Below are positions 1-64,000 of a stretch of 64,000 bases of DNA, piece by piece (within the stretch, counting starts at the first letter, position 1; each line of letters begins with the position of its first letter). Source of the stretch: an uncultured Ignisphaera sp. (GTDB lineage: Archaea > Thermoproteota > Thermoprotei_A > Sulfolobales > Ignisphaeraceae); the NCBI GenBank assembly GCA_938074605.1, contig CALJEI010000002.1, positions 186,001-250,000 of the forward strand, read 5' to 3'. The position numbers and the translations under genes were made by a program. Under the pieces are notes generated by a model. The model was not told the DNA's origin and ran no database searches. It worked only from the letters and a program-made list of their open reading frames with translations.

Positions 1-229
1 CACCATTCAGTGGAATACTACAACAAATATTTCTCTGCAGATTAGCCCCCCTACTATATTCATAAGCTATCCTATCAAGTATCTCAGAGATATCTGAGTT
101 ACTTCTAGCATCTTCATATCTACTATTAATCACCAAAGCACACCAAACTAATATAGCTGTCAGCCTAAATAAAAAGCTAACTACTGTAACACTATCATAA
201 TACTTAGTGATACAATACTCCCTAACTTC
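1..229 (-). other. Open reading frame leaving the left edge, possible gene fragment
   Basis: On the minus strand a stop-free frame of about 76 codons runs from 229 to the left edge. It has no ATG; the only plausible starts are an adjacent TTG and GTG about half way along. The translation has a hydrophobic stretch (FLFRLTAILVWCALVI) followed by a polar part rich in D, E, S and R. A hydrophobic segment of this kind is common near the C-terminus of DDE transposases, but I see no catalytic motif and the upstream frames are broken by stops. It may be the end of a decayed mobile gene or the start of a real gene outside the window. Confidence 0.2.
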
Positions 230-792
230 TCACTTAAAGTCTTTCTACCTCTTTTTAAGAATACTTCACGAATTTAGTAAACTAAAGCTGTACTCCCCCC
301 TTGAATGATCTAGTTCTATATTGAAGATAATTTAGCCAAAGGGTTAGAGCTTTATACTTTTGATGTTGTTTAATAATGATGCTCAACTTCATTAACTTCA
401 GAACTCCTTGTACTAAAGCTCTTACCATTAGTATTCGTACATTTAAAGCAGTCTAAGGCTCCATTGAAACGCTTTCTTCAATTCATATCTGTAGCAAAGC
501 CCTCACCCTAATATATCTCAAGCTCTCAATAATAGGCTCTCTTACAACCAATATTTAATCAACTCCTATAAACCAATACAAAACAGCCTTACGAGATTAT
601 AGTATATCTGTAAAGAACATATAGTCACAACAATGCCTTATACACACTTAAGAATGGTTCCTGTAGCCATCAAATGCAGTAAAGGGATAGAAACTCTATA
701 AAACTTCAACTTACTTAGGGAGGCAATTTTTTGTTGTAAGCATTATAAGCTTATTTAAGATTTAACTAAAGTGTATAGCAGGGTCTTAATCA
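230..792. other. Gene-free stretch
   Basis: No frame of useful length and no structured RNA could be recognised. On the minus strand short frames separated by stops follow each other, which would fit decayed coding DNA. The last 60 bases before 793 are AT-rich (around 745-765) and probably hold the promoter of the next gene. Confidence 0.4.
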
Positions 793-1572
793 GTGGGATT
801 AAAAAGACCTGAGGGCTTTATTGAAAGACTAGATACTCTTTCCTCTATCATAGCTTCCTTTGGTACACATCTAAGCTACATTGATATAACTTCACTGGCA
901 AGTAGATATTATATCTCTATACATGATGTTATAATCCCAATAGCTATAGAAGATGAAAAAAGCCTTATCTCTAAGGCTTTTTTTGAACCTACTTTTAATA
1001 TATACCTGCACGAAAATAAGGTATACGCTATTTTAAAGAATACAAAGGATTTCTATCCACAGAATAGTAGCCAATGGAGCAAAATATCTGCAGTTGATTT
1101 AACGCAAAATGAAGATTTTCTAGCTATAGCTGCTGCCTCTATTGCTGAAAAAATACATATCTCACCATCTGAGAAAAGTATAGTAAAGATACTTCCAAGT
1201 AATTTAAAAATATATGTAGATACAGCATATAGTATTATTAGGAAGATTGGAGATGTAGATGTAACATCATTTCTAGAAAGACAAAAAATACCTTTAGCTA
1301 AAAAGCCTCTTGAAATAATTCTATGGCTAAGAAAGTCTGCTGCTGACACCATTAATGAGATAGCCTACCTCAAAGGTGTTAGTATAAGGTCTGTTAAGGT
1401 GGTCTTTACAGATTATGAAGTAGAGGTGAAGATATATAGAAGTGGTGAAGTATCATTTGAATTGCTAAAGCTTTTAGAGAAGATAATTACAGCAGCTACT
1501 CTGTCATCTATATATAAAAATATTGAAAGGGTATCAAGAATATTATTCACAGCAACCAATATTATTGGCTAG
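793..1572 (+). CDS. Hypothetical protein, 259 aa
   Basis: I do not recognise this protein. It begins with GTG and has no signal peptide or obvious membrane segment, so it is probably cytosolic. The sequence alternates predicted strands and amphipathic helices. The C-terminal third (about residues 165-250) is rich in K, E and I and looks like a compact alpha/beta domain followed by helices. No metal-binding cysteines or nucleotide-binding loops are visible. The stop codon overlaps the stop of the convergent JAMM gene by four bases, so the two transcription units meet tail to tail. Codon use looks like that of its neighbours, which supports a real gene. Function unknown. Confidence 0.7.
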   Translation: MGLKRPEGFIERLDTLSSIIASFGTHLSYIDITSLASRYYISIHDVIIPIAIEDEKSLISKAFFEPTFNIYLHENKVYAILKNTKDFYPQNSSQWSKISAVDLTQNEDFLAIAAASIAEKIHISPSEKSIVKILPSNLKIYVDTAYSIIRKIGDVDVTSFLERQKIPLAKKPLEIILWLRKSAADTINEIAYLKGVSIRSVKVVFTDYEVEVKIYRSGEVSFELLKLLEKIITAATLSSIYKNIERVSRILFTATNIIG

Positions 1573-1991
1573 CACGATTCTACAATAAAAGTTTCAATAG
1601 CCGTAGGTTCACCATCAGAACCTAAAATCCATGCTCTATATACATCCCTACTATTTAGAATTAGCCATGGTATACCCCATATCAGCATATTGGATATATC
1701 TTTAGCACTAGGTTCTACACCACCATCTACATGAGAGTGAATTATAGTAACTATATCTTCATTTGTTTTAGTGATAATTTTATATATGTTATGAAAACAT
1801 AGAGGATCTGCTAAAAATTCATGTTGAGGATCTCTTGCAATATTTTTGCACAACTCAACATGCCTAACCTGTACATAATCTTTATTGATTATCCCTATTC
1901 CTATTCCTACAATCTCAGTCAATCTATTTTGCTCTAGATAACTCAATACTTTCATTAATTGTGAATTACATATAAGTAATTTCTTAAACAC
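1569..1991 (-). CDS. JAMM/MPN+ domain metalloprotease
   Basis: A single-domain JAMM (MPN+) zinc metalloprotease of 140 residues. All catalytic positions of the family are present: Glu26, then the motif H-S-H at 85-87, Ser95 and Asp98, with exactly seven residues between the second His and Ser. Family members cleave isopeptide or peptide bonds after the C-terminal Gly-Gly of ubiquitin-like modifiers, or remove such tails from sulfur carriers. Stand-alone archaeal JAMM enzymes act on SAMP conjugates. The start is GTG. The gene lies 11 bases after the stop of pncA on the same strand, so the two are probably co-transcribed. Possible substrates in this window are the ubiquitin-like protein at 13.2 kb and the MoaD-MoaE fusion at 30.6 kb; that link is inference. 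Confidence 0.88.
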   Translation of the reverse strand: MFKKLLICNSQLMKVLSYLEQNRLTEIVGIGIGIINKDYVQVRHVELCKNIARDPQHEFLADPLCFHNIYKIITKTNEDIVTIIHSHVDGGVEPSAKDISNMLIWGIPWLILNSRDVYRAWILGSDGEPTAIETFIVESC

Positions 1992-2002
1992 TTTGTAAAA
2001 CC

Positions 2003-2593
2003 CTATCCCTTTAAGTCTCCCACCTCCAGCATTATAGCTCCATAGTCCAGCAACTCATTTATTGTTTTCTCAGATTTCATTCTATTAATACCTTTTATAG
2101 CATCAATCAAAATATAGGTTTGAAATCCCAGTCTTATAGCATCTATTGCTGTAGCTCTTACACAATACTCTGTAGCTACACCACATATAAATACACGCTT
2201 CACACCTCTATCACTCAATATAGATGCTAATTCAGTTGAGTCAAAACCGCTATATGCCTCCTTATCCTCATCAACAGCCTTAGAAACCACTACAGTATTA
2301 CTGGGCAGTTGTAGTAAGGGGTGGAATTCAGCACCCTTTGTATTTTGAATACAGTGGGGAGGCCATGGTCCACCACGGATATTAAAAGAAATGTGATTTG
2401 GCGGGTGCCAGTCACGTGTTGCTACAATAACTGCATTGCTATCCTCAAATACTTTTATGTACCTATTTATAGTTGGAATTATAGTGGTTGCATTTTCTAC
2501 AGGGAGAGCACCACCTGGCATAAAATCATTCTGCATATCAACAATTATTAGTGCATCGATAGGTCTAATTTTTACTATAGCCAAATGATTCAC
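2003..2593 (-). CDS. pncA: Nicotinamidase (isochorismatase family)
   Basis: Nicotinamidase converts nicotinamide to nicotinate and ammonia in the NAD salvage pathway. The 196-residue protein has the isochorismatase fold with the catalytic triad Asp19 (VDMQNDF), Lys105 and Cys144 (GVATEYC). The metal-binding set of archaeal nicotinamidases, Asp61, His63 and His80, is also in place. The cis-peptide region before the catalytic Cys (GVAT) is intact. The start is GTG. The gene is probably the first of a two-gene operon with the JAMM protease. An NAD synthase gene lies about 1.6 kb away on the other strand, so two steps of NAD recycling are encoded close together, though not in one operon. Confidence 0.93.
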   Translation of the reverse strand: MNHLAIVKIRPIDALIIVDMQNDFMPGGALPVENATTIIPTINRYIKVFEDSNAVIVATRDWHPPNHISFNIRGGPWPPHCIQNTKGAEFHPLLQLPSNTVVVSKAVDEDKEAYSGFDSTELASILSDRGVKRVFICGVATEYCVRATAIDAIRLGFQTYILIDAIKGINRMKSEKTINELLDYGAIMLEVGDLKG

Positions 2594-2674
2594 CTGAAAG
2601 CTCTACTCAATATAACGATAAAGTATATAAAAGAGTTTTTATAAGTTATTAGAATATCGTAGGGCATCTTAAAT

Positions 2675-3121
2675 ATGGAGTACACTATGAAGGGATTTGA
2701 ATTCTTACCACATACTGCTGATATAATGATAAAATCGTGGGGAAGAAGTTTAGAGGAGGCATTTAGTGAAGTTGCTAGAGCACTATTTGAAGTAATTACA
2801 GATACAGAGAGTGTAACCCCCTCTACGGAAGTAAAGGTAGAGGTATGCGGCTATGATTTAGAAAATCTACTCTATAGATGGCTTGAAGAGCTACTCTATC
2901 ACCATGATGTACATAATATGGTGTTTAGTAAATTCTACATAGAATACATAAGTGAGGGTAGTGGTGAAAGGCAATACTGTTTGCATGGCAAAGCATTAGG
3001 AGAGGAATTTAATAGAGATAAACATGAATCTAGAACAGTTGTGAAGGCCATAACCTACCATCAGATGAGAATCTGGAGAGAAAATAATTTATACTATTTA
3101 ACCGTTGTAGTAGATATATAA
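2675..3121 (+). CDS. Archease, RtcB tRNA-splicing ligase cofactor
   Basis: Archease (MTH1598/TM1083 family) assists the RNA ligase RtcB, speeding its guanylylation during tRNA splicing and RNA repair. The 148 residues match the family length. Visible family features are the N-terminal F-x-x-L-P-H-T-A-D segment, the central W-L-E-E-L-L-Y helix, and the C-terminal V-K-A-I-T-Y-H motif followed by a terminal strand ending in VVVDI. Acidic residues in the HTAD segment and the final Asp-Ile belong to the metal-binding surface in known structures. Met5 is an alternative start. The gene is transcribed divergently from pncA and converges on the AGOG gene. No rtcB is visible in the window. Confidence 0.92.
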   Translation: MEYTMKGFEFLPHTADIMIKSWGRSLEEAFSEVARALFEVITDTESVTPSTEVKVEVCGYDLENLLYRWLEELLYHHDVHNMVFSKFYIEYISEGSGERQYCLHGKALGEEFNRDKHESRTVVKAITYHQMRIWRENNLYYLTVVVDI

Positions 3122-3145
3122 TTTATGTATTAAGAAACTTTAGCA

Positions 3146-3994
3146 CTATGGAGGAAGCCTGTAAAAAAGTTCTTCTATTAAACGTTTGATGATCTCCTCC
3201 CCTAACTTAAAAATCAGCTGACGATTAATAGCATTAAATATAGTGCTTTTTGTAGATAAGCTATAGCTGTATCTCCCCAAATACCATAGTACAGAATCTA
3301 TATGCAGAGGTGGAATAGATGTTAATAGAGAGACTTTTTGCCACACATCTCTAATTATATTAGAGAATCTTAACAATTTTAATGGATATACATTAACCTC
3401 ATCCAAGACATCCACCAATCCAGATAGATATGTAATTAATGCAACTCTTCTATCTACAGGAATAGGAATTGTACTAGGTAATACTACTTCATACCCCTTA
3501 GCCTTTAATACATAGTATAGCATCTTTATACTAAACACTATGGTTTTTGAATCTATTCCACTATGTAGACATTTTGCTGTAGATACAGTGAGTGGTTCAA
3601 ATTCATAACCATCAACATATCCCACAATTTCACTACATCTATTAATTCTCTTTAGTCTATCGATTTTCTGTCTAGCCATAATCTTATTGTGTTTTAGGGT
3701 AAAGTCTATAACTAAATTTACTACACCACTAAATTCATTTATATCAGAACATCTATTTAAAACATATTGTTCAAATAACATCCAGAACTCCTCCCCATAG
3801 TACATGAGTCTATAACTTACAAGAGAATTTAGATAGAGAAGATAATGCGCTATTTTGGGGCATTGCTTTACAATTTGTTTAGCAACAGAGAACTGTATAT
3901 CGTATTCTTCAAATATCTTTACTCCATTGAGGCCTAAGATTCTAAATACTTTTGATACATCTTCAACTCTATCACTATTTACTCTACACTTCAT
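3146..3994 (-). CDS. AGOG-type 8-oxoguanine DNA glycosylase/lyase
   Basis: This is the archaeal GO glycosylase (AGOG), which excises 8-oxoguanine from DNA and cuts the abasic site by beta-elimination. Hallmarks match the Pyrobaculum enzyme as I remember it: K-T-I-V-F-S-I-K beginning with the Schiff-base Lys150, I-P-I-P-V-D with catalytic Asp181, and I-P-P-L-H-I-D-S-V-L-W-Y-L-G-R near residue 240. The Lys-to-Asp spacing is one residue shorter than in Pyrobaculum (31 against 32). At 282 residues it is somewhat longer than that protein because of extra sequence around residues 80-130 and a longer C-terminal helix. It converges on archease with a 24-base gap. Confidence 0.9.
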   Translation of the reverse strand: MKCRVNSDRVEDVSKVFRILGLNGVKIFEEYDIQFSVAKQIVKQCPKIAHYLLYLNSLVSYRLMYYGEEFWMLFEQYVLNRCSDINEFSGVVNLVIDFTLKHNKIMARQKIDRLKRINRCSEIVGYVDGYEFEPLTVSTAKCLHSGIDSKTIVFSIKMLYYVLKAKGYEVVLPSTIPIPVDRRVALITYLSGLVDVLDEVNVYPLKLLRFSNIIRDVWQKVSLLTSIPPLHIDSVLWYLGRYSYSLSTKSTIFNAINRQLIFKLGEEIIKRLIEELFYRLPP

Positions 3995-4209
3995 ATTAAT
4001 CCTTTACAGCTTTATATACAAATATTTGTCTGCATTAACACTTTTAAAAATACTACATTACTTAAATTAAATAGCCTTGATCTCCCCCTACTATGAGTTT
4101 TGCTTAATGTTTAGTTATAAATGGCTATAAAAGCATAAAATTTTTAGAGTAATTGGTTGAACTATATCGTGCTAGAGTTTAACTATATAGCTTATAATGG
4201 TACCTGGTT

Positions 4210-5067
4210 ATGGCTGTACCAAGAATTATACCTGTGTTAGACTATAATTATGTTGTAGAGAGAATTACCAAATTTCTAGAGGAAATGCTTAGAAGAAGCA
4301 ATGCAAATGGTTATGTTGCTGGTCTTAGTGGTGGTATTGATTCAACTACTGTTACATATCTAGTGGCTAAAATGCTGGGTAAAGAAAAGATAAAGGTGCT
4401 AATAATGCCTGACTTGGATGTCACCCCTAAGGAGGATACTGAAGATGCTATGGATGTTGCAAAGACGTTAGGTGTTGAATACTATCTATTTGATATTTCC
4501 GAAGTAGTTAAATCCTTTTCAAGAGTTTTGCCATTCTTTGATACAAACCATAATCTTTCTGTGGGAAACCTAAGAGCTAGAATAAGAATGTCATCACTAT
4601 ACTATTTCGCAAATAGATTTAATATGCTAGTCATAGGCACAAGTAATAAATCAGAGTTATTGCTAGGATACTTTACCAAGTATGGAGATGGTGGAGCCGA
4701 TGTTCTACCACTAGGTGACCTTTATAAAACTCAGGTAAGAGATTTAGCTAAATTTCTTGGAATTCCTGAGAAAATAATATCTAAGCCAAGTAGCCCAAGG
4801 CTATGGAAAGACCAATTAACAGAGGATGAGCTAGGGCTAAAATATGAAATTATAGACTCCATACTGTATCTCTACATCGATAAAAGGATGAATATTAATG
4901 ATGTTGCCTCAATTTTAGGTATACCCATAGATGTCGTAAATAGTGTAGTAAGAAGGGTGTATAGAAGTAGGCATAAGAGAAGCCTTCCTGCAATACCTAA
5001 ATTAACCAGTATAGACATAGTTTACAACATGAAGCTACCTACATATGCAGAAGATCAGATGCCATGA
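4210..5067 (+). CDS. nadE: NAD+ synthase, ammonia-dependent
   Basis: NAD synthase amidates deamido-NAD with ATP and ammonia, the last step of NAD formation. The PP-loop S-G-G-I-D-S lies at residues 40-45. The second conserved stretch, G-T-S-N-K-S-E-L-L-L-G-Y-F-T-K-Y-G-D-G, followed by the G-D-L-Y-K-T-Q-V segment, forms the deamido-NAD and dimer site. The protein is 285 residues with no N-terminal glutaminase domain, so it should use free ammonia. The ATG at 4210 is preceded by an AT-rich promoter region. The stop codon lies inside the C box of a downstream C/D sRNA, so the mRNA 3' end and the sRNA overlap. Confidence 0.95.
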   Translation: MAVPRIIPVLDYNYVVERITKFLEEMLRRSNANGYVAGLSGGIDSTTVTYLVAKMLGKEKIKVLIMPDLDVTPKEDTEDAMDVAKTLGVEYYLFDISEVVKSFSRVLPFFDTNHNLSVGNLRARIRMSSLYYFANRFNMLVIGTSNKSELLLGYFTKYGDGGADVLPLGDLYKTQVRDLAKFLGIPEKIISKPSSPRLWKDQLTEDELGLKYEIIDSILYLYIDKRMNINDVASILGIPIDVVNSVVRRVYRSRHKRSLPAIPKLTSIDIVYNMKLPTYAEDQMP

Positions 5068-5111
5068 TGTGATGTAGCAAATCTGAAAAGTGATGAAGGG
5101 CTCAAAACTGA
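5064..5111 (+). ncRNA. C/D box sRNA overlapping the nadE stop codon
   Basis: The elements read C box ATGATGT (5064-5070), 12-nt guide, D' box CTGA (5083-5086), 3-nt spacer, C' box GTGATGA (5090-5096), 11-nt guide and D box CTGA (5108-5111). This is the standard archaeal dual-guide layout for 2'-O-methylation. Only the last base of the C box departs from RTGATGA; an overlapping GTGATGT at 5069 is less likely because its guide would be only seven bases. By the rule that the nucleotide paired five bases upstream of D or D' is methylated, the targets would be G in ATTTGCTACATC (D') and G in TTTTGAGCCCT (D). The 5' end overlaps the nadE stop and the 3' end overlaps the end of the convergent HIT gene. 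Confidence 0.8.
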
Positions 5112-5596
5112 TATTTAGATAGATAACCTCTTAATTTCCTCCACGTCTCTCTAAGATCCTCTGGAATAACTTTTGTCCCTGCCAAAACAGGCATGAAATT
5201 TGTATCTCCATTCCATCTAGGGACTATATGTATATGTATATGTCCCTCAATTCCAGCACCTGCTGCCCTCCCTATGTTAGCACCAATATTGAAGCCATGT
5301 GGATTATAGCATTCCCTAACGGCACTTAAAACTTTATTGAGGGTATACATTAAATCCCTAAGCTCATCATCACTTAGAAGCTCCGTTGAGGGCACATGTC
5401 GTTTTGGTGCAATCATTACGTGGGCATTGTTGTATGGGTATCGGTTAAGTATAGCAATAGTATATGGCGATCGATAAACGATATAGTTTTCATCATCAGA
5501 GCCGTTAATAGCTTTACAAAATATACATTCATTTGCATGTAGCATTTGCACTACATATGATTGTCTCCATGGAGCCCAAATCACATCTATATACAT
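5102..5596 (-). CDS. HIT family nucleotide hydrolase/transferase
   Basis: A histidine-triad protein of 164 residues. The triad G-H-I-H-I-H-I-V-P-R is at residues 118-127, with His121 the expected nucleophile. The N-terminal W-A-P-W-R segment and the C-I-F-C pair (Cys24, Cys27) are typical of the Ap4A phosphorylase-like branch; the cysteines with His67 probably hold a structural zinc. Such enzymes cleave dinucleoside polyphosphates or AMP-linked compounds; the substrate here is unknown. The gene converges on nadE, and its last codons overlap the 3' end of the C/D sRNA on the opposite strand. The ATG at 5596 gives the expected family N-terminus. Confidence 0.9.
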   Translation of the reverse strand: MYIDVIWAPWRQSYVVQMLHANECIFCKAINGSDDENYIVYRSPYTIAILNRYPYNNAHVMIAPKRHVPSTELLSDDELRDLMYTLNKVLSAVRECYNPHGFNIGANIGRAAGAGIEGHIHIHIVPRWNGDTNFMPVLAGTKVIPEDLRETWRKLRGYLSKYQF

Positions 5597-5681
5597 ATGG
5601 TCTTCACCATTTCTTTGTCAGCCCTCTTAGATTATCTGTAAAAAGACTGGAGCTTATATTATTTAAATAAAATAACGCCCT

Positions 5682-6446
5682 CTATATAGTGTATGATGCT
5701 ATTAAGTAGAGCATCAAGTATATAAATATAGATATAGAAAAGAATGTGACCATCGGTATACCCCATGACACTACAATCACTGTTCCTCTTGGCATATCCT
5801 TTAGCTTCTCCCTCCACATTAAATCATCCTCATATACATCGAAACTCCTCCTTTCAATTCTTCCTGGAATAAATATTGGGTAATAGAATCTCTCCTTAAA
5901 TAATACATCAATATCTATAATTCTATGGAATAAGATAAAGTATAGCTTTCTATGTAGGGGAGCTTTAAAACTATTTAGGAAATTCATGTATTTCATATTA
6001 TGTACTATATTATATATGAGGAAAAACATCATAACTATGGTATAAACTAGAAGTACTGATAAGATAGGAGGTAGAATTATTATAATATTAAGTAGGTCTG
6101 TGATAATTAAAGAATTTGTGCCATATATTGAGAATCTAAATGGAATAGATGGTGTATAAGGATACACTGTAATAAAAGATGTTATAGCGAGAAAATCTGC
6201 TCCACCCATAAGTTTGAATACAAAAACCAGTATTGCTACACTACATACTATTACTAATGAAATAACTAATGATATTATTTGATATATCGTCAATCCATTT
6301 AATGCTTTGAAAATACCTAAAAATAGCCCTATGGCTAGTGATGGTATCCATATGTAGGGATTTACTTCACGTGTTCTCCAATCATTTATTGCTGCAATGG
6401 AGAATGTTATAATTGTGATACCTAATCTTATTAACTCTTCTATCAT
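5682..6446 (-). CDS. Prepilin/archaellin peptidase (A24 aspartic protease)
   Basis: An integral membrane aspartyl protease that removes class III signal peptides from archaellins, pilins and pilin-like binding proteins. The two catalytic aspartates are visible: Asp22 in N-D-W-R-T-R-E-V and Asp84 in G-G-A-D, a variant of the usual G-x-G-D. About six membrane segments can be picked out, with a long, charged cytoplasmic stretch around residues 165-215 before the final helix. At 254 residues it is a little longer than typical FlaK or PibD because of that stretch. The gene follows radA on the same strand after about 90 bases. No pilin or archaellin genes lie nearby. Confidence 0.85.
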   Translation of the reverse strand: MIEELIRLGITIITFSIAAINDWRTREVNPYIWIPSLAIGLFLGIFKALNGLTIYQIISLVISLVIVCSVAILVFVFKLMGGADFLAITSFITVYPYTPSIPFRFSIYGTNSLIITDLLNIIIILPPILSVLLVYTIVMMFFLIYNIVHNMKYMNFLNSFKAPLHRKLYFILFHRIIDIDVLFKERFYYPIFIPGRIERRSFDVYEDDLMWREKLKDMPRGTVIVVSWGIPMVTFFSISIFIYLMLYLIASYTI

Positions 6447-6539
6447 AGCCTCTCATTCCAAATCCAGAAATATGTCTACTCTATCCCAATAAACATTAAA
6501 TATACTGGCACTACACCTCTATACTTCTATATTATTGTT

Positions 6540-7490
6540 TTATTCAGGATCTCTAATCCCAGCTTCAGTTATTGCAAAAACAGCCTCACTTTCTGGGAGA
6601 TGAGGTGCATCAACAATTCTAGCAATCCTTCTATTTCCTCTACTCTTCTTTAGCTGTACACGAATTCCAGGTGCATGATAAAGAACATGGCCCCCTATAG
6701 CCACTGTTGGATCACCGTAGAAGACATCAGGTCGCGCCATAACCTGATTAGTAACAATGATTGCGACATCATATAGTTCAGCCAAAGACATAAGTTGGTG
6801 TAGATGTCTATTTAACTTCTGTTGTCTAAGTGTTAGATTTTCTCTCCCTGGATACTCTGCCCTAAAGTGGCCTGTAATTGAATCTACTATTATGAGCCCT
6901 ATATTCTCCTTTGGTATGAGATCTTTAAGCTCTTCTACTACAGCCATCTGATGGTCGCTATTAACAACCCTATTATAGTAAATATTTTCCATTACCTGAT
7001 CAGGGTCTAATCCAAGTGCTCTAGCCATTGACTCAATTCTCTCCCATCTAAACGTCCCCTCACTATCCATATAAACAGCCTTTTTACTCAATCCACCTTT
7101 TTCTGGAGGAAGCTGTACATTTACTGCAAGCTGGTGACAAAGCTGCGTTTTTCCACTACCAAACTCACCAAATAACTCTGTAATTGTCTTGACCTCTATA
7201 CCCCCACCAAGGAGGGCATCTAGATTTTTACTGCTAGTAGTTATCTTGGGAAGGTTCAGCCGCTCCTTCTTTATTTCAAGTGCTGTTCTAAAGCCGAGGC
7301 CTAGAACACTTCTTGCTTGGCTGATGATTTTCTGGACTGTTGGTAGTGGTACAGCTAAATTTTGGCTTAACTCTTGTGCATTAGCAGCTGCTAAGGCTTC
7401 AACTGTAGTTATCCCTAGCTCTTGCAACTTCTTAAGTATGGTACTAGAGATACCCAGCTCTTCTAAGCTACGAACCTTACGTTCAGCCAT
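6540..7490 (-). CDS. radA: DNA repair and recombination protein RadA
   Basis: RadA is the archaeal RecA/Rad51 recombinase that forms filaments on single-stranded DNA and drives strand exchange. The 316-residue protein has the N-terminal helix-hairpin-helix domain (about 1-60), the polymerisation motif F-R-T-A at 67-70, Walker A G-E-F-G-S-G-K-T at 108-115 and Walker B L-I-I-V-D-S in the middle. The L1/L2 region has the usual N-Q-V-M-A-R-P and G-G-H sequence. No intein is present. It reads away from thrS, and the intergenic region of about 180 bases holds both promoters. Confidence 0.97.
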
Positions 7491-7668
7491 CTATACCCCC
7501 AATAACTACTCTCGCTAAGTTTCCTAATATATCCTTTTGCACCTAACCGAAACTTCTAATAACAGCTTTAGCCCTAATTATCCTATAAAATAAAAATACT
7601 AAGTCTGTATAACAGTATTTCCAGAAGGTTAGACACAGATATGGCTATAGAATATGTGGTGAGTTGAA

Positions 7669-9528
7669 ATGAAAATTTTGCTAATACACGCAAAAACCTT
7701 CTCATATAAAGCTAAAGAAAAAGCTATAGAAGAAGGAGAGGACATTGTACAGGAGAACATGGAAGGAGTTTTTGAGAATGCACTTGTAGTTTTTACAACA
7801 GTTGAAGAAGATGATGGCAGAAATCCAAATCCTGTTATTAGTAAAGCCGTTGAAGAAATACTGGAGGTAGTTAAGAATGTAGGTGCCTCAATTATTGTAA
7901 TATATCCTTACGCCCACCTCTCATCTTCCCTAGCACCGCCAAAAACTGCGATTAGCATACTAGATTCATTAAAGATAGTTCTATCAGAACGTGGAGTTAA
8001 GGTGGTAAGAGCACCCTTTGGGTGGTATAAGGAATTTATACTCCATTGTTATGGCCATCCACTAAGCGAGCTTTCTCGCCAAATATCGGCTACTGAAGAG
8101 GGTAGTAGGAGAGTTATTGAAAAGAAATACTACATACTTACACCAGATGGAAGGCTAATAAAACCTGAGGAATATAGATTTAGTGAAGAGGAATTAGAAC
8201 TAAAAATTTTAGTGGATAAAGAGGTGTTTAGAAAAGAATCTGAAGGAGGTCAAGGTAGAGTACAGTATTATTTAAGGAAGTTTGGCTTTGAATGGGAGGA
8301 GTATTCTGATAGGGGGCATCTTAGATATGAGCCTCATGCAACCTTAATTCTAGAGGCTGTTTCAGCATATTCATGGCGGGTAGCAAATTCTTTAGGCATA
8401 CCTGTTTTTAGAGTTCGTGGCACTAACATGTTTAACCTTGTTGCTGAGCCTATTAAACAGCATGCTGACCTTTTTGGCGAACGAATGTATGAAGTAAAGA
8501 TAGATGCAGATAAATTTGTACTTAGATTTGCTGCCTGTCATCAGCAGTTTTCAATACTTAAGGATTGGGTGTTGAGCTATAAGGATCTACCTATCGGAAT
8601 GTTTGAAATAGCAGATAGCTATAGATATGAGCAGAGAGGTGAACTAGTACTAGGCTTTAGATTAAGAAGATTCCATATGCCGGATCTACATATATTAACA
8701 CATAACTTAGAAGAGGCTAAAAAAATAGCATTAATAGTTAGAGATAAAATTGTAGAAGAGGCTAAAAAAATAGAGAGGGATTATCAAGCAATATACAATG
8801 TAACTGAAGATTATTTAAATACACATTTTGACTATATTGTAGAGCTCGTAAGGAGGGAGGGAAAGCCCGTTCTTCTAGTGGTATATCCAGCTGGTATATA
8901 CTATTGGGTTATAAATGTTGAATATTTAATCATAGATGAACTTAGTAGGCCTAGAGAAATAGCTACATGGCAAATTGATATAGGAAATGCCAAGAGGTTT
9001 GGTATAAAATATGTTGATGAAAGTAATATGTATCAATACCCCGTCATAATCCATACAGCTATTATTGGCTCCATTGAGAGATACATATATATGGTATTCG
9101 ATAAGATAGCACTCGATGAAGCAAAGGGTATACCCCCCACATTACCCCTTTGGATGTCGCCAATACAGGTAAGATTAATACCTATATCTAAAGAGTATCT
9201 AGAGTACACTACTAAGATAGCATCTATGCTCATAAATAGTGGAATACGAGTTGATATTGATGATAGGGATGAGAGTCTAGGTAAAAAAATTCGTGATGCT
9301 GGAATAGAGTGGATACCCTATATTGTTGTTATAGGTGAACGTGAGGCTAAGACAAATACTATTAATATTCGTATCAGAAGAAATGGAATTCAGAAAACAT
9401 TTACATCCGAAGAGTTCATAAAGATTCTCGAAGAAGAATTGGATGGATATCCAAAAATTGAAGGTACACTACCGCTATATCTAAGTAAGAGACCAAAACT
9501 ATATTATCTCCAACCACTAACAACATAA
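7669..9528 (+). CDS. thrS: Threonyl-tRNA synthetase, archaeal type with editing domain
   Basis: Charges tRNA-Thr. The 619 residues comprise the archaea-specific N-terminal editing domain related to D-aminoacyl-tRNA deacylase (about 1-140, M-K-I-L-L-I-H-A-K start), a linker, the class II catalytic core and a C-terminal anticodon-binding domain (about 515-619). The catalytic zinc ligands are Cys290 (R-F-A-A-C-H), His336 (R-R-F-H-M-P-D) and His462 (V-I-I-H-T). Motif 2 is in the segment around residues 320-335. Some crenarchaea split catalysis and editing between two proteins; here both are in one chain. The stop is followed within about 20 bases by a C/D sRNA and then mvk, all on the plus strand. 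Confidence 0.96.
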   Translation: MKILLIHAKTFSYKAKEKAIEEGEDIVQENMEGVFENALVVFTTVEEDDGRNPNPVISKAVEEILEVVKNVGASIIVIYPYAHLSSSLAPPKTAISILDSLKIVLSERGVKVVRAPFGWYKEFILHCYGHPLSELSRQISATEEGSRRVIEKKYYILTPDGRLIKPEEYRFSEEELELKILVDKEVFRKESEGGQGRVQYYLRKFGFEWEEYSDRGHLRYEPHATLILEAVSAYSWRVANSLGIPVFRVRGTNMFNLVAEPIKQHADLFGERMYEVKIDADKFVLRFAACHQQFSILKDWVLSYKDLPIGMFEIADSYRYEQRGELVLGFRLRRFHMPDLHILTHNLEEAKKIALIVRDKIVEEAKKIERDYQAIYNVTEDYLNTHFDYIVELVRREGKPVLLVVYPAGIYYWVINVEYLIIDELSRPREIATWQIDIGNAKRFGIKYVDESNMYQYPVIIHTAIIGSIERYIYMVFDKIALDEAKGIPPTLPLWMSPIQVRLIPISKEYLEYTTKIASMLINSGIRVDIDDRDESLGKKIRDAGIEWIPYIVVIGEREAKTNTINIRIRRNGIQKTFTSEEFIKILEEELDGYPKIEGTLPLYLSKRPKLYYLQPLTT

Positions 9529-9550
9529 TCTATAGAGCATGTAATGATTA

Positions 9551-9607
9551 ATGATGATCTGTTGCCCTCTCTGACACAATGTTAATGATGACATGAACCT
9601 CCTCTGA
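9551..9607 (+). ncRNA. C/D box sRNA in the mevalonate kinase leader
   Basis: The order is C box ATGATGA (9551-9557), 13-nt guide, D' box CTGA (9571-9574), 10-nt spacer, C' box ATGATGA (9585-9591), 12-nt guide and D box CTGA (9604-9607). All four boxes are perfect. The spacer is longer than most archaeal C/D sRNAs have. Predicted methylated nucleotides by the fifth-base rule are the central G of AGAGGGCAACAGA (D') and the G at position five of AGGAGGTTCATG (D). The D box overlaps the GAGGT ribosome-binding site of the following gene, so processing of the RNA and translation of mvk should exclude each other on one transcript. Confidence 0.82.
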
Positions 9608-9616
9608 GGTATGGAA

Positions 9617-10645
9617 ATGGGAGTAGTTAGTATCAGACTTCCAGTAAAAGTCACATTATTTGGGGAACATGCCGTTGTATATAATAAACCCGCTATAGCC
9701 TCTACAATACCAGTCTTTATAGATATTGCTGGAAGGAGGTTAGATAGTAAAAGAATTATAATTAATCTAGGTAGCGCTAATGCATTAATAAAAGAAGTTA
9801 TATTTAACAGAGTTACCAGTGAATATACTACAACTCCAGACGAGAACTATTTGTCACGTTTTGCTAGCTACATTATAGCAGGGATAGAGATCTGCGAAGA
9901 TGAGTTAAAAATTGGTAGCAGGAGTGGATATGAGATAAATATAGTGAGTAGCCTACCAATAGGAGCTGGACTAGGCACTTCTGCAGCTATCTCTGTTGGA
10001 ACAATAGCTCTATGTTTAACGCTCAACAATAGCCATAACCTTGAAGATCCCCATATCAGAAAAACAGTTGCTCTATTAGCATGGAAAACAGAACAGAGAG
10101 TTCAAGGCATGGCAAGTCCCATGGACACATTCACCATTACATATGGTGGTATTAGGTATATCAGGCCATGGATACCAGATACTGAAGTCCTAGCTCCTAT
10201 AGAGCAACTCAATATCATTGTTGGCTACACCTCTAAAAGACATACAACCGCTGAGTTGGTAAAGAATGTAAAGAGTCTAAAAATGAGAGAGGAGTCAATA
10301 CTAAATATGTTATTAGATGTAGTAGAGAAGATAGTTGAGGAGGCTAGAAATGCCTTTATTCATAGAGATGTTGAAAGACTTGGAACTCTAATGAATATTA
10401 ACCATGGTGTACTAGAGTCATTAGGCGTGGTATCTCTAGAACACAGCAATATAGTAAAGACTTTGCTTGCTGCTGGGGCACTTGGTGCAAAAACTAGTGG
10501 TGCAGGCGGTGGTGGTGCATTTATAGCTCTAGCTAAGGATAAAAAACATGCAGTTCTATTAAAAAATATCGCAGAGGCATTAGGTGCAAAAATTGTAGCC
10601 ATAGAACTATATGATAAAGGCTTTATAGCTAGCTATAGAGAATAA
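9617..10645 (+). CDS. mvk: Mevalonate kinase
   Basis: Phosphorylates mevalonate in the pathway to archaeal isoprenoid lipids. The GHMP kinase motifs are clear: an N-terminal P-V-K-V-T-L-F-G-E-H-A-V-V-Y, the ATP loop P-I-G-A-G-L-G-T-S-A-A around residues 115-125, a conserved Asp in M-A-S-P-M-D-T-F-T and a C-terminal T-S-G-A-G-G-G-G-A. I place the start at ATG 9617, not the in-frame ATG at 9611, because GAGGT (9606-9610) is then six bases upstream. The leader contains a C/D sRNA. The nuclease-like gene follows after about 20 bases on the same strand, and the convergent MEMO gene lies just beyond it. Confidence 0.94.
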   Translation: MGVVSIRLPVKVTLFGEHAVVYNKPAIASTIPVFIDIAGRRLDSKRIIINLGSANALIKEVIFNRVTSEYTTTPDENYLSRFASYIIAGIEICEDELKIGSRSGYEINIVSSLPIGAGLGTSAAISVGTIALCLTLNNSHNLEDPHIRKTVALLAWKTEQRVQGMASPMDTFTITYGGIRYIRPWIPDTEVLAPIEQLNIIVGYTSKRHTTAELVKNVKSLKMREESILNMLLDVVEKIVEEARNAFIHRDVERLGTLMNINHGVLESLGVVSLEHSNIVKTLLAAGALGAKTSGAGGGGAFIALAKDKKHAVLLKNIAEALGAKIVAIELYDKGFIASYRE

Positions 10646-10666
10646 CTTTTTGAGGCATTTTCATAC

Positions 10667-11362
10667 ATGGGTACATATATAGTTCTTCACGATATTCTTG
10701 AGCATTTACTTAAGTTTGGTAATATTGAGAAGAGTGTGTTGAGATATGTTAGAGTTGGTGAAAAACCATTAATTAAGAATATAATTGAAAATGGAATTGA
10801 AAGGAATATTCTTAGAGAGGATGAGGATAAACTTTATCTATTGAATCCATTTGAGTTTATACTTCTACTTGAAGAAAACGGTATAGATACTTCAAGGTTG
10901 TGTGACTACATTTCGTGGAATGAATTTGAAAATTTTATTGCAAAGAGGTTCTATGAATTTGGCTGGGAGTATGTTTTGGGGTATTCACATAGCAGAATTT
11001 CGAGATTTCAAATTGATGTTATTGCCATGGACTCTATACTAAAGAAAGCACTTATAATTGAATGTAAGCATTGGAGGAAAAACCTAGGGGTAAGCTCTCT
11101 GAGAAGGGTTGTGTTGGATCATCTACTAAGAGTAAATAAATTAATAAAATATTGTGAGTGGGTTGTAGTAGACATTCCTAAGTTGCGTAGCATAGAAAGT
11201 ATAATTCCCATTGTAGTGACGCTAAAGAAAGGCGGTGTGGAAGTAGTAGAGGGCGTCCCCATAGTATCGCTACGTCATTTAAATGATTTTCTAATTAATA
11301 TTAGTAGCTATTCAGAGATACTCAATATAAAGGTATTTAAAAATAGATGCTATATAGCTTAA
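10667..11362 (+). CDS. PD-(D/E)XK nuclease-like protein (Mrr/RecB-like fold)
   Basis: The 231-residue protein has the core of a restriction-endonuclease-like fold: a glutamate in N-E-F-E-N-F-I-A-K-R-F (around 88), Asp117 in Q-I-D-V-I-A, and E-x-K at Glu132-Cys-Lys134 (I-I-E-C-K-H-W). The first 80 residues look like a helical, possibly winged-helix, domain. In the superfamily this motif set binds metal and cuts DNA or RNA, so an Mrr-like or repair-type nuclease is likely; the substrate cannot be told. It starts 21 bases after mvk and is probably co-transcribed with it. No methyltransferase is adjacent, which argues against a classical restriction system. Confidence 0.75.
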   Translation: MGTYIVLHDILEHLLKFGNIEKSVLRYVRVGEKPLIKNIIENGIERNILREDEDKLYLLNPFEFILLLEENGIDTSRLCDYISWNEFENFIAKRFYEFGWEYVLGYSHSRISRFQIDVIAMDSILKKALIIECKHWRKNLGVSSLRRVVLDHLLRVNKLIKYCEWVVVDIPKLRSIESIIPIVVTLKKGGVEVVEGVPIVSLRHLNDFLINISSYSEILNIKVFKNRCYIA

Positions 11363-11397
11363 CTTACCTGATGCTTAAAAATACATTATCGGTGTAT

Positions 11398-12294
11398 CTA
11401 TATATAGAATTCTATTGCTGCATATCCAACAATTATGTCCTCCTCACCTGTAACATCTCCTGAGTGATAATATTTGAGGAGTTTCGCCTTAGAGTTAAAC
11501 ATCTTTGCATACTCCATAACAATTGCTATAGCACCATAACCACACACTGTTGAACTATATTTATCAATAAGTGATAGAAATCTTTCTGTATCAAACTTTA
11601 GTATAGCCTCTATGAATCTATAGTCAAGCTCCCTCACATTATCCATAACATTTGTTGTAAAGAGTACATAGCCATAGATGTTTCCATGGTGTGTAAAGTC
11701 GGATGAGGCTATTATAACAGCTTTCTTATTTAATAACTCTATAGCTTTTTTCAATGCTATTGCAAACTGTTGTGCCTCTTCAAATACAATGTCTTTTATA
11801 ACTATAGGTACTAATTTAAAGTTATTTCCATATATGTATTGAAGAAATGGTAACTGAACTTCTATTGAATGTTCCCTTGTATGGGCTAGTGCATCGTCAT
11901 TCAGCAGCGGGTATAGCCTTATCAATTCATTTATAAAATCTATATCAACATCAACAACACCTAGTGGTGTAGCCCACTTAAGATAATAACTTGCTGTGGT
12001 TATCTTATCTCCAAAACCTGTATGGTTTGTACCTAAGATTATAGCTAAATCAATTTTCTGAACCTGCTCTGCCAATTCTTTATAGTACCACGCTGCACAT
12101 GCCGCCGAAAAGTAGTAGCCTGCATGTGGAACAATTCCTCCCACTATTTGTCTCTCACTCACATATCCCCTCCTCGGCAATGAACCTGGTCCTTTTTTGG
12201 AATCCATAAACGCTTTCTCTATTTCACTTATCAACTGCTTTTTATTTAGTGGATAAAAATTCCATGCACCTGCCTGAGGCTCTCTAATTGCCAT
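11398..12294 (-). CDS. MEMO1 family protein
   Basis: A member of the MEMO family, related to extradiol-type non-haem iron dioxygenases; the cellular role in archaea is unknown. Family signatures are V-P-H-A-G-Y near residue 55, L-G-T-N-H-T-G, the E-H-S-I-E-V-Q-L-P-F-L segment and S-S-D-F-T-H-H-G near the middle. The histidines in these motifs form the metal pocket in the family. The length of 298 residues is normal. In archaea this gene is often found near mevalonate kinase, as here, where it converges on the mvk-nuclease unit. It may be regulated apart from mvk because the orientation is opposite. Confidence 0.9.
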   Translation of the reverse strand: MAIREPQAGAWNFYPLNKKQLISEIEKAFMDSKKGPGSLPRRGYVSERQIVGGIVPHAGYYFSAACAAWYYKELAEQVQKIDLAIILGTNHTGFGDKITTASYYLKWATPLGVVDVDIDFINELIRLYPLLNDDALAHTREHSIEVQLPFLQYIYGNNFKLVPIVIKDIVFEEAQQFAIALKKAIELLNKKAVIIASSDFTHHGNIYGYVLFTTNVMDNVRELDYRFIEAILKFDTERFLSLIDKYSSTVCGYGAIAIVMEYAKMFNSKAKLLKYYHSGDVTGEEDIIVGYAAIEFYI

Positions 12295-12361
12295 GTGTTA
12301 CTACCTAGTATACTATAGTTTAAATCAAGTCATAAATTTTTGTGAACCAGAATTCTATGGC

Positions 12362-13189
12362 CTAAAGAGATTCTAAAAATTCTATATCACTTATATCGAG
12401 CCTCCACCCCATAGCCCCTCTAATCTCTACAACATGGCTTTTCTGCTCCGTTTTAGTAATTGCCATAACATATGGTCTTGATATTAGAAAGTTTAAGGCT
12501 ATCTGAATGGGTGTTTTATTATATTTATTTGCTATTTTAATTAATAGCGGATGTCTTGCTACAGACCCTCTATCAAGTGGGCTACACGCTTGTATCAGTA
12601 TATTGTTTTTAATTGCAAATTGAAGTAAATCTTTTTCAATCCTTTTGTTAAAGACGTTATAGACCATCTGATCTACAACAATATTATACTTTCTTACACT
12701 TTCAATTGCCTCTTTCAACTCTTTTATTCTAAAATTGCCCACACCAATATATCTCGTATAGCCCTTCTCAGCAAGCATCTCTAGTACCCTAATCTGATGA
12801 CCAATAGGTAAAACTTCATCCACACCATAAACCAATACCAAATCAACATAACTTGTCCTCAGGCGTCTTAACGATAATTGTATCGCCTTAATCGCACTAT
12901 CCTCATTAGCTAAATTATGTGGCTGAAGCTTTGTTACTATAAATACTCTTTCCCTACCAACCTTAGCTACCACTCTACCAATAAGCTCCTCTGCCAATCC
13001 ATCAGCATAGAATCCTGCTGTTTCAAACACGTTTATATTCATCTCAACAGCACTAGTCAGTGCTTCTTCAGCACCTCTATAGTTGTATATATTCCGAGTA
13101 CCAATGCCTATAGCATTTATACACTCATTTGCATTTCCTAAAGGTTTACAGTCCTTTACATCTATATTGTAGCGAGGAACCCTACTCAC
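12362..13189 (-). CDS. Aldo/keto reductase family protein with altered catalytic tetrad
   Basis: The 275-residue sequence has the aldo/keto reductase (beta/alpha)8 pattern: N-V-F-E-T-A-G-F-Y, a V-T-K strand, a Y-V-D-L-V-L-V strand and a typical C-terminal N-x-L-I-S-R-P segment. The usual Asp-Tyr-Lys-His tetrad reads Glu56, Tyr61, Lys87 and Tyr121, so Asp and His are both replaced. The active site may be impaired or tuned to another reaction. Translation starts at GTG, three bases after the stop of the ubiquitin-like gene. The GGAGG made by that gene's last two glycine codons is the ribosome-binding site, so the pair is tightly coupled. Substrate unknown. Confidence 0.82.
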   Translation of the reverse strand: MSRVPRYNIDVKDCKPLGNANECINAIGIGTRNIYNYRGAEEALTSAVEMNINVFETAGFYADGLAEELIGRVVAKVGRERVFIVTKLQPHNLANEDSAIKAIQLSLRRLRTSYVDLVLVYGVDEVLPIGHQIRVLEMLAEKGYTRYIGVGNFRIKELKEAIESVRKYNIVVDQMVYNVFNKRIEKDLLQFAIKNNILIQACSPLDRGSVARHPLLIKIANKYNKTPIQIALNFLISRPYVMAITKTEQKSHVVEIRGAMGWRLDISDIEFLESL

Positions 13190-13192
13190 CCT

Positions 13193-13453
13193 TTAGCCTC
13201 CAAATGCTAATGGAAAGAGTTCTAGCTCACTACAATTATTGGGTAGAACATCATCTAGGTAAACCTGCACTCCATTACATAAAACCATAACTTCATCATA
13301 ATCAACCTCTAAATCTAGCATTTTAATAATATTGGCTACAACATCTCTAACAGCTACATTGCTATGCACCACTACCTCCACTACCATCCTATTTTTACCA
13401 CCAAAACCAAACAGCTTAACCCTAATCAGTGTATCCTTCCCCACACTACTCAT
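13193..13453 (-). CDS. Ubiquitin-like beta-grasp protein with C-terminal Gly-Gly
   Basis: A small MoaD/ThiS/SAMP-like protein ending in F-G-G at the very C-terminus, as sulfur carriers and small archaeal modifiers do. Strand-helix-strand spacing fits the beta-grasp fold. An upstream in-frame ATG at 13489 would give 98 residues; I prefer ATG 13453 (86 residues), because a GAGGG motif lies ten bases before it and an AT-rich promoter element sits so close upstream that the longer start would probably precede the transcript. It is co-transcribed with an aldo/keto reductase and not with a molybdopterin or thiamine gene. Carrier of sulfur or protein tag are both possible. Confidence 0.8.
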   Translation of the reverse strand: MSSVGKDTLIRVKLFGFGGKNRMVVEVVVHSNVAVRDVVANIIKMLDLEVDYDEVMVLCNGVQVYLDDVLPNNCSELELFPLAFGG

Positions 13454-13489
13454 TTCGTTACAGCCCTCATACACTTTATACATGATCAA

Positions 13490-14106
13490 AAAATATATCT
13501 TTTACTATAATAAGTGTGATAGACAGCCCATAACTAAATATCATTAAGTGGTTTCTACTATGGTGAATGTGATTATGCAGATGATGTATGTGTATAATGT
13601 ATATGTAAACCTTTTCTCATATACTCAAGGTATTTTGCTACTGTTTTAGTTTTCATAAAGATTTATATGGGTTGATGTTATAGAAAAAGTATTTCTCTGC
13701 TAATATACTGCATAAAAGCCGTCCATGGAAGATTATAAGCCTGTTGGAATCCTAGGACGACTGCCTTTCCTTTAAGAACAACTATAATCTTAACTCAATT
13801 GTGGTATGTTTAAAACAATCATTAAACATCCTAAGGGTGATGTAGACCTAAGATTGCTGCTAAAGAATATAGATGAGGTAGTGAAATCAACTTATATAAA
13901 CCGGCATAAAAAACTAAACCTCTACTGAATTTCCCCCAACCTAAACCATATGCATCGACACTCTCTTAAGAAGAATCTCAAAACTCTTTAACTAGAGTAG
14001 CCCACTATAATAACTAAAATAACTAAGAATGCGATGCATTAAATAAATAGCCTTTGTATTGTAGGCATATCTATCGCTAATCGTTATATTTTATATGCGT
14101 TATTTA
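13490..14106. other. Gene-free stretch of about 0.6 kb
   Basis: The first 40 bases hold the promoter of the ubiquitin-like gene. A short plus-strand frame (13806-13928, about 40 codons) begins M-F-K-T-I-I-K-H-P and could be a small gene or debris. The segment 13713-13785 is richer in G and C than its surroundings and can form an imperfect stem between GCCGTCC and GGACGAC, so a small RNA is conceivable. Nothing here is certain. Confidence 0.35.
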
Positions 14107-14832
14107 TTAAGATATATGAATTATATAGCCTAGCTGAGAGCCTCTTCTAATTACTACAGGTATATATCCACCCATAACTACTATTTTTGGAATATTGTTA
14201 AAAGGTCCTATGATAATGTTGTTTAAGAATTCTATACCAAATAGTGCTAAATGCGATGTTGGTTTTATTGCTATGGCTTGATTCTCGCCAACCTCTATAA
14301 CTTCATTAGGTATGGCTATATATGCCTCTCTAGGATTAATAACATAAGTCTCTTGTATAGGTAGGGGTGTAGATAGCTGTAATAACTTATCCATAGCTTC
14401 ATCGATAGTGCCTTCCTGTAGTAGCAGTCCACCATACTGCGCTAGCTCTCTACCGATGTCTGTAAGAAATACCGTTTTATGTTCATCACCAGTGGATTGT
14501 CTATCCCCTGCTAAAAAATGTCTACCAATTCTTATAAGGCCTAGCTGTTCAAGTTTTTGAATTTTAGATAGCAATTCCTTTTCAGCAATGCTAGAGCTAA
14601 GAGCCCTTAGTAAACCATTTGGCACCATATCCTTTATAAATGGTATCGAGATAGATTCTTGCCATTTGGGGGCAAGTACCATCATTACTGTAGCTACATT
14701 TAATTCATTGAGTGGTGCCTCACCATTAAACTTTTCATATATAAACCTCATTATAGCAATATCCATAGCGTCAATTAGAGATAGATTTGGCAACTTATAA
14801 TCAATTCTATTAAATGTTAATACTTTAACCAT
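14107..14832 (-). CDS. Hypothetical protein with possible winged-helix domain, 241 aa
   Basis: I do not recognise a family. Residues about 85-135 (E-L-L-S-K-I-Q-K-L-E-Q-L-G-L-I-R-I-G followed by T-V-F-L-T-D-I-G-R-E-L) resemble the recognition helix and wing of a MarR- or ArsR-like winged helix. The C-terminal 80 residues look like a beta-rich ligand or dimerisation domain. No metal cysteines and no membrane segments are seen. The gene stands alone on the minus strand after a C/D sRNA encoded on the opposite strand. A transcription regulator is a guess from the helix-wing pattern. Confidence 0.65.
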   Translation of the reverse strand: MVKVLTFNRIDYKLPNLSLIDAMDIAIMRFIYEKFNGEAPLNELNVATVMMVLAPKWQESISIPFIKDMVPNGLLRALSSSIAEKELLSKIQKLEQLGLIRIGRHFLAGDRQSTGDEHKTVFLTDIGRELAQYGGLLLQEGTIDEAMDKLLQLSTPLPIQETYVINPREAYIAIPNEVIEVGENQAIAIKPTSHLALFGIEFLNNIIIGPFNNIPKIVVMGGYIPVVIRRGSQLGYIIHIS

Positions 14833-14924
14833 GTTTTACCACCTTGAATTCTAGTTATAAATACTATCTTAAGGTTATCAGCATAGCAGTATATTAACTC
14901 AATAACTTAAAAACTTTTAGAATT

Positions 14925-14971
14925 GTGATGAAGACTCCCATCTGAAAGGTGATGATTTCGAACCTCACTGA
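14925..14971 (+). ncRNA. C/D box sRNA, possible tRNA-directed guide
   Basis: Perfect boxes in order: C GTGATGA (14925-14931), 10-nt guide, D' CTGA (14942-14945), 3-nt spacer, C' GTGATGA (14949-14955), 12-nt guide, D CTGA (14968-14971). The D guide is complementary to TGAGGTTCGAAA, which resembles a tRNA T-stem and TPsiC loop, so the target could be a tRNA; the base chosen by the five-base rule would be the G just before the loop (position 53). The D' guide is complementary to ATGGGAGTCT. The gene lies between two minus-strand genes and needs its own promoter. Confidence 0.85.
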
Positions 14972-14978
14972 CTAAATG

Positions 14979-16070
14979 CTAAGTAATTAAATTTATTTTA
15001 GTGATGCTGCTTTTATATAGTATCTGCTCAACTATAATGCTAATCCACACCCTAGAGTTACTAATACTCCCTGTCTCTGAGAACAGATTGAGAGGAGATA
15101 TTATAGAGATTTTATTTAAGGAGATAGGCAAGCTGCTATTGGCTATTATCTTTACCAGCCGTTTAACACTGTCTCTATCTATATAAGGCATCCATAAATA
15201 GTAGTATTCTCTACTTTTCTTCTCTCTGAAAACTGCATAAGAACTCCAAAATTCAATATATAGATGATTGCCTCTCCCCATTTCTAGAAGATAACTTATG
15301 AAATCTTCTAAGTTATGGAATCTATATACATTGTTAATAGTCTCAATATTGCTAAGACACAATAGGGGGTTACACACCCTATATTCACGGTAATCTTTAA
15401 TAAATGACCCGGTATCGCTATTGATACTACTGTTATTAGTATTATGTATAGTCCCAGTTTCTCTATCCAATACAAGAATACCGTATTCATCGTCTCTTCT
15501 TAAAACTGTAAAGTTTTTGAATTCAATGTTGAAAACGCTAATCTCTCTATTTTGAAATATTTTTAAAAACCTATCTAGATTAATAACAATAATTATTGGG
15601 ATATAGAGCATCATAACTTCATTAAAGGCTATAGGCCCATATATAAACATTATATCATGTTTTAACTCATCAAGCGAAGTTCTCTTAAATACTTTCTTCA
15701 AATTCTCCATACAGATCTCTACATCTTCAAGAAAAAGCTTAAAATTAAATGGATTAGAGTATCCAACTCTCTTTGCAAATACAAAAATAGTGCTTGGAAG
15801 TATTTGAGAGAAGTTCAAGACTGCTACATAAGGTGTTATACTAATTAGTGGTGTAACAATAATTTTATTTCCCTTACCCTCCAAAAATTTGATATAGCTA
15901 TGATACACTTTTATAACACGTTGTATTTCACTACAGTTTTTAATAAATAGCAGTTTTCCAAAGTCTTTACCCTGTATAGTAGAGACATAATCTAGTAGTG
16001 GTAGTGTTGAAGCTGTAATTAAAGCTCGTAAACTGCTTAACACTCCTCTATACCTCCACATATATACCAT
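14979..16070 (-). CDS. Hypothetical protein, 363 aa
   Basis: A 363-residue protein I cannot assign. It starts M-V-Y-M-W-R-Y-R-G. It contains several hydrophobic stretches (around residues 70-100, 160-180 and near the C-terminus) but no clean transmembrane set, so it is more likely a folded soluble or peripheral protein. No nucleotide-binding loop, zinc motif or known catalytic signature could be found. Serine- and asparagine-rich sequence around residues 215-235 may be a flexible loop. The gene is transcribed away from the cobalamin adenosyltransferase gene, with about 155 bases between their starts for two promoters. Confidence 0.65.
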   Translation of the reverse strand: MVYMWRYRGVLSSLRALITASTLPLLDYVSTIQGKDFGKLLFIKNCSEIQRVIKVYHSYIKFLEGKGNKIIVTPLISITPYVAVLNFSQILPSTIFVFAKRVGYSNPFNFKLFLEDVEICMENLKKVFKRTSLDELKHDIMFIYGPIAFNEVMMLYIPIIIVINLDRFLKIFQNREISVFNIEFKNFTVLRRDDEYGILVLDRETGTIHNTNNSSINSDTGSFIKDYREYRVCNPLLCLSNIETINNVYRFHNLEDFISYLLEMGRGNHLYIEFWSSYAVFREKKSREYYYLWMPYIDRDSVKRLVKIIANSSLPISLNKISIISPLNLFSETGSISNSRVWISIIVEQILYKSSITKINLIT

Positions 16071-16225
16071 AACTTTATAAATGGTTCAATTAGCTCAGAC
16101 CAAATACCTCAATTTTTTATGAACGTTAACTTGAAACACATTGAGATAATACTGTTTATATCATTTAAGATTAGTAATAAGATTAATAAGAGGTATTTCT
16201 CCTTAACAATACTATGTGAGAATCT

Positions 16226-16756
16226 ATGAAAAGAATTCACAGGGGAGACGATGGCTACACTGACATACTTGGATTGAGATTACCTAAGGATTCACCAATA
16301 ATTGAATTCATTGGCGATGTAGACGAACTAGCATCAATGATAGGTGTAGTAAAATCTATATTGAGGGAAAATAATCTACACCATATTGTTAACAGTTTAA
16401 CAGAAATACAGAAGACTCTTTTGCACATAGCTAGCTATGTAGCTAGAGGTGGTGTTGGTAAAGCTATTTCCCCTATAACCCAAGACGATATATCTATTCT
16501 TGAAAAAACCATTAATAACTTATGGAGTGTATTAGATATAAACAAATTAGTTATCCCTGGTAGCTCTAAAGAATCAGCATTACTACATCTACTAAGAGCA
16601 GTTTGTAGACGTACTGAAAGAAGGGCTGCAACGTTATTAAGAAGTGGTATAATAGATTCACTAACATATGTATATTTAAATAGGCTATCAGATTGGCTAT
16701 ATGTCACCGCACTATATGTAAATAAAATGAAAAAAATAGAAGAAGACTATTTATAG
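16226..16756 (+). CDS. Cob(I)alamin adenosyltransferase, PduO type
   Basis: Transfers the adenosyl group of ATP to cob(I)alamin to make adenosylcobalamin. Family motifs are present: N-terminal R-G-D-D-G-Y-T-D-I-L-G, G-D-V-D-E-L-A-S-M-I-G, Q-K-T-L-L-H-I-A-S, and the C-terminal active-site helix R-A-V-C-R-R-T-E-R-R-A-A. The length of 176 residues is standard. An enzyme using adenosylcobalamin, such as class II ribonucleotide reductase or methylmalonyl-CoA mutase, should be encoded elsewhere. A corrinoid-related activator is at 28.3 kb. It converges on the B3/B4 gene. Confidence 0.92.
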   Translation: MKRIHRGDDGYTDILGLRLPKDSPIIEFIGDVDELASMIGVVKSILRENNLHHIVNSLTEIQKTLLHIASYVARGGVGKAISPITQDDISILEKTINNLWSVLDINKLVIPGSSKESALLHLLRAVCRRTERRAATLLRSGIIDSLTYVYLNRLSDWLYVTALYVNKMKKIEEDYL

Positions 16757-16865
16757 TAAGCTAGACACGGCATACAATTATCATTCCATTTATGCCAAGG
16801 GCCATCTATATTTCGATTAGTTGTAGATACAGAATCAATATTATGGCTCTTTAGGCTGGAGTGTA

Positions 16866-17564
16866 TTATAGTTTCATAATAATATTGTTACACCAATTCC
16901 ATCCAATTTTAACAAGAAGTTTTATAGTAATCTCTACAGCCTTTTTAACTAAATCTCCATCAACGCCATTTACGCCTGCAGCTATAATGATAATTCTACT
17001 TGTTTTATTGCGAATCATCGTATCAATACTATCTCTATGTGGATATATATGCATTACAGTACCCTTGGCATCAATTAGTATTGGTATGCCCTCTCTAAGT
17101 CTTTCCTCTATACCCCCTATAGGTCTGAATACCTCACCCCCACTGCTTAATCTAAGAGTGAGAGGCAACTCGCAGTAATCTAGATCATACATACCTATGG
17201 GTACCATGGTGTATGCCGATGCTATATTACCAGCATCAACAATAGGGTTTAGTCTTGGAAAAACATTTCGAAGAATTCTTCTAACAAGAGCTTCACTTGA
17301 TGGTCTAACCTTTGTTGGATCTATACCAATTCTCCAAAAGAAGTCTCTATAAGCCCTTATAGTTCTATTATTTTTTAATGAATCAAGAGAGTATGTACTC
17401 TTTATATAGCTTATTAGCTCTTGTATCTCTGTTTCAAATGGATAGCCCCTACTGTTAAATCTATCATTAATTTTCCATGAAACTGTGTAAGCTATAAAGA
17501 TACCCATGTTTTTAGCATCTTCACTGAGAATCACAAGAGTTTCAAGTGTGTCACAGAGTTCCAT
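16866..17564 (-). CDS. B3/B4 tRNA-binding domain protein
   Basis: A 232-residue protein with the B3/B4 domain known from the beta subunit of phenylalanyl-tRNA synthetase, where it carries the editing site. Family sequence is seen in Y-R-D-F-F-W-R-I-G-I-D-P-T-K-V-R-P-S-S-E-A-L, then N-P-I-V-D-A-G-N-I-A-S and the G-G-E-V-F-R-P-I-G-G-I-E-E segment. Free-standing copies are widespread in archaea and bacteria and are thought to deacylate mischarged tRNA or act on free amino acid derivatives; the exact substrate is unknown. It is transcribed divergently from the M50 protease gene with about 80 bases between starts. Confidence 0.85.
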   Translation of the reverse strand: MELCDTLETLVILSEDAKNMGIFIAYTVSWKINDRFNSRGYPFETEIQELISYIKSTYSLDSLKNNRTIRAYRDFFWRIGIDPTKVRPSSEALVRRILRNVFPRLNPIVDAGNIASAYTMVPIGMYDLDYCELPLTLRLSSGGEVFRPIGGIEERLREGIPILIDAKGTVMHIYPHRDSIDTMIRNKTSRIIIIAAGVNGVDGDLVKKAVEITIKLLVKIGWNWCNNIIMKL

Positions 17565-17644
17565 GGTACTTCAACCAAATTCTACAACTAAATTTAATAT
17601 CGGCTACAATTAAAATATTTTAAAGAGTGTGCAGAGGTATCATT

Positions 17645-18241
17645 ATGTATTGGTATGAGTATAAGGGCTATTCTTATTTTAGAGAATTATTAGATTTCAT
17701 ACTATCTATCATAGTACTGAGTTTTGCCTTCTCATATGGTTACATAATTCGTGGTAGCCTTAATTTAATACCGGCTATTATAATAGCAATAACATCCTCT
17801 TTTGCTCTACATGAACTTGCACATAGAAGTATAGCTAGAGCTAATGGTGTTTATGCTAAGTATAAAGCCTGGTATGTAGGGTTATTGCTGGCACTAGTGC
17901 TTACTATAGCTACCCAGGGTAGGTTTATATTTGCTGCACCTGGAGCCGTTGTAATATATACTGCCTGGTATTCTCCTGCAATTGAAGCATCTATAGCAAT
18001 AGCAGGCCCCCTAATAAATATCGTCATAGGCTTCATCTGCTTAATTCTCTCATTCCCAATACATGGTATAATTAACCAGTACTTACAGATCATAGGAGGT
18101 ATCAATACCTTTATAGCACTATTTAACCTGCTTCCAATACCTCCTCTTGACGGCTACAAGGTTTTTAGGGCTAGCATTATTAAATGGGTTATTCTATTCA
18201 TATTCTCCATAACTCTCTGGATAATTTATCAGTTCTCATGA
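17645..18241 (+). CDS. Site-2 protease-like zinc metallopeptidase (M50)
   Basis: A polytopic membrane protease with H-E-L-A-H in the second hydrophobic region (S-F-A-L-H-E-L-A-H-R) and the third zinc ligand in N-L-L-P-I-P-P-L-D-G near residue 160. About five membrane helices. No PDZ or CBS domain is attached, so this is a minimal S2P. Such enzymes cut membrane-bound substrates, often regulators. I choose ATG 17645 over the upstream in-frame GTG at 17627 because GAGGT lies six bases before it. The ABC exporter ATPase follows after about 45 bases on the same strand and may share the transcript. Confidence 0.86.
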   Translation: MYWYEYKGYSYFRELLDFILSIIVLSFAFSYGYIIRGSLNLIPAIIIAITSSFALHELAHRSIARANGVYAKYKAWYVGLLLALVLTIATQGRFIFAAPGAVVIYTAWYSPAIEASIAIAGPLINIVIGFICLILSFPIHGIINQYLQIIGGINTFIALFNLLPIPPLDGYKVFRASIIKWVILFIFSITLWIIYQFS

Positions 18242-18286
18242 AGCTTTTTAAATGTAGTAAAATTAACCTTTAGTGGTTTTATTGAA

Positions 18287-19030
18287 ATGTCTAGGGAGAT
18301 AGTATCCGTTAGTAATCTTATTAAAATCTACCCTGGTGGCGTAAAGGGCGCTGATGGTGTTACTTTTACTGTTAGAACAGGGGAAATATTTGGTTTAATA
18401 GGCCCTAATGGAGCTGGCAAGACAACTGTACTTAGAATTATAGCTACAGTTCTTCAGCCATCAAGTGGCAAGGTTATCGTTGCTGGCTATGATGCTGTTA
18501 GTGAAGCTAACATGGTGAGAAAGGTTATTAGCTATCTTCCAGAGGATGCTGGAGCATATAAGTATCTAACTGGATTAGAATTTCTAAGGTTTATAGCTAA
18601 ACTCTATAGCCATAGAGAATCCGACGTCGAGAAGATGGTTGAGGAGGGTATACAGATTAGTGGTCTTGGAGAGAGACTTAATGATAAAATTAAATCATAT
18701 AGTAAAGGCATGCTAAGAAGGTTGTTAGTTGCTAGAACGCTTATGGTCAATCCCATACTTGCCATTTTAGATGAACCGACATCAGGATTGGATGTGGTTA
18801 ACGCTATAGAGGTTAGAAATACAATAAAAAGCTACGCAAAAAAGAAAGGTGTAACAATACTTATGAGTAGCCATAATATGCTAGAGGTTGAGTATCTCTG
18901 TGATAGAGTAGGCATTATATATAGGGGAAAGATACTTGCAGAAGGCGAGCCAAAATCCTTAATGGAGCTATATGATGCTCAAAATCTTGAAGAGGTTTTT
19001 ATAAAGTTAGTAAGAGGTATAACACAATAA
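18287..19030 (+). CDS. ABC-2 type exporter, ATP-binding protein
   Basis: A 247-residue ABC ATPase. Walker A is G-P-N-G-A-G-K-T-T near residue 40, the signature is S-K-G-M-L-R-R near 140, and Walker B is A-I-L-D-E-P-T-S-G-L. The signature lacks the usual first glycine pair (Y-S-K-G-M), a common variant in this drug/sodium exporter subfamily (CcmA/NatA-like). The gene is followed after one base by its permease, so the pair forms an efflux transporter. The substrate cannot be told from sequence; antibiotics, sodium or lipids are all possible for the family. The start codon sits after the sequence TTTTATTGAA with a short leader. Confidence 0.9.
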   Translation: MSREIVSVSNLIKIYPGGVKGADGVTFTVRTGEIFGLIGPNGAGKTTVLRIIATVLQPSSGKVIVAGYDAVSEANMVRKVISYLPEDAGAYKYLTGLEFLRFIAKLYSHRESDVEKMVEEGIQISGLGERLNDKIKSYSKGMLRRLLVARTLMVNPILAILDEPTSGLDVVNAIEVRNTIKSYAKKKGVTILMSSHNMLEVEYLCDRVGIIYRGKILAEGEPKSLMELYDAQNLEEVFIKLVRGITQ

Positions 19031-19031
19031 C

Positions 19032-20330
19032 ATGGTGTCTAGCATGTTCTGGATTTTTGTTGGCAAGGAATTAAAAAGTGTTGTAAGAGATCCTAAAATC
19101 ATTATTGCAATGTTTATATTACCACTAATAGTAATTATAATACTATATGCTGTCATAGGATATGGTATACAGCAGCAAATAATTCAAGCTGTTAGGGAAA
19201 GTGGAACTGTAGCAATTATAAATCTTGATGACAATACATACTCCCATAGACTTATATCATTTCTTAGAGAGGTAGGTATTGAGACAAAGCTTGTAGATAG
19301 TACACTATATACAAATATAAGTAAGGCCCTAGAAATATCTGGTACCAAAATTCTCTATATTATACCTAGAGACTTTAGTGAAAACATAACAAATTTTCGT
19401 ACTGCCTCAATTAAAATTTATGTTAAGCTAGGATCACTCACAATAGGCGAAACCGGCATTATAGATCTTGCCACAAGACTTATTGAAAGATTTAGTGAAA
19501 ATATAACGGCAGCTATAGCTGTAGAAAGAGGTATACCTGCTGAATTCATCAAAAATGCTGTTATTAGGAGGTCCTATGCAGTAATACATAATAGAGTTAT
19601 TGAAAATCCATATATGTTATCTACACTTCTATCACTCTCTAGCTTCTTTATACCCCTTATGATATTAATGCTTATAATGATGGCATCACAGTTAATTGTA
19701 ACAAGCATTGCTGTTGAGAAAGAGGAGAAGATGTTTGAAACACTACTCTCACTACCAATAAACAGAATGAGTATTATAGGTGCAAAACTCTTTGTATCAG
19801 TAGTGATAAGCATAGTGTATATGGTTATATATGGTCTTGCTCTATTCAGCTACATATTTCAAGTCATTGGAATAGGGACGGGTACGAATACCATAGAAAT
19901 GCCACTAACCTTCTCACCCTTTATTTTACAGAGAGACCTTGTACTAACACTTATAGTAAATTGCATAGGTTTGGTCATATTCATGTTGATGGTTTCTTTA
20001 ATACTTGGTATATTTGCCGAAGATGTAAGAACTGCTCAGGCTTTAATAGGCAATATATTGGGACCTCTAGTAATTTTAGTATATATGCCAATGTTTATAG
20101 ATATAAGTGGTGCTAGTCAAACAATGAGAATACTATTATCGCTTATACCAATAGCCAATACAGTATTTATACCAAAGCTAGCCATAATAAATGACTTTGC
20201 ATCCATGTATATAGCGGCTCTCTCAAACATTGTATATGGTGTAATACTACTTTTATTAATCTGGCGAATAGTAAATTCCGAAACAATATTTACAATGAAG
20301 CTAAGGAGATTTAAAAGACAAAAACTGTAG
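19032..20330 (+). CDS. ABC-2 type exporter, permease protein
   Basis: The membrane partner of the preceding ATPase, 432 residues. One helix near the N-terminus (about 22-45) is followed by a large external domain of around 170 residues, and then five to six helices fill the C-terminal half. This layout is typical of NatB/YhaP-like ABC-2 permeases. The cytoplasmic coupling sequence E-K-E-E-K-M-F-E-T-L-L-S-L-P-I is very characteristic of the family. ATG 19032 follows the stop of the ATPase with one base between, so translation is probably coupled. Substrate unknown. Confidence 0.9.
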   Translation: MVSSMFWIFVGKELKSVVRDPKIIIAMFILPLIVIIILYAVIGYGIQQQIIQAVRESGTVAIINLDDNTYSHRLISFLREVGIETKLVDSTLYTNISKALEISGTKILYIIPRDFSENITNFRTASIKIYVKLGSLTIGETGIIDLATRLIERFSENITAAIAVERGIPAEFIKNAVIRRSYAVIHNRVIENPYMLSTLLSLSSFFIPLMILMLIMMASQLIVTSIAVEKEEKMFETLLSLPINRMSIIGAKLFVSVVISIVYMVIYGLALFSYIFQVIGIGTGTNTIEMPLTFSPFILQRDLVLTLIVNCIGLVIFMLMVSLILGIFAEDVRTAQALIGNILGPLVILVYMPMFIDISGASQTMRILLSLIPIANTVFIPKLAIINDFASMYIAALSNIVYGVILLLLIWRIVNSETIFTMKLRRFKRQKL

Positions 20331-20880
20331 AGACTTACACTCAATACACCAAGTATTTCAGTTTTCCTACCAGCTCCTCTAACATTATAACATCCATAGA
20401 TTCGTTACAGATTTACTTATTTTAGGATACAATGATTTGAACAGAAAAGTCTTAAACTTAAGAGTCTTAGAAAAGTCGTTCATTAATGTAGCTAAAGAAG
20501 TTAATAAAGTTCCACAAGGAAATAAAAATTATTTTTGAAGCTTAATGCTTACTAAAATCTCTAGCCTTAATTAATTAAACTTCAGATATTGTGTTAAGAA
20601 TTGAATGAGAAACTTAGCCATAGCGAAACTATTTCAAAGAAGAGGTATGGCTTCATTATATAGTTTCAACCATAGGTATTGGAATGAGTATAGGATTAAG
20701 CACAAAGTAGCTAATTTATTAAAAAATTGGAGAAACCACGTTCTACGATAGTAAGGTTTTGAGGAGACAACACTAAGTCCTATATTTGTTAGCAAATTCA
20801 AAGGAGTGAAGACAATATAGTATAGCCGTGCTAAATATGGAGAAAGGGCTTAGGTATTCCATTAATAGTACTTAATTTCT
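20331..20880. other. Gene-free stretch with possible TnpB remnant
   Basis: No intact gene. Near 20638-20748 the plus strand encodes a short frame reading R-R-G-M-A-S-L-Y-S-F-N-H-R-Y-W-N-E-Y followed by R-I-K-H-K-V-A-N-L-L, a basic pattern like the helical region of IS605-family TnpB proteins before the catalytic core. The frame is broken by stops on both sides. I regard it as possible debris of a TnpB gene. It could equally be chance. Confidence 0.25.
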
Positions 20881-21657
20881 TTAATTTCCATTTTTAGCTA
20901 CAACACTCTTAATGCTACTCTTTTCAATTGTATAGGGAATCCATTTAACATAGTGTGGTACTCCTTTCATCTTTCTAACTAAAAGTTGTCTTAGTATGGT
21001 GTGTTCGGTTGACGATATAGAAGGTTTTACAATAGTTTTTGTTAGGATAATACCATCAGCAATATGTTCTATTAGTGTTAGAAAACTCTTTGCATTTTTT
21101 GATGAAGTGTGGAGTGATGTTAAAACAATTACATTTCTAGCCTTTGAGATATTAGCCCTGAGATTTTTTATTAGCTCTATAGCTTTATTTACCTCATAGA
21201 TCATTAAGAATTCGTTTATAGAATCTATAATGAGTAGCCCTTTATTTACAATATTTAGGTCATCTAAAACCTTTATACAAGTATTTATTACTTGACTTAG
21301 ATTTTGGGGGTCTACCTCCTCTATGACGCTAATATGCATTTTTTCTTTCTTTCCTCTAATTCTAAAACTATATCCATCTATGATATAAAAAAGCTCCTTT
21401 TTTATATATTCATTAACATTAATGTCAAATAACTGAAACTGTTTTACAATAGTTATAGGATCATCGTCTAGCGCAAAATATATTACTGGTTCTCCATTCA
21501 TTAGCAATCCTCTTGCAATACCTATTAAAAGTAGACTCTTACCAGTTCCACTTTTACCAGCGAAAACTATAAATGAATTCCTAAGAACTCCATCAGGAAG
21601 AATAGAGTCGAGAGGCTCAACACCAAATTTAATCTTCCCTGATTCACTCAAACCCAT
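20881..21657 (-). CDS. KaiC-like RecA-superfamily ATPase
   Basis: A single-domain KaiC/GvpD-like ATPase of 258 residues. Walker A G-K-S-G-T-G-K-S is at 34-41 and Walker B (G-L-L-I-I-D-S) is near residue 150. The start S-G-K-I-K-F-G-V-E-P-L-D-S-I-L-P-D-G-V matches the N-terminal strand of KaiC domains. No zinc finger or second KaiC domain is present. Archaeal single KaiC-domain proteins are mostly uncharacterised; roles in signalling and motility control have been reported for some. It stands alone on the minus strand, and an AT-rich promoter with a clear T/A tract lies between it and the plus-strand Fe-S gene. Confidence 0.85.
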   Translation of the reverse strand: MGLSESGKIKFGVEPLDSILPDGVLRNSFIVFAGKSGTGKSLLLIGIARGLLMNGEPVIYFALDDDPITIVKQFQLFDINVNEYIKKELFYIIDGYSFRIRGKKEKMHISVIEEVDPQNLSQVINTCIKVLDDLNIVNKGLLIIDSINEFLMIYEVNKAIELIKNLRANISKARNVIVLTSLHTSSKNAKSFLTLIEHIADGIILTKTIVKPSISSTEHTILRQLLVRKMKGVPHYVKWIPYTIEKSSIKSVVAKNGN

Positions 21658-21875
21658 AACCTCATTAAAACTGTATTATATGTACAAAAGTTTTTATATT
21701 TAACAGTATATTGTATTTATATAATATATTAATATTATGTTGAATCGTAGAATTTTAATGATGCACAGTATTGAATTTACTACAATAGATGCAACTATTT
21801 GAAATTAGATAAAATTATATTCTCTTCTACATACTACTAACTACGACATACCATCCTCTAGAAGGTGTACTGGTA

Positions 21876-22814
21876 ATGCCATTAATTAATGAGTTAAAGA
21901 TGGAGGAGGTTTCAATACTTATTAAGAAAACTTCTGTCAAGCCGTTAAATGTTTTTGATACAACATTTTATCCGAGCGCAGATGAACCTATAGATAGAGT
22001 GCTAGCCTATTTTCTTGTAATGGTTGCTATGGATCATAGACTTAGCAGACCTGGAAGACCATATGAGGCTCTTATTAATGGAAAATTGTATAGAGGAGCA
22101 GACCTCCTCTATTATCTTGGGACTAAAAAATTTAAAGAAGACCCTGAATTTTTTACACCAGAAAGACTAGTATTTATAACACAAAGTGATGTTACTGAAT
22201 GGCTTTCAGTAGGAGACGTTTCACCACCAGATGCTGTATTACGAGCACATCTTCTTAATGATATTGGTGTAAAGAGTATTAAGCTATTTAATGGTGATTT
22301 CATTAAGCTACTAGAAATCTCTGATGATTTTCTAAGAAAGAAGGATGGTTATGGACTTCTAGATCTTTTAAAGATCTTTAAAGCTTATCAAGATCCTGTT
22401 GAGAAGAAGTCCTATCTCTTAACGAAGTTCTTGACCTATAGAGGCATATTTAAGCCTATAGATAATGAAAATCGAAATGTTGCTGTTGATAATCATCTAG
22501 CTAGAATAGCAGTAAGATTGGGTTTAGTTGAATTAGAGGAAGAATTTGTTAAAAAAATAGTTAAAAAGATAGAGTTCTCTCATGATGAGGATGTAATCCT
22601 CAGATTGTGTGTTAGAGAGGCATATAAGATACTATCTAAGTTAAGTAATATAGACGTCTTTGTACTAGATGACGTATTCTGGGTATTTGGAAGAACAGTA
22701 TGTACATATGATAGTCCTAAATGCCAAGAATGTGTATTCAGAGATGTGTGTAAAGCATACAAAAATAGTATATTTCTAACTGAACATGTTTATATGGACA
22801 CTTGGTACTATTAA
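21876..22814 (+). CDS. Nth/MutY-like Fe-S protein of unknown substrate
   Basis: A 312-residue protein whose C-terminus carries Cys276-x6-Cys283-x2-Cys286-x5-Cys292, exactly the iron-sulfur cluster loop spacing of endonuclease III and MutY. About 70 residues before it is V-D-N-H-L-A-R (204-210), which matches the V-D-x-H-x-x-R segment containing the catalytic Asp of HhH-GPD glycosylases (here Asp205). I cannot see a helix-hairpin-helix with the G-x-G-K-x-T-A lysine, so a bifunctional glycosylase/lyase is unlikely. The N-terminal 170 residues are unlike Nth. It may be a diverged DNA glycosylase or a non-catalytic DNA- or RNA-binding relative. It stands alone. Confidence 0.7.
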   Translation: MPLINELKMEEVSILIKKTSVKPLNVFDTTFYPSADEPIDRVLAYFLVMVAMDHRLSRPGRPYEALINGKLYRGADLLYYLGTKKFKEDPEFFTPERLVFITQSDVTEWLSVGDVSPPDAVLRAHLLNDIGVKSIKLFNGDFIKLLEISDDFLRKKDGYGLLDLLKIFKAYQDPVEKKSYLLTKFLTYRGIFKPIDNENRNVAVDNHLARIAVRLGLVELEEEFVKKIVKKIEFSHDEDVILRLCVREAYKILSKLSNIDVFVLDDVFWVFGRTVCTYDSPKCQECVFRDVCKAYKNSIFLTEHVYMDTWYY

Positions 22815-23185
22815 CTTGTAATCCATCTACGATTAATCCAACCTCCTCCCCACTTTAAAGGGTGAGACCCCAAGTTATAGAAAATAGTTAGTCATATTTA
22901 AGGTAAGCTTTACAACTTAAAGTAATACCTTAGAAGTCCTTCTCCGTTCAGCCAAGGCTGAGATCCTCATCCCCTTTTAGGTTGGGTGCCGCCTGAGTTC
23001 ATCATTTTAAGTAGTGTGATGAAGTTTTTCATGACATGGTTTTTCTAAACTTTTCCATGAATTATACAGCCTTGGAGATTAGGGTTGCTAAATAATTTTA
23101 AGAGATCTGAGTTTATAAAAACATATACTACGGTAATTAACTTTAGAAGTTCTATTATGTACAATGATTAACTGTTTGTATAGCT
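22815..23185. other. GC-rich intergenic segment, RNA or IS-end candidate
   Basis: The part from about 22840 to 23000 has much more G and C than the flanking DNA, which in an AT-rich hyperthermophile suggests structured RNA. TCAGCC and GGCTGA at 22949-22962 form a tight inverted repeat. On the minus strand ATGATGA (around 23000) and CTGA (around 22948) resemble C and D boxes, but good C' and D' boxes are missing. An open minus-strand frame (N-S-G-G-T-Q-P-K-R-G, then a stop) and a CTCCCC/GGGTGAG pair at 22845-22865 also resemble an old IS200/IS605 end. I cannot decide between these. Confidence 0.3.
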
Positions 23186-24046
23186 TTAAACTGCTCTCTC
23201 TTCCTTAAAGTATATTTCCCCCAATGCTCTTGGAATGGCTAATTTCTTTTTTATAGGTGTTATCTGTATTAAAATTACTATGGCTATCGATACTATAAAT
23301 GGTAGCATGTTTATTACTGCTGCAGATACTCCATAGGCTAACTGAAGAATATACATCGATGTATAGAAGTAGACAAAGAGTATTGTTATTATTGAAGCTA
23401 GTAAAGGATGCCATGAAGATGCCATTGCTAGTGCTAAAGCTAGAAAACCACTACCCATTCCAGAATATGGTAGCCATGCACCTCTATACATAGTGGTATA
23501 TATATATGAGCCAATAGCTATCAATGTATATCCAATTGATAATGCCATTGTTCTTACCCTCCACACTCTCACCCCTAGGGTTTCAGCAGCCCTAGGGTTA
23601 AATCCACATGCCCTTATTATAGCACCTACTTTTGTCCTATATAGCAGGTACCAAACCATAAATGTAATTACAACTGTATATACAACTACATAAATTGATG
23701 GTAGCGTTGTCTGCCTTATAGCCTTTCCACCACCTAATGCAATACCTATAGTTACACTTACTCCATAGAGGGCTATATTCATAGAAAGCCCTGTAAGGAT
23801 ATGTGATGCATGTAAAATATTGATAAAGAATGAGACTATTAGAGCTATAGTTACAGCCACCACTAAAGTTACGACTAGTGCCTGTATAAACCCAAATCTT
23901 AATATAGATATGTAGCTAATAGCTATTGCTAAAGTTACCATACCATCGATAGCTAGATTTACAATACCACTCCTCTCTACGATAATATCTCCTAGCACTA
24001 TAAATATCATCGATAGCGTAAAAACATTTAAAATACTCTCAATCAT
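23186..24046 (-). CDS. BMP-type (nucleoside) ABC importer permease 2
   Basis: An inner-membrane permease of the BPD_transp_2 family, 286 residues with about eight hydrophobic helices. The sequence V-I-V-E-R-S-G-I-V-N-L-A-I-D-G-M near the N-terminus is the signature region shared by the BMP-linked permeases (NupC/YufQ type) that pair with PnrA-like binding proteins for nucleosides. It is the last gene of a four-gene operon: binding protein, twin ATPase, permease 1, permease 2. Its ATG overlaps the end of permease 1 by four bases. It should form the membrane channel together with permease 1. Confidence 0.9.
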   Translation of the reverse strand: MIESILNVFTLSMIFIVLGDIIVERSGIVNLAIDGMVTLAIAISYISILRFGFIQALVVTLVVAVTIALIVSFFINILHASHILTGLSMNIALYGVSVTIGIALGGGKAIRQTTLPSIYVVVYTVVITFMVWYLLYRTKVGAIIRACGFNPRAAETLGVRVWRVRTMALSIGYTLIAIGSYIYTTMYRGAWLPYSGMGSGFLALALAMASSWHPLLASIITILFVYFYTSMYILQLAYGVSAAVINMLPFIVSIAIVILIQITPIKKKLAIPRALGEIYFKEERAV

Positions 24047-25113
24047 CCCCTAAACCTCAAGATAATTCTGTATCTAGCTATAAATTCAGAAACTATAGTA
24101 AGAAGAAATATTGTTCCAATAACTGCTCTAGCAATAGCATCACCAACATTAATACTACCAATTTGAATAGCTAGACTAAATATGTAGAGACTAGAAACAT
24201 AGTAAGCCGATAGTGGAACCGCTACAGGATTCAGTGAAGAGAGCCATGCGACCATAATTGATGTATAACCCATTCCTGCACCAATTTTAGCACCTGGAAC
24301 TAGCTTTCTATGGTAAACAAGAACCTCTGTGCCACCTGCGAAACCCGCTAAAGCACCTGAAAGCATGAATGCAAGAATGGCTAATTTAGTACTAGAGATG
24401 CCGCTTAACTCAACTGCGCGAAAGCTTGACGATAAAGCTCTTATAGAAATTCCAATTCTAGTTCTATATAGAAATAGAAAAACCAATATGGTAAGCAGTA
24501 ATGAAGTAAATAGTGGATATAGAGAAAAACTATATCCTGCTACTCTTTGTAATCGACATTGAATAGGAATCATATCAGTTTCAGGATATCCATAAACACC
24601 CCTACCTCTCCAAGGACCATAAACAAGATAGTCTACCAAATAATATGCTATATAGTTCATCATAAGTGTTGTTAATGCTTCATTTATGCCAAAATAAACT
24701 TTTAATACAATTGCTGCAATAGCCCATATAGCCCCCATAGCAAAAGCAAATAGTAGTGACGCTATTACACCTACATATTCAATGGTTCCAAGGGGGGTAA
24801 ATAAAGCTATAAAGGTAGCCCCCATGGCCCCAACAACAATTTGCCCCTCTGCTCCCAGATTCCATAATCCTGCACTATATGCTATGCTTAAACCTAGTGC
24901 TGTTGGCAGAAATACAGAGATGTATCTAAAGATATTTAAGTCTAAGAATGAGTTAACTAGAAATGTTATTGTGGTACCCGGATCTTGATTAAAGATTAAG
25001 GAGGCTGTTACAATAGATATTAGTAGGCCTATTACTGCTATTGTTATTCTTAATGGTATTATTATGTGTAGAGGGAGCTCTCTTTTAATAATAGAAATTT
25101 TAAGCATATGCAA
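24043..25113 (-). CDS. BMP-type (nucleoside) ABC importer permease 1
   Basis: The larger permease (356 residues, NupB/YufP type) of the same importer. It has about nine membrane helices. The segment N-L-G-A-E-G-Q-I-V-V-G-A-M-G-A near residue 85 is the permease signature of this class, equivalent to the N-L-A-I-D-G-M motif of permease 2. The C-terminal half carries R-A-V-E-L-S-G-I-S-S-T-K-L, the cytoplasmic coupling loop to the ATPase. The start overlaps the end of the ATPase gene by 14 bases, which indicates coupled translation within the operon. Confidence 0.9.
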   Translation of the reverse strand: MHMLKISIIKRELPLHIIIPLRITIAVIGLLISIVTASLIFNQDPGTTITFLVNSFLDLNIFRYISVFLPTALGLSIAYSAGLWNLGAEGQIVVGAMGATFIALFTPLGTIEYVGVIASLLFAFAMGAIWAIAAIVLKVYFGINEALTTLMMNYIAYYLVDYLVYGPWRGRGVYGYPETDMIPIQCRLQRVAGYSFSLYPLFTSLLLTILVFLFLYRTRIGISIRALSSSFRAVELSGISSTKLAILAFMLSGALAGFAGGTEVLVYHRKLVPGAKIGAGMGYTSIMVAWLSSLNPVAVPLSAYYVSSLYIFSLAIQIGSINVGDAIARAVIGTIFLLTIVSEFIARYRIILRFRG

Positions 25114-26560
25114 CCATCACCTTCTCTAACTCAGATCTATTTATAGCTGTATAGTTGTATATGCCAATAACTTTACCTCTACTCATGACAGCTATTCTAT
25201 TCCCCATAGCAAGTGCTTCATCTAAATCCTCTGAAAATAGAAGTACTGATCCACCAAGAGAAGCAAACTTAGTTAGAGTTGAAGCAACAAGTCTACTACT
25301 ATACTCATCAAGCATTCTGGTAGGGTTATATGCTACTATAACTTTTGGTATATTTATGAAAATTCTAGAAAGTACCACCTTCTGTACGTTTCCACCAGAT
25401 AATTTATGAACCTTCACCCCTGGATTTGCCGGTATTATATTAAGCTTGCTAATAATGTCTTGGAATGCTTTCCTTTCAATTTTTCGTTGTGAAAAAATCT
25501 TAATATTCTCAGCTACTGTAAGGTTTAGAAATACTCCATCTCTAAATGGATCCTCAGGAATATAATAAAGTCCTATAGCAATCCGCTTATTGGGCGGTAT
25601 GTGAGTTATGTCTCTACCTTCAAATAAAATCTGGCCCTTCTTAACCTTTCTAAGCCCAATGATTGTCTCACAAAGTTCTCTCTGACCATTACCAGCAATC
25701 CCTACTACCCCTACAATCTCACCCTGTTTAACATCTAATGAAACGTTCTCTACTGCTTTTTTGCCATACTCATCCTCCACTAAAACATTATTAATCTTTA
25801 GTATGGCGTCCTTTATTATAGGTATGTCCTGGGCCTGTTTAGTTGTTTGGATGATAGCTGTCTCTCCAAACATAACTCTCCTTAATTCATCTAGTGAAAT
25901 ATTATTACTATCGAACTCCCCTACAATCCTCCCCCTACGAAGAACAATAATACGTGTTGAAAATTCTAATGCTTCTGGAATTTTATGTGTTATAAATATA
26001 ATGCTACCATTAGTTGCTACTATTCTCTTCATCATCTCAAAGAATTTAATCTTCATTGACTGGGGTAAATATGTTGTTGCTTCATCTACTATTAATAACC
26101 TTGGTCTAGCCAATAGTGCCTTAGCCATTTCTATATACTGTCTCTCTGTATAACTTAGTGTATGGATAGGACTCGCAATATTGATTCTAATATTGAACTC
26201 CTGCAAAAATATGTTAATATCATTATAGATTTTATTCAATGGTTTATTAAGAAATAGAGATATGTTTTCAAGAACTGTTAATTCATCAATTAGCTGAGGT
26301 CTTTGACTAACCATCACAATACCGTATTTTTTTGCATCTGCAGGTGATAGGAATACTTGCTGCTTTCCATTAACTTCTATATAGCCCCTATCTGGTGTGT
26401 AGAGACCATAGAGAATTTTAGCTAATGTTGATTTGCCTGAACCATTCTCACCTAGGACTGCAACTATTTCCCCACTACTAATATTAAGCGAAATGTTGTC
26501 AAGCGCAATAATGTCTCCAAAACGTTTAGATATTTCTACAACCCTAATAACATTACTCAT
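25100..26560 (-). CDS. BMP-type (nucleoside) ABC importer, twin ATPase
   Basis: The 486-residue subunit joins two ABC ATPase domains, as is standard in the sugar/nucleoside class (CUT2-like). The N-terminal domain has Walker A G-E-N-G-S-G-K-S-T, signature L-S-Y-T-E-R-Q and Walker B L-L-I-V-D-E-A-T. The C-terminal domain has a degenerate Walker A (G-I-A-G-N-G-Q-R-E), signature L-S-G-G-N-V-Q-K-V and a Walker B of V-I-V-A-Y-N-P-T without the catalytic Glu. One good and one degenerate site is the normal state for NupA/RbsA-like proteins. Gene order and permease types indicate nucleoside uptake. Confidence 0.92.
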   Translation of the reverse strand: MSNVIRVVEISKRFGDIIALDNISLNISSGEIVAVLGENGSGKSTLAKILYGLYTPDRGYIEVNGKQQVFLSPADAKKYGIVMVSQRPQLIDELTVLENISLFLNKPLNKIYNDINIFLQEFNIRINIASPIHTLSYTERQYIEMAKALLARPRLLIVDEATTYLPQSMKIKFFEMMKRIVATNGSIIFITHKIPEALEFSTRIIVLRRGRIVGEFDSNNISLDELRRVMFGETAIIQTTKQAQDIPIIKDAILKINNVLVEDEYGKKAVENVSLDVKQGEIVGVVGIAGNGQRELCETIIGLRKVKKGQILFEGRDITHIPPNKRIAIGLYYIPEDPFRDGVFLNLTVAENIKIFSQRKIERKAFQDIISKLNIIPANPGVKVHKLSGGNVQKVVLSRIFINIPKVIVAYNPTRMLDEYSSRLVASTLTKFASLGGSVLLFSEDLDEALAMGNRIAVMSRGKVIGIYNYTAINRSELEKVMVAYA

Positions 26561-26636
26561 TTTTTCTCATCTTCTTTTAAAAATGTATATTTAAAAACAT
26601 AAAAATATCATGAATTCAGATAGTTACCACCACTTT

Positions 26637-28070
26637 TCACATCTTACCTCGATAGACTACACCTTTAACAAACCAATCCATTTTCCATAAATCGTCATGT
26701 GTAAGTCTCTCACCCTCTGCTACACTAATCAAGGCACCCACTGCCTTACCTGAACAGAATCTTGATCCATAGTCAGCTATACAGTAGCCTGTTAAGGGTC
26801 CTGTGAATGGATCAAATATTGCTGCTATTATTTGGGCCTCAATATGTTTTGTTCCTATGGCTACCTTTATCATAGATTCATAGACATGTGTCAATGCTGT
26901 ATTCTGTAATGGTTGGAGAAGTGGTGCTTCCTTCATAAGTTGGTATCTCCTCATTACAAGATCGTATACCGTTACTGTCTCCCCCGTTATAGTATCTTTA
27001 ACTGTTATCGTCTTTAAGATGTCTTCAAATTTTGGATTGATATGCATAACAGTTCCATTTGGATAAACATGTGCACCTAGATCGACAGCACCTGTATTTA
27101 AAAGATACCAGTAGTCCACATTCCCTAGGTTACTAGGGGTGTAAATTCCTGCTTTAACCTTTGTCAATATATCTGTATATATAACCTCCCACCTAACAAG
27201 CTGTCCACTTACAACAGTATTTGGCCCATATTCATACATTGGGCTATAGTGGCTGAATACATAGACTTCTTTGCCCTGCCTAAACATAGTCTCTGCAAAT
27301 TCTACTGTAGCTGTAGAATCCTCTGTAAATGCTATAACATCTACACCCATATCTATAAGTGTTTGTGCTGCTGCTCGAGCTTTATCAGGATTGTACCATT
27401 CGCCTATCTCTATCACGTAAACTGTAATGTTTTTATTTAATAGCCTACCTGTTTCCATAGCACCTATTGCAAAAGCATTTATATGTCTTATTACTTCTGG
27501 TATTGTTATTGCTGCTATATAGCCTATCCTCCCAGTTTTGGTAAGCGCGCCAGCCATTAATCCATTTAGATAGTATACTTGATAGAGATCTGCAAAATAT
27601 GTAGCCATATTAGGTGCCCTTTTGTACCCTGAACAGTGGAAAAACATAATATTGGGATTCTCCAGCGCCTTATCATATGTTGGATCCATGTGATCAAAGC
27701 TTGTAGTAAATATCACAGTATATCCTAACTTAATTAGCTGGTCTATAGCTGCTGCTGTCTTCTCCTTCGATATAGATTCTATATATGTTGTATCTAACCA
27801 ATCTTTAAATAGATTAGCTACAACCCTTCTTCCAACATCATGCATGTATGTCCATCCAAAATCTTCAACAGGCCCTACATAAATCCATGCTGCACGGACC
27901 TTCTCTGACGGTATATATGGCGTAGGAGATGTAGTTACTGTTGTAGTTATTGTGGTGGTTACTGTTATAGCTGGAGTTACTGGTACAATATAGTAGGGTA
28001 TTGTTATATAGCCTATAATGAAGCCTACTAGAAGACCCACTAAAAGCATTATATATTGTGATTTCACCAT
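26637..28070 (-). CDS. BMP family substrate-binding protein, membrane anchored
   Basis: The extracellular binding protein of the importer, a BMP/PnrA-like protein of 477 residues. An N-terminal membrane helix (about 7-27) is followed by a T/P-rich linker (about 32-53) and not by a lipobox, so it is probably held by the helix and glycosylated, as many crenarchaeal binding proteins are. The BMP body starts at K-V-R-A-A-W-I-Y-V-G-P-V-E-D-F-G-W-T and contains A-F-T-E-D-S-T-A-T-V-E-F-A. It is longer than bacterial PnrA (about 350 residues) owing to insertions in the C-terminal lobe. It heads the operon and has palindromes around its TATA box. Confidence 0.9.
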   Translation of the reverse strand: MVKSQYIMLLVGLLVGFIIGYITIPYYIVPVTPAITVTTTITTTVTTSPTPYIPSEKVRAAWIYVGPVEDFGWTYMHDVGRRVVANLFKDWLDTTYIESISKEKTAAAIDQLIKLGYTVIFTTSFDHMDPTYDKALENPNIMFFHCSGYKRAPNMATYFADLYQVYYLNGLMAGALTKTGRIGYIAAITIPEVIRHINAFAIGAMETGRLLNKNITVYVIEIGEWYNPDKARAAAQTLIDMGVDVIAFTEDSTATVEFAETMFRQGKEVYVFSHYSPMYEYGPNTVVSGQLVRWEVIYTDILTKVKAGIYTPSNLGNVDYWYLLNTGAVDLGAHVYPNGTVMHINPKFEDILKTITVKDTITGETVTVYDLVMRRYQLMKEAPLLQPLQNTALTHVYESMIKVAIGTKHIEAQIIAAIFDPFTGPLTGYCIADYGSRFCSGKAVGALISVAEGERLTHDDLWKMDWFVKGVVYRGKM

Positions 28071-28081
28071 TTCCTAACACC

Positions 28082-28104
28082 ATATTTACACTTGTTGTAA
28101 ATAT
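28082..28104. promoter_or_regulatory. Perfect 9+5+9 palindrome at the nucleoside operon transcription start
   Basis: Arms ATATTTACA and TGTAAATAT pair perfectly around a 5-base spacer. The site lies just downstream of the TATA-like TATTTAAAT element (about 28127-28137) read on the minus strand, so it should cover the transcription start of the binding-protein gene. That position fits a repressor operator. It shares TTTACA/TGTAAA half-sites with the neighbouring palindrome. Confidence 0.6.
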
Positions 28105-28137
28105 TAATTAAGTTTTCTGTAATCATCTATTTAAATT

Positions 28138-28155
28138 TTTACATAGGCATGTAAA
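28138..28155. promoter_or_regulatory. Second TTTACA-TGTAAA palindrome upstream of the TATA box
   Basis: Arms TTTACAT and ATGTAAA around AGGC. This repeats the half-sites of the palindrome at 28082-28104 with one more base between the cores. It lies just upstream of the TATA-like element of the nucleoside importer operon. Two similar sites on both sides of one promoter suggest cooperative binding by one regulator, possibly with looping. Confidence 0.55.
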
Positions 28156-28310
28156 TAGCTCTAGTCGTCTTACTAATAGAAGTTGACCATCATCAAGCGC
28201 CTATATGCTAAATAACATCAATACTAATAATCATATTAAATTTGCCTGTATAATTAAAATTTATAAAGATTTAATTATGAACAACAACTGTAGATGGTGA
28301 TAAGTTAAAT

Positions 28311-30173
28311 TTGAGTGTGGATAAAAATAGAGATGTTACTGCAATAGTCAAACCATATAATAAAACAATTGTTACAGCATCTAATAGAGTTTTATTAGAT
28401 GTCCTAAGAGAGCTGGAGATCCCAATACGATCAGAATGTGGTGGTGTAGGTGAGTGTGGTAAGTGCAAGATACTTTTAACTGGGGGAATTTCAACACCAC
28501 CCACTTACGCTGAAAAAAGGTTTTTTTCTTATGAAGAATTATCTAGAGGGTATAGATTAGCATGTCGAGTTAGATTGCTTGAAGGTGTCTTTGAAGTCTC
28601 TATACCACCAGAATCTATACTTCAACGCTATAAATCTGCAGATATAGGTTTCGAAAAGCCTACTGAATTGTTGCCTGCCCTTAGAAAAATTTTTATAGTA
28701 TTACCTAGGGCTACTCTTGAAGATGTTAGAGCTGATTTTGAACGTATTATAGATAAAATTAAAGATTACATTAATCCAAATACTATTGATATTGATGTTA
28801 TTCAAAAGCTTCCTGAAACTATAAGGCTCAACGATTGGAGTGTGACTGTTACCACTTGGTATGATAGAAAAATCATTGATGTTGAAGCAGGGGATACGAG
28901 GGATAAGTTATATGGACTGGCTATTGATATTGGCACATCTAAAATAGTTCTTCACTTAGTTGAACTAACAAATGGTAATACATTAGCCATTGAGTCTATA
29001 CCTAATCCTCAAGCTAGTTACGGAGCTGATATAATTTCAAGGTTAACCTATGCTTTACAGAGTGAAGATAATCTGAAGAGGCTTCAAGAAACTGTGATTA
29101 AGGCTATAAATATAGCTATCGATCGTATGTTATCGAGAACTAATATACCAAAGAACCATGTATATGAAGCTGTTGTAGTTGGAAATACTGTTATGCATCA
29201 TCTCTTTCTAGGTATACAGCCCAAATATCTTGGTTATGCACCCTATGTACCTGCTATAGCGAAATCTTTAGCTATCATAGCTAAAGATCTTAGAATGTCA
29301 ATCCATAGAAATGGCATCATCTATATGTTGCCCGTTATAGCCGGTTATGTTGGATCTGATGCTCTTGCTGATGCCATAGCTATTGATATAGAGAATTGTG
29401 AGACACCTTGCATGCTTATAGACATAGGCACTAATAGTGAAATCCTTTTAAATACTGGTAAGGAAATATATGCATGTTCAACACCAGCAGGTCCTGCTTT
29501 TGAGGGAGCGACAACATCATTTGGAACTAGGGCAGTAGCTGGTGCAATTGATCAAGTATTTATATATTTTGATAGTTCTATACAGGATTTTGCTGTACAA
29601 TATCACACCATAGGGAAGAGGAAGCCTATAGGTCTATGCGGTTCTGCAATGATAGATGTAATTGCACACCTATATAGACTAAATATAATTGATAGTAGAG
29701 GCAGATTTTCAAAGGAGATTAAATCAAGAAGGATTATAAAGAATAATAATACATATTCATTTATTTTAGTATGGGGTAACGAAACTGAAATCAAAAGGGA
29801 CATATCAATTAATACAAAAGATATAAATGAAATTTTGTTGGCTAAAGCTGCTATAGCATCTGGTATTCGAATATTGATTGAACATACCAGGTTGGATTAT
29901 ACTGATATACAAAAGATATATGTGGCAGGCTCCTTTGGAACATATATGAATGTTGAAAATGCTATTACAATAGGATTGCTACCAAAAATAGATCCTAAAA
30001 AAGTTGAATTTGTTGGAAATACTGCTATAAGTGGTGCTAAAATGTGTCTAAAGAATATTGAAATTAGAAGAAAAGCTGAAGAACTTGCTAGAAAAATAAA
30101 ATATGTAGAGCTATCGGCTTATCAATTATTTAATAAAATATTTATAGAATCCATACCACTGCCAGCCTTCTAG
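28311..30173 (+). CDS. RACo-like corrinoid protein activator (2Fe-2S/ASKHA, DUF4445)
   Basis: A 620-residue protein resembling RACo, the reductive activator that brings inactive Co(II) corrinoid proteins back to Co(I) with ATP. The N-terminal plant-type ferredoxin domain has Cys43, Cys49, Cys52 and Cys85 for a [2Fe-2S] cluster. A linker region follows, and then the ASKHA ATPase with I-D-I-G-T-S-K-I-V near residue 205, I-D-I-G-T-N-S-E-I near 365 and a V-A-G-S-F-G-T segment near 545. Translation begins at TTG 28311, about nine bases after GGTGAT; a TATA box (TTTATAAAG) lies about 50 bases upstream. No corrinoid methyltransferase is nearby, so its partner must be encoded elsewhere. Confidence 0.87.
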   Translation: MSVDKNRDVTAIVKPYNKTIVTASNRVLLDVLRELEIPIRSECGGVGECGKCKILLTGGISTPPTYAEKRFFSYEELSRGYRLACRVRLLEGVFEVSIPPESILQRYKSADIGFEKPTELLPALRKIFIVLPRATLEDVRADFERIIDKIKDYINPNTIDIDVIQKLPETIRLNDWSVTVTTWYDRKIIDVEAGDTRDKLYGLAIDIGTSKIVLHLVELTNGNTLAIESIPNPQASYGADIISRLTYALQSEDNLKRLQETVIKAINIAIDRMLSRTNIPKNHVYEAVVVGNTVMHHLFLGIQPKYLGYAPYVPAIAKSLAIIAKDLRMSIHRNGIIYMLPVIAGYVGSDALADAIAIDIENCETPCMLIDIGTNSEILLNTGKEIYACSTPAGPAFEGATTSFGTRAVAGAIDQVFIYFDSSIQDFAVQYHTIGKRKPIGLCGSAMIDVIAHLYRLNIIDSRGRFSKEIKSRRIIKNNNTYSFILVWGNETEIKRDISINTKDINEILLAKAAIASGIRILIEHTRLDYTDIQKIYVAGSFGTYMNVENAITIGLLPKIDPKKVEFVGNTAISGAKMCLKNIEIRRKAEELARKIKYVELSAYQLFNKIFIESIPLPAF

Positions 30174-30593
30174 CAATTAAAGATTTCTCATAGCTAATAA
30201 ATAATATAATTCTTAGCTAGACAAATAATTAATTTCGCTTTTCCATATAATCTTATACTCTAATCCTATAGTAGAGCTAAACAATTGAAAAAGTTAAAGA
30301 AACCCATCCCAAACTATGCATACCAGCCATGGAAGGGATTAAAGATTAGTCTAGGATTTAGCTTCGAATTATTAGGTGAAAGTCTATTGTATATGATGCT
30401 TTAAAGATTGTGAGAGATAACTACCAAAGCTGCCAAAAATTATTAATAAATTAGTAACTAATGCTAGCCATCATATTAATCACTTTCTTTATGTATGAAA
30501 CGAATTGAGAGCTTGTATATCTGTAGAATAGACGAGGTAAGAAATTAAAGGGTTGTATAGAAGTGTTTAAAAGTATCCTATATGGCTTTCCAT
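30174..30593. other. Gene-free stretch
   Basis: About 420 bases between the convergent RACo-like and MoaD-MoaE genes. There is no promoter role to expect here. One plus-strand frame of about 35 codons (from about 30290, including the peptide segment I-P-N-Y-A-Y-Q-P-W-K-G) ends in stops. I see no structured RNA. Decayed coding sequence is possible. Confidence 0.35.
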
Positions 30594-31328
30594 TTATTGT
30601 ATAGATGGTTGTGTATTATCTCTCTTAATCCTCTTAGATTCCCCAACAATCCAATACTCACCATCATTTCTTCTCTCGAGTTTAAATATTGGTACTTCAT
30701 GTTTCACTCGCTCTAAAATATGTGAAAGTGCGTCTATAGCCTCTTTTCTTCCCTTTGCAGTTACTGCTATATAAAGTGTTTTTTCACCTGGTTTAGCAGA
30801 ACCAACTCTATGCATAATCTCAATAGCACCAATATTATCATTACCAGCTATTTCCTCATTAGCTATTTTTTCAAGAGCCTTAGTAGTATAAGGTTCATAG
30901 GCTTCATAAATAAGTTCATCGACTTTATAACCATCGATATAACCTTTAACAATACCTACAAATATCGCTATAGCACCATAGCCTTCTTTACCATATTCGC
31001 TAGCTAATCTATCAATTCTATCAACTATATCTAGTTCATTATTCTTAAATAATGAAATGTACACGTGTTTATATCCCCCAGATAGAGGTGGCACAATAGC
31101 TACTTCATCACCATCTCTAACATTTTCCACACCACTAGTTATAACACCATTAATTAAGATTATTGGCTCAATTTCATTAAAGAGCTGCACTAATTGAGGA
31201 TACCTAATTGAAATATCCTCCATAATTCTTTTTAGAGGTATTTCACTATATAGCGGGTATTCTAAGACAACTTCATTAGATTTTACTATATCTCTAAATA
31301 TTGAGAAGAATTTAACTATAACTTTCAT
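30594..31328 (-). CDS. MoaD-MoaE fusion, molybdopterin synthase
   Basis: One chain of 244 residues joins both molybdopterin synthase subunits. Residues 1-85 are MoaD (beta-grasp), ending P-P-L-S-G-G with Gly84-Gly85, and residues 86-244 are MoaE. MoaE features are H-R-V-G near 170, the T-A-K-G-R-K-E-A segment, and K-H-E-V-P-I-F-K-L-E with the catalytic lysine. The synthase adds two sulfurs to precursor Z using a thiocarboxylate on the MoaD C-terminal glycine, but here the Gly-Gly is internal and followed by Tyr86. Cleavage after Gly85 would be needed for standard chemistry, as known for mycobacterial MoaX. A JAMM protease is at 1.6 kb. Confidence 0.92.
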   Translation of the reverse strand: MKVIVKFFSIFRDIVKSNEVVLEYPLYSEIPLKRIMEDISIRYPQLVQLFNEIEPIILINGVITSGVENVRDGDEVAIVPPLSGGYKHVYISLFKNNELDIVDRIDRLASEYGKEGYGAIAIFVGIVKGYIDGYKVDELIYEAYEPYTTKALEKIANEEIAGNDNIGAIEIMHRVGSAKPGEKTLYIAVTAKGRKEAIDALSHILERVKHEVPIFKLERRNDGEYWIVGESKRIKRDNTQPSIQ

Positions 31329-31470
31329 TATCCTTCAGCCATATTTATTTTTTATTTCACCTTCTTTATAGCTATATTGTTTAGAGTTTTTAAGATTTTA
31401 CTGTATTTGTTAATTAATACCTAGCAGCAATATAATGTAGCATAATTATGACATCGAGGTGGAGCTGTGA

Positions 31471-32148
31471 TTGGCTATATCAAAGGATATATTAAGAGCT
31501 CTTGAAAGTTATATAGCTATTATAGTGCTGATTATTATAAGTATGACAATATTTTCATTACGTAAGTCAATTATTAGAGTACTTCTGGGATTCAATGGTT
31601 TTGTAGCAGTCTTTCTACTCTCCTTAATAGGCTCTCTGTCTATACTTCCAATTCCCTACACATATATTATATTTTTAATGGCTACCGTATATGAACTAAA
31701 TCCAATCACAATATCGTTAGGAGGGGCTTTTGGCTCTACATTGGGAGAAGGTATAGCGTGGGTTCTTGGATGGATGGGTTCTTCAGTACTTCAAAATACT
31801 AAATATTTTCAAAGAATTGAAATAATACTCAAATATGCACGATCACGTAGCTCTTTAGTATTGCCATTCTTAGCATTTATCTTTGCCTTAACCCCTCTTC
31901 CAGACAAAATCCTATTCCTACCACTTGGTATGTTGAGATATAGTCTATTAAGGGTTTTACCAGCAACCTTTATGGGTAAAATGATAATGAATACAATAAT
32001 TATATTTATAGGACAACTATGGGGTGTAATAGGCGAGGAGATTTTAGGTTTAGATGAATTGATAATGTTTATAGTTACTACCATTATTCTTATTGCAATT
32101 ATGTGTGCTATGATGTTTATTAAATGGGAGAAAATACTTAAGATCTAG
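31471..32148 (+). CDS. VTT/DedA-like membrane protein
   Basis: A 225-residue integral membrane protein of the VTT (SNARE-associated) superfamily. Five to six helices are visible. The signature G-A-F-G-S-T-L-G-E-G-I-A-W-V-L-G around residue 90 and the re-entrant F-A-L-T-P-L-P-D-K-I-L-F-L-P-L-G near 145 match DedA/YqaA proteins, which are linked to lipid flipping and membrane potential. Translation starts at TTG 31471, with GAGGTGGAG just upstream. Basic residues at the C-terminus (K-W-E-K-I-L-K-I) suggest a cytoplasmic end. The gene stands alone. Confidence 0.8.
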   Translation: MAISKDILRALESYIAIIVLIIISMTIFSLRKSIIRVLLGFNGFVAVFLLSLIGSLSILPIPYTYIIFLMATVYELNPITISLGGAFGSTLGEGIAWVLGWMGSSVLQNTKYFQRIEIILKYARSRSSLVLPFLAFIFALTPLPDKILFLPLGMLRYSLLRVLPATFMGKMIMNTIIIFIGQLWGVIGEEILGLDELIMFIVTTIILIAIMCAMMFIKWEKILKI

Positions 32149-32410
32149 AATCCCTACCATATTAATATTGTTCCTAGAATGCTATCCTCTTAAAGATCAT
32201 AACTTTAGGATAAGATAGTACAGTATTAGCAATGCTAATTACAAATAAAGCTATTACATCAGTTTTAGGAATATCCTCTTAAACTTTCGATTATGGTATC
32301 TTCTATGCTTTAGAGGTTATGTAATTTATTATGTTGATAATCAGAATTCAAATTCCTATGAATTCATTAACCATAAAACATAATTATGTATTACACTGAA
32401 TACTGTTATT

Positions 32411-33194
32411 CTAATTATGATGATCATATATGTGGATGTGGTCTTTAAGTTTTATAGCTGATTTCCCATATATTCTTTCAAGTATATTTATATTGAAAGT
32501 CTCCTTATGTTTTCCAATATAGTAAATACCTTTACCAAATAACACTACGTTATCACTGATAGGTAGAAATATCTCTGGATCATGACACGTAATTATAATT
32601 ATTTTATCTTTTTTGAGGTTAGAAACTATATTAGTTATATCCATTCTTCCCTCTGGATCTATAGATGAAAGAGGTTCATCCAGTAAAATTATGGGTTGGT
32701 TATTAACCAATGCTCTTGCTATAAACAATCGTTGTTTCTCCCCTCCAGATAACCTCCAAATACTTTTATGCCATAAACTCTTATCTATACCTACAATATT
32801 TAATGCCTCCCTAATAGTTTTCTGCATTTCGCTCTTATCCATCTTTAGCTTCATTTTCTTTAAATGCATCACTAGACTAAACTCAATGAATTCCCAAACA
32901 GTTATTGGGAAACCTGTAGTTGAGGTAAATCCTGTAAGCTGTGGTACATAGTCCATAAACACACCTGCTAATTCACTATTACCTGTAACATCAATTTTAT
33001 TAACATATATGCTACCTGTATGAGGTTTTATGAACCCTATTAATGTTTTTAAGAATGTTGTCTTACCAGCTCCGTTAGGCCCCATCACCAAGAGTATATA
33101 TGGACTTTCAAGTTCGATATTTATGTTATATATAAGTGGCTTCTCATAGCCTATCGTTAAATCTTTAATTCTTAGGACAACTATTTCTACTCAC
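32411..33194 (-). CDS. Zinc/manganese ABC importer, ATPase (apparent N-terminal frameshift)
   Basis: A ZnuC/MntB-like ABC ATPase with Walker A G-P-N-G-A-G-K-T-T, signature L-S-G-G-E-K-Q-R and Walker B I-I-L-L-D-E-P-L-S-S. From the first in-frame ATG (33091) the protein would begin at Walker A and lack the first strand and the A-loop. Clear coding sequence continues upstream in the same frame (V-V-L-R-I-K-D-L-T-I-G-Y-E-K-P) to 33184 but reaches a stop with no ATG, GTG or TTG. A GTG at 33194 one frame off would give M-S-R-I-V-V-L if a single A of AGAAATA were missing. A TATA box about 27 bases upstream suits a leaderless start there. Either a one-base frameshift, a sequencing error or a rare start codon explains this. 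Confidence 0.82.
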
Positions 33195-33197
33195 CAA

Positions 33198-33240
33198 TTG
33201 TGCATAGCTACCATAAGCTTATAAATTTTAGTGTGCACAA
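33198..33240. promoter_or_regulatory. Bidirectional promoter with TTGTGCA inverted repeat
   Basis: TTGTGCA (33198-33204) and TGCACAA (33234-33240) form an inverted repeat 29 bases apart. Between them is an AAGCTTATAAATTT block (about 33216-33229) that can serve as TATA box in both directions: for the ATPase to the left, probably leaderless, and for the binding protein to the right with a leader of about 15 bases. Each half-site therefore lies close to one transcription start. The right half is also an 8-base palindrome TGTGCACA. The regulator at 35121 is a natural candidate to bind here. Confidence 0.55.
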
Positions 33241-33263
33241 GAGATGTCCAAAGGTAGACAACC

Positions 33264-34256
33264 ATGTGGTGTACAGTAGGTAGGGTTTCCATTGTAATTA
33301 TAATCATTATTATACTTTCCATCCACAGTATTTTAACAGCTTTACTACCATCTAATACTCTATATATTGTTGTCACTCTTCCATATATTTATGATGATGT
33401 AAAAAGTCTTGTGTGTCCAGAAGATGTAGTCATAAGTTTAATTAAGCCTGGTGTAGATCCTCATGAATATCAGCTTACACCAGATGATGTGAATATAGTT
33501 AAAAGGGCCAGTATTATAATCTCTACCGCTCATACACATTTTGAATTAAAAATTAGGGAATTAATAGAAATAGGCGAGTTAAACGCTACATTAATAGAGA
33601 TTCCATATCTTGATAACATAAAAATACTTAAAAACCCTTCTACAAATATGGAGAATTATCATGAAATACTATTTTATCCTGAGAACTATATAGCCTTTAT
33701 AGATTATCTAAAAAATATTATGGCTTCATTAAATCCTCAATGTAGTAAAAATTATGAAGAAAATGCTCACCAGCTTATCTTAAGACTTAAAAAAATATCG
33801 AATATAAGCTTTAAGCCAAATAAGATGGCTGTTTTAGATTTACCAATAATACAATACATTGCTACATGGCTTGGTTTCAACATTTCACATATACTCATAA
33901 GTGAAGAAGAAGTACCTGTAACACCAGAAGATGTAGAAAAGGCTGAAAAAATATTAGAAAGATATAATAATAGCATTGTTATTGTAACTAACGGTTCTAA
34001 AGCCTCCTACTATCTAATAGAATTAGCTAATAAGTATGGAAGAGAAAGTATAATACTGCCAAATCCATTGCTTTCATCATCTATTGTCTCTACATTAGAA
34101 GATGTTATTAGTTATTTAAATACCTCTAGAATTGAAAGACGTGATACTAACACTTATATTCAATTGCAATCAGACATATATGTAGTGACATCCATTATAG
34201 CTGTAATTACAGCTACAGTAATTCTACTATTATCGTTTAAACTAAAGAGGAGGTAG
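33264..34256 (+). CDS. Zinc/manganese ABC importer, binding protein
   Basis: A ZnuA/PsaA-like metal-binding protein of 330 residues. An N-terminal signal/anchor helix (about 9-32) precedes the body. The expected metal ligands His67 (D-P-H-E-Y) and His90/His92 (S-T-A-H-T-H) are visible; later acidic residues probably complete the site. There is also a C-terminal helix (about 306-326) ending in K-L-K-R-R, so the protein is held in the membrane at its C-terminus. The gene starts the right arm of a divergent metal-uptake locus, followed after two bases by the permease and then the regulator. Zinc and manganese cannot be told apart from sequence alone. Confidence 0.86.
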   Translation: MWCTVGRVSIVIIIIIILSIHSILTALLPSNTLYIVVTLPYIYDDVKSLVCPEDVVISLIKPGVDPHEYQLTPDDVNIVKRASIIISTAHTHFELKIRELIEIGELNATLIEIPYLDNIKILKNPSTNMENYHEILFYPENYIAFIDYLKNIMASLNPQCSKNYEENAHQLILRLKKISNISFKPNKMAVLDLPIIQYIATWLGFNISHILISEEEVPVTPEDVEKAEKILERYNNSIVIVTNGSKASYYLIELANKYGRESIILPNPLLSSSIVSTLEDVISYLNTSRIERRDTNTYIQLQSDIYVVTSIIAVITATVILLLSFKLKRR

Positions 34257-34258
34257 CA

Positions 34259-35128
34259 ATGAAACATATAACCTTACTACTGTTGATATTGGATTTCATA
34301 TCTATAGTATATGTCCTTCTTTCAGTTCCATACACATGGTCTTTAACAATATTCTTTTCATCTATTTTATATGGTGCTTTAAGCCCTTTGATTTCTGCAC
34401 GAAGAATCTATTTTTTAGCTGCTGAAGCACCCCACATCTCTCTCCTATCAATTACACTAGGGATTATTCTTTCTAACATTTTTTCAACACTCAATGAATT
34501 TTCTTGGGCACTACTTTTATCAGTAACTCTGCTATACCTAATTGGATTTGCAATTAGACGTGGACTTGACCCTGATATTGCAACATCTGCAGCTATAGCC
34601 TTTACGGCATCAGGTAGTGTTATAACTACATCTTATGTTCTATCGAAATATGGTGTTAGATATAATCTATGGAGTATAGTATTGGGCGACCCACTACTCA
34701 CTACTGCAAGGGACCTCTATATACTTGCATGTCTTTCACTAATAATGCTTTGTGCTATACTCTACATCTTTAGGATAAGTATATATATTGGCATAGACAT
34801 GAGTTATGTAAAGCTGCATGGAGTTAGACTACTGTTCTATGACCTAATACTATTTACAGTTATTGGTATAGCCTCTGTTGCACTCTTAAAAATTGTTGGC
34901 TTTATTTTAGAGCATATACTCCTTCTACTACCATCGATAATAGCAATGAATTTTGCTGAAGGTTCTAATAAGGTATTTGCTATAAGCATACTACTCTCAA
35001 TATTCATGGGTATGATGGGGCTAGCCCTCTCTATACACTTAAATATAGCCCCTGCAGGAAGTATTGGACTTACAGCATTTTTACTCTATATCACTACTTA
35101 CATCATATGGGTGAAGAAGAGTGGGTAA
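34259..35128 (+). CDS. Zinc/manganese ABC importer, permease
   Basis: An ABC-3 family permease (ZnuB-like), 289 residues with about eight to nine hydrophobic helices. Family sequence is seen in G-A-L-S-P-L-I-S-A-R-R-I-Y-F-L-A-A-E-A-P-H near residue 45 and in the A-L-L-K-I-V-G-F-I-L region with conserved glycine and proline residues near 210-230. It begins two bases after the binding-protein stop and overlaps the regulator gene by eight bases. Together with the divergent ATPase it makes a complete importer. Confidence 0.88.
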   Translation: MKHITLLLLILDFISIVYVLLSVPYTWSLTIFFSSILYGALSPLISARRIYFLAAEAPHISLLSITLGIILSNIFSTLNEFSWALLLSVTLLYLIGFAIRRGLDPDIATSAAIAFTASGSVITTSYVLSKYGVRYNLWSIVLGDPLLTTARDLYILACLSLIMLCAILYIFRISIYIGIDMSYVKLHGVRLLFYDLILFTVIGIASVALLKIVGFILEHILLLLPSIIAMNFAEGSNKVFAISILLSIFMGMMGLALSIHLNIAPAGSIGLTAFLLYITTYIIWVKKSG

Positions 35129-35510
35129 GAAGAGATTTGGAATATCAATTGATTCAAAAATTTCAGCAGAACTAAACAATATAGCTAGTAGTCTAAATAT
35201 AAACAGATCAAAAATTGTGGAAATGGCACTACAAAACTATATAACTGAATACAAACACTTGTTATCAAGACATAGCTGTAGGGGTATAATCATTATAAAA
35301 AATGTCAATAACATTTCTTTTGATAAAATTCTTGAGAATTACAGAAATATTATTGTAAACTATATACATAGCCATATGGAAGATGAGTGTGTATGTATAA
35401 TGTTTGTTTCTGGCGATTCTGAACATATTAATAATCTAAATAAGCATTTAATAACATGTGGATGCCTTACACGCTACATACCAACACACCAAAATCAATC
35501 CTCAACATAA
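35121..35510 (+). CDS. NikR-like ribbon-helix-helix metal regulator
   Basis: A 129-residue protein with an N-terminal ribbon-helix-helix DNA-binding domain (G-I-S-I-D-S-K-I-S-A-E-L-N-N-I-A at 7-22, then N-R-S-K-I-V-E-M-A-L). An ACT-like C-terminal domain follows. His83-x-His85 followed by Cys90 and Cys92 recall the H-x-H...C metal site of NikR, with slightly shorter spacing. The start is GTG, inside the end of the permease gene. Its position in a zinc/manganese-type ABC operon suggests a metal-dependent repressor of that locus, not necessarily nickel-specific. The inverted repeat at 33198-33240 is a candidate operator. Confidence 0.82.
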   Translation: MGKKRFGISIDSKISAELNNIASSLNINRSKIVEMALQNYITEYKHLLSRHSCRGIIIIKNVNNISFDKILENYRNIIVNYIHSHMEDECVCIMFVSGDSEHINNLNKHLITCGCLTRYIPTHQNQSST

Positions 35511-35878
35511 ATCAAAGTTCTTCTACAATCATCAAAGACCGTCACATGTTTAATAGTCAATCTATCACATTCATAATAGTAAAGCCATCATGATAACACT
35601 TTATAGCTCTTTAGAAAACATTATCTTTAGTCTACTAACCATTTAAGTATAAGAAGCTAAATTATAGAGTGCCACACAATTCTGTTTGACGTTTATTTTA
35701 GTGAGTGTCCGATTTTAACTATCAAAATGCATATGGTAAGAGGCTAGGAGCTTTTACTATAGCCCTCAAGATACTTAAGGCGTATACACTACGGTTTGTC
35801 TAAACATCCCTAAGCTTAATGAAAAACTAAAGGAATGTGGAGAAAGGAAGACAGTGATATTAATCAATATGAACTTGT
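35511..35878. other. Gene-free stretch with possible TnpB zinc-ribbon remnant
   Basis: Around 35805-35885 the plus strand encodes P-K-L-N-E-K-L-K-E-C-G-E-R-K-T-V-I-L-I-N-M-N-L-Y-E. This resembles the end of IS605-family TnpB proteins, where C-G-x-x-x-D-R-D-V-I-A-x-x-N-L follows the zinc ribbon, but the D-R-D triad is lost. Upstream frames are broken by stops. It is probably old insertion-sequence debris next to the start of the following permease gene. No other feature seen. Confidence 0.3.
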
Positions 35879-37309
35879 ATGAAAGTAAACCTCTTAATTA
35901 CACCACTTAATACACTCTCTTATTATCCTGAAATTAACTTTAATATAGGTTTAAAAGGTATTCCTAATAATTTACTCCAGTACCTGGTATATGAGATGTA
36001 TGAGATTATTGTCCTATTATGTTTTGCTATACTTATCGCACTACTTATTTTAGGGAAAATTGAAAGGCATTGGTTAAGCTTAGCTATACTATTTGTACTG
36101 ATTGTAACACATACTGTTAACATAAATGATGTTGTATTATTTGTTGACTGGGATGTTCTAGGCCTTATACTAGCTATGTCAATACTCACGATATATCTTG
36201 AGGAATGCGGTTTAATGGATATGGCTTCACAGTTTATTTTAAAGCATACATCTAAATCAGTATTTCGAACCATTTTCATTTCGTCATTTATAGCAGGTCT
36301 GGTAAGCATATTTCTAGAAAATGTATCTGTAGTGCTTCTCTTTGCCCCCATAGTATTTAGACTTTGTAGAGCTATTGGCATAAACCCTGTGGAGCCACTA
36401 ATTCTCATGACATTATCAGCGAATATCGCTGGATCAGCAACAATGATAGGTGACCCCCCTGCTATAATAACGGCTTCCGCATTCAAGCTCACTTTTATAG
36501 ATTTCATAATTTATGATGGTAAACCGTCTATGTTTTTCTTTACGCTAATTTCAATGATTTTAGCCATAGCAATTTCGTCTTGGAATGTACTGAAGAGTAT
36601 TAAAAATACAAAGATGGGTATTGTAGAGGGGTTCAACAATTACAATCAAGTAAATGTTATGAAGGGTAGTAATAGAAGTTTTGTTATTGAGACTACAATC
36701 TTTTTATTGATAAAAATAGTTTTACTAAGTATTAGAAATGTAATACACATACCTCTCACTATAATAGCATTAATAGCTGTGGGTGGAATAAGCATTGCAA
36801 GACTTTTACACCATGACCTCCAATCTATTAAAAATGCAGTTAAACACGGCTTTGAATGGAAGTTAATAATATTCTTAGTTGGTGTATTTACTTTATCATA
36901 TGCTTTTCAAAAACATGGAATAGCAGAGAGGGTAGGAAAAACAATGTATTCGCTTGGCATGAGTAGTACCCTAATTGTAACATCAATTATTATATGGATT
37001 TCAGTAGCGCTTTCAGCTGTTATAGATAATGTCCCCTATGTAGTAACCATGATACCTGTTATAAAAACTCTTTCAAATATGATGTCTATAGACCCTGTAG
37101 TACTAATGTGGTCTCTCCTTCTAGGCACGACCCTAGGTGGCAATCTCACATATATTGGTGCATCTGCAAATGTAACTGCTGTTAGAATTCTTGAAAAACA
37201 AGGATATAGAGTATCTTTTCAAAAATTCATAACCATAAGCCTAATCTACAATACAATAGCTGTAGTAAGTGCATGGATACTATTTGAGTTCATTTATATC
37301 ATATCTTGA
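35879..37309 (+). CDS. ArsB/NhaD-type ion permease
   Basis: A polytopic permease of the ion-transporter superfamily (ArsB, NhaD, CitM), 476 residues with about 11-12 helices. The conserved region N-V-S-V-V-L-L-F-A-P-I-V near residue 145 and the repeat-equivalent D-N-V-P-Y-V-V-T-M-I-P-V near residue 385 contain the substrate-binding N/D-N-x-P-type hairpins. G-D-P-P-A-I-I near residue 190 is also typical. The substrate may be arsenite, sodium/proton or an organic anion. The first 40 residues are poorly hydrophobic and overlap possible TnpB debris, so a later start such as the Met before Y-E-I-I-V-L-L is possible. Confidence 0.83.
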   Translation: MKVNLLITPLNTLSYYPEINFNIGLKGIPNNLLQYLVYEMYEIIVLLCFAILIALLILGKIERHWLSLAILFVLIVTHTVNINDVVLFVDWDVLGLILAMSILTIYLEECGLMDMASQFILKHTSKSVFRTIFISSFIAGLVSIFLENVSVVLLFAPIVFRLCRAIGINPVEPLILMTLSANIAGSATMIGDPPAIITASAFKLTFIDFIIYDGKPSMFFFTLISMILAIAISSWNVLKSIKNTKMGIVEGFNNYNQVNVMKGSNRSFVIETTIFLLIKIVLLSIRNVIHIPLTIIALIAVGGISIARLLHHDLQSIKNAVKHGFEWKLIIFLVGVFTLSYAFQKHGIAERVGKTMYSLGMSSTLIVTSIIIWISVALSAVIDNVPYVVTMIPVIKTLSNMMSIDPVVLMWSLLLGTTLGGNLTYIGASANVTAVRILEKQGYRVSFQKFITISLIYNTIAVVSAWILFEFIYIIS

Positions 37310-37696
37310 TATTCTTTCTGCTATAAGATGTCGATACCTTTCTTTATAAAACTCATTACTATATCGTATCTTAAGCATGCCATCAAATATAGTGCTACAA
37401 CCTATAAAATACATTGAAGAATATTATAAACCTAATCCTGGGGTGAAGCTTTTAGCATAACATAACTCAATTCTTCAGCTTTCATACTTATACTTTAAAG
37501 ACTATCCTTATATGATTTTATCTAACATTCATCATATATTTAACAGCGTTATCTTGAGGGCAGGTCTAAATTAGAAAAACTAATTAAAGTTATTTTAGTA
37601 AAATAAAAATGTATATTTTCTGATGTTCTTTGCTTAGAAGGATGTATTTAAGTAAATAATTTTAATTGTTAAATTATGTTTTTATCTGAGTCAGTC
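37310..37696. other. Gene-free stretch
   Basis: AT-rich DNA between two convergent genes. Runs of A and T near 37590-37680 could stop transcription from either side. No frame, repeat or RNA of note was seen. Confidence 0.45.
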
Positions 37697-38707
37697 TTAT
37701 TTAAATCCTGGTGGTCTTACTCTTAGTACTTCTTTATTTACAAGTGTTGGTGGTTCTCTACCCTCATAAAATGCTATTAGGTTTTCAGCTACAAGTTCTG
37801 CCATTGCATGTCGCGACTCATATGTGGCTGAACCTATGTGTGGTACTAAGACAACATTCTTAAATGCTGTTAGTGGATGATTCATTGGTAGTGGTTCTTG
37901 TTCAAATACATCTAGACCTGCGCCTGCTATCCAGCCCTCTTTAAGAGCTTTTACTAGAGCATTAGTATCTATTACAGCACCTCTAGCAGTATTTATAAGA
38001 ATGGCTCTTTTCTTCATCTTCTTAAGTCTATCTTCATTTATTAAATGGAATGTTTCTTTAGTTAATGGCACATTTATCGATATTATGTCTGCTTCACTTA
38101 AAAGTGTATCCAAGTCTCTATATTCTACCCCTAATTCTTTCTCCATCTTTTCATTTCTAGAGGGGTCATAGTATACTACCTTCATACCAAATCCCTTTGC
38201 ACCTATTTCAGCAACTCTACTCCCTATCCTCCCAAGCCCTATAATGCCTAGCACTTTACCTTTAAGTTCAATTCCCAGCATCATATGTGGATGCCATCCA
38301 GTTCTAAGTCTATCCCACTCACCCCATCTCACAAAGTGATCAGACTCAACAATCCTTCGAGCAACTGCTAATATAAGTGCCCATGTAAGTTCTGCTGTAG
38401 CCTCTGTTAAAACACCAGGGGTGTTAGTTATATAAACTCCTAATTGTGTTGCACACTGAACATCAATATTGTCATACCCTACTGCATACTGTGCAATAAT
38501 TCTAAGTTTTTTAGCTTGCTGAAGCAAATTACAGTCTATCCTATCACTTAATAGAGAGGCAAGCGCATCAATATCTCTAACTTTTTCAAGAAGTACTTCG
38601 TATGGCGGTGGCTGATATTTGTCCCACACTTCAACCTCGTAGTATTTTCCAAGCCTGTCAATTACATCTGGAAAAAGCTCCCTAGTCACGAATAGTTTTG
38701 GCTTCAT
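37697..38707 (-). CDS. D-2-hydroxyacid dehydrogenase, glyoxylate reductase-like
   Basis: A 336-residue NAD(P)-dependent D-isomer-specific 2-hydroxyacid dehydrogenase. The Rossmann motif G-L-G-R-I-G is near residue 160, the catalytic Arg is in I-N-T-A-R-G-A-V-I-D, the Glu in F-E-Q-E-P-L and the His in V-P-H-I-G-S-A-T. Overall similarity, including the start K-P-K-L-F-V-T-R-E-L, is closest to archaeal glyoxylate reductases that reduce glyoxylate to glycolate; hydroxypyruvate is another possible substrate. The ATG follows GGTGATATG closely, and a TATA-like CTTTTAAAGG lies about 40 bases further upstream. Single gene. Confidence 0.88.
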   Translation of the reverse strand: MKPKLFVTRELFPDVIDRLGKYYEVEVWDKYQPPPYEVLLEKVRDIDALASLLSDRIDCNLLQQAKKLRIIAQYAVGYDNIDVQCATQLGVYITNTPGVLTEATAELTWALILAVARRIVESDHFVRWGEWDRLRTGWHPHMMLGIELKGKVLGIIGLGRIGSRVAEIGAKGFGMKVVYYDPSRNEKMEKELGVEYRDLDTLLSEADIISINVPLTKETFHLINEDRLKKMKKRAILINTARGAVIDTNALVKALKEGWIAGAGLDVFEQEPLPMNHPLTAFKNVVLVPHIGSATYESRHAMAELVAENLIAFYEGREPPTLVNKEVLRVRPPGFK

Positions 38708-39141
38708 ATCATATCACCTAATATATTTGTACTTCTTTGCACCCCCTTTAAAAGACTATCTGATTTTTAGAATATAGTTAATAGTAGATAATTATAGGTA
38801 GAACCTTAACCTATTTACCTCAAACTATTTTTAAATTTTAGATAATTATCTTCTGTCTTATCTAGGCTACCAATTTAGGTATTTAACTCCATAGCAAATT
38901 AGAATTAATGGACCTAAAATCATAAAAAGTTTTCTTTAATAGAAAATAGAAATTTAGAAGACACAAGAATAAGACAGTGAAAATGACAACAAAATAGACC
39001 TACATTAAAGCTTAATGACATTTCTTGATACTAGAACCATTATTGTATTTATATACATATTTATATGCAATATAGTGTCTTTAAATAGATGATTTGTATT
39101 AAAATACTACAAATTAATTTAAAGCTATAGCAAAACATAAT
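38708..39141. other. Gene-free stretch
   Basis: About 430 AT-rich bases. The first 60 hold the promoter of the dehydrogenase (TATA-like element at 38747-38756). The rest has no frame above 30 codons and no palindrome that stands out. The far end lies downstream of the peptide transporter operon and may contain its terminator (T-rich on the minus strand). Confidence 0.45.
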
Positions 39142-40140
39142 TTAGCTACTGTAGTCTATTTTATAATCTAGATATTTCCAGCATCTTACACTTACACCAT
39201 CCACGTCTACATATGGTGGTAATGTGTGCCAGCAGATCTCTTTAGCACGTGGACATCTATTAGCATATCTACATCCCATTATTAGAAATTCTTTTAATTC
39301 TAGTGATGATGGTTTTATTGCTGGATATTTTTCACGTAGTGAGGGATCTGGTTCAAGTATTGAGTTTAGTAGCGCATTAGTGTATGGATGTCTAGGTTCT
39401 TGATACACCTTTGATATAGGTCCATGTTCAACAAGGGTTCCTCTATATATAATGGATATATCATCACCTATATAGTAGGCTGTTGATAAATCATGGGTTA
39501 CATAGATGATAATCATATTTAGTTTTTCTTTTAAATCCTTTAATATATTTAGTATTCCTACTCTTAGTGTAGCATCAAGCATTGAAACAGGTTCATCTGC
39601 TAAGAGTATTCTGGGGCTAGTTAAAAGAGCTCTTGCAATGGAGATTCGCTGAAGTTCTCCTCCTGAAAACTCATGGGGATATTTACCGGAAATTCTATCT
39701 AAACTTAATCCAACAAATCGTAAAGCTTCATCAATTCTATAGATTGCCTCATTTCTATTCTTAATACCACAAATGTTTCTTGTAGTATCATAGAAGTAGG
39801 TATCAATTCTTCTAAGAGGATTGAATGCCTCATACGGATCCTGAAATATTGGTTGTACCTCCTTTCTATACCATTTACTGGCCGACCCCTTCAATTTATG
39901 AATATCATAGCCTTTATATAGAACTTTTCCAATATCAGGTTTCACCACCCCCATAATTATACGAAGTAATGTTGTTTTGCCACTACCCGTTTCTCCAGCT
40001 ATTACTGCAATCCTTGGCTTCCCAAGATCTATATTAAGTGATATGTTATCTAATGCTTTAAACTTCTTTAGCCCTAGAAGTCCATAGCCATATAACTTTG
40101 TAACATTTTCTATTTTTAACCAATTTTTATCTTCTATCAT
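39142..40140 (-). CDS. Oligopeptide ABC importer, ATPase 2 (OppF-like)
   Basis: The second ATPase of a peptide importer. Walker A is G-E-T-G-S-G-K-T-T, the signature is F-S-G-G-E-L-Q-R and Walker B is I-L-L-A-D-E-P. The C-terminal extension with G-C-R-Y-A-N-R-C-P-R-A-K-E-I-C-W contains the cysteines of the Opp/Dpp-type Fe-S or zinc motif (oligo_HPY domain). I choose the ATG at 40140 (M-I-E-D-K-N-W), not the longer in-frame start at 40173, because AGGTGA lies five bases before it and overlap with OppD is then removed. It is the last gene of the operon. Confidence 0.9.
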   Translation of the reverse strand: MIEDKNWLKIENVTKLYGYGLLGLKKFKALDNISLNIDLGKPRIAVIAGETGSGKTTLLRIIMGVVKPDIGKVLYKGYDIHKLKGSASKWYRKEVQPIFQDPYEAFNPLRRIDTYFYDTTRNICGIKNRNEAIYRIDEALRFVGLSLDRISGKYPHEFSGGELQRISIARALLTSPRILLADEPVSMLDATLRVGILNILKDLKEKLNMIIIYVTHDLSTAYYIGDDISIIYRGTLVEHGPISKVYQEPRHPYTNALLNSILEPDPSLREKYPAIKPSSLELKEFLIMGCRYANRCPRAKEICWHTLPPYVDVDGVSVRCWKYLDYKIDYSS

Positions 40141-40145
40141 ATTTA

Positions 40146-41144
40146 TCACCTTGGATTTGCATAGAGCCAACATCTTACATATCTATCTTTATCTAAGGAT
40201 GTTGTTGGCGGTTCTTTAGCTCTACAAATATTTATTGCATAAGGACATCTAGGATGAAACCTACAGCCAGGAGGAGGATTAATGAGATCTGGTGGTTGAC
40301 CGGCTAAACCTTTCCTAATTGATTTATCTCCCTTTCTAATTAGCGACTCTATCAATGCTTTTGTATATGGGTGTAAAGGTTCCCTGAAGACGTCAAATGT
40401 ATTACCTAGCTCCACTATATTTCCAGCATACATTATCGCAATTCTATTATCCATATACGCATGGACAGACATATCATGTGAGATTAATATAAATGAGCTC
40501 TTATTGTTTTCACGCCACTCTTTAAGTAACGATAGAATTACCCTTTGCGTAACAACATCTACAGCCGTTGTGGGTTCATCTGCTAGGACTATCCTTGGAT
40601 TAAATAGGAGACTTAATGCTATAACTACCCTCTGCCTCATGCCACCAGAAAGCTGGTGGGGATAAGCATTTATAACTTCTGGAGGGAGACTTAATGTTGT
40701 TAGAGTATCTTTTAAGTATTTTATTATTTCATTCTTATCCATCTCAATATTATGATACTTAAATACGCCTATAAATTGATCTTTTATTCGTTTTAAAGGA
40801 TTTAGCACATTCATAGAATTTTGTGGTATATATGATATTTCTATCCACCAAATCTTTCTTCTAATTGTATCAATATCAAGTTTATTCATCTCTAAAACTT
40901 CACCACCTCTAGTAACAAGAGAAATACTGCCACTTCGCACTACAAGAGGTGGTATTATACCACCATAGACCATTTTAGCCAATGTAGATTTTCCACATCC
41001 AGATTCACCTGCAACACCTAAGACTTCATTATCGTGCAGCGTAAGGGATACATCATCTACTGCATGTACAAACACCCTCCTATTTCCAATAAATACTTCA
41101 TAACCTCCATCTAAGTTATTTACCGTAAGGATATCCAATGACAT
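40146..41144 (-). CDS. Oligopeptide ABC importer, ATPase 1 (OppD-like)
   Basis: The first ATPase of the peptide importer, with Walker A G-E-S-G-C-G-K-S-T, signature L-S-G-G-M-R-Q-R and Walker B I-V-L-A-D-E-P-T. The C-terminal domain has P-G-C-R-F-H-P-R-C-P-Y-A, the conserved cysteine motif of Opp/Dpp ATPases. The preferred start is ATG 41144 (M-S-L-D-I-L-T-V) and not GTG 41156, since GGGG then lies six bases upstream and the stop of the permease only two bases before. OppF follows with a five-base gap, so translation of the whole set is coupled. Confidence 0.9.
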   Translation of the reverse strand: MSLDILTVNNLDGGYEVFIGNRRVFVHAVDDVSLTLHDNEVLGVAGESGCGKSTLAKMVYGGIIPPLVVRSGSISLVTRGGEVLEMNKLDIDTIRRKIWWIEISYIPQNSMNVLNPLKRIKDQFIGVFKYHNIEMDKNEIIKYLKDTLTTLSLPPEVINAYPHQLSGGMRQRVVIALSLLFNPRIVLADEPTTAVDVVTQRVILSLLKEWRENNKSSFILISHDMSVHAYMDNRIAIMYAGNIVELGNTFDVFREPLHPYTKALIESLIRKGDKSIRKGLAGQPPDLINPPPGCRFHPRCPYAINICRAKEPPTTSLDKDRYVRCWLYANPR

Positions 41145-41146
41145 CT

Positions 41147-42004
41147 TTATCCCCACGTCACCCTAGCTCTTGCAAATATGTATTTATCAACCTCAATCAT
41201 AAGTATGTATAGTGATAGTACAAATAGTACTACGAAGGCTACTGGTATAGCCAGCCACCACCAAACACCTAAGAGTATTGCCTGATAATACATAGCCCAG
41301 TGTATTGCTGTACCTATTGTCGCCTCCTCCATTTTCATGGCACCAAATATCGATACCGTTACTTCATTTCCTATTGCCCACGTCATTGTACCTACAAGGT
41401 TAATCATTAGATATCTGAGGAGATATGGTATAAAGTCCTTAATAACAATTTTATACATTGCTAATCCAGAGAAATATGATGTATATACAAATGTTCTCTG
41501 CCGTAGACTAGATAACATTGCATAAATAGCTCTTGCTGGAAAGCCCCAGCCTATCAGCCCCATTATTATACCTATGATAGGTATTGTTAAGTAATCACGC
41601 CATGTGTAGAATATCACCATAAGCAGTGGTAAACCTGGTAATACACATATTATATCAGTTAACGTTAGTAATGCTGATCTCGCTATGGTTGATGAAAGTG
41701 CTGCTATGGAGCCTATGCTCCATGCTATCAATACTGAGATTACAGCTGCTACAAAGCTTATGATTATAGTGTTTCTAAGGGCTGTAGGCACTAGTAGGAA
41801 TAGATCTTGTCCCATAGAGGTTGTGCCGAAGGGGTATGATGGGCTTGGTGGTTGTGCTGGTGGTACATAGAACCACCTTCCAGGATTTATAGGTATTGTA
41901 GCAGTGTATACAAATGCATATATTAGTAAACTTATGAATATGATTAGCGGCACTAGGAACCTTGGTTTTAGTGCAAGCTCTTTGAATCTATAGACATAGG
42001 CCAT
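41147..42004 (-). CDS. Oligopeptide ABC importer, permease 2 (OppC-like)
   Basis: Permease of 285 residues with an N-terminal helix (about 18-35), a short external P-rich segment containing P-P-A-Q-P-P-S-P-S-Y-P-F-G-T-T-S-M-G-Q-D, and five further helices. The external G-T-T-S-x-G-Q-D sequence is a hallmark of OppC/DppC proteins. The cytoplasmic EAA-like loop around residues 165-185 couples to the ATPases. It starts six bases after the stop of OppB and ends two bases before the OppD start. Confidence 0.9.
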   Translation of the reverse strand: MAYVYRFKELALKPRFLVPLIIFISLLIYAFVYTATIPINPGRWFYVPPAQPPSPSYPFGTTSMGQDLFLLVPTALRNTIIISFVAAVISVLIAWSIGSIAALSSTIARSALLTLTDIICVLPGLPLLMVIFYTWRDYLTIPIIGIIMGLIGWGFPARAIYAMLSSLRQRTFVYTSYFSGLAMYKIVIKDFIPYLLRYLMINLVGTMTWAIGNEVTVSIFGAMKMEEATIGTAIHWAMYYQAILLGVWWWLAIPVAFVVLFVLSLYILMIEVDKYIFARARVTWG

Positions 42005-42010
42005 TGTATA

Positions 42011-43018
42011 TCACCCTTGTCCAGGATATCTAATTCTAGGATCTATCAATGGATAGACTAGGTCTAAAATGAATGTAGCTACAGCAGTAGCAACTGTTGC
42101 AAAGAATAATACCCCCAGCATTAGATTGTAGTCAGCGTTTGCTATGGCTCCCTGGAGTATATAGCCTATACCTGGATAGTTAAATATATACTCTACAAGA
42201 AGTGAGCCTATGAAAACCCTTGAAAGCCCTAAAACAAGTCCGGTGAATTGCGGTAGTATTGAATTTCTAAATATCATGTATCTAATAGAATTTGTTGGTG
42301 CACCTTGAAGAAATGAATATACTATGAAATCCTCTTCCCGCATTTTAAGAGCTATAGCCTTCATGCTAACAAAGCCTCCAAACCATCCAAATAATACTAA
42401 AACCATTAGTGGAAATGCTGCTCTTCTCAACATATATATCAACATTTCGATAGCCGAACCTGTTGTAACATAACCAGGAGCTGGTATGGGTAGCTTAAGT
42501 ATGAGTGCATAAAATACCAAGAAGGATATCGCTAATACTGCAAATGGTATAGGCTGAAAAGCTACTGCAATAGTCTCTAACACATTTGAGACTCTCCTAT
42601 GCTTAGTTAAAGCCGCCAGAATCCCTATACCGTTTCCAACTAGCCAGCTAACCACAGAAGTCATTATTAATAGTAGTAGTGACCATGGAAGAGCCTTTGC
42701 AATAACATCCTTTACACTCGTTGGAAAGTAGGCAAAGGAAGGTCCCATTTCACCTGTCACCATATAATTCCTTAAAAATATTAGGTACTGTTCAATGATA
42801 GACTTCTCAAGACCGTAGAGCTCTAAAAGCTGACGCCTCATGGCCTCTATCTGCTCACCTGTTAGAGTCCCACCCTGTGCAACTAGCCTAGATATAAATA
42901 GGTCAGCCGCATTAAAAGGCATCAACCTAGACAATACAAATGTTATTGTTATCCCCGTCCACACCACCAAAAGTGCCAATGCTGCCCTTTGTAAGACATA
43001 CCTTATAAGTGGATGCAT
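42011..43018 (-). CDS. Oligopeptide ABC importer, permease 1 (OppB-like)
   Basis: Permease of 335 residues. M-H-P-L-I-R-Y-V-L-Q-R-A and the first helix A-L-L-V-V-W-T-G-I-T-I-T-F-V match the OppB/DppB start, followed by L-S-R-L-M-P. A large external loop (about 35-95) precedes five more helices. The EAA loop contains Y-S-F-L-Q-G-A-P near residue 230, and E-Y-I-F-N-Y-P-G-I-G near residue 275 is very typical. The TATA-like AATATTTAAATA about 45 bases upstream indicates a promoter of its own, so the four permease/ATPase genes can be expressed apart from the binding protein. Confidence 0.92.
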   Translation of the reverse strand: MHPLIRYVLQRAALALLVVWTGITITFVLSRLMPFNAADLFISRLVAQGGTLTGEQIEAMRRQLLELYGLEKSIIEQYLIFLRNYMVTGEMGPSFAYFPTSVKDVIAKALPWSLLLLIMTSVVSWLVGNGIGILAALTKHRRVSNVLETIAVAFQPIPFAVLAISFLVFYALILKLPIPAPGYVTTGSAIEMLIYMLRRAAFPLMVLVLFGWFGGFVSMKAIALKMREEDFIVYSFLQGAPTNSIRYMIFRNSILPQFTGLVLGLSRVFIGSLLVEYIFNYPGIGYILQGAIANADYNLMLGVLFFATVATAVATFILDLVYPLIDPRIRYPGQG

Positions 43019-43117
43019 AGATATAGTTCACCAGTACTATTCAACCTATCCTAGCTATTTAAATATTTTTGAAATAAACATAAAATACTTAAGAGAACGG
43101 ATATAACATTTGCCATA

Positions 43118-43150
43118 AATATTTAAAAAATATTTAAAAATTTGTTTTTA
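43118..43150 (-). terminator. T-rich terminator after the peptide-binding protein
   Basis: Read on the minus strand, two runs of five to six T (in TTTTTAAATATTTTTTAAATA) follow about 25 bases after the stop of the binding-protein gene. Oligo-T tracts end transcription in archaea. This would lower the flow from the binding protein gene into the permease genes. There is no hairpin. Confidence 0.4.
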
Positions 43151-43173
43151 GATTTAGGGATTTTATTTTCTTT

Positions 43174-45930
43174 TTACATCCATTTTCTTTTTATTATCCA
43201 TCCTATTGCTATTCCTGCTATTAGTAGTATTATTGCTATTATTGTTGTTGTTGTCCATTCTGTTACTGTTTCTGTTAGTGTAGTTGTTGCTATTTTTGTT
43301 GATGTTATTGATGTTGTTGATGTTGTTGTTAGTGTAGTTGTTGCTGTAATAGTAATAGTTACAACACCAGGTATTGGTGTTGGTGTGGGGGTAGGAGTAG
43401 GTGTAGGCGTTGGAGTTGGTGTTGGGGTAGGTGTTGGAGTTGGAGTAGGGGTTGGTGTGGGGGTGGGTGTGACACCGGTTATTACAAATGGTTGTCTTAC
43501 TATTGTTGGAATGCCTACAAGTTTTGAAACAATAATTACTGTTAGTTCTGCTGAACCTGGAATCAACTCCTTTGTTTCCTCTGCTGAAAGCCTTATGACC
43601 CATCTACCATCTCTTACTGGTGTAGCCATACCTATCTTTGTTTTGTCCCCATGTCTAATGATATACTTTATGTACATGATGTCCTCAACTTTGTATGGAG
43701 CTCCATGGAATGTTACATCTATTTCAAATTCAACTGGCTGGCCTTGTGCTACAATTAGTGGTAGTGTTATTGCTGCTTCTGGAACCATGGGTTCTGCAAA
43801 CATAAGCCACTTATCGGCGGTATCAGGAAATTCTCTAAATGCTTTAATAACAAGTATTTTTGCTATTACATCCACTTTATCTAGATAGAATGGCCCATTT
43901 CCGACCCAGAAATGTCCCTTAGACTCAACCCATTTCTTCAGATTTCCATATCTTGTCGATGCTTCGTCAGAAGTTATATATCTACCTAGAAATTCTTTAT
44001 ATGGTATAAAGTTCTCCCTTATTGCCTTATCCAACATTCCTTTTAATATTTCTAATGATGGTCCAGCTATAAGATTTGTCCACTCAATCTTTAGCTTATC
44101 AGCCTTACCAGATGAGAATGCTAGTTTCTGCTCAGCTTCAGCAAGCCATGCAACTGCAATTGTATGCCACGGTCCTGGACCCTGGCTGTACTCTGGCCAT
44201 ATAACGGCACTAGCTGCAATCCACTCAGCATCAAGATATACTGTATCCGTATAATATTCGATGATAAGGGGATCTGTTCTTAATATCCTTAATCCTTTAA
44301 ATATTTCTCTAAACGCTTTAAAGCTTGGCACATATGCTTCATCATAAATTGGGCTTGCTGGATCAGCTCTATCAAATGTTAGTATGAATTGCAACAGTAT
44401 ATCGCCTATAGTTAGCGGACTACCATCATGCCACTTAACCTTCTTAAACAGGTCATCTTCATAGTATAGCACAACCTTTGCATTTGCAGTTGTTCCTGGG
44501 GGTGGACCTGTCATTTGCTTTGTAGAAGCATTCCAGCTATACCATGCATCAGATGGAACCTCTATTCTATCAACAAACTTTAAATCAATCCAATCTAGGG
44601 TTTTTGTAACAGGAAGTCCCTCAAGGACATACACCTCTGCTTTTTTAACTCTATTTGGCCAAAACAGCCCTGTATAAGGATCTGGCATAACGGCAGGATC
44701 GCTGGTAGCTCTAATCACAGCCATATCAAATATCCAATTGGTGCCTGCTATAGGATTCCATGGCTCTACAAGTGTATTGGGAAGAGCTATCTTCATCGTA
44801 CCTCCAACTCTATCTGTATATCTTATTGTATATGGCCATAGTCTAGAGCCTGAGAATCCGCCTGCTAAATCATATGAGAGTACAACCTCTGGCCTTGAGG
44901 CCCATACTGATGTTAGGTGTACTAGCCACACCCTTACAGAATCTTTCATAGATAACACTATAGCTTTTCTCATAAGCCCATCTCTTTCCTCAATAGTTGT
45001 AAATGCTCTATTCCAAAGCTTTTCTGCCACGGTGAAGAATTCTGGATCTGGTTTGTATGCCTGCCATAGCGGCTCTGGCCTTCCTAGTGGTGTATAGAAG
45101 TAGCCAAAGTTATCAGCCTCATCTCTAGACACAAGTGTTGTTATCCATCCACCTGTATATAGATGCCATTCACCCTTAGCTGGATCCCCTCTTATCCATA
45201 TTGGTGAGGCTTCTCTAGCAGTCTTATACATTCTCTCTACTACAAATCCAAGTTTCTCTAGCTGAGTAGATACATAATCTCCTATAGCCTTTCTAGCATC
45301 CTCAATTCTTATTAGGAACTTTATTACAATAGGACTTCCTTTATAGTACCATTTACCATCCCTATACTCTGCCCCAAGCTTTTTCATCTCCTCAAATATT
45401 ATCTCCTTACCCTTCTCAAAATTATATCTATACTCACTCTCAATCTCAAACATAACATCTGCATATCTAGCATAGTCTGGAAAGCTAGGCGCTATTGCCG
45501 TATATCTAGGTACAGCTAGTCCACCCATAATCTCATTAACTATATAGTCCCTATCAACTATATAGTTCATAGCCTCCCTAATTCTAGCTACACTAAATGG
45601 ATTTAGTTCACCCGTTGTAAACTCAGGTCCATATGGGTTAAATGTAAGCTCATAGTAAAGACCGTACGACATTACATATCTTAATCCAGCTGCCTTAATG
45701 TCCCTAAAGAGTTCTGGATCCCCAAAGTCATCGAAATATACTTGAATTTCACCCTTCTTAAGCATATCAAGCGCCTTGGCAGCATCACCCTCCATTATAA
45801 ATGTAATTTCATCTATCCAAGGACCTCTAGGTACAGCCTGTGCTGAAACTTCTGCCGAAAATACACATCCTACTATGCCTATTAGAATTAAAGCTATGGC
45901 TATTAGTGCTATAAAACCATATTTTTTCAT
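43174..45930 (-). CDS. Oligopeptide ABC importer, membrane-anchored binding protein
   Basis: A very large family 5 solute-binding protein (918 residues; bacterial OppA is about 540). A signal peptide (about 4-32, cleavage probably after S-A-Q-A) starts the chain. The SBP_bac_5 body fills about 35-780 with insertions. A strand-rich domain follows (about 740-830), then sixteen Thr-Pro repeats, a T/S-rich stretch and a C-terminal helix ending K-R-K-W-M that anchors it. The T/S-rich stalk is probably O-glycosylated. ATG 45930 has GGTGA seven bases upstream; the leader can fold over this site. Gene order with OppB-C-D-F shows it feeds the peptide importer, although sugars are alternative ligands in crenarchaeal family members. 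Confidence 0.9.
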   Translation of the reverse strand: MKKYGFIALIAIALILIGIVGCVFSAEVSAQAVPRGPWIDEITFIMEGDAAKALDMLKKGEIQVYFDDFGDPELFRDIKAAGLRYVMSYGLYYELTFNPYGPEFTTGELNPFSVARIREAMNYIVDRDYIVNEIMGGLAVPRYTAIAPSFPDYARYADVMFEIESEYRYNFEKGKEIIFEEMKKLGAEYRDGKWYYKGSPIVIKFLIRIEDARKAIGDYVSTQLEKLGFVVERMYKTAREASPIWIRGDPAKGEWHLYTGGWITTLVSRDEADNFGYFYTPLGRPEPLWQAYKPDPEFFTVAEKLWNRAFTTIEERDGLMRKAIVLSMKDSVRVWLVHLTSVWASRPEVVLSYDLAGGFSGSRLWPYTIRYTDRVGGTMKIALPNTLVEPWNPIAGTNWIFDMAVIRATSDPAVMPDPYTGLFWPNRVKKAEVYVLEGLPVTKTLDWIDLKFVDRIEVPSDAWYSWNASTKQMTGPPPGTTANAKVVLYYEDDLFKKVKWHDGSPLTIGDILLQFILTFDRADPASPIYDEAYVPSFKAFREIFKGLRILRTDPLIIEYYTDTVYLDAEWIAASAVIWPEYSQGPGPWHTIAVAWLAEAEQKLAFSSGKADKLKIEWTNLIAGPSLEILKGMLDKAIRENFIPYKEFLGRYITSDEASTRYGNLKKWVESKGHFWVGNGPFYLDKVDVIAKILVIKAFREFPDTADKWLMFAEPMVPEAAITLPLIVAQGQPVEFEIDVTFHGAPYKVEDIMYIKYIIRHGDKTKIGMATPVRDGRWVIRLSAEETKELIPGSAELTVIIVSKLVGIPTIVRQPFVITGVTPTPTPTPTPTPTPTPTPTPTPTPTPTPTPTPIPGVVTITITATTTLTTTSTTSITSTKIATTTLTETVTEWTTTTIIAIILLIAGIAIGWIIKRKWM
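43375..43470 (-). repeat. Hexanucleotide repeat encoding sixteen Thr-Pro pairs
   Basis: Sixteen consecutive six-base units, each Thr codon plus Pro codon, in the stalk of the peptide-binding protein. An Ile-Pro unit (43369-43374 on the minus strand) ends the run. Synonymous codons vary between units (ACA, ACC, ACT, ACG; CCA, CCC, CCT), so the protein repeat is kept under selection while exact DNA repetition is partly broken. The opposite strand gives a spurious long Val-Gly frame. Confidence 0.9.
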
Positions 45931-46082
45931 TGCAATTCACCTAGACTTAGGTAACTTAATTATAAATCAAGTTTATAAACCTTAATCCTCTTTATATTTA
46001 GCCAAGTTAATGAAATGACTTAGAATATGTTATACCATGCTGAAGAATTTAATTCATTACAGGCTCCAATAATACATGTCCA

Positions 46083-46355
46083 CTATTCTAGCACCCCATA
46101 GTCCTTTAATATTCTTTTTATTTTCTTTAGCTCTTCACTGAGCTTATATCCCTGTGAAGTTAATATATAGATTTTTGACCTTCCCTGCTCCTCGTATCTA
46201 ATTATTCCCTTGTCCACTAGCTCATCCAATAACCTCTTAAGTCTATCATACGGCATATTTACTAGCATTGACAATTTTGTAGGATTTATGGGTTCCCTAG
46301 CCAGTATTTCAATAACATCAAATATTATTTCTAATTTACTTCTCTTTTTTACCAT
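46083..46355 (-). CDS. Winged-helix DNA-binding protein, 90 aa
   Basis: A small one-domain regulator. The helix pattern K-L-E-I-I-F-D-V-I-E-I-L then T-K-L-S-M-L-V-N-M-P-Y-D-R-L-K-R-L-L-D-E-L is a helix-turn-helix, followed by the wing G-I-I-R-Y-E-E-Q-G-R-S-K-I-Y-I-L-T. A final basic helix (about 72-88) may serve dimerisation. Such small proteins are common crenarchaeal transcription factors. It overlaps the end of the membrane-protein gene upstream by 20 bases, so the pair is co-expressed. It lies between the peptide importer and the ABC/repeat-protein operon and may regulate either one. Confidence 0.85.
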   Translation of the reverse strand: MVKKRSKLEIIFDVIEILAREPINPTKLSMLVNMPYDRLKRLLDELVDKGIIRYEEQGRSKIYILTSQGYKLSEELKKIKRILKDYGVLE

Positions 46356-46893
46356 AGATTAATACCTGAGCTGTATGATGTAGTGATAGAGCCACGGCAG
46401 CTATAGCTCTTATGGTTTCCGAAACCAGTAGCAGTAGGGGTGGTCCTTGAGCTGCTGTTAATAATGTGCTTACTCCTCTAATATAGTAAGAGAGGGATAG
46501 TAAGGCCATAAAGTATCTCGTCTTACCCGTTACATGTTTGGATATGATTAAAGTTGATAATATTCCTGCCAATATATCTGGTGAAGAGACAAGAATAGGC
46601 ATAATGATATAGGTATTACCAGTATGGCTAGAGGTAAGTAGGAGTATAAAGCCTGCTATGGCTAGCGACGATGTTGCTACATATAGGGCAGCCGCCACTC
46701 TACTATCAGATATAATGATAGAGAGCATACCACAGAGTTGGCTTAAGAGGAGAAAGAGAATAAACATTATATAGACTAAAATGTCCTCTACTTTAAACAC
46801 ATTATATACCCTAACAAATAGTACTGCTAGATATGTAAATGCAGCAATACTAACTAGCTCCACTACTAAAAGTGATACTATATATAGGTCCAT
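46336..46893 (-). CDS. Polytopic membrane protein, 185 aa
   Basis: About six hydrophobic helices fill nearly the whole length (around 5-28, 37-60, 67-88, 95-115, 125-142, 150-172). The short loops are poor in charged residues, and the C-terminus is basic (Y-G-K-K-E-K). I recognise no family. The ATG at 46893 is preceded by GAAGGTAT. The gene overlaps the winged-helix gene, which suggests a membrane sensor/regulator pair, though that is inference from position only. No catalytic motif is seen. Confidence 0.75.
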   Translation of the reverse strand: MDLYIVSLLVVELVSIAAFTYLAVLFVRVYNVFKVEDILVYIMFILFLLLSQLCGMLSIIISDSRVAAALYVATSSLAIAGFILLLTSSHTGNTYIIMPILVSSPDILAGILSTLIISKHVTGKTRYFMALLSLSYYIRGVSTLLTAAQGPPLLLLVSETIRAIAAVALSLHHTAQVLIYGKKEK

Positions 46894-47071
46894 ATACCTT
46901 CACCAGTGTAGTGTAGCTCCCCACACCCCATATGATCTTGTCAGGCAATGCCTATACACCTAAATTGTATTATATGGTTCTTATTACGGTATATTAACAT
47001 TAACGCCATTGTAGAGCCTCCATATAGTATTAAATATGCAGTAAAGCTTCTTCAAATTTTGCTCCTTTTTA

Positions 47072-47542
47072 TTATCGGTAGGGTGGTACTGCAATAAATG
47101 TATTATTTCCTACTACAATTTCAATTGGTATAAGTACTACACCCCTCTGGGTCAAAAATATATAGCCCTTCAATACGGTATCGCCAGTAATAAGTTTAGC
47201 TATGTCATTGCCGCTAAGCTCATACTCTCTACCAATACATTTATATCTAGGCATAAATACAACAATAATTATTTCATCTGTTTCGGTCTTGAAGAATGTT
47301 GTATGTCGATGAATTAATACAGGTATCCCCCTAGTTCTAAAGCCTGTACCCCTAAATGCTACGAGCCATCTAACACCAATTAAAAATCTGGGTATTTTTT
47401 CAGACACAAAACTATCACCACTAATGTTAATTAGTTGTTCGATGCTCTCTGGTGGAACTGGATATACAAAGTAGACTGCTATAGGCCAGGAGATAGCTAT
47501 GGCAAGGCCTATAGCTAGTGCTATAACCATGTTTCTATGCAT
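47072..47542 (-). CDS. Hypothetical exported protein, about 156 aa
   Basis: An N-terminal helix (about residues 5-27 after M-H-R-N-M) is a signal or anchor, and the rest looks like a beta-rich external domain (I-G-V-R-W-L-V-A-F, I-I-I-V-V-F-M-P, G-Y-I-F-L-T, V-L-I-P-I-E-I-V-V). I prefer ATG 47542 to GTG 47554 because GGTGA is then five bases upstream. It is the last gene after the FtsX-like permease (gap about 40 bases from this start) and probably belongs to the same operon as an accessory extracellular part. No family recognised. Confidence 0.7.
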   Translation of the reverse strand: MHRNMVIALAIGLAIAISWPIAVYFVYPVPPESIEQLINISGDSFVSEKIPRFLIGVRWLVAFRGTGFRTRGIPVLIHRHTTFFKTETDEIIIVVFMPRYKCIGREYELSGNDIAKLITGDTVLKGYIFLTQRGVVLIPIEIVVGNNTFIAVPPYR

Positions 47543-47579
47543 AGATGTCACCACGGCGACGTTTCTGCTACATTAATAT

Positions 47580-48842
47580 CTATTCATACCGCAAAGCTTT
47601 AACGGGATCCATTTTAGCGGCCCTCCAGGCAGGGTAAAGGCTTGAGATAACACTAACCAGTATTGCTAGTACTAGTGATATAAATACTATAACTGGATTT
47701 ATATAGGGTTCGTAGGAAATACTTGCAGTAAGTGTCATTGGGTTAAAAGTTCTTACTTGTTGTGATCTTGCTGGTGTAGCTGTTGATATAGCTGTGCCCC
47801 TTGCTATTAAACCTGGTAGCATATATGATGTCGCTATACCCAGCACTATACCAACTATACCTCCAAATACACCAATTAAAAGACCTTCAATTATTATCTG
47901 AGCTAGTATATGCTTGTTCTTAAAGCCAAGGGCCTTCATAGTCCCTATTTCTCTAGTCCTTTCCGTAACTGTAACTAGCATCATATTAAATATACCTAGA
48001 GCTGCTGCAATTAATGATATTGCTGCAATACCTCCTAGGAGTAGCGATGTCTGTGTAATCATATTTTGCATTGTTTGAGCTATTTGAGTTGGCGATATAA
48101 TGTTTACAGCACCTCCATAGATACTTCTCAAACTTTCTTCAACTATGTCTATGGAACTTACATTGTTAGTCTTAATCACCACCATATCATACCACATTTT
48201 GTTAAATATCTGTTGAGCAGCTTGAAGAGGTATGAATATGCTTGTATCCGGCGATATGAGATTTGCAGCACCATACCGATCAAGTATACCTGCCACTACT
48301 ATTACTAGGGATATGGATTGTGCCTGTGCTCCAAAACTGCCTCTAGTATATACCATAATAGCTTGGCCTGGAAGAACTATAGGTTGGCTTGTCGTATTTT
48401 GAAATGCTATTTGGCTCCCTATAATGGCTAGAGGAACTGCTGTATCCTGGTATATAGTGCCGTCAATTAGCTTTATATCTCCTAAAATTTCATTTAATTC
48501 GTATGAGGCTATACCATATACTACTGTATTTAATTGGGTATCGCCAAGCGTTATTGCGGCTACTTCCCTTATAATGGGTATAGCCTTTCTAACACCATCT
48601 AGTGAAGCTATTATAGATATATCCAGGTCTGTTAATCTTTTACTCATTACATTTACAATTACTGTATCAGGACCCAGACTCTTAAATATGGAAATAATGT
48701 TTCTTCCAATACCTTCAGTTTGAGAGGTTAGGGCGATTATGGCAGCAACTCCAACTGTAACACTGAGTATTAGGAGAGCTGTTCTAATCTTATGAGTCCA
48801 TAGCGCTCTAAATGCAAGAAGGAATATGTCGTAGAGCCTCAT
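47580..48842 (-). CDS. MacB/LolC-type ABC permease (FtsX domain)
   Basis: A 420-residue permease with one N-terminal helix (about 18-40), a periplasmic-type external domain of about 220 residues (MacB_PCD), and three helices in the C-terminal third with the FtsX signature T-R-E-I-G-T-M-K-A-L-G-F-K. The end reads Y-P-A-W-R-A-A-K-M-D-P-V-K-A-L-R-Y-E, a motif shared by nearly all these permeases. The ATG directly follows the stop of the repeat-protein gene, and the AGGAGG of its last two Arg codons is the ribosome-binding site. It works with the ATPase at 52.5 kb. Confidence 0.92.
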   Translation of the reverse strand: MRLYDIFLLAFRALWTHKIRTALLILSVTVGVAAIIALTSQTEGIGRNIISIFKSLGPDTVIVNVMSKRLTDLDISIIASLDGVRKAIPIIREVAAITLGDTQLNTVVYGIASYELNEILGDIKLIDGTIYQDTAVPLAIIGSQIAFQNTTSQPIVLPGQAIMVYTRGSFGAQAQSISLVIVVAGILDRYGAANLISPDTSIFIPLQAAQQIFNKMWYDMVVIKTNNVSSIDIVEESLRSIYGGAVNIISPTQIAQTMQNMITQTSLLLGGIAAISLIAAALGIFNMMLVTVTERTREIGTMKALGFKNKHILAQIIIEGLLIGVFGGIVGIVLGIATSYMLPGLIARGTAISTATPARSQQVRTFNPMTLTASISYEPYINPVIVFISLVLAILVSVISSLYPAWRAAKMDPVKALRYE

Positions 48843-51800
48843 CTACCTCCTCCTTAACCTAATTATAGGATATATCAGGGTTACCCCTACTAGAAGCGCT
48901 ATTATTAGAAGAGCTATATTGTTGGTAGAACTTTGTGTAGGCATATGGGTTGCAAGAGTTGTAGTCCCTGCTACTATTGTTAGAGGGATTGAAAGTGTTG
49001 TGTTATACTGCCTACCCACATTATCCATATATGTAATCATTATGTTGACACTTGGTAGTGAGATATTTTGGAGGGGCGGCACTGGTGCCTCAATCCTAGT
49101 TGCTGTACCTGGGGGTGGTGCAGCAGTTCTAGTTCTTGTAATGTTAACTGGTCTTACTGCTGTAACATTTACTGTAGTAGATAGCCGAAAGCTAAATGTA
49201 ACGGTTGTTGATGCACCCTTAGCTATCTCACCAATAAAAGTTTCAACGCCTAAAAGGGGAATATATATGTGGCTTGGTAAAGCTCTTACTGTAACATTAT
49301 ATGCTGAACCAAGACCTGTATTGACTAGTGTAAGTGATATTGAGAATGTCTGTCCTGGCGATATTGTCTGTGGTAGAACTGCATAATTTGACACCTTAAG
49401 TGTTGGGAGTAGGACTATGAAGAGTGCGAGGTTCTTTGATAATGTAGCTATAGTGGTGCCATCGAAATAACTTATAGTTAGTGGTAGAGAGAGTGTTACT
49501 GCCCCACTGGTCGGCTGTACATAGATGGATACCTCAACAGACCTCTCATTACCTGATTCAATTAGGTCTATAAAGTATATATCTGAGGATAGTAGGACTA
49601 CTCCTGTTGAAGGTGCTATACTTAATGTTACTGGACCTATTTCAAATTTATTTGGATTTCTAATAGATATAGTTAAATTGCTACTCCGCCCTGCTACTAT
49701 TATCTGTGGGATTACGCTAACCTCTAATGGTTTCTTTTCAATTTCTGGCATAACTATTATAGTAAGCGGCATAGACTCAGAGGTAAGGCTTCCTGTAACA
49801 TCAATATATGTAAAAGTTACTGTCATCACCATACTCTGCATCGACTGGACAGGGTTTGTATAGACTGTTAAGCTTATAATTTTAGCTTTATTAGGCTCTA
49901 AAGAACCTAGATACCATCTACCATTAGAGCCTATTAACGCTATACTTCCTGACGATATTGTTAATGATATGTTGTCCAGCCTTCTATTGGCTATATTCAC
50001 TACAGTTAGATTTAGCATAGAATACCTTCCACCAAATATAGTATGAGGTTCTATAAAAGCTCTAAAATTAATTACCGTAGGCTGTCCACTCACCCTAAAG
50101 CTAACAATTCTGTTCTCAGTCCTATATATGTTAGCTGAATCTATGTAGCTTATGGCTACAGGAACTTGTAGTATTGTAGCTCCAGTGGCTACAACCATAA
50201 GCTTTAATGTATATACTCTTGTTTCTCCAGGTACAAGTTTATCAATATATATCCTTTCCCCAGACCCTATAAATATTATCTGTTGTGAAGGGGTAAACGA
50301 TAGAAGCATGTCATGAGTAGAGATTTCACCATCATTTCTAACATATACAGTAATACTATTTTCGCCTATTAAAAGATTCTGAGGCTCTGTCCATATGGCT
50401 ATATTGGTGAGTGACTGTCTAACTACTAGTCCCAGTGATCTACTCTCACTTTTTGTAGCTCCACCTACATCAGTATAGCTAAGGGTTATACCAATCTGAA
50501 TGCTATTCACTGTAGAGGGGACTATAAGGGGTAGCGTTACAACTCTTACTTCACCCGGATATAAATCGCCTATAAACCATCTATCACTAAGCCCTTTGAG
50601 TACTGCCTGCTGTGTTACAATTGTTACTAACAGATTGTATGCAGGTTTATTACCATCATTCCTAATATATATTGTTACATTATTTTCCCCAGGAATAATT
50701 TGTTCACGATCAGCCATAACAGTAAGTAGTGTTGCTACAGGCTTTACCATCAAACTATAGACAATGTTTTCTGAAATTAATGTACCTGTAACATCCCTAT
50801 ACTCTATACCCAGTGTAACTTGGGTGACCGAGCCTATGGATGACGGTACAAATACTGGTAGCCTTAAGCTTTTCTGTTCACCCGGCTCTAAATCCCCTAC
50901 ATACCACTTGTTACCTTGCTCCTTAATGATGAGTTGTGGCGATGTGATAGTTATGTAGATGCTACCTATCCTCATCTCACCACTATTAGTTATCACAATA
51001 TCTATAGTGTTTTCGCCATAGTCTAGTTCCCGAGGTGTAATCTGTACTGCTATGGGTTTCTCTATAGGTGTTACTGAAAACACTATACTTCTTGCCTCTG
51101 TTCTAAGAGTAAGTGACAAATCAGTGTAGGTAAGCGACATACTTATTTGAATCGATCCAGCAACTGTTATTGGAATAGCGATGTAGAGTTCCAGCGATTT
51201 TCTTTCACCGGGCTTTAAATCACCTATATGCCACTTACCATCAAATCCTCTAACGATTATAGATTGTTGTGGGACTATGGATGCTTCAACACCATATACT
51301 GGATATTCTCCTGTATTCTCTATAGAAATAGATACACTATTAACTTTCCCTGCAGTAAGAGACTCTGGTTGTACATCTATGGTTAGAAAAGTCTGTGGTC
51401 GGATTATCGTAAATGGTATGATTATCCTATCACTTCTATCTATATCGTACTGATCTCTATAGCTTAATGTTGTAGAAACCTGTATTGCTGTTCTATCGTT
51501 TGTAGTTCCCACTGGCATTAAGATTAATGCTACATCTAATGACGATTCTGGTCTCAACTCATCTAACATTATCTTTGCAGTTCCGTTAATTACTACTATC
51601 TGCTGTGGGAATTCAAAGGATATAGCCAACTTTCTAGCAGTTACAGTTCCATTATTTGATATAGTGACTTTTACTATATTTTCTACACCTGTTATAAGTG
51701 TTGTTGGAGTTGCTTTGACTATGATTTGCGGCCCTTTTGGTGGTTGTTCAATAGATAGGTATAGTACTGTATTGAATGTTCTACTAAAGCTACAGGCATC

Positions 51801-52535
51801 TATGTAGCTTATCCTTAAGTATATTGGTACCAAAGCGCCAACCAGTGATGGAGATATATAGATTGGGATATCTATGCCTACAGTAGTATTTGGTGAAATG
51901 TCGCCCCCAGGAATACTTGACTTGATTATCGATACTTGCTGTATCGATAAAACATCTACTGATACATTATAAGCATAGCCTCTTCCAGAATTCTCTATAT
52001 AGATACTTAAATTTGAGAAACCTGGATATACTTTAGTGAGTGATGGAGTCTTAATGGAGATATTAGCTGTATATGTAATGGGAATATTAATGGTTAGCCT
52101 ATTGATTTCCTCCCACAATCCATTCCTATAACTATATAGTATTAAGTCAGCCATATACTCTCCAGCAGAGGCTATCTTCCCTATATCTATCCAGAATCTT
52201 AATTCGATTATTTGGTTTCTTGATATTACTTGTGTATATTTCGATTCTGCTGTGCTTGTTTTACTTAAGGCATCTCTAAAGATCCATGGTAAATATAACT
52301 CTGCTTTAAGTCCTGCAAGTGCGTCATTTCCATTATATTTTAGCATAACTGTGAGCATTTGTGTTTGCATCCCTGGACCAACACATAGTGGAGTACTTGG
52401 CGAACCCCATATTACTGCCACTAACTCAAAGTATCCCTCGGACTGAGCCTTCAACATACCTAATGGTATAGCTATAGGTAGCATTAATAGTATTACTATA
52501 AATATAGCCAGTGTACTTCTATTCATGTTATTCAT
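48843..52535 (-). CDS. Giant extracellular repeat protein (COG1361-like), 1230 aa
   Basis: A secreted, C-terminally anchored protein: signal helix at about 8-30 and C-terminal helix at about 1207-1225 ending R-L-R-R-R. Between them lie one N-terminal domain and about nine tandem beta-sandwich repeats of 100-115 residues, each with a core such as G-E-N-x-I-T-V-Y-V-R-N-D-G, then W-x-I-G-D-L-x-P-G-E, and ending with x-I-x-Y-x-D. This is the CARDB/COG1361 type of S-layer-like domain. It sits between the ATPase and the permease of a MacB-type ABC unit, with one base after the first and none before the second. That suggests the external module works with the transporter, maybe as adhesin or tether. 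ATG 52526 (Met4) is an alternative start. Confidence 0.88.
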   Translation of the reverse strand: MNNMNRSTLAIFIVILLMLPIAIPLGMLKAQSEGYFELVAVIWGSPSTPLCVGPGMQTQMLTVMLKYNGNDALAGLKAELYLPWIFRDALSKTSTAESKYTQVISRNQIIELRFWIDIGKIASAGEYMADLILYSYRNGLWEEINRLTINIPITYTANISIKTPSLTKVYPGFSNLSIYIENSGRGYAYNVSVDVLSIQQVSIIKSSIPGGDISPNTTVGIDIPIYISPSLVGALVPIYLRISYIDACSFSRTFNTVLYLSIEQPPKGPQIIVKATPTTLITGVENIVKVTISNNGTVTARKLAISFEFPQQIVVINGTAKIMLDELRPESSLDVALILMPVGTTNDRTAIQVSTTLSYRDQYDIDRSDRIIIPFTIIRPQTFLTIDVQPESLTAGKVNSVSISIENTGEYPVYGVEASIVPQQSIIVRGFDGKWHIGDLKPGERKSLELYIAIPITVAGSIQISMSLTYTDLSLTLRTEARSIVFSVTPIEKPIAVQITPRELDYGENTIDIVITNSGEMRIGSIYITITSPQLIIKEQGNKWYVGDLEPGEQKSLRLPVFVPSSIGSVTQVTLGIEYRDVTGTLISENIVYSLMVKPVATLLTVMADREQIIPGENNVTIYIRNDGNKPAYNLLVTIVTQQAVLKGLSDRWFIGDLYPGEVRVVTLPLIVPSTVNSIQIGITLSYTDVGGATKSESRSLGLVVRQSLTNIAIWTEPQNLLIGENSITVYVRNDGEISTHDMLLSFTPSQQIIFIGSGERIYIDKLVPGETRVYTLKLMVVATGATILQVPVAISYIDSANIYRTENRIVSFRVSGQPTVINFRAFIEPHTIFGGRYSMLNLTVVNIANRRLDNISLTISSGSIALIGSNGRWYLGSLEPNKAKIISLTVYTNPVQSMQSMVMTVTFTYIDVTGSLTSESMPLTIIVMPEIEKKPLEVSVIPQIIVAGRSSNLTISIRNPNKFEIGPVTLSIAPSTGVVLLSSDIYFIDLIESGNERSVEVSIYVQPTSGAVTLSLPLTISYFDGTTIATLSKNLALFIVLLPTLKVSNYAVLPQTISPGQTFSISLTLVNTGLGSAYNVTVRALPSHIYIPLLGVETFIGEIAKGASTTVTFSFRLSTTVNVTAVRPVNITRTRTAAPPPGTATRIEAPVPPLQNISLPSVNIMITYMDNVGRQYNTTLSIPLTIVAGTTTLATHMPTQSSTNNIALLIIALLVGVTLIYPIIRLRRR

Positions 52536-52536
52536 C

Positions 52537-53226
52537 TCACCTCTTAATAATCTCTACAATCTGTCCATCCCTAAGCTTTGCTATTCTATCGGCATAATCT
52601 GTTAGTTCTATATTATGTGTCACCATAACTATGGTTTTTCCTTCATCCCTAAGCTCTTTAAATATCTTTGCTATTAAATGGGCATTATATGAGTCAAGAT
52701 TTCCTGTAGGCTCATCAGCCAGTATTACATCTGGGTCGTTCGCCAATGCCCTTGCAATAGCGACCCGCTGTTGCTCTCCTCCACTAAGTTCTAATGGTCT
52801 CTTGTAAATGACTGTGTGAGATAGAAACTTACTGAGTATCTCTATAGCTCTTTCTCTACGTTTCTTAGGCGGTATACCGAGAGCTATCATGGGCAACTCA
52901 ACATTCTCAACAACTGTTAAATGATTAAGCAAATTAAATGTTTGAAATACAAATCCTATCCTTCTATTCCTTAGCTCTGCAAGCTTATCACTAGATAACC
53001 TACTTAACGGAATATTTTCAAAGAAAACTTCACCCTTTGTAGGTCTATCTAGGGCTCCCATCACATTTAATAGCGTTGATTTTCCAGAACCAGAAGCGCC
53101 AGTTATACAAAGAAATTCACCCCTCTCAACCTCCATTGACACACCCTTAAGTGCAGGATACTCAACTTTACCCACCAGATATACCTTCCATACATCGCTA
53201 AGCTTAACTATAGGGCCTTCAGCCAA
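52537..53226 (-). CDS. MacB/LolD-type ABC ATPase
   Basis: A 229-residue ATPase with Walker A G-A-S-G-S-G-K-S-T near residue 40, signature L-S-G-G-E-Q-Q-R near 140, Walker B V-I-L-A-D-E-P-T-G-N-L and a switch His in V-T-H-N. It matches LolD/MacB ATPases best, which drive mechanotransmission type VII transporters and not substrate passage across the membrane. The start is TTG 53226 with GGTG about eight bases upstream. It is the first gene of the operon; a TATA-like TTTATAA lies about 40 bases upstream, preceded by a palindrome. Confidence 0.93.
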   Translation of the reverse strand: MAEGPIVKLSDVWKVYLVGKVEYPALKGVSMEVERGEFLCITGASGSGKSTLLNVMGALDRPTKGEVFFENIPLSRLSSDKLAELRNRRIGFVFQTFNLLNHLTVVENVELPMIALGIPPKKRRERAIEILSKFLSHTVIYKRPLELSGGEQQRVAIARALANDPDVILADEPTGNLDSYNAHLIAKIFKELRDEGKTIVMVTHNIELTDYADRIAKLRDGQIVEIIKR

Positions 53227-54581
53227 TTAATAACACCAACAGCTACAGAAATAGAAAGAATTATAAAAGCTGAACTCACATAATGTGAGTAATTAATAGA
53301 AGTAAATAGCATAGTTAGAGATAGTAGCAATAGCTTAACATTAACAGTTTGAGACAAAGACTTTGGTATACTAAGGAGAGAAGATGGTTAAAGAGTCTAT
53401 CTTAAAGTTGTAAGTATATCAAGCATATCAGCAATAGCTCTACAATACATAATAAATGCTTCGTACTATCTATAAAAACTACATTCTCTATAACTGTTTC
53501 TTCTCAATACTTTGAGAGATCTGTTTTATTATTAAGTTTTTAGATATAGGCCTTGAGTAAGTGGAGATTTTTGCTCTGGACCGTCTAGAGATGGTATGGT
53601 GAAAGACCTATTGTTACTAAGTTCAATAACCATCTATGGACCTGTGAAGCATAGATGAAGTGAGATTTCTGAATATGGAATGGATAGGATTATTAAAACA
53701 ATTAGTTACTAAATGGTGGACCCCTGGGAACGAATAGTGTTGAGATAGAGTGGTTAGATTTTATCTTCTTTACCTTAAGGTGTTATATTTTTTCTTACAA
53801 AGTTCTTCATTCTAAGCTACATCTCCTATCCTACAGCTTTAAACCATCTAGCTCAAAACATACCATTAAGTCTAATGTACATCAATTGTATTCTATATCT
53901 AAAAATAATCTCCGTAGTCACATTAAGAATGTGCTGAAGAATGTTAGTAACCGTTATTAAGATGCCTCAAAGAATATATGAGTTGTAAGGTCGTCTCTAG
54001 CTAAAACGAAGTGGCTAGAGTCATGATAATGAGGTATAGACTTTAAAACTTTCAACGGGTATAGATATAATGGTAATGCTTTGCATTGCTAATACGTGTT
54101 AGTATATTCATCAATTAAAGAATGGTATAGTAGCTATGCTATAGCTATTCGATAAATATAATACTTTTAAATACATCAGATTTATAGCAATTGAGTAACT
54201 TGCACCAGCAATGGTGAAAGCCAATAACTATTTAAAGAAAAGACCGATTGAAATCCTAGCCTATCTAGGAGTAGAATTCACAAAAAGAAGATACCATACA
54301 AAGACTTAACGTTAATGGGCTGTTAAATATTGTAGAAGAACATATATTAATTGCTAAAGAGTGTTACTTCTAAAAATGGAATGAATTATGAAAAGCGTTA
54401 CACTATATAATATGGCTTAACATTCCTTTAAGGTGAAATAAAACATTCTATGTTCTACCTTGCAAATATATCATGGCAATATGGAAGGAAGCTGGGGATT
54501 AACTCAGCAACTTAAGCTCTTAGAATTAAGATAAATAAATTTAAAAAATAGTTTATCTTAATTGTAGTTATACCTAGGTAT
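53227..54581. other. 1.35-kb stretch without a convincing gene
   Basis: Besides the promoter and palindrome of the ABC operon, I see no gene. Plus-strand frames in 53540-54300 are open for 20-60 codons each and interrupted by stops; one reads M-V-K-A-N-N-Y-L-K-K-R-P-I-E-I-L-A-Y-L-G-V-E (from 54211). The pattern fits an old, broken coding region, possibly a transposase. No tRNA, rRNA or C/D sRNA pattern was found. Cren7's terminator would lie at the right end. Confidence 0.4.
53275..53289. promoter_or_regulatory. 15-base palindrome upstream of the MacB-type operon
   Basis: CTCACAT and ATGTGAG are perfect arms around one A. The site lies just upstream of the TATA-like TTTATAA (53260-53268) read on the minus strand, about 50 bases before the ATPase start. 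A position before the BRE/TATA suits an activator, or a repressor that blocks TBP/TFB. The element was not seen at other promoters in the window. Confidence 0.5.
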
Positions 54582-54767
54582 TTAGCTGCATTCTGGGTAG
54601 TCGTCTGGTACCTTAGCTCTGAAGTATCTTCCAGTTTCAGGATCAGCAAATAGTCCTATTTTAACGCCCTTTCTGCCTCTTGGTGCTAGGCTCCAGACCT
54701 TCTTTGGTACTAAATCTTTCTCTGCTCCACTTGGTGTCTTAACTTTTACTGCTTTTGTACAGGCCAT
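54582..54767 (-). CDS. creN7: Chromatin protein Cren7
   Basis: The conserved crenarchaeal DNA-packing protein of 61 residues, an SH3-like barrel that binds the minor groove and bends DNA. Diagnostic sequences are [11 protein letters not shown], the [16 protein letters not shown] segment and [17 protein letters not shown]. Unusual for the family as I know it are cysteines at position 3 and near the C-terminus (E-C-S). It is flanked by long non-coding DNA on both sides, and a TATA-like TTTTTAAA lies about 40 bases upstream. Confidence 0.96.
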
Positions 54768-55149
54768 ATTTCCAACCCATACTTCTACTCTCTGTTATCT
54801 GGTTTAAAAACATGGCGTAAGAATATAATTAAATCTGTTGACTATGTATAATACCACTTCATATCTTTAGATATTTGTTATATCATCACGATACTAATTA
54901 GATGAAATATGAAATATTAGTATTTCTATTTAACCATGCTCTACACCAGCCATATTAATCATCTTATAGTTCCATTCATTATATATTTGTAGAACTATTG
55001 AAATTATGTATAAGATTTTTAAATCTTTTTTAGCTAAGCTTTAAGCTAAGGAATTCGTTGAAACAGTACATCACATATATTCCACTAAAATACAAAACAA
55101 TAGAACCATGCAGCATCACAACTAAGTACACAATACCGAGTCATTATGG
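54768..55149. other. Divergent promoter region, cren7 and purA
   Basis: About 380 AT-rich bases between two divergent genes. The Cren7 TATA-like element is at about 54805-54815. Near 55029-55048 TTAGCT and AGCTAA form a short inverted repeat around AAGCTTTA, upstream of purA, of uncertain meaning. No frame of note. Confidence 0.4.
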
Positions 55150-56178
55150 GTGGAGACATTGCCTGTAGCAGTAATAGTTGGAGGATTTTTTGGCGATGAA
55201 GGGAAAGGAAAGATAGCATCATACTTAGCAGTAGCAGATAATCCATCTATTGCTGTAAGATGTGGTTCAATAAATGCAGGTCATACTGTATCACATATGG
55301 GTAAAACTTGGAAAGTTAGATTGGTACCTTCCTTCTTTATCAATCCAAGAACAAGACTTATGATAGCTGCTGGTGCACTTATAAGACTTGATATTCTATT
55401 TAAAGAACTGAATGAAACTGGTGTAAAAGGAAGACTCTTCATAGACTTTAATGCTGGGGTTATTGAAGAGAAGCATGTTGAAGCTGAAAGAAATGACGTT
55501 TTCCTAATAGGGGAAGTTGGTTCAACGCTACAGGGTGTAGGTTTTGCAATGGCTGATAGAGTTTTAAGAAGATTAAAACTTGCTAGAGATTTTGAAATTT
55601 TAAAAGATATTACTACAGATGTATCACTTGAGGTAAATAGAGCTTTAGATAATGGTGAACTAGTCTATATAGAAGGTGTTCAAGGCACCTTCCTTAGTCT
55701 ATATCATGGGACCTACCCTTATGTAACTAGTAGAGATACTACTGCCTCAGCATTTGCTTCTGAAGTAGGTATAGGACCTAAAAGAATTGATGAAGTTATA
55801 GTAGTGTTTAAGTCTTATGTAACAAGAGTTGGTGGAGGTCCATTAGATAATGAACTTCCCTATGAAGAGGCAAAAAGGTTAGGTCTAGTTGAAATTGCTA
55901 CTGTTACTGGTAGAATGCGCAGGGCTGCTCCATTCAATATTGATTTAGCTAAAAGAGCTATAATGTTTAACTCAGCTACACAGATAGCTATTACAAGACT
56001 AGATACACTGTATCCTGATGCCAAATGTATTAGAGAGTGGAGTAAACTACCCCAGGATGCTAAGATGTGGCTTGAAAGGTTAGAGTCAACATTAAGAATT
56101 CCAATAACGATAATCAGCACGGGGGAGGATACTATTTGTACAATTGATAGGAGAATTGAATTAGGTTTAAAGAGGTGA
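55150..56178 (+). CDS. purA: Adenylosuccinate synthetase
   Basis: Makes adenylosuccinate from IMP, GTP and aspartate, the first step to AMP. This is the short archaeal form (342 residues; bacterial about 430). The GTP-binding start V-I-V-G-G-F-F-G-D-E-G-K-G-K-I with catalytic Asp and the N-A-G-H-T-V segment with catalytic His are intact. The substrate loop V-T-S-R-D-T-T-A-S-A-F-A and the G-R-M-R-R-A region are also visible. The start is GTG 55150; an overlapping ATG at 55146 is out of frame. The FAD dehydrogenase gene follows after nine bases. Confidence 0.95.
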   Translation: METLPVAVIVGGFFGDEGKGKIASYLAVADNPSIAVRCGSINAGHTVSHMGKTWKVRLVPSFFINPRTRLMIAAGALIRLDILFKELNETGVKGRLFIDFNAGVIEEKHVEAERNDVFLIGEVGSTLQGVGFAMADRVLRRLKLARDFEILKDITTDVSLEVNRALDNGELVYIEGVQGTFLSLYHGTYPYVTSRDTTASAFASEVGIGPKRIDEVIVVFKSYVTRVGGGPLDNELPYEEAKRLGLVEIATVTGRMRRAAPFNIDLAKRAIMFNSATQIAITRLDTLYPDAKCIREWSKLPQDAKMWLERLESTLRIPITIISTGEDTICTIDRRIELGLKR

Positions 56179-56187
56179 GAAAATCCT

Positions 56188-57609
56188 TTGGCGAAGAAGT
56201 ATGATGTTGTTATAGTTGGTGGTGGTGTAGCAGGACTTTTTGCTGCTTATGAGCTTGCTACATACAGCTCCAATAAAATAAAGATAGCTATAGTTGAACA
56301 AGGGAGTGGAAACCCATTTAGAAGATGCCCCATGTTCAACTCAAAAAGACTGGTAAGAGATAAGGAATGCTTACTATGCAAACCATGTAGCATTCTTACA
56401 GGTATTGGTGGTGCTATAACATTTAGTAGCGGAACTATGAATCTTAGACCAGATGTAGGCGGTGACTTAAATAAAATAGTTGGTAGTTGGGAAGAAGCTG
56501 AAAAGATTATAGGATATGTTGATAATGTTCTTGTTAAATTTGGGGCTCCTGACAACCTATATAGCTTAAATGTAGAGCAGACTGCAGAACTTGAGAGACT
56601 TGCTGCTAAGGCTGGTGCAAAGTTTATACCCACCCCCCAGAGACATATAGGATCAGAGAACATGCCCAAGGTCATAAACAATATTACAGAGTTTTTAAAA
56701 CAAAAGGGTGTTGATGTATACGAGTTTACAGAGGCTACAGATATTATACCAGGCAGCAGCCATATCATAAAGACAAACAATGGTGATTTGATAGGAAGAT
56801 ACGTGATACTAGCCCCCGGAAGAGTAGGTGCCGAATGGTTTGCTGAAATTTCTAAAAAAAGAGGAGTGGATACAGAGCCAGGTCCTTTAGATATTGGAGT
56901 ACGTGTTGAGGCACCAGCATATATAACAGAGCCTATAACAAGAATAGTTAGAGATCCAAAGATAATAATGTATACTAAGAGCTATGATGATAAAGTAAGG
57001 ACATTCTGTACAAATCCATATGGGTTTGTTGTTGAAGAGAGATATCCTGATAACTCAGTAGGGGTAAATGGCGAAAGCTTCATAACACTTCGTTCTAAAA
57101 ATATCAACTTTGCCCTACTTGTAACTTTAAGGCTTACCGATCCATTTGAAGATACGATAGCATATGGAAAGAGTATATCGAGACTTGCTACAAAACTTGG
57201 TGGTGGAAAACCGATCATCCAAAGATTTGGTGACTTAGAGGCTGGTAGAAGAAGTACATGGAATAGAATAGATAGAAGTGTTGTGGAGCCTACTCTAAAA
57301 AGTGTTACACCTGGCGACATAGCTATGGCGTACCCCTACAGAGTTGTTATAAATATTGTAGAAGCACTGAGAAAATTAGATATAATAATGCCTGGAATAG
57401 CATCTACACAAACACTTCTATACGCACCAGAAATAAAGTTTTATAGCATTAAAGCAAAAGTTAATAGAGAGTTGGAAACCTCTATCACAAATATATTTGC
57501 AGCTGGAGATGGCGCTGGGTTATCAAGAGGAATGAATGTTGCAGCTGCTACAGGTGTTATAGCAGCTAGAACCATCTTAAAAAGAGAAGGTATTGATATA
57601 GAGTTTTAG
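56188..57609 (+). CDS. FAD-dependent dehydrogenase (COG2509-like)
   Basis: A 473-residue flavoprotein. The N-terminal dinucleotide fold V-V-I-V-G-G-G-V-A-G-L-F-A-A binds FAD, and the C-terminal A-A-G-D-G-A-G-L-S-R-G-M-N motif completes the site. Family-specific features are R-C-P-M-F with several cysteines between residues 45 and 75 (R-C-P, K-E-C, C-K-P-C), which may bind a metal or Fe-S cluster or serve redox chemistry. This matches the uncharacterised FAD-dependent dehydrogenases of COG2509. The start is TTG 56188 with GAGGTGAG just upstream, overlapping the purA stop. Co-transcription with purA is near certain; substrate unknown. Confidence 0.88.
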   Translation: MAKKYDVVIVGGGVAGLFAAYELATYSSNKIKIAIVEQGSGNPFRRCPMFNSKRLVRDKECLLCKPCSILTGIGGAITFSSGTMNLRPDVGGDLNKIVGSWEEAEKIIGYVDNVLVKFGAPDNLYSLNVEQTAELERLAAKAGAKFIPTPQRHIGSENMPKVINNITEFLKQKGVDVYEFTEATDIIPGSSHIIKTNNGDLIGRYVILAPGRVGAEWFAEISKKRGVDTEPGPLDIGVRVEAPAYITEPITRIVRDPKIIMYTKSYDDKVRTFCTNPYGFVVEERYPDNSVGVNGESFITLRSKNINFALLVTLRLTDPFEDTIAYGKSISRLATKLGGGKPIIQRFGDLEAGRRSTWNRIDRSVVEPTLKSVTPGDIAMAYPYRVVINIVEALRKLDIIMPGIASTQTLLYAPEIKFYSIKAKVNRELETSITNIFAAGDGAGLSRGMNVAAATGVIAARTILKREGIDIEF

Positions 57610-58012
57610 TACTAGATCAAATTCAATATAATTTCCACTACACTCTTTATTCATATTTCCACATACACTGAAGTAACCATACATATCATATACATATATT
57701 CAATGCTTTATTGACATGATTTCTATCCACTATAAGACGACGTTTTAAAGTTGATATAGACCCTTTCTCGATATTTCATGGCGTTACTACGGCTAAAGGG
57801 GCTTAGCTCTAATAAAGGTTTATAGCGATTAACATAGTCTTCATGGCATTATTTATTTCTCTACATTTCATTTAACTTTACATCTTTAAGATATTCTACT
57901 ATATAGATGTTGAACGCTAATCTTAAAACTTCTATGAAACATAAGATGGTTCAAAAGTAGACGATATAAGTTAATCAACTTTTTAACTACTATATTATTT
58001 TGGGATTAGCTT
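57610..58012. other. Gene-free stretch
   Basis: About 400 AT-rich bases without a frame of note. The final 60 bases contain A/T runs (around 57975-58000) that can act as promoter for the next gene. No RNA, repeat or mobile-element signal was recognised. Confidence 0.4.
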
Positions 58013-58810
58013 GTGAATGTATTTAAATCTGTAAAGAGGATGCTTATAGATAAATATATAATAAGAAGAAATAGTGTAGATGAACTGCTTAGCAAAATCG
58101 AATGCGCTTCTCAACATTATAGAAAAGTAATAGAAAACTGTATAAATTATCTTATAGTATTTTCAAACACTATAAAACCGTACAAATGTATGAAATGTGG
58201 TAAAATTTTCTTTATAGTTAATAGTGAAAAGGGGTGTCCATTCTGCAATTCTCTTCATACTGTAGGTATAGATATGATGGACTTCAAGCTATATGTACAT
58301 AGCTACTGTACCTCCATATATGGTAAAAATCTTACTTACATGGAGTTCCTCAAAGAGATTGTCAAAAATTTATGTTTAAATAAAATTTGCTACTTTTTAG
58401 AATCTACATCATCACTTGAAATTTTTACTGAAAAAGGTACTCTAAAGATGATAGCTAAAAACGGGGAAATAATTGAGGTTGAGCTGCCGTGGATTGATAT
58501 ATCAATATTTACGTATATAGATGAAATTACAACCATAGCATCTCAATATAGGGAAAAATTGTTAAAAAATGGAATAAAATATATTATCTACAAAGCATAC
58601 TATGGTAATATAGATGTCAACCATATAACACTAATTAAGGAAGGATTTATAGATGTACAGTTTTTCAAACATCTTATAGATAAGTTGGGGTTAAACAAAT
58701 ATATCTTTAATAAAGGTGTATTAGCAAAAATTTTCGATATAGAATATAGTGAATACGTAAATCCCCAGAAAATGCTTATTAGCACAAGAGTTACAAAAAC
58801 AGTCTATTGA
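58013..58810 (+). CDS. Hypothetical zinc-ribbon protein, 265 aa
   Basis: Unrecognised protein with one zinc ribbon: Cys59-x2-Cys62 and Cys75-x2-Cys78 (K-C-M-K-C-G and G-C-P-F-C-N). The ribbon is preceded by a helical, basic N-terminus (V-K-R-M-L-I-D-K-Y-I-I-R-R). After it comes a mixed alpha/beta region with no catalytic motif I can name; Lys and Ile content is high. Starts with GTG after an A/T-rich promoter-like region. It stands alone and converges on the GH4 gene. Nucleic-acid binding is a guess from the zinc ribbon and basic character. Confidence 0.65.
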   Translation: MNVFKSVKRMLIDKYIIRRNSVDELLSKIECASQHYRKVIENCINYLIVFSNTIKPYKCMKCGKIFFIVNSEKGCPFCNSLHTVGIDMMDFKLYVHSYCTSIYGKNLTYMEFLKEIVKNLCLNKICYFLESTSSLEIFTEKGTLKMIAKNGEIIEVELPWIDISIFTYIDEITTIASQYREKLLKNGIKYIIYKAYYGNIDVNHITLIKEGFIDVQFFKHLIDKLGLNKYIFNKGVLAKIFDIEYSEYVNPQKMLISTRVTKTVY

Positions 58811-58886
58811 TTAACTCAACTACAAATAGTTACTACAATTAATTTAGATTAATGAATTAGAATAAAAATAGCAAATTAGTTTAGCA

Positions 58887-60407
58887 TTAGCTGAAGTGTT
58901 TTGCCATTTCCTCATTTCCAGGGATTTTCAGTATTGCATCAATTGTTTCCTCCACTTGCTTTGTAGACTTAGTTCTAGGGTCTACTATAAGCCAATTGAA
59001 TAGCGTATCCCTACCACCCTTTAGAAATGCCTCTAAAGCCCACTCCATTCTCATGAGTCTATAGATAATCACATATTTATGCACCTTACTATGCAACGGT
59101 ATTAATGGTTTTCTATGTATACCCTTTCCATCCACCTTGGCAGGAATTTCAACAGCCACATTATCTGGTATTCCTGGTAATACTCCATTGTTCAATACGT
59201 TAACTTGTATCGGAACGGGTATTGGTGGTGTCCCTGGATATGGTAAAGATATGTAGTAATATTCTTTAGGATTATCGTTAACTATAGCATCTATTATTTC
59301 CACAAGTTGCTCTCCACTTGGTTTTGGAGGAAACATCTGAACTAGTGATGTAGAGATATCATATACCGCTTTTGCAAGTTCATTCAATCTCATTTTGAGT
59401 GCTGCTAGATACATAGCCCATCCAATTTCTGAATCTGGACCTCCATACGGTCCATACCAATATTGTTTTGTTTTTAAATCCCAGTGATACTTCCACGTAC
59501 CACCTCTAACGCTATCGCCAATAGGCAATAATCCATAGGTTTTATACATATCTATAGCTGCTGGAGAAAGATCTACATCAAATGGGCTTATAACATACTC
59601 CCTCCACACCCTCCAATACTCTTCAACATCTTTTTTAATCCACTCATCAATATACTTATATGCATCCTCATCCTTATACCTAAATTTAGTCAACCATATT
59701 ACATGGTTAAATCCAGACATTTCTATCTCAATATCCTTTGGGTCTAGCAGCGAAAGTATTGTTGTATAGCATTCAGCATCATGTGCACCACACTTACTAA
59801 CGATTCTTTTACTAAGTTTTTCTTCAGCTAACCTCATACCAAGAACCTCAACAGCCTTTAGAAATCCCATATGCCCATGACATAGCCCTATATGTTTCAC
59901 CTTTGTAACTCTATTTATTAACGTAGTTAACTCAAAAACAGGGTTTGCAACATTTATGAACCAGGCCTCTGGAGCAAGCTCCTCAATATCTCTAGCAATA
60001 TCTAAAGTAAGTTTAAATTGGTAATAACCCCAAATGGTATGGTAATCTGAAACGTAATTCCATTCAACACTATTGATACCTCTATAATATCCATATTTTT
60101 CTGAAACCTCCCTCAGTATCTCATAATAATTATGGCCGCCTGCCATGGCAGAATTTATAACAAAATCTGCATCTCTTATAGCCTCTCTTCTATCCTTAGT
60201 AGCATAAACCTTTACTGGAATCTTAAGCTCCTCAATATACCTTTTAGCAAATGTTGTAATTAGATTAAGTCTCCAATCACTTATGTCCATAAGCCATATC
60301 TCTAGATTCTTATCCCTGAGATTTTTATTTATAAGTAAATCTATTACTACTCTACTAGACCAAATAGCACTACCTGCACCAATAAATGCTATCTTTAGCT
60401 TATCCAT
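58887..60407 (-). CDS. Glycoside hydrolase family 4 protein
   Basis: A family 4 glycosidase, which needs NAD+ and a divalent metal and cleaves alpha- or beta-linked sugars by an oxidation-elimination route. The Rossmann motif I-G-A-G-S-A-I-W lies at residues 9-16, the catalytic region N-V-A-N-P-V-F-E-L-T near 150, and the metal pair Cys176-His177 in G-L-C-H-G-H. At 506 residues it is longer than most (about 430-480), with insertions around 330-420. The sequence resembles alpha-glucosidase/alpha-galactosidase/galacturonidase members more than phospho-glycosidases, but the substrate is uncertain. Single gene. Confidence 0.87.
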   Translation of the reverse strand: MDKLKIAFIGAGSAIWSSRVVIDLLINKNLRDKNLEIWLMDISDWRLNLITTFAKRYIEELKIPVKVYATKDRREAIRDADFVINSAMAGGHNYYEILREVSEKYGYYRGINSVEWNYVSDYHTIWGYYQFKLTLDIARDIEELAPEAWFINVANPVFELTTLINRVTKVKHIGLCHGHMGFLKAVEVLGMRLAEEKLSKRIVSKCGAHDAECYTTILSLLDPKDIEIEMSGFNHVIWLTKFRYKDEDAYKYIDEWIKKDVEEYWRVWREYVISPFDVDLSPAAIDMYKTYGLLPIGDSVRGGTWKYHWDLKTKQYWYGPYGGPDSEIGWAMYLAALKMRLNELAKAVYDISTSLVQMFPPKPSGEQLVEIIDAIVNDNPKEYYYISLPYPGTPPIPVPIQVNVLNNGVLPGIPDNVAVEIPAKVDGKGIHRKPLIPLHSKVHKYVIIYRLMRMEWALEAFLKGGRDTLFNWLIVDPRTKSTKQVEETIDAILKIPGNEEMAKHFS

Positions 60408-60733
60408 ATTTCTATACCCCTACTGCCTGTTAGCAAAGTTTAGTTTAAAATAGTTTTCGCTAGCTCGAAAGGTTTTTCTTATTGCCTCAAGCTTAAGCCA
60501 AATTTTAATAGACTATGGCAACTATTGTTAGTAAGAATATAAGAGCTGTAATTGATGGTATTGTCATTGTGATCCTCAATTCTTTTTCGGCTATATTTTA
60601 GTATCCCTAATTCTATTATATTAAACTGAAGTTGTTATGCCTGGAATAGTATATAAATAATCTTTTTCTTTGAATCTAGTTAAGGGAAATATTAAAGTAA
60701 ATGGCAGAGCTATTACGGCTATGAGTTATGGAT
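60408..60733. other. Gene-free stretch with one tiny frame
   Basis: Holds the GH4 promoter. On the plus strand 60515-60601 encodes a 28-residue hydrophobic peptide (M-A-T-I-V-S-K-N then I-D-G-I-V-I-V-I-L), which could be a small membrane peptide but lacks a clear ribosome-binding site. Nothing else of note. Confidence 0.35.
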
Positions 60734-61843
60734 CTATGTCAGAATTTTTCTAATTGCTGAAGTATTAATTGCAAGCTTAATTTCTCTAGCTATTCTCCTA
60801 CCCATACTCATGGGTTCACTCCAATATAAATATGAGTATGGGCTTCCCCATATATATATATTTGTCCCTGCCACTATTCTTCCAGAAAATTCAAATACTT
60901 TAATATTCATATCTTTATCAATTATACTCTCTAGGCAGAAGGGGCCTATAACTCCGGGTGGTAATGTTCTCTTGCTCTCCTCTACAAATTTGATTCCATA
61001 TTCTAGAATTTTTGGAAGTAAACTCTCTCTTAATACTAGCGGAATGTTTCCAACTACTGTAAAGGTGGGCTTTATATCCATTTCAACTAGAATTTTATGT
61101 GGAATTCTCTTAATTCCATCTATATCAGATTCATATCTAATATCTGCTCCTAGGATTTCTACTCTATTAAAGATGGGGCTGTAGAAATAGTGATAGTATG
61201 CTGTTACACCTATAAGATATTCCTGAATAATCACCTCATTAATCCCCCTTATAACACCCTCTTTAATCATATGTCTTACATAATCCATAATTTCATCCTT
61301 TGATTTTGTAACATAATAGCCTCTACCACCTTTAGCACCATGGAATTTCACTATTACTGGCGTATCAATATTGTCATTAATCCTATAGATTTTAGGCACT
61401 GGAATTCCTGCTCTTTTTAGTAACTCCATCTTCATCCATTGATCATATTCTATTCTAAATAAACTTCTTAAACCAAACACTGGTATCTGCAAATTTTCAG
61501 CACAATCAATACCTAGATATTCAATATAGCTTCCATGTGGTACCATAATACCATTGAGTGTATGAATTTCATGAACTATATTAGAGTTACATACATCCCT
61601 CCAATTATTTACAATAATAAACCTGTCTATTAAATGACTAAATTGCCTATAGAACCATAATCTATCTTCCTTAATTATAGCAATAGTTTTAAAACCCTCT
61701 AATTTAGCTCCATGAAAAATTTGTAGCGATGAATGACTAGCTAGTGTAGCTATTGCTATCCTATCAAAGTCGTACATTTTAAGCAAGGACTCTATATCTA
61801 TCTGCGGTCTAATATTCAACTGTAAGACACCCTTAAACATCAT
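60734..61843 (-). CDS. purP: PurP, formate-dependent FAICAR synthetase
   Basis: The archaeal enzyme that makes FAICAR from AICAR, formate and ATP, replacing the folate-dependent PurH step. It is a 369-residue ATP-grasp protein: N-terminal A-T-L-A-S-H-S-S-L-Q-I-F-H-G-A with the nucleotide-binding His, the ATP-grasp segment V-I-V-K-F-H-G-A-K-G-G-R-G-Y, and the C-terminal F-E-F-S-G-R-I-V-A-G-T-N metal/phosphate loop. Met2 is an alternative start. PurA is 5 kb away, but other purine genes are absent, so the pathway is scattered or partial. Some archaea carry PurP paralogs of other function, so this assignment is strong but not absolute. Confidence 0.9.
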   Translation of the reverse strand: MMFKGVLQLNIRPQIDIESLLKMYDFDRIAIATLASHSSLQIFHGAKLEGFKTIAIIKEDRLWFYRQFSHLIDRFIIVNNWRDVCNSNIVHEIHTLNGIMVPHGSYIEYLGIDCAENLQIPVFGLRSLFRIEYDQWMKMELLKRAGIPVPKIYRINDNIDTPVIVKFHGAKGGRGYYVTKSKDEIMDYVRHMIKEGVIRGINEVIIQEYLIGVTAYYHYFYSPIFNRVEILGADIRYESDIDGIKRIPHKILVEMDIKPTFTVVGNIPLVLRESLLPKILEYGIKFVEESKRTLPPGVIGPFCLESIIDKDMNIKVFEFSGRIVAGTNIYIWGSPYSYLYWSEPMSMGRRIAREIKLAINTSAIRKILT

Positions 61844-62080
61844 ATAGACCCAAAGGATAAAAGTTTTTGGTAATGATAATTGAAAATATTGATTACCCTA
61901 TAGATTTTTCTATGGTATTCATAGGAATATTTAAAAACCCATAAAATATAAATATAATAAAAAATATAAGTGTGTATGCAGGTAACCCCCAAAGGGGTAG
62001 GAAGAAAAGGAGTAGAAAGAATGGAGTAAAGAGAATGCTTAGAGTAGAAATTGATAAAACTTCAAAAAGGGAGTTGTAAG

Positions 62081-63490
62081 ATGTTTGTTAAAACTATTGT
62101 TTCGATAGGTCCATCAAGCGGTGATGAGAAAACCATAAATGACATGATTAAAGTAGGTGTAAATGGGTTTAGAATTAACTTTTCACATGGTTCTCCAGAA
62201 GAGTGGAAAAGATATGTAGAGCTTATTAGAAGTGGTGAAAGTAGATATGGAAGATTTGTAGCTTTAATAGGTGATTTACAGGGGCCGTCACTTAGAGTCG
62301 GTATTATTAAAACGCCGATCACTGTAAAGAAGAGTGATGTTATTAAGATATTTCTGGGAAGAGAAAGCGATGGCGGATCACAATTTGCTGTACCTATGCC
62401 AATACCTAGATTTTTTGAATACATAGATGTTGGCGATATTCTTGCAATGGATGATGGAAGGACGAGACTTCGTGTAATTGATAAGGGTAGCGACTATGTA
62501 GAGGCTGTTGTCCTTACAGACTCAACTATAACATCTAGAAAAACTATTGTTATCCAGGGAAAGGATGTCGACCTACCGCCTATTAATGAGAATGATATGG
62601 CTAATATCAAATTTGCACTTGAAAATGATTTTGATTATATAGGTCTTAGCTATGTTAGAACAGCTGAAGATGTAGCATTATTAAAAGATGTATTGAGAAG
62701 ATTTAACGGTGATGATATAAGTGTAATTAGTAAAATAGAGACTCGAAGTGCAATAAACAATCTAGATGCCATAGTTCAAGAAAGTGATGTAATTCTTGTA
62801 GCGAGAGGAGACCTAGGGACAAATTTTGGTTTAGAGGAAATACATATGCTTCAGAAACGCATTATAGAGAAATGTCTAAAACATAGAAAGCCAGTTATAG
62901 TTGCTACACAGCTGCTTGAATCCATGACCGAAAGACCTATTCCAACAAGAGCTGAGGTAGTAGATGTTAGTATTGCTGTTGAGGCTGGTGTAGATGCTTT
63001 AATGCTTACTGGAGAAACATCTATTGGTAAGCATCCCCTGGATGCAGTTCTCTGGCTCAAAAAAATAATTGAATTTGTTGAAAAGAATGTTTTGTTAGAA
63101 AATCTCAATGTGATTGCAATGTATGCTAGAAAGAATCTAGATGCAATACAATTAAAATTTGTAAAGGGAGTAGTTGAGCTTACTGAGGATATAAATGGTA
63201 AATTGATTGTATTTAGTATGCATGGTAATACAGCAAAAAGAATTTCCTCACTTAGACCTATGATACCAGTTTATGTAGGTTCACAAAATATAAAGGTACT
63301 TAGAAAACTTTCAATATTATGGGGACTTCATCTATCATATGTAGAGTCTCAAGACTATGAAGAAGGTCTAAGAAAAACTTTAGCAAAAGCTATTGAACGG
63401 GGTTTTGTAGGTTATGGTGATTATGTTGTATTAACATATGGGTTAAGGGAACCTAGGCAAAGAGTTGAAATACAGCGTATAACTGTCTAG
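62081..63490 (+). CDS. pyk: Pyruvate kinase
   Basis: Converts phosphoenolpyruvate and ADP to pyruvate and ATP, the last glycolytic step. All main motifs are present: K-T-I-V-S-I-G-P-S-S, R-I-N-F-S-H-G, the metal/phosphate region S-K-I-E-T-R with the catalytic Lys, L-V-A-R-G-D-L-G and R-P-I-P-T-R-A-E-V-V-D-V-S-I-A-V-E followed by L-T-G-E-T. The start is ATG 62081 (M-F-V-K-T-I-V), with GGGAG seven bases upstream; an in-frame TTG at 62051 is less likely. At 469 residues it is typical. Its stop overlaps that of the convergent VWA gene by four bases. Confidence 0.95.
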   Translation: MFVKTIVSIGPSSGDEKTINDMIKVGVNGFRINFSHGSPEEWKRYVELIRSGESRYGRFVALIGDLQGPSLRVGIIKTPITVKKSDVIKIFLGRESDGGSQFAVPMPIPRFFEYIDVGDILAMDDGRTRLRVIDKGSDYVEAVVLTDSTITSRKTIVIQGKDVDLPPINENDMANIKFALENDFDYIGLSYVRTAEDVALLKDVLRRFNGDDISVISKIETRSAINNLDAIVQESDVILVARGDLGTNFGLEEIHMLQKRIIEKCLKHRKPVIVATQLLESMTERPIPTRAEVVDVSIAVEAGVDALMLTGETSIGKHPLDAVLWLKKIIEFVEKNVLLENLNVIAMYARKNLDAIQLKFVKGVVELTEDINGKLIVFSMHGNTAKRISSLRPMIPVYVGSQNIKVLRKLSILWGLHLSYVESQDYEEGLRKTLAKAIERGFVGYGDYVVLTYGLREPRQRVEIQRITV

Positions 63491-63993
63491 GCCTTTACAA
63501 CAGATAGAATTTCTTTTTCACTCAACTTCACGACCTTGAAATAATCACTACTTATATTTCTTAAATCTTCATTCTCACCCATAATCATTACAGTTATAAG
63601 TCTTGTCTTTGTATGCTGTAAAGCTTTTTTAACCAAGCTTCTAGCAATTCTATCTTCACCATCTGTAATTAATATAACTTCATTTAGTTCCCTTGATCTA
63701 AGTTTAGCTATATCATTACATGCTGTTATTAGGGCTTTGGAAATATCTGTTCCTCCACCGTTTTTAACCATAGCAATGTATTCTACTAACTTCATTACTT
63801 CTGAAGGTCTTGCACTAGGACCTACTTTAAATAATTCGTATGGTTCTGAGTCAAAGAATCTAATGTAAAAGAATCTACGTTCCGCTCTACTCTTCATAAA
63901 TAATGCTAATGCAGTAGCTTTAGCCCATAGGATTTTATTACCGTCCATACTACCAGACTTATCAACTAGTAGATATATGGGGCCTATATTCAT
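63487..63993 (-). CDS. VWA domain protein, probably cut by the right edge
   Basis: A von Willebrand factor A domain with a complete MIDAS site: D-K-S-G-S-M at 11-16, Thr82 in G-G-G-T-D, and an Asp in I-T-D-G-E-D near 110. The listed start at 63993 is simply the first Met; the frame stays open to the window edge, and VWA proteins of the CoxE/COG2425 type carry a long N-terminal helical region, so this is probably the C-terminal part of a bigger protein. Such proteins often work with MoxR-like AAA ATPases, whose gene may lie beyond the edge. It converges on pyk. Confidence 0.85.
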   Translation of the reverse strand: MNIGPIYLLVDKSGSMDGNKILWAKATALALFMKSRAERRFFYIRFFDSEPYELFKVGPSARPSEVMKLVEYIAMVKNGGGTDISKALITACNDIAKLRSRELNEVILITDGEDRIARSLVKKALQHTKTRLITVMIMGENEDLRNISSDYFKVVKLSEKEILSVVKA

Positions 63994-64000
63994 GTATATA

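What the first reader, a model, noticed from the sequence alone, without database searches (positions are those of the whole stretch)
9551..9617. C/D sRNA whose D box overlaps the ribosome-binding site of mevalonate kinase
The D box CTGA (9604-9607) shares bases with GAGGT, the apparent ribosome-binding site for ATG 9617. If the sRNA is processed from the transcript, that copy cannot translate mvk. L7Ae and fibrillarin binding could therefore compete with the ribosome, tying lipid precursor synthesis to RNP supply.
Basis: partly seen in the sequence, partly recalled or inferred. Interest (0 to 1): 0.6.

Follow-up and report, generated by a model that had tools for sequence, protein, structure and literature searches.

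The report
Ribosome-methylation guide RNA between thrS and mvk
In a heat-loving archaeon of the Ignisphaera group, a small RNA that directs methylation of ribosomal RNA sits right after the threonyl-tRNA synthetase gene, and its last signal happens to overlap the ribosome landing site of the next gene, mevalonate kinase; the overlap is real but not kept in most relatives, so a regulatory link is possible but looks incidental.

Summary
[quoted passage not shown] The motif is not chance. The sRNA and its guides are conserved in 16 of 18 family genomes (10 of 10 near-complete). Both guides fit the 16S rRNA head, 54 nt apart.

The gene the sRNA stays next to is thrS. Outside the family, 22 of 25 homologous loci lie at the 3' end of a thrS-family gene, on either strand, and none has mvk nearby. 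Within the family the mvk SD overlaps the D box in 5 of 14 sense-strand loci; elsewhere the start lies up to 51 nt away. In one relative the sRNA is inverted in place, and in another it has moved away while mvk keeps a GAGGT SD.

C/D genes overlapping neighbouring ORFs, and L7Ae masking an SD, are both published. I read this as a known arrangement in which one transcript probably cannot be both sRNP and translated mvk mRNA, without evidence of physiological coupling.

The parts
7669..9528 (+). thrS, threonyl-tRNA synthetase with archaeal editing domain; the gene next to which the sRNA is found across the order
   Evidence: NCBIfam NF003068 E 1e-248, Pfam PF08915; adjacency in relatives
9551..9557 (+). 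C box ATGATGA
   Evidence: T-G-A-T-G of the box invariant in 14 family sRNAs
9558..9570 (+). D' guide TCTGTTGCCCTCT; best family-wide target 16S GGGCGACAG, predicted Gm at own 16S 1141
9571..9574 (+). D' box CTGA
9585..9591 (+). C' box ATGATGA
9592..9603 (+). D guide CATGAACCTCCT; target 16S AGGAGGTGCATG (1191-1202), predicted Gm at own 16S 1195; also complementary to the mvk SD
9604..9607 (+). D box CTGA
9606..9610 (+). GAGGT, Shine-Dalgarno sequence of mvk, sharing GA with the D box
   Evidence: 5-nt match to own anti-SD, 6-nt spacing to ATG 9617
9597..9610 (+). possible hairpin ACCTC(9597-9601)/GAGGT(9606-9610) that would hide the SD in unbound RNA; predicted stable at 37 C, marginal at 70 C, open at 85 C
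9617..10645 (+). mvk, mevalonate kinase (ATG 9617 preferred; ATG 9611 alternative)
   Evidence: TIGR00549 208 bits over its cut-off 163; N-terminal comparison

Best explanation
This is a canonical double-guide box C/D sRNA gene that has long lived at the 3' end of thrS and guides 2'-O-methylation in the 16S rRNA head. In the Ignisphaera family mvk became the next gene downstream. Where the spacer shrank, the D box (CTGA) followed by GG was used as the mvk Shine-Dalgarno sequence. The sRNA is most likely cut or trimmed out of a thrS read-through transcript. On any one molecule sRNP assembly and SD-led mvk initiation should exclude each other, which would lower mvk output somewhat, but the overlap looks like an opportunistic by-product of gene packing and not an evolved switch. 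Shown by sequence: boxes, guides, conservation, thrS linkage, variable mvk spacing. Inferred: co-transcription, processing, methylation, effect on translation.
For: Box architecture and lack of chance explanation. A profile of the sRNA finds it in 16 of 18 family genomes, all 10 near-complete ones. Guides fit 16S 1141 and 1195, 54 nt apart; 0 of 400 shuffled guide pairs score as well. N8 of the D guide is A in most genomes but C or T in L100-L104 and L108, which restores pairing to GGAGGTGCAT and supports that target; the target is present in G005, G008 and G020. Outside the family 22 of 25 loci are next to the 3' end of a thrS-family gene, 15 on the same strand and 7 opposite, none with mvk within about 1.5 kb. 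The mvk start lies 3 to 51 nt after the D box, with SD/D-box overlap in 5 of 14. A second D-box/SD overlap in the same genome, L064 before an unrelated ORF, shows that CTGA+GG readily serves as an SD. The thrS stop falls inside the C box in G005, G006, G014 and G012, matching the published 3'-overlap pattern (PMC7994747).
Against: No transcript, 5'-end or methylation data exist here. The overlap is identical in G000 and G008, whose mvk proteins are only 73% identical, and also occurs in G011, G012 and G014, so some selection for it cannot be excluded. The D guide has one mismatch (N8) to 16S in this genome. For the D' guide, 23S 386-397 scores slightly higher than the 16S site in this genome.
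Confidence: 0.8

Rival explanations
1. One reading: L7Ae/Nop5/fibrillarin bound at the terminal k-turn blocks the ribosome at GAGGT, so mvk translation reports the supply of C/D core proteins and ties isoprenoid lipid synthesis to it.
For: Bases are shared. L7Ae masking an SD beside a k-turn is shown for l7ae mRNA in Sulfolobus acidocaldarius (PMC5539422). Fibrillarin is encoded in this genome. The overlap recurs in 5 of 14 relatives.
Against: 9 of 14 sense-strand loci lack the overlap; the sRNA is inverted in G015 and absent from the junction in G001, where mvk keeps a GAGGT SD. The order-wide neighbour is thrS. Mature C/D sRNPs are normally excised, stable products, so repression would act only on unprocessed co-transcripts.
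Confidence: 0.1
2. Processing makes the message: release of the sRNA from a thrS-sRNA-mvk transcript cuts close to 9608-9612 and yields a nearly leaderless, translatable mvk mRNA, so sRNA production and mvk expression go together and do not compete.
For: The sRNA 3' boundary lies only 3 to 9 nt from the start codons in this genome. Leaderless translation is common in archaea (established knowledge).
Against: Published model: the sRNA body is protected while flanks are trimmed by nucleases or degraded (PMC7994747), which would destroy the downstream piece. SD use is common in this window. Spacing varies from 3 to 51 nt in relatives.
Confidence: 0.1
3. mvk has its own promoter inside or upstream of the sRNA and is not co-transcribed with thrS; the overlap has no consequence because mvk mRNA starts at or next to its ATG.
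For: Only 82 nt separate thrS and the first mvk ATG and many archaeal mRNAs are leaderless (established knowledge). G001, without the sRNA, still has mvk after thrS.
Against: No clear TATA/BRE element was seen by eye about 25 nt before either ATG, where the C' box lies. GAGGT is an SD match at good spacing.
Confidence: 0.15

Closest known systems
Archaeal box C/D sRNA genes overlapping 5' or 3' ends of ORFs (Tripp et al. 2017 as summarised in PMC7994747)
   Same: Same gene class and arrangement: 25% overlap an upstream 3' end, often with the stop in the C box; 7% overlap a downstream 5' end, which lowered expression of a downstream reporter.
   Different: Here the gene lies next to thrS across an order, in some relatives touches both neighbours, and the shared bases downstream are the SD and not the start codon.
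l7ae 5'-UTR k-turn autoregulation in Sulfolobus acidocaldarius (PMC5539422)
   Same: L7Ae-binding k-turn strand next to a Shine-Dalgarno sequence in an mRNA leader.
   Different: There a simple k-turn without guides regulates the gene of the binding protein itself and is conserved; here it is a full double-guide sRNA, the gene is metabolic, and the overlap is not conserved.
Double-guide rRNA-targeting C/D sRNAs (PMC4644070)
   Same: Two guides hit one rRNA within 100 nt, allowing one mismatch and G-U pairs.
   Different: The text of that paper names helices 3, 18 and 27 as the region of densest 16S predictions; the sites predicted here are in the head domain.

Membership tests
archaeal box C/D guide sRNA | C (RUGAUGA), D' (CUGA), C', D (CUGA) in order with 10-13 nt guides | tested here: met
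   9551-9607
archaeal box C/D guide sRNA | boxes and guides conserved in relatives | tested here: met
   alignment A1; 16 of 18 family genomes
archaeal box C/D guide sRNA | guide complementary to rRNA or tRNA with the target paired to N5 upstream of D/D' | tested here: met
   16S G1141 and G1195, joint score 0 of 400 shuffles; D guide has one mismatch at N8
archaeal box C/D guide sRNA | core proteins encoded | tested here: met
   fibrillarin PF01269 E 2.6e-103; L7Ae and Nop5 not searched
archaeal box C/D guide sRNA | expressed, bound by L7Ae/Nop5/fibrillarin, directs methylation | not testable with these tools
   needs RNA sequencing, CLIP or RiboMeth-seq
L7Ae-controlled mRNA leader | k-turn strand next to or overlapping the SD | tested here: met
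   D box and GAGGT share 9606-9607
L7Ae-controlled mRNA leader | arrangement conserved in relatives | tested here: not met
   5 of 14 overlap; inverted in G015; sRNA absent from the junction in G001
L7Ae-controlled mRNA leader | translation changes with L7Ae | not testable with these tools
   needs reporter assay

The most novel reading that the evidence does not exclude
The thrS-sRNA-mvk transcript is a true cis switch: each molecule becomes either a 16S-methylation guide sRNP or a translatable mvk message. In unbound RNA the guide's own CCTCC masks the mvk SD, so ribosome-modification capacity limits isoprenoid lipid synthesis in this clade.
Probability: 0.08. Interest if true: 0.6.

Novelty: new member of a known kind. 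Interest (0 to 1): 0.25.

Why it matters
It adds a conserved C/D sRNA family, with a predicted dual target in the 16S head, that keeps its place at the 3' end of thrS across several families even when its strand flips. It shows how easily a D box followed by GG can double as a Shine-Dalgarno sequence, giving a natural series of relatives (overlapping, spaced, inverted, lost) in which the cost of 5' overlap on the downstream gene could be measured.

Tried and rejected
A better D-guide target than 16S: the exact complement GGAGGTTCAT occurs only three times in the genome, once as the sRNA's own antisense and twice antisense to coding ORFs, so it was rejected. Rfam at gathering thresholds gave nothing. 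Stable structure of the leader: its folding energy is not better than shuffles (z 0.61), and the SD/guide hairpin is open at 85 C in prediction. A conserved terminal stem outside the C and D boxes was looked for by eye in alignment A1 and not seen. No paper in the held library names box sRNA, threonyl-tRNA synthetase and archaea together.

Full report
Observation. The stretch 9551-9607 (+) reads ATGATGA-TCTGTTGCCCTCT-CTGA-CACAATGTTA-ATGATGA-CATGAACCTCCT-CTGA, followed by GGT and ATGGAAATG. All four boxes are perfect. The full pattern occurs twice in the window and in none of 100 second-order Markov versions of it. A looser pattern (C, D', D) gives 26 places in the 1.63 Mb genome against 2 for the pattern read backwards. 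GAGGT (9606-9610) shares GA with the D box, matches the complement of the genome's own 16S tail GATCACCTCCT over 5 nt, and lies 6 nt before ATG 9617. ATG 9617 matches the start of relatives' proteins better than ATG 9611. SD-like matches are common in this window: 37 of 51 genes with 4 nt or more, against 18% of random positions.

Setting. The genome is a crenarchaeon of the Ignisphaera group; named relatives with the same sRNA are Ignisphaera sp. RSNS13, SKYB63 and others. Upstream is thrS (7669-9528) and downstream mevalonate kinase. A profile built from 14 family sRNAs finds the sRNA in 16 of 18 family genomes, including all 10 near-complete ones; the two without it are 56% and 70% complete.

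Targets. The D guide pairs with 16S AGGAGGTGCATG at 1191-1202 of this genome's 16S with one mismatch (N8), predicting methylation of G1195. The D' guide pairs with CGGGGGCGACAG at 1137-1148, predicting G1141. No shuffled guide pair of 400 scored as well jointly within 100 nt; this criterion follows PMC4644070. In L100-L104 and L108 the mismatched guide base is C or T, which restores pairing to GGAGGTGCAT, and that target is present in G005, G008 and G020. For the D' guide a 23S site (386-397) scores slightly better in this genome, but the family consensus guide prefers the 16S site, so that assignment is less certain. By universally conserved sequence I place both sites in the head domain of 16S, the D-guide site in helix 34 next to the residue equivalent to E. 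coli C1054 (own knowledge, not computed).

What the sRNA is attached to. Within the family, 14 genomes carry it in sense orientation between thrS and mvk. G015 carries it inverted in the same place. G001 has it elsewhere (contig 22), while its thrS-mvk junction and a GAGGT before mvk remain. In four genomes (G005, G006, G014, G012) the thrS stop codon TGA is inside the C box. Outside the family I examined 25 homologous loci: 22 are next to the 3' end of a thrS-family gene (7-241 nt in 21 of them, 525 nt in one), 15 on the same strand and 7 on the opposite strand; 3 are not; none has mvk within about 1.5 kb. Some of these neighbours keep the ThrRS editing and anticodon-binding domains but show no hit to the catalytic domain. 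So thrS is the lasting neighbour and mvk, most simply, a later one. A few partial matches in further genomes were not examined.

The D box and the mvk ribosome-binding site. The mvk start lies between 3 and 51 nt after the D box in the 14 sense-strand loci (start choice is uncertain in some). The best SD overlaps the D box in five (G000, G008, G011, G012, G014) and not in nine. A second case exists in the same genome: the sRNA at G000:C10:33289-33335 ends CTGAGGAATATG before an unrelated 341-aa ORF. Because CTGA followed by GG makes GAGG, a D box 9 nt before a start codon can serve as an SD by chance or by easy selection.

Mechanism. Established work reports that most archaeal C/D genes lack their own promoters and are matured from neighbouring transcripts, that 25% overlap an upstream 3' end and 7% a downstream 5' end, and that 5' overlap lowered reporter expression (PMC7994747). 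In S. acidocaldarius, L7Ae bound next to the SD of its own mRNA represses translation; disrupting the k-turn raised reporter activity 1.6-fold (PMC5539422). By analogy, on a thrS-sRNA-mvk transcript sRNP assembly should block GAGGT; this is inference. The D guide's CCTCC could also pair with GAGGT in unbound RNA, but that hairpin is predicted to be open at 85 C. A regulatory link that mattered for lipid synthesis would be expected to be conserved, and it is not. An excised sRNA might even leave a nearly leaderless mvk message, so the claim that processing kills mvk expression is not secure.

Verdict. A correct and careful observation; a real, family-wide C/D sRNA not covered by Rfam at threshold; an arrangement of a known kind; a proposed physiological coupling that relatives do not support. 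What is most worth keeping is the order-wide link to thrS with strand flips.

Noticed in passing
G015 (L114), and L096, L097, L105, L106, L109, L111, L112: The same sRNA gene lies at the 3' end of thrS but on the opposite strand in eight genomes of three families, as if flipped in place; several flipped copies have AT-rich TATA-like stretches 25-45 nt upstream of the C box (judged by eye).
   Followed up: partly
window 14925-14971 (+): A second strict C/D sRNA (GTGATGAAGACTCCCATCTGAAAGGTGATGATTTCGAACCTCACTGA); its D guide TTCGAACC is complementary to the conserved tRNA T-arm sequence GGTTCGAA.
   Followed up: no
window 5064-5111 (+): A third, slightly relaxed C/D sRNA candidate (ATGATGTGATGTAGCAAATCTGAAAAGTGATGAAGGGCTCAAAACTGA).
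   Followed up: no
L064 (G000:C10:33289-33335, - strand): Another C/D sRNA in the same genome whose D box runs into GAGG just before the ATG of a 341-aa ORF, repeating the D-box/SD overlap.
   Followed up: partly
L100-L104, L108: Position N8 of the D guide is A (mismatch to 16S) in most genomes but C or T in these, restoring pairing; why the mismatch is kept elsewhere is unexplained.
   Followed up: partly
L002 (G000:C10:76876-78570): The 16S rRNA match spans 1695 bases against a 1478-position model, which suggests an insertion or intron.
   Followed up: no
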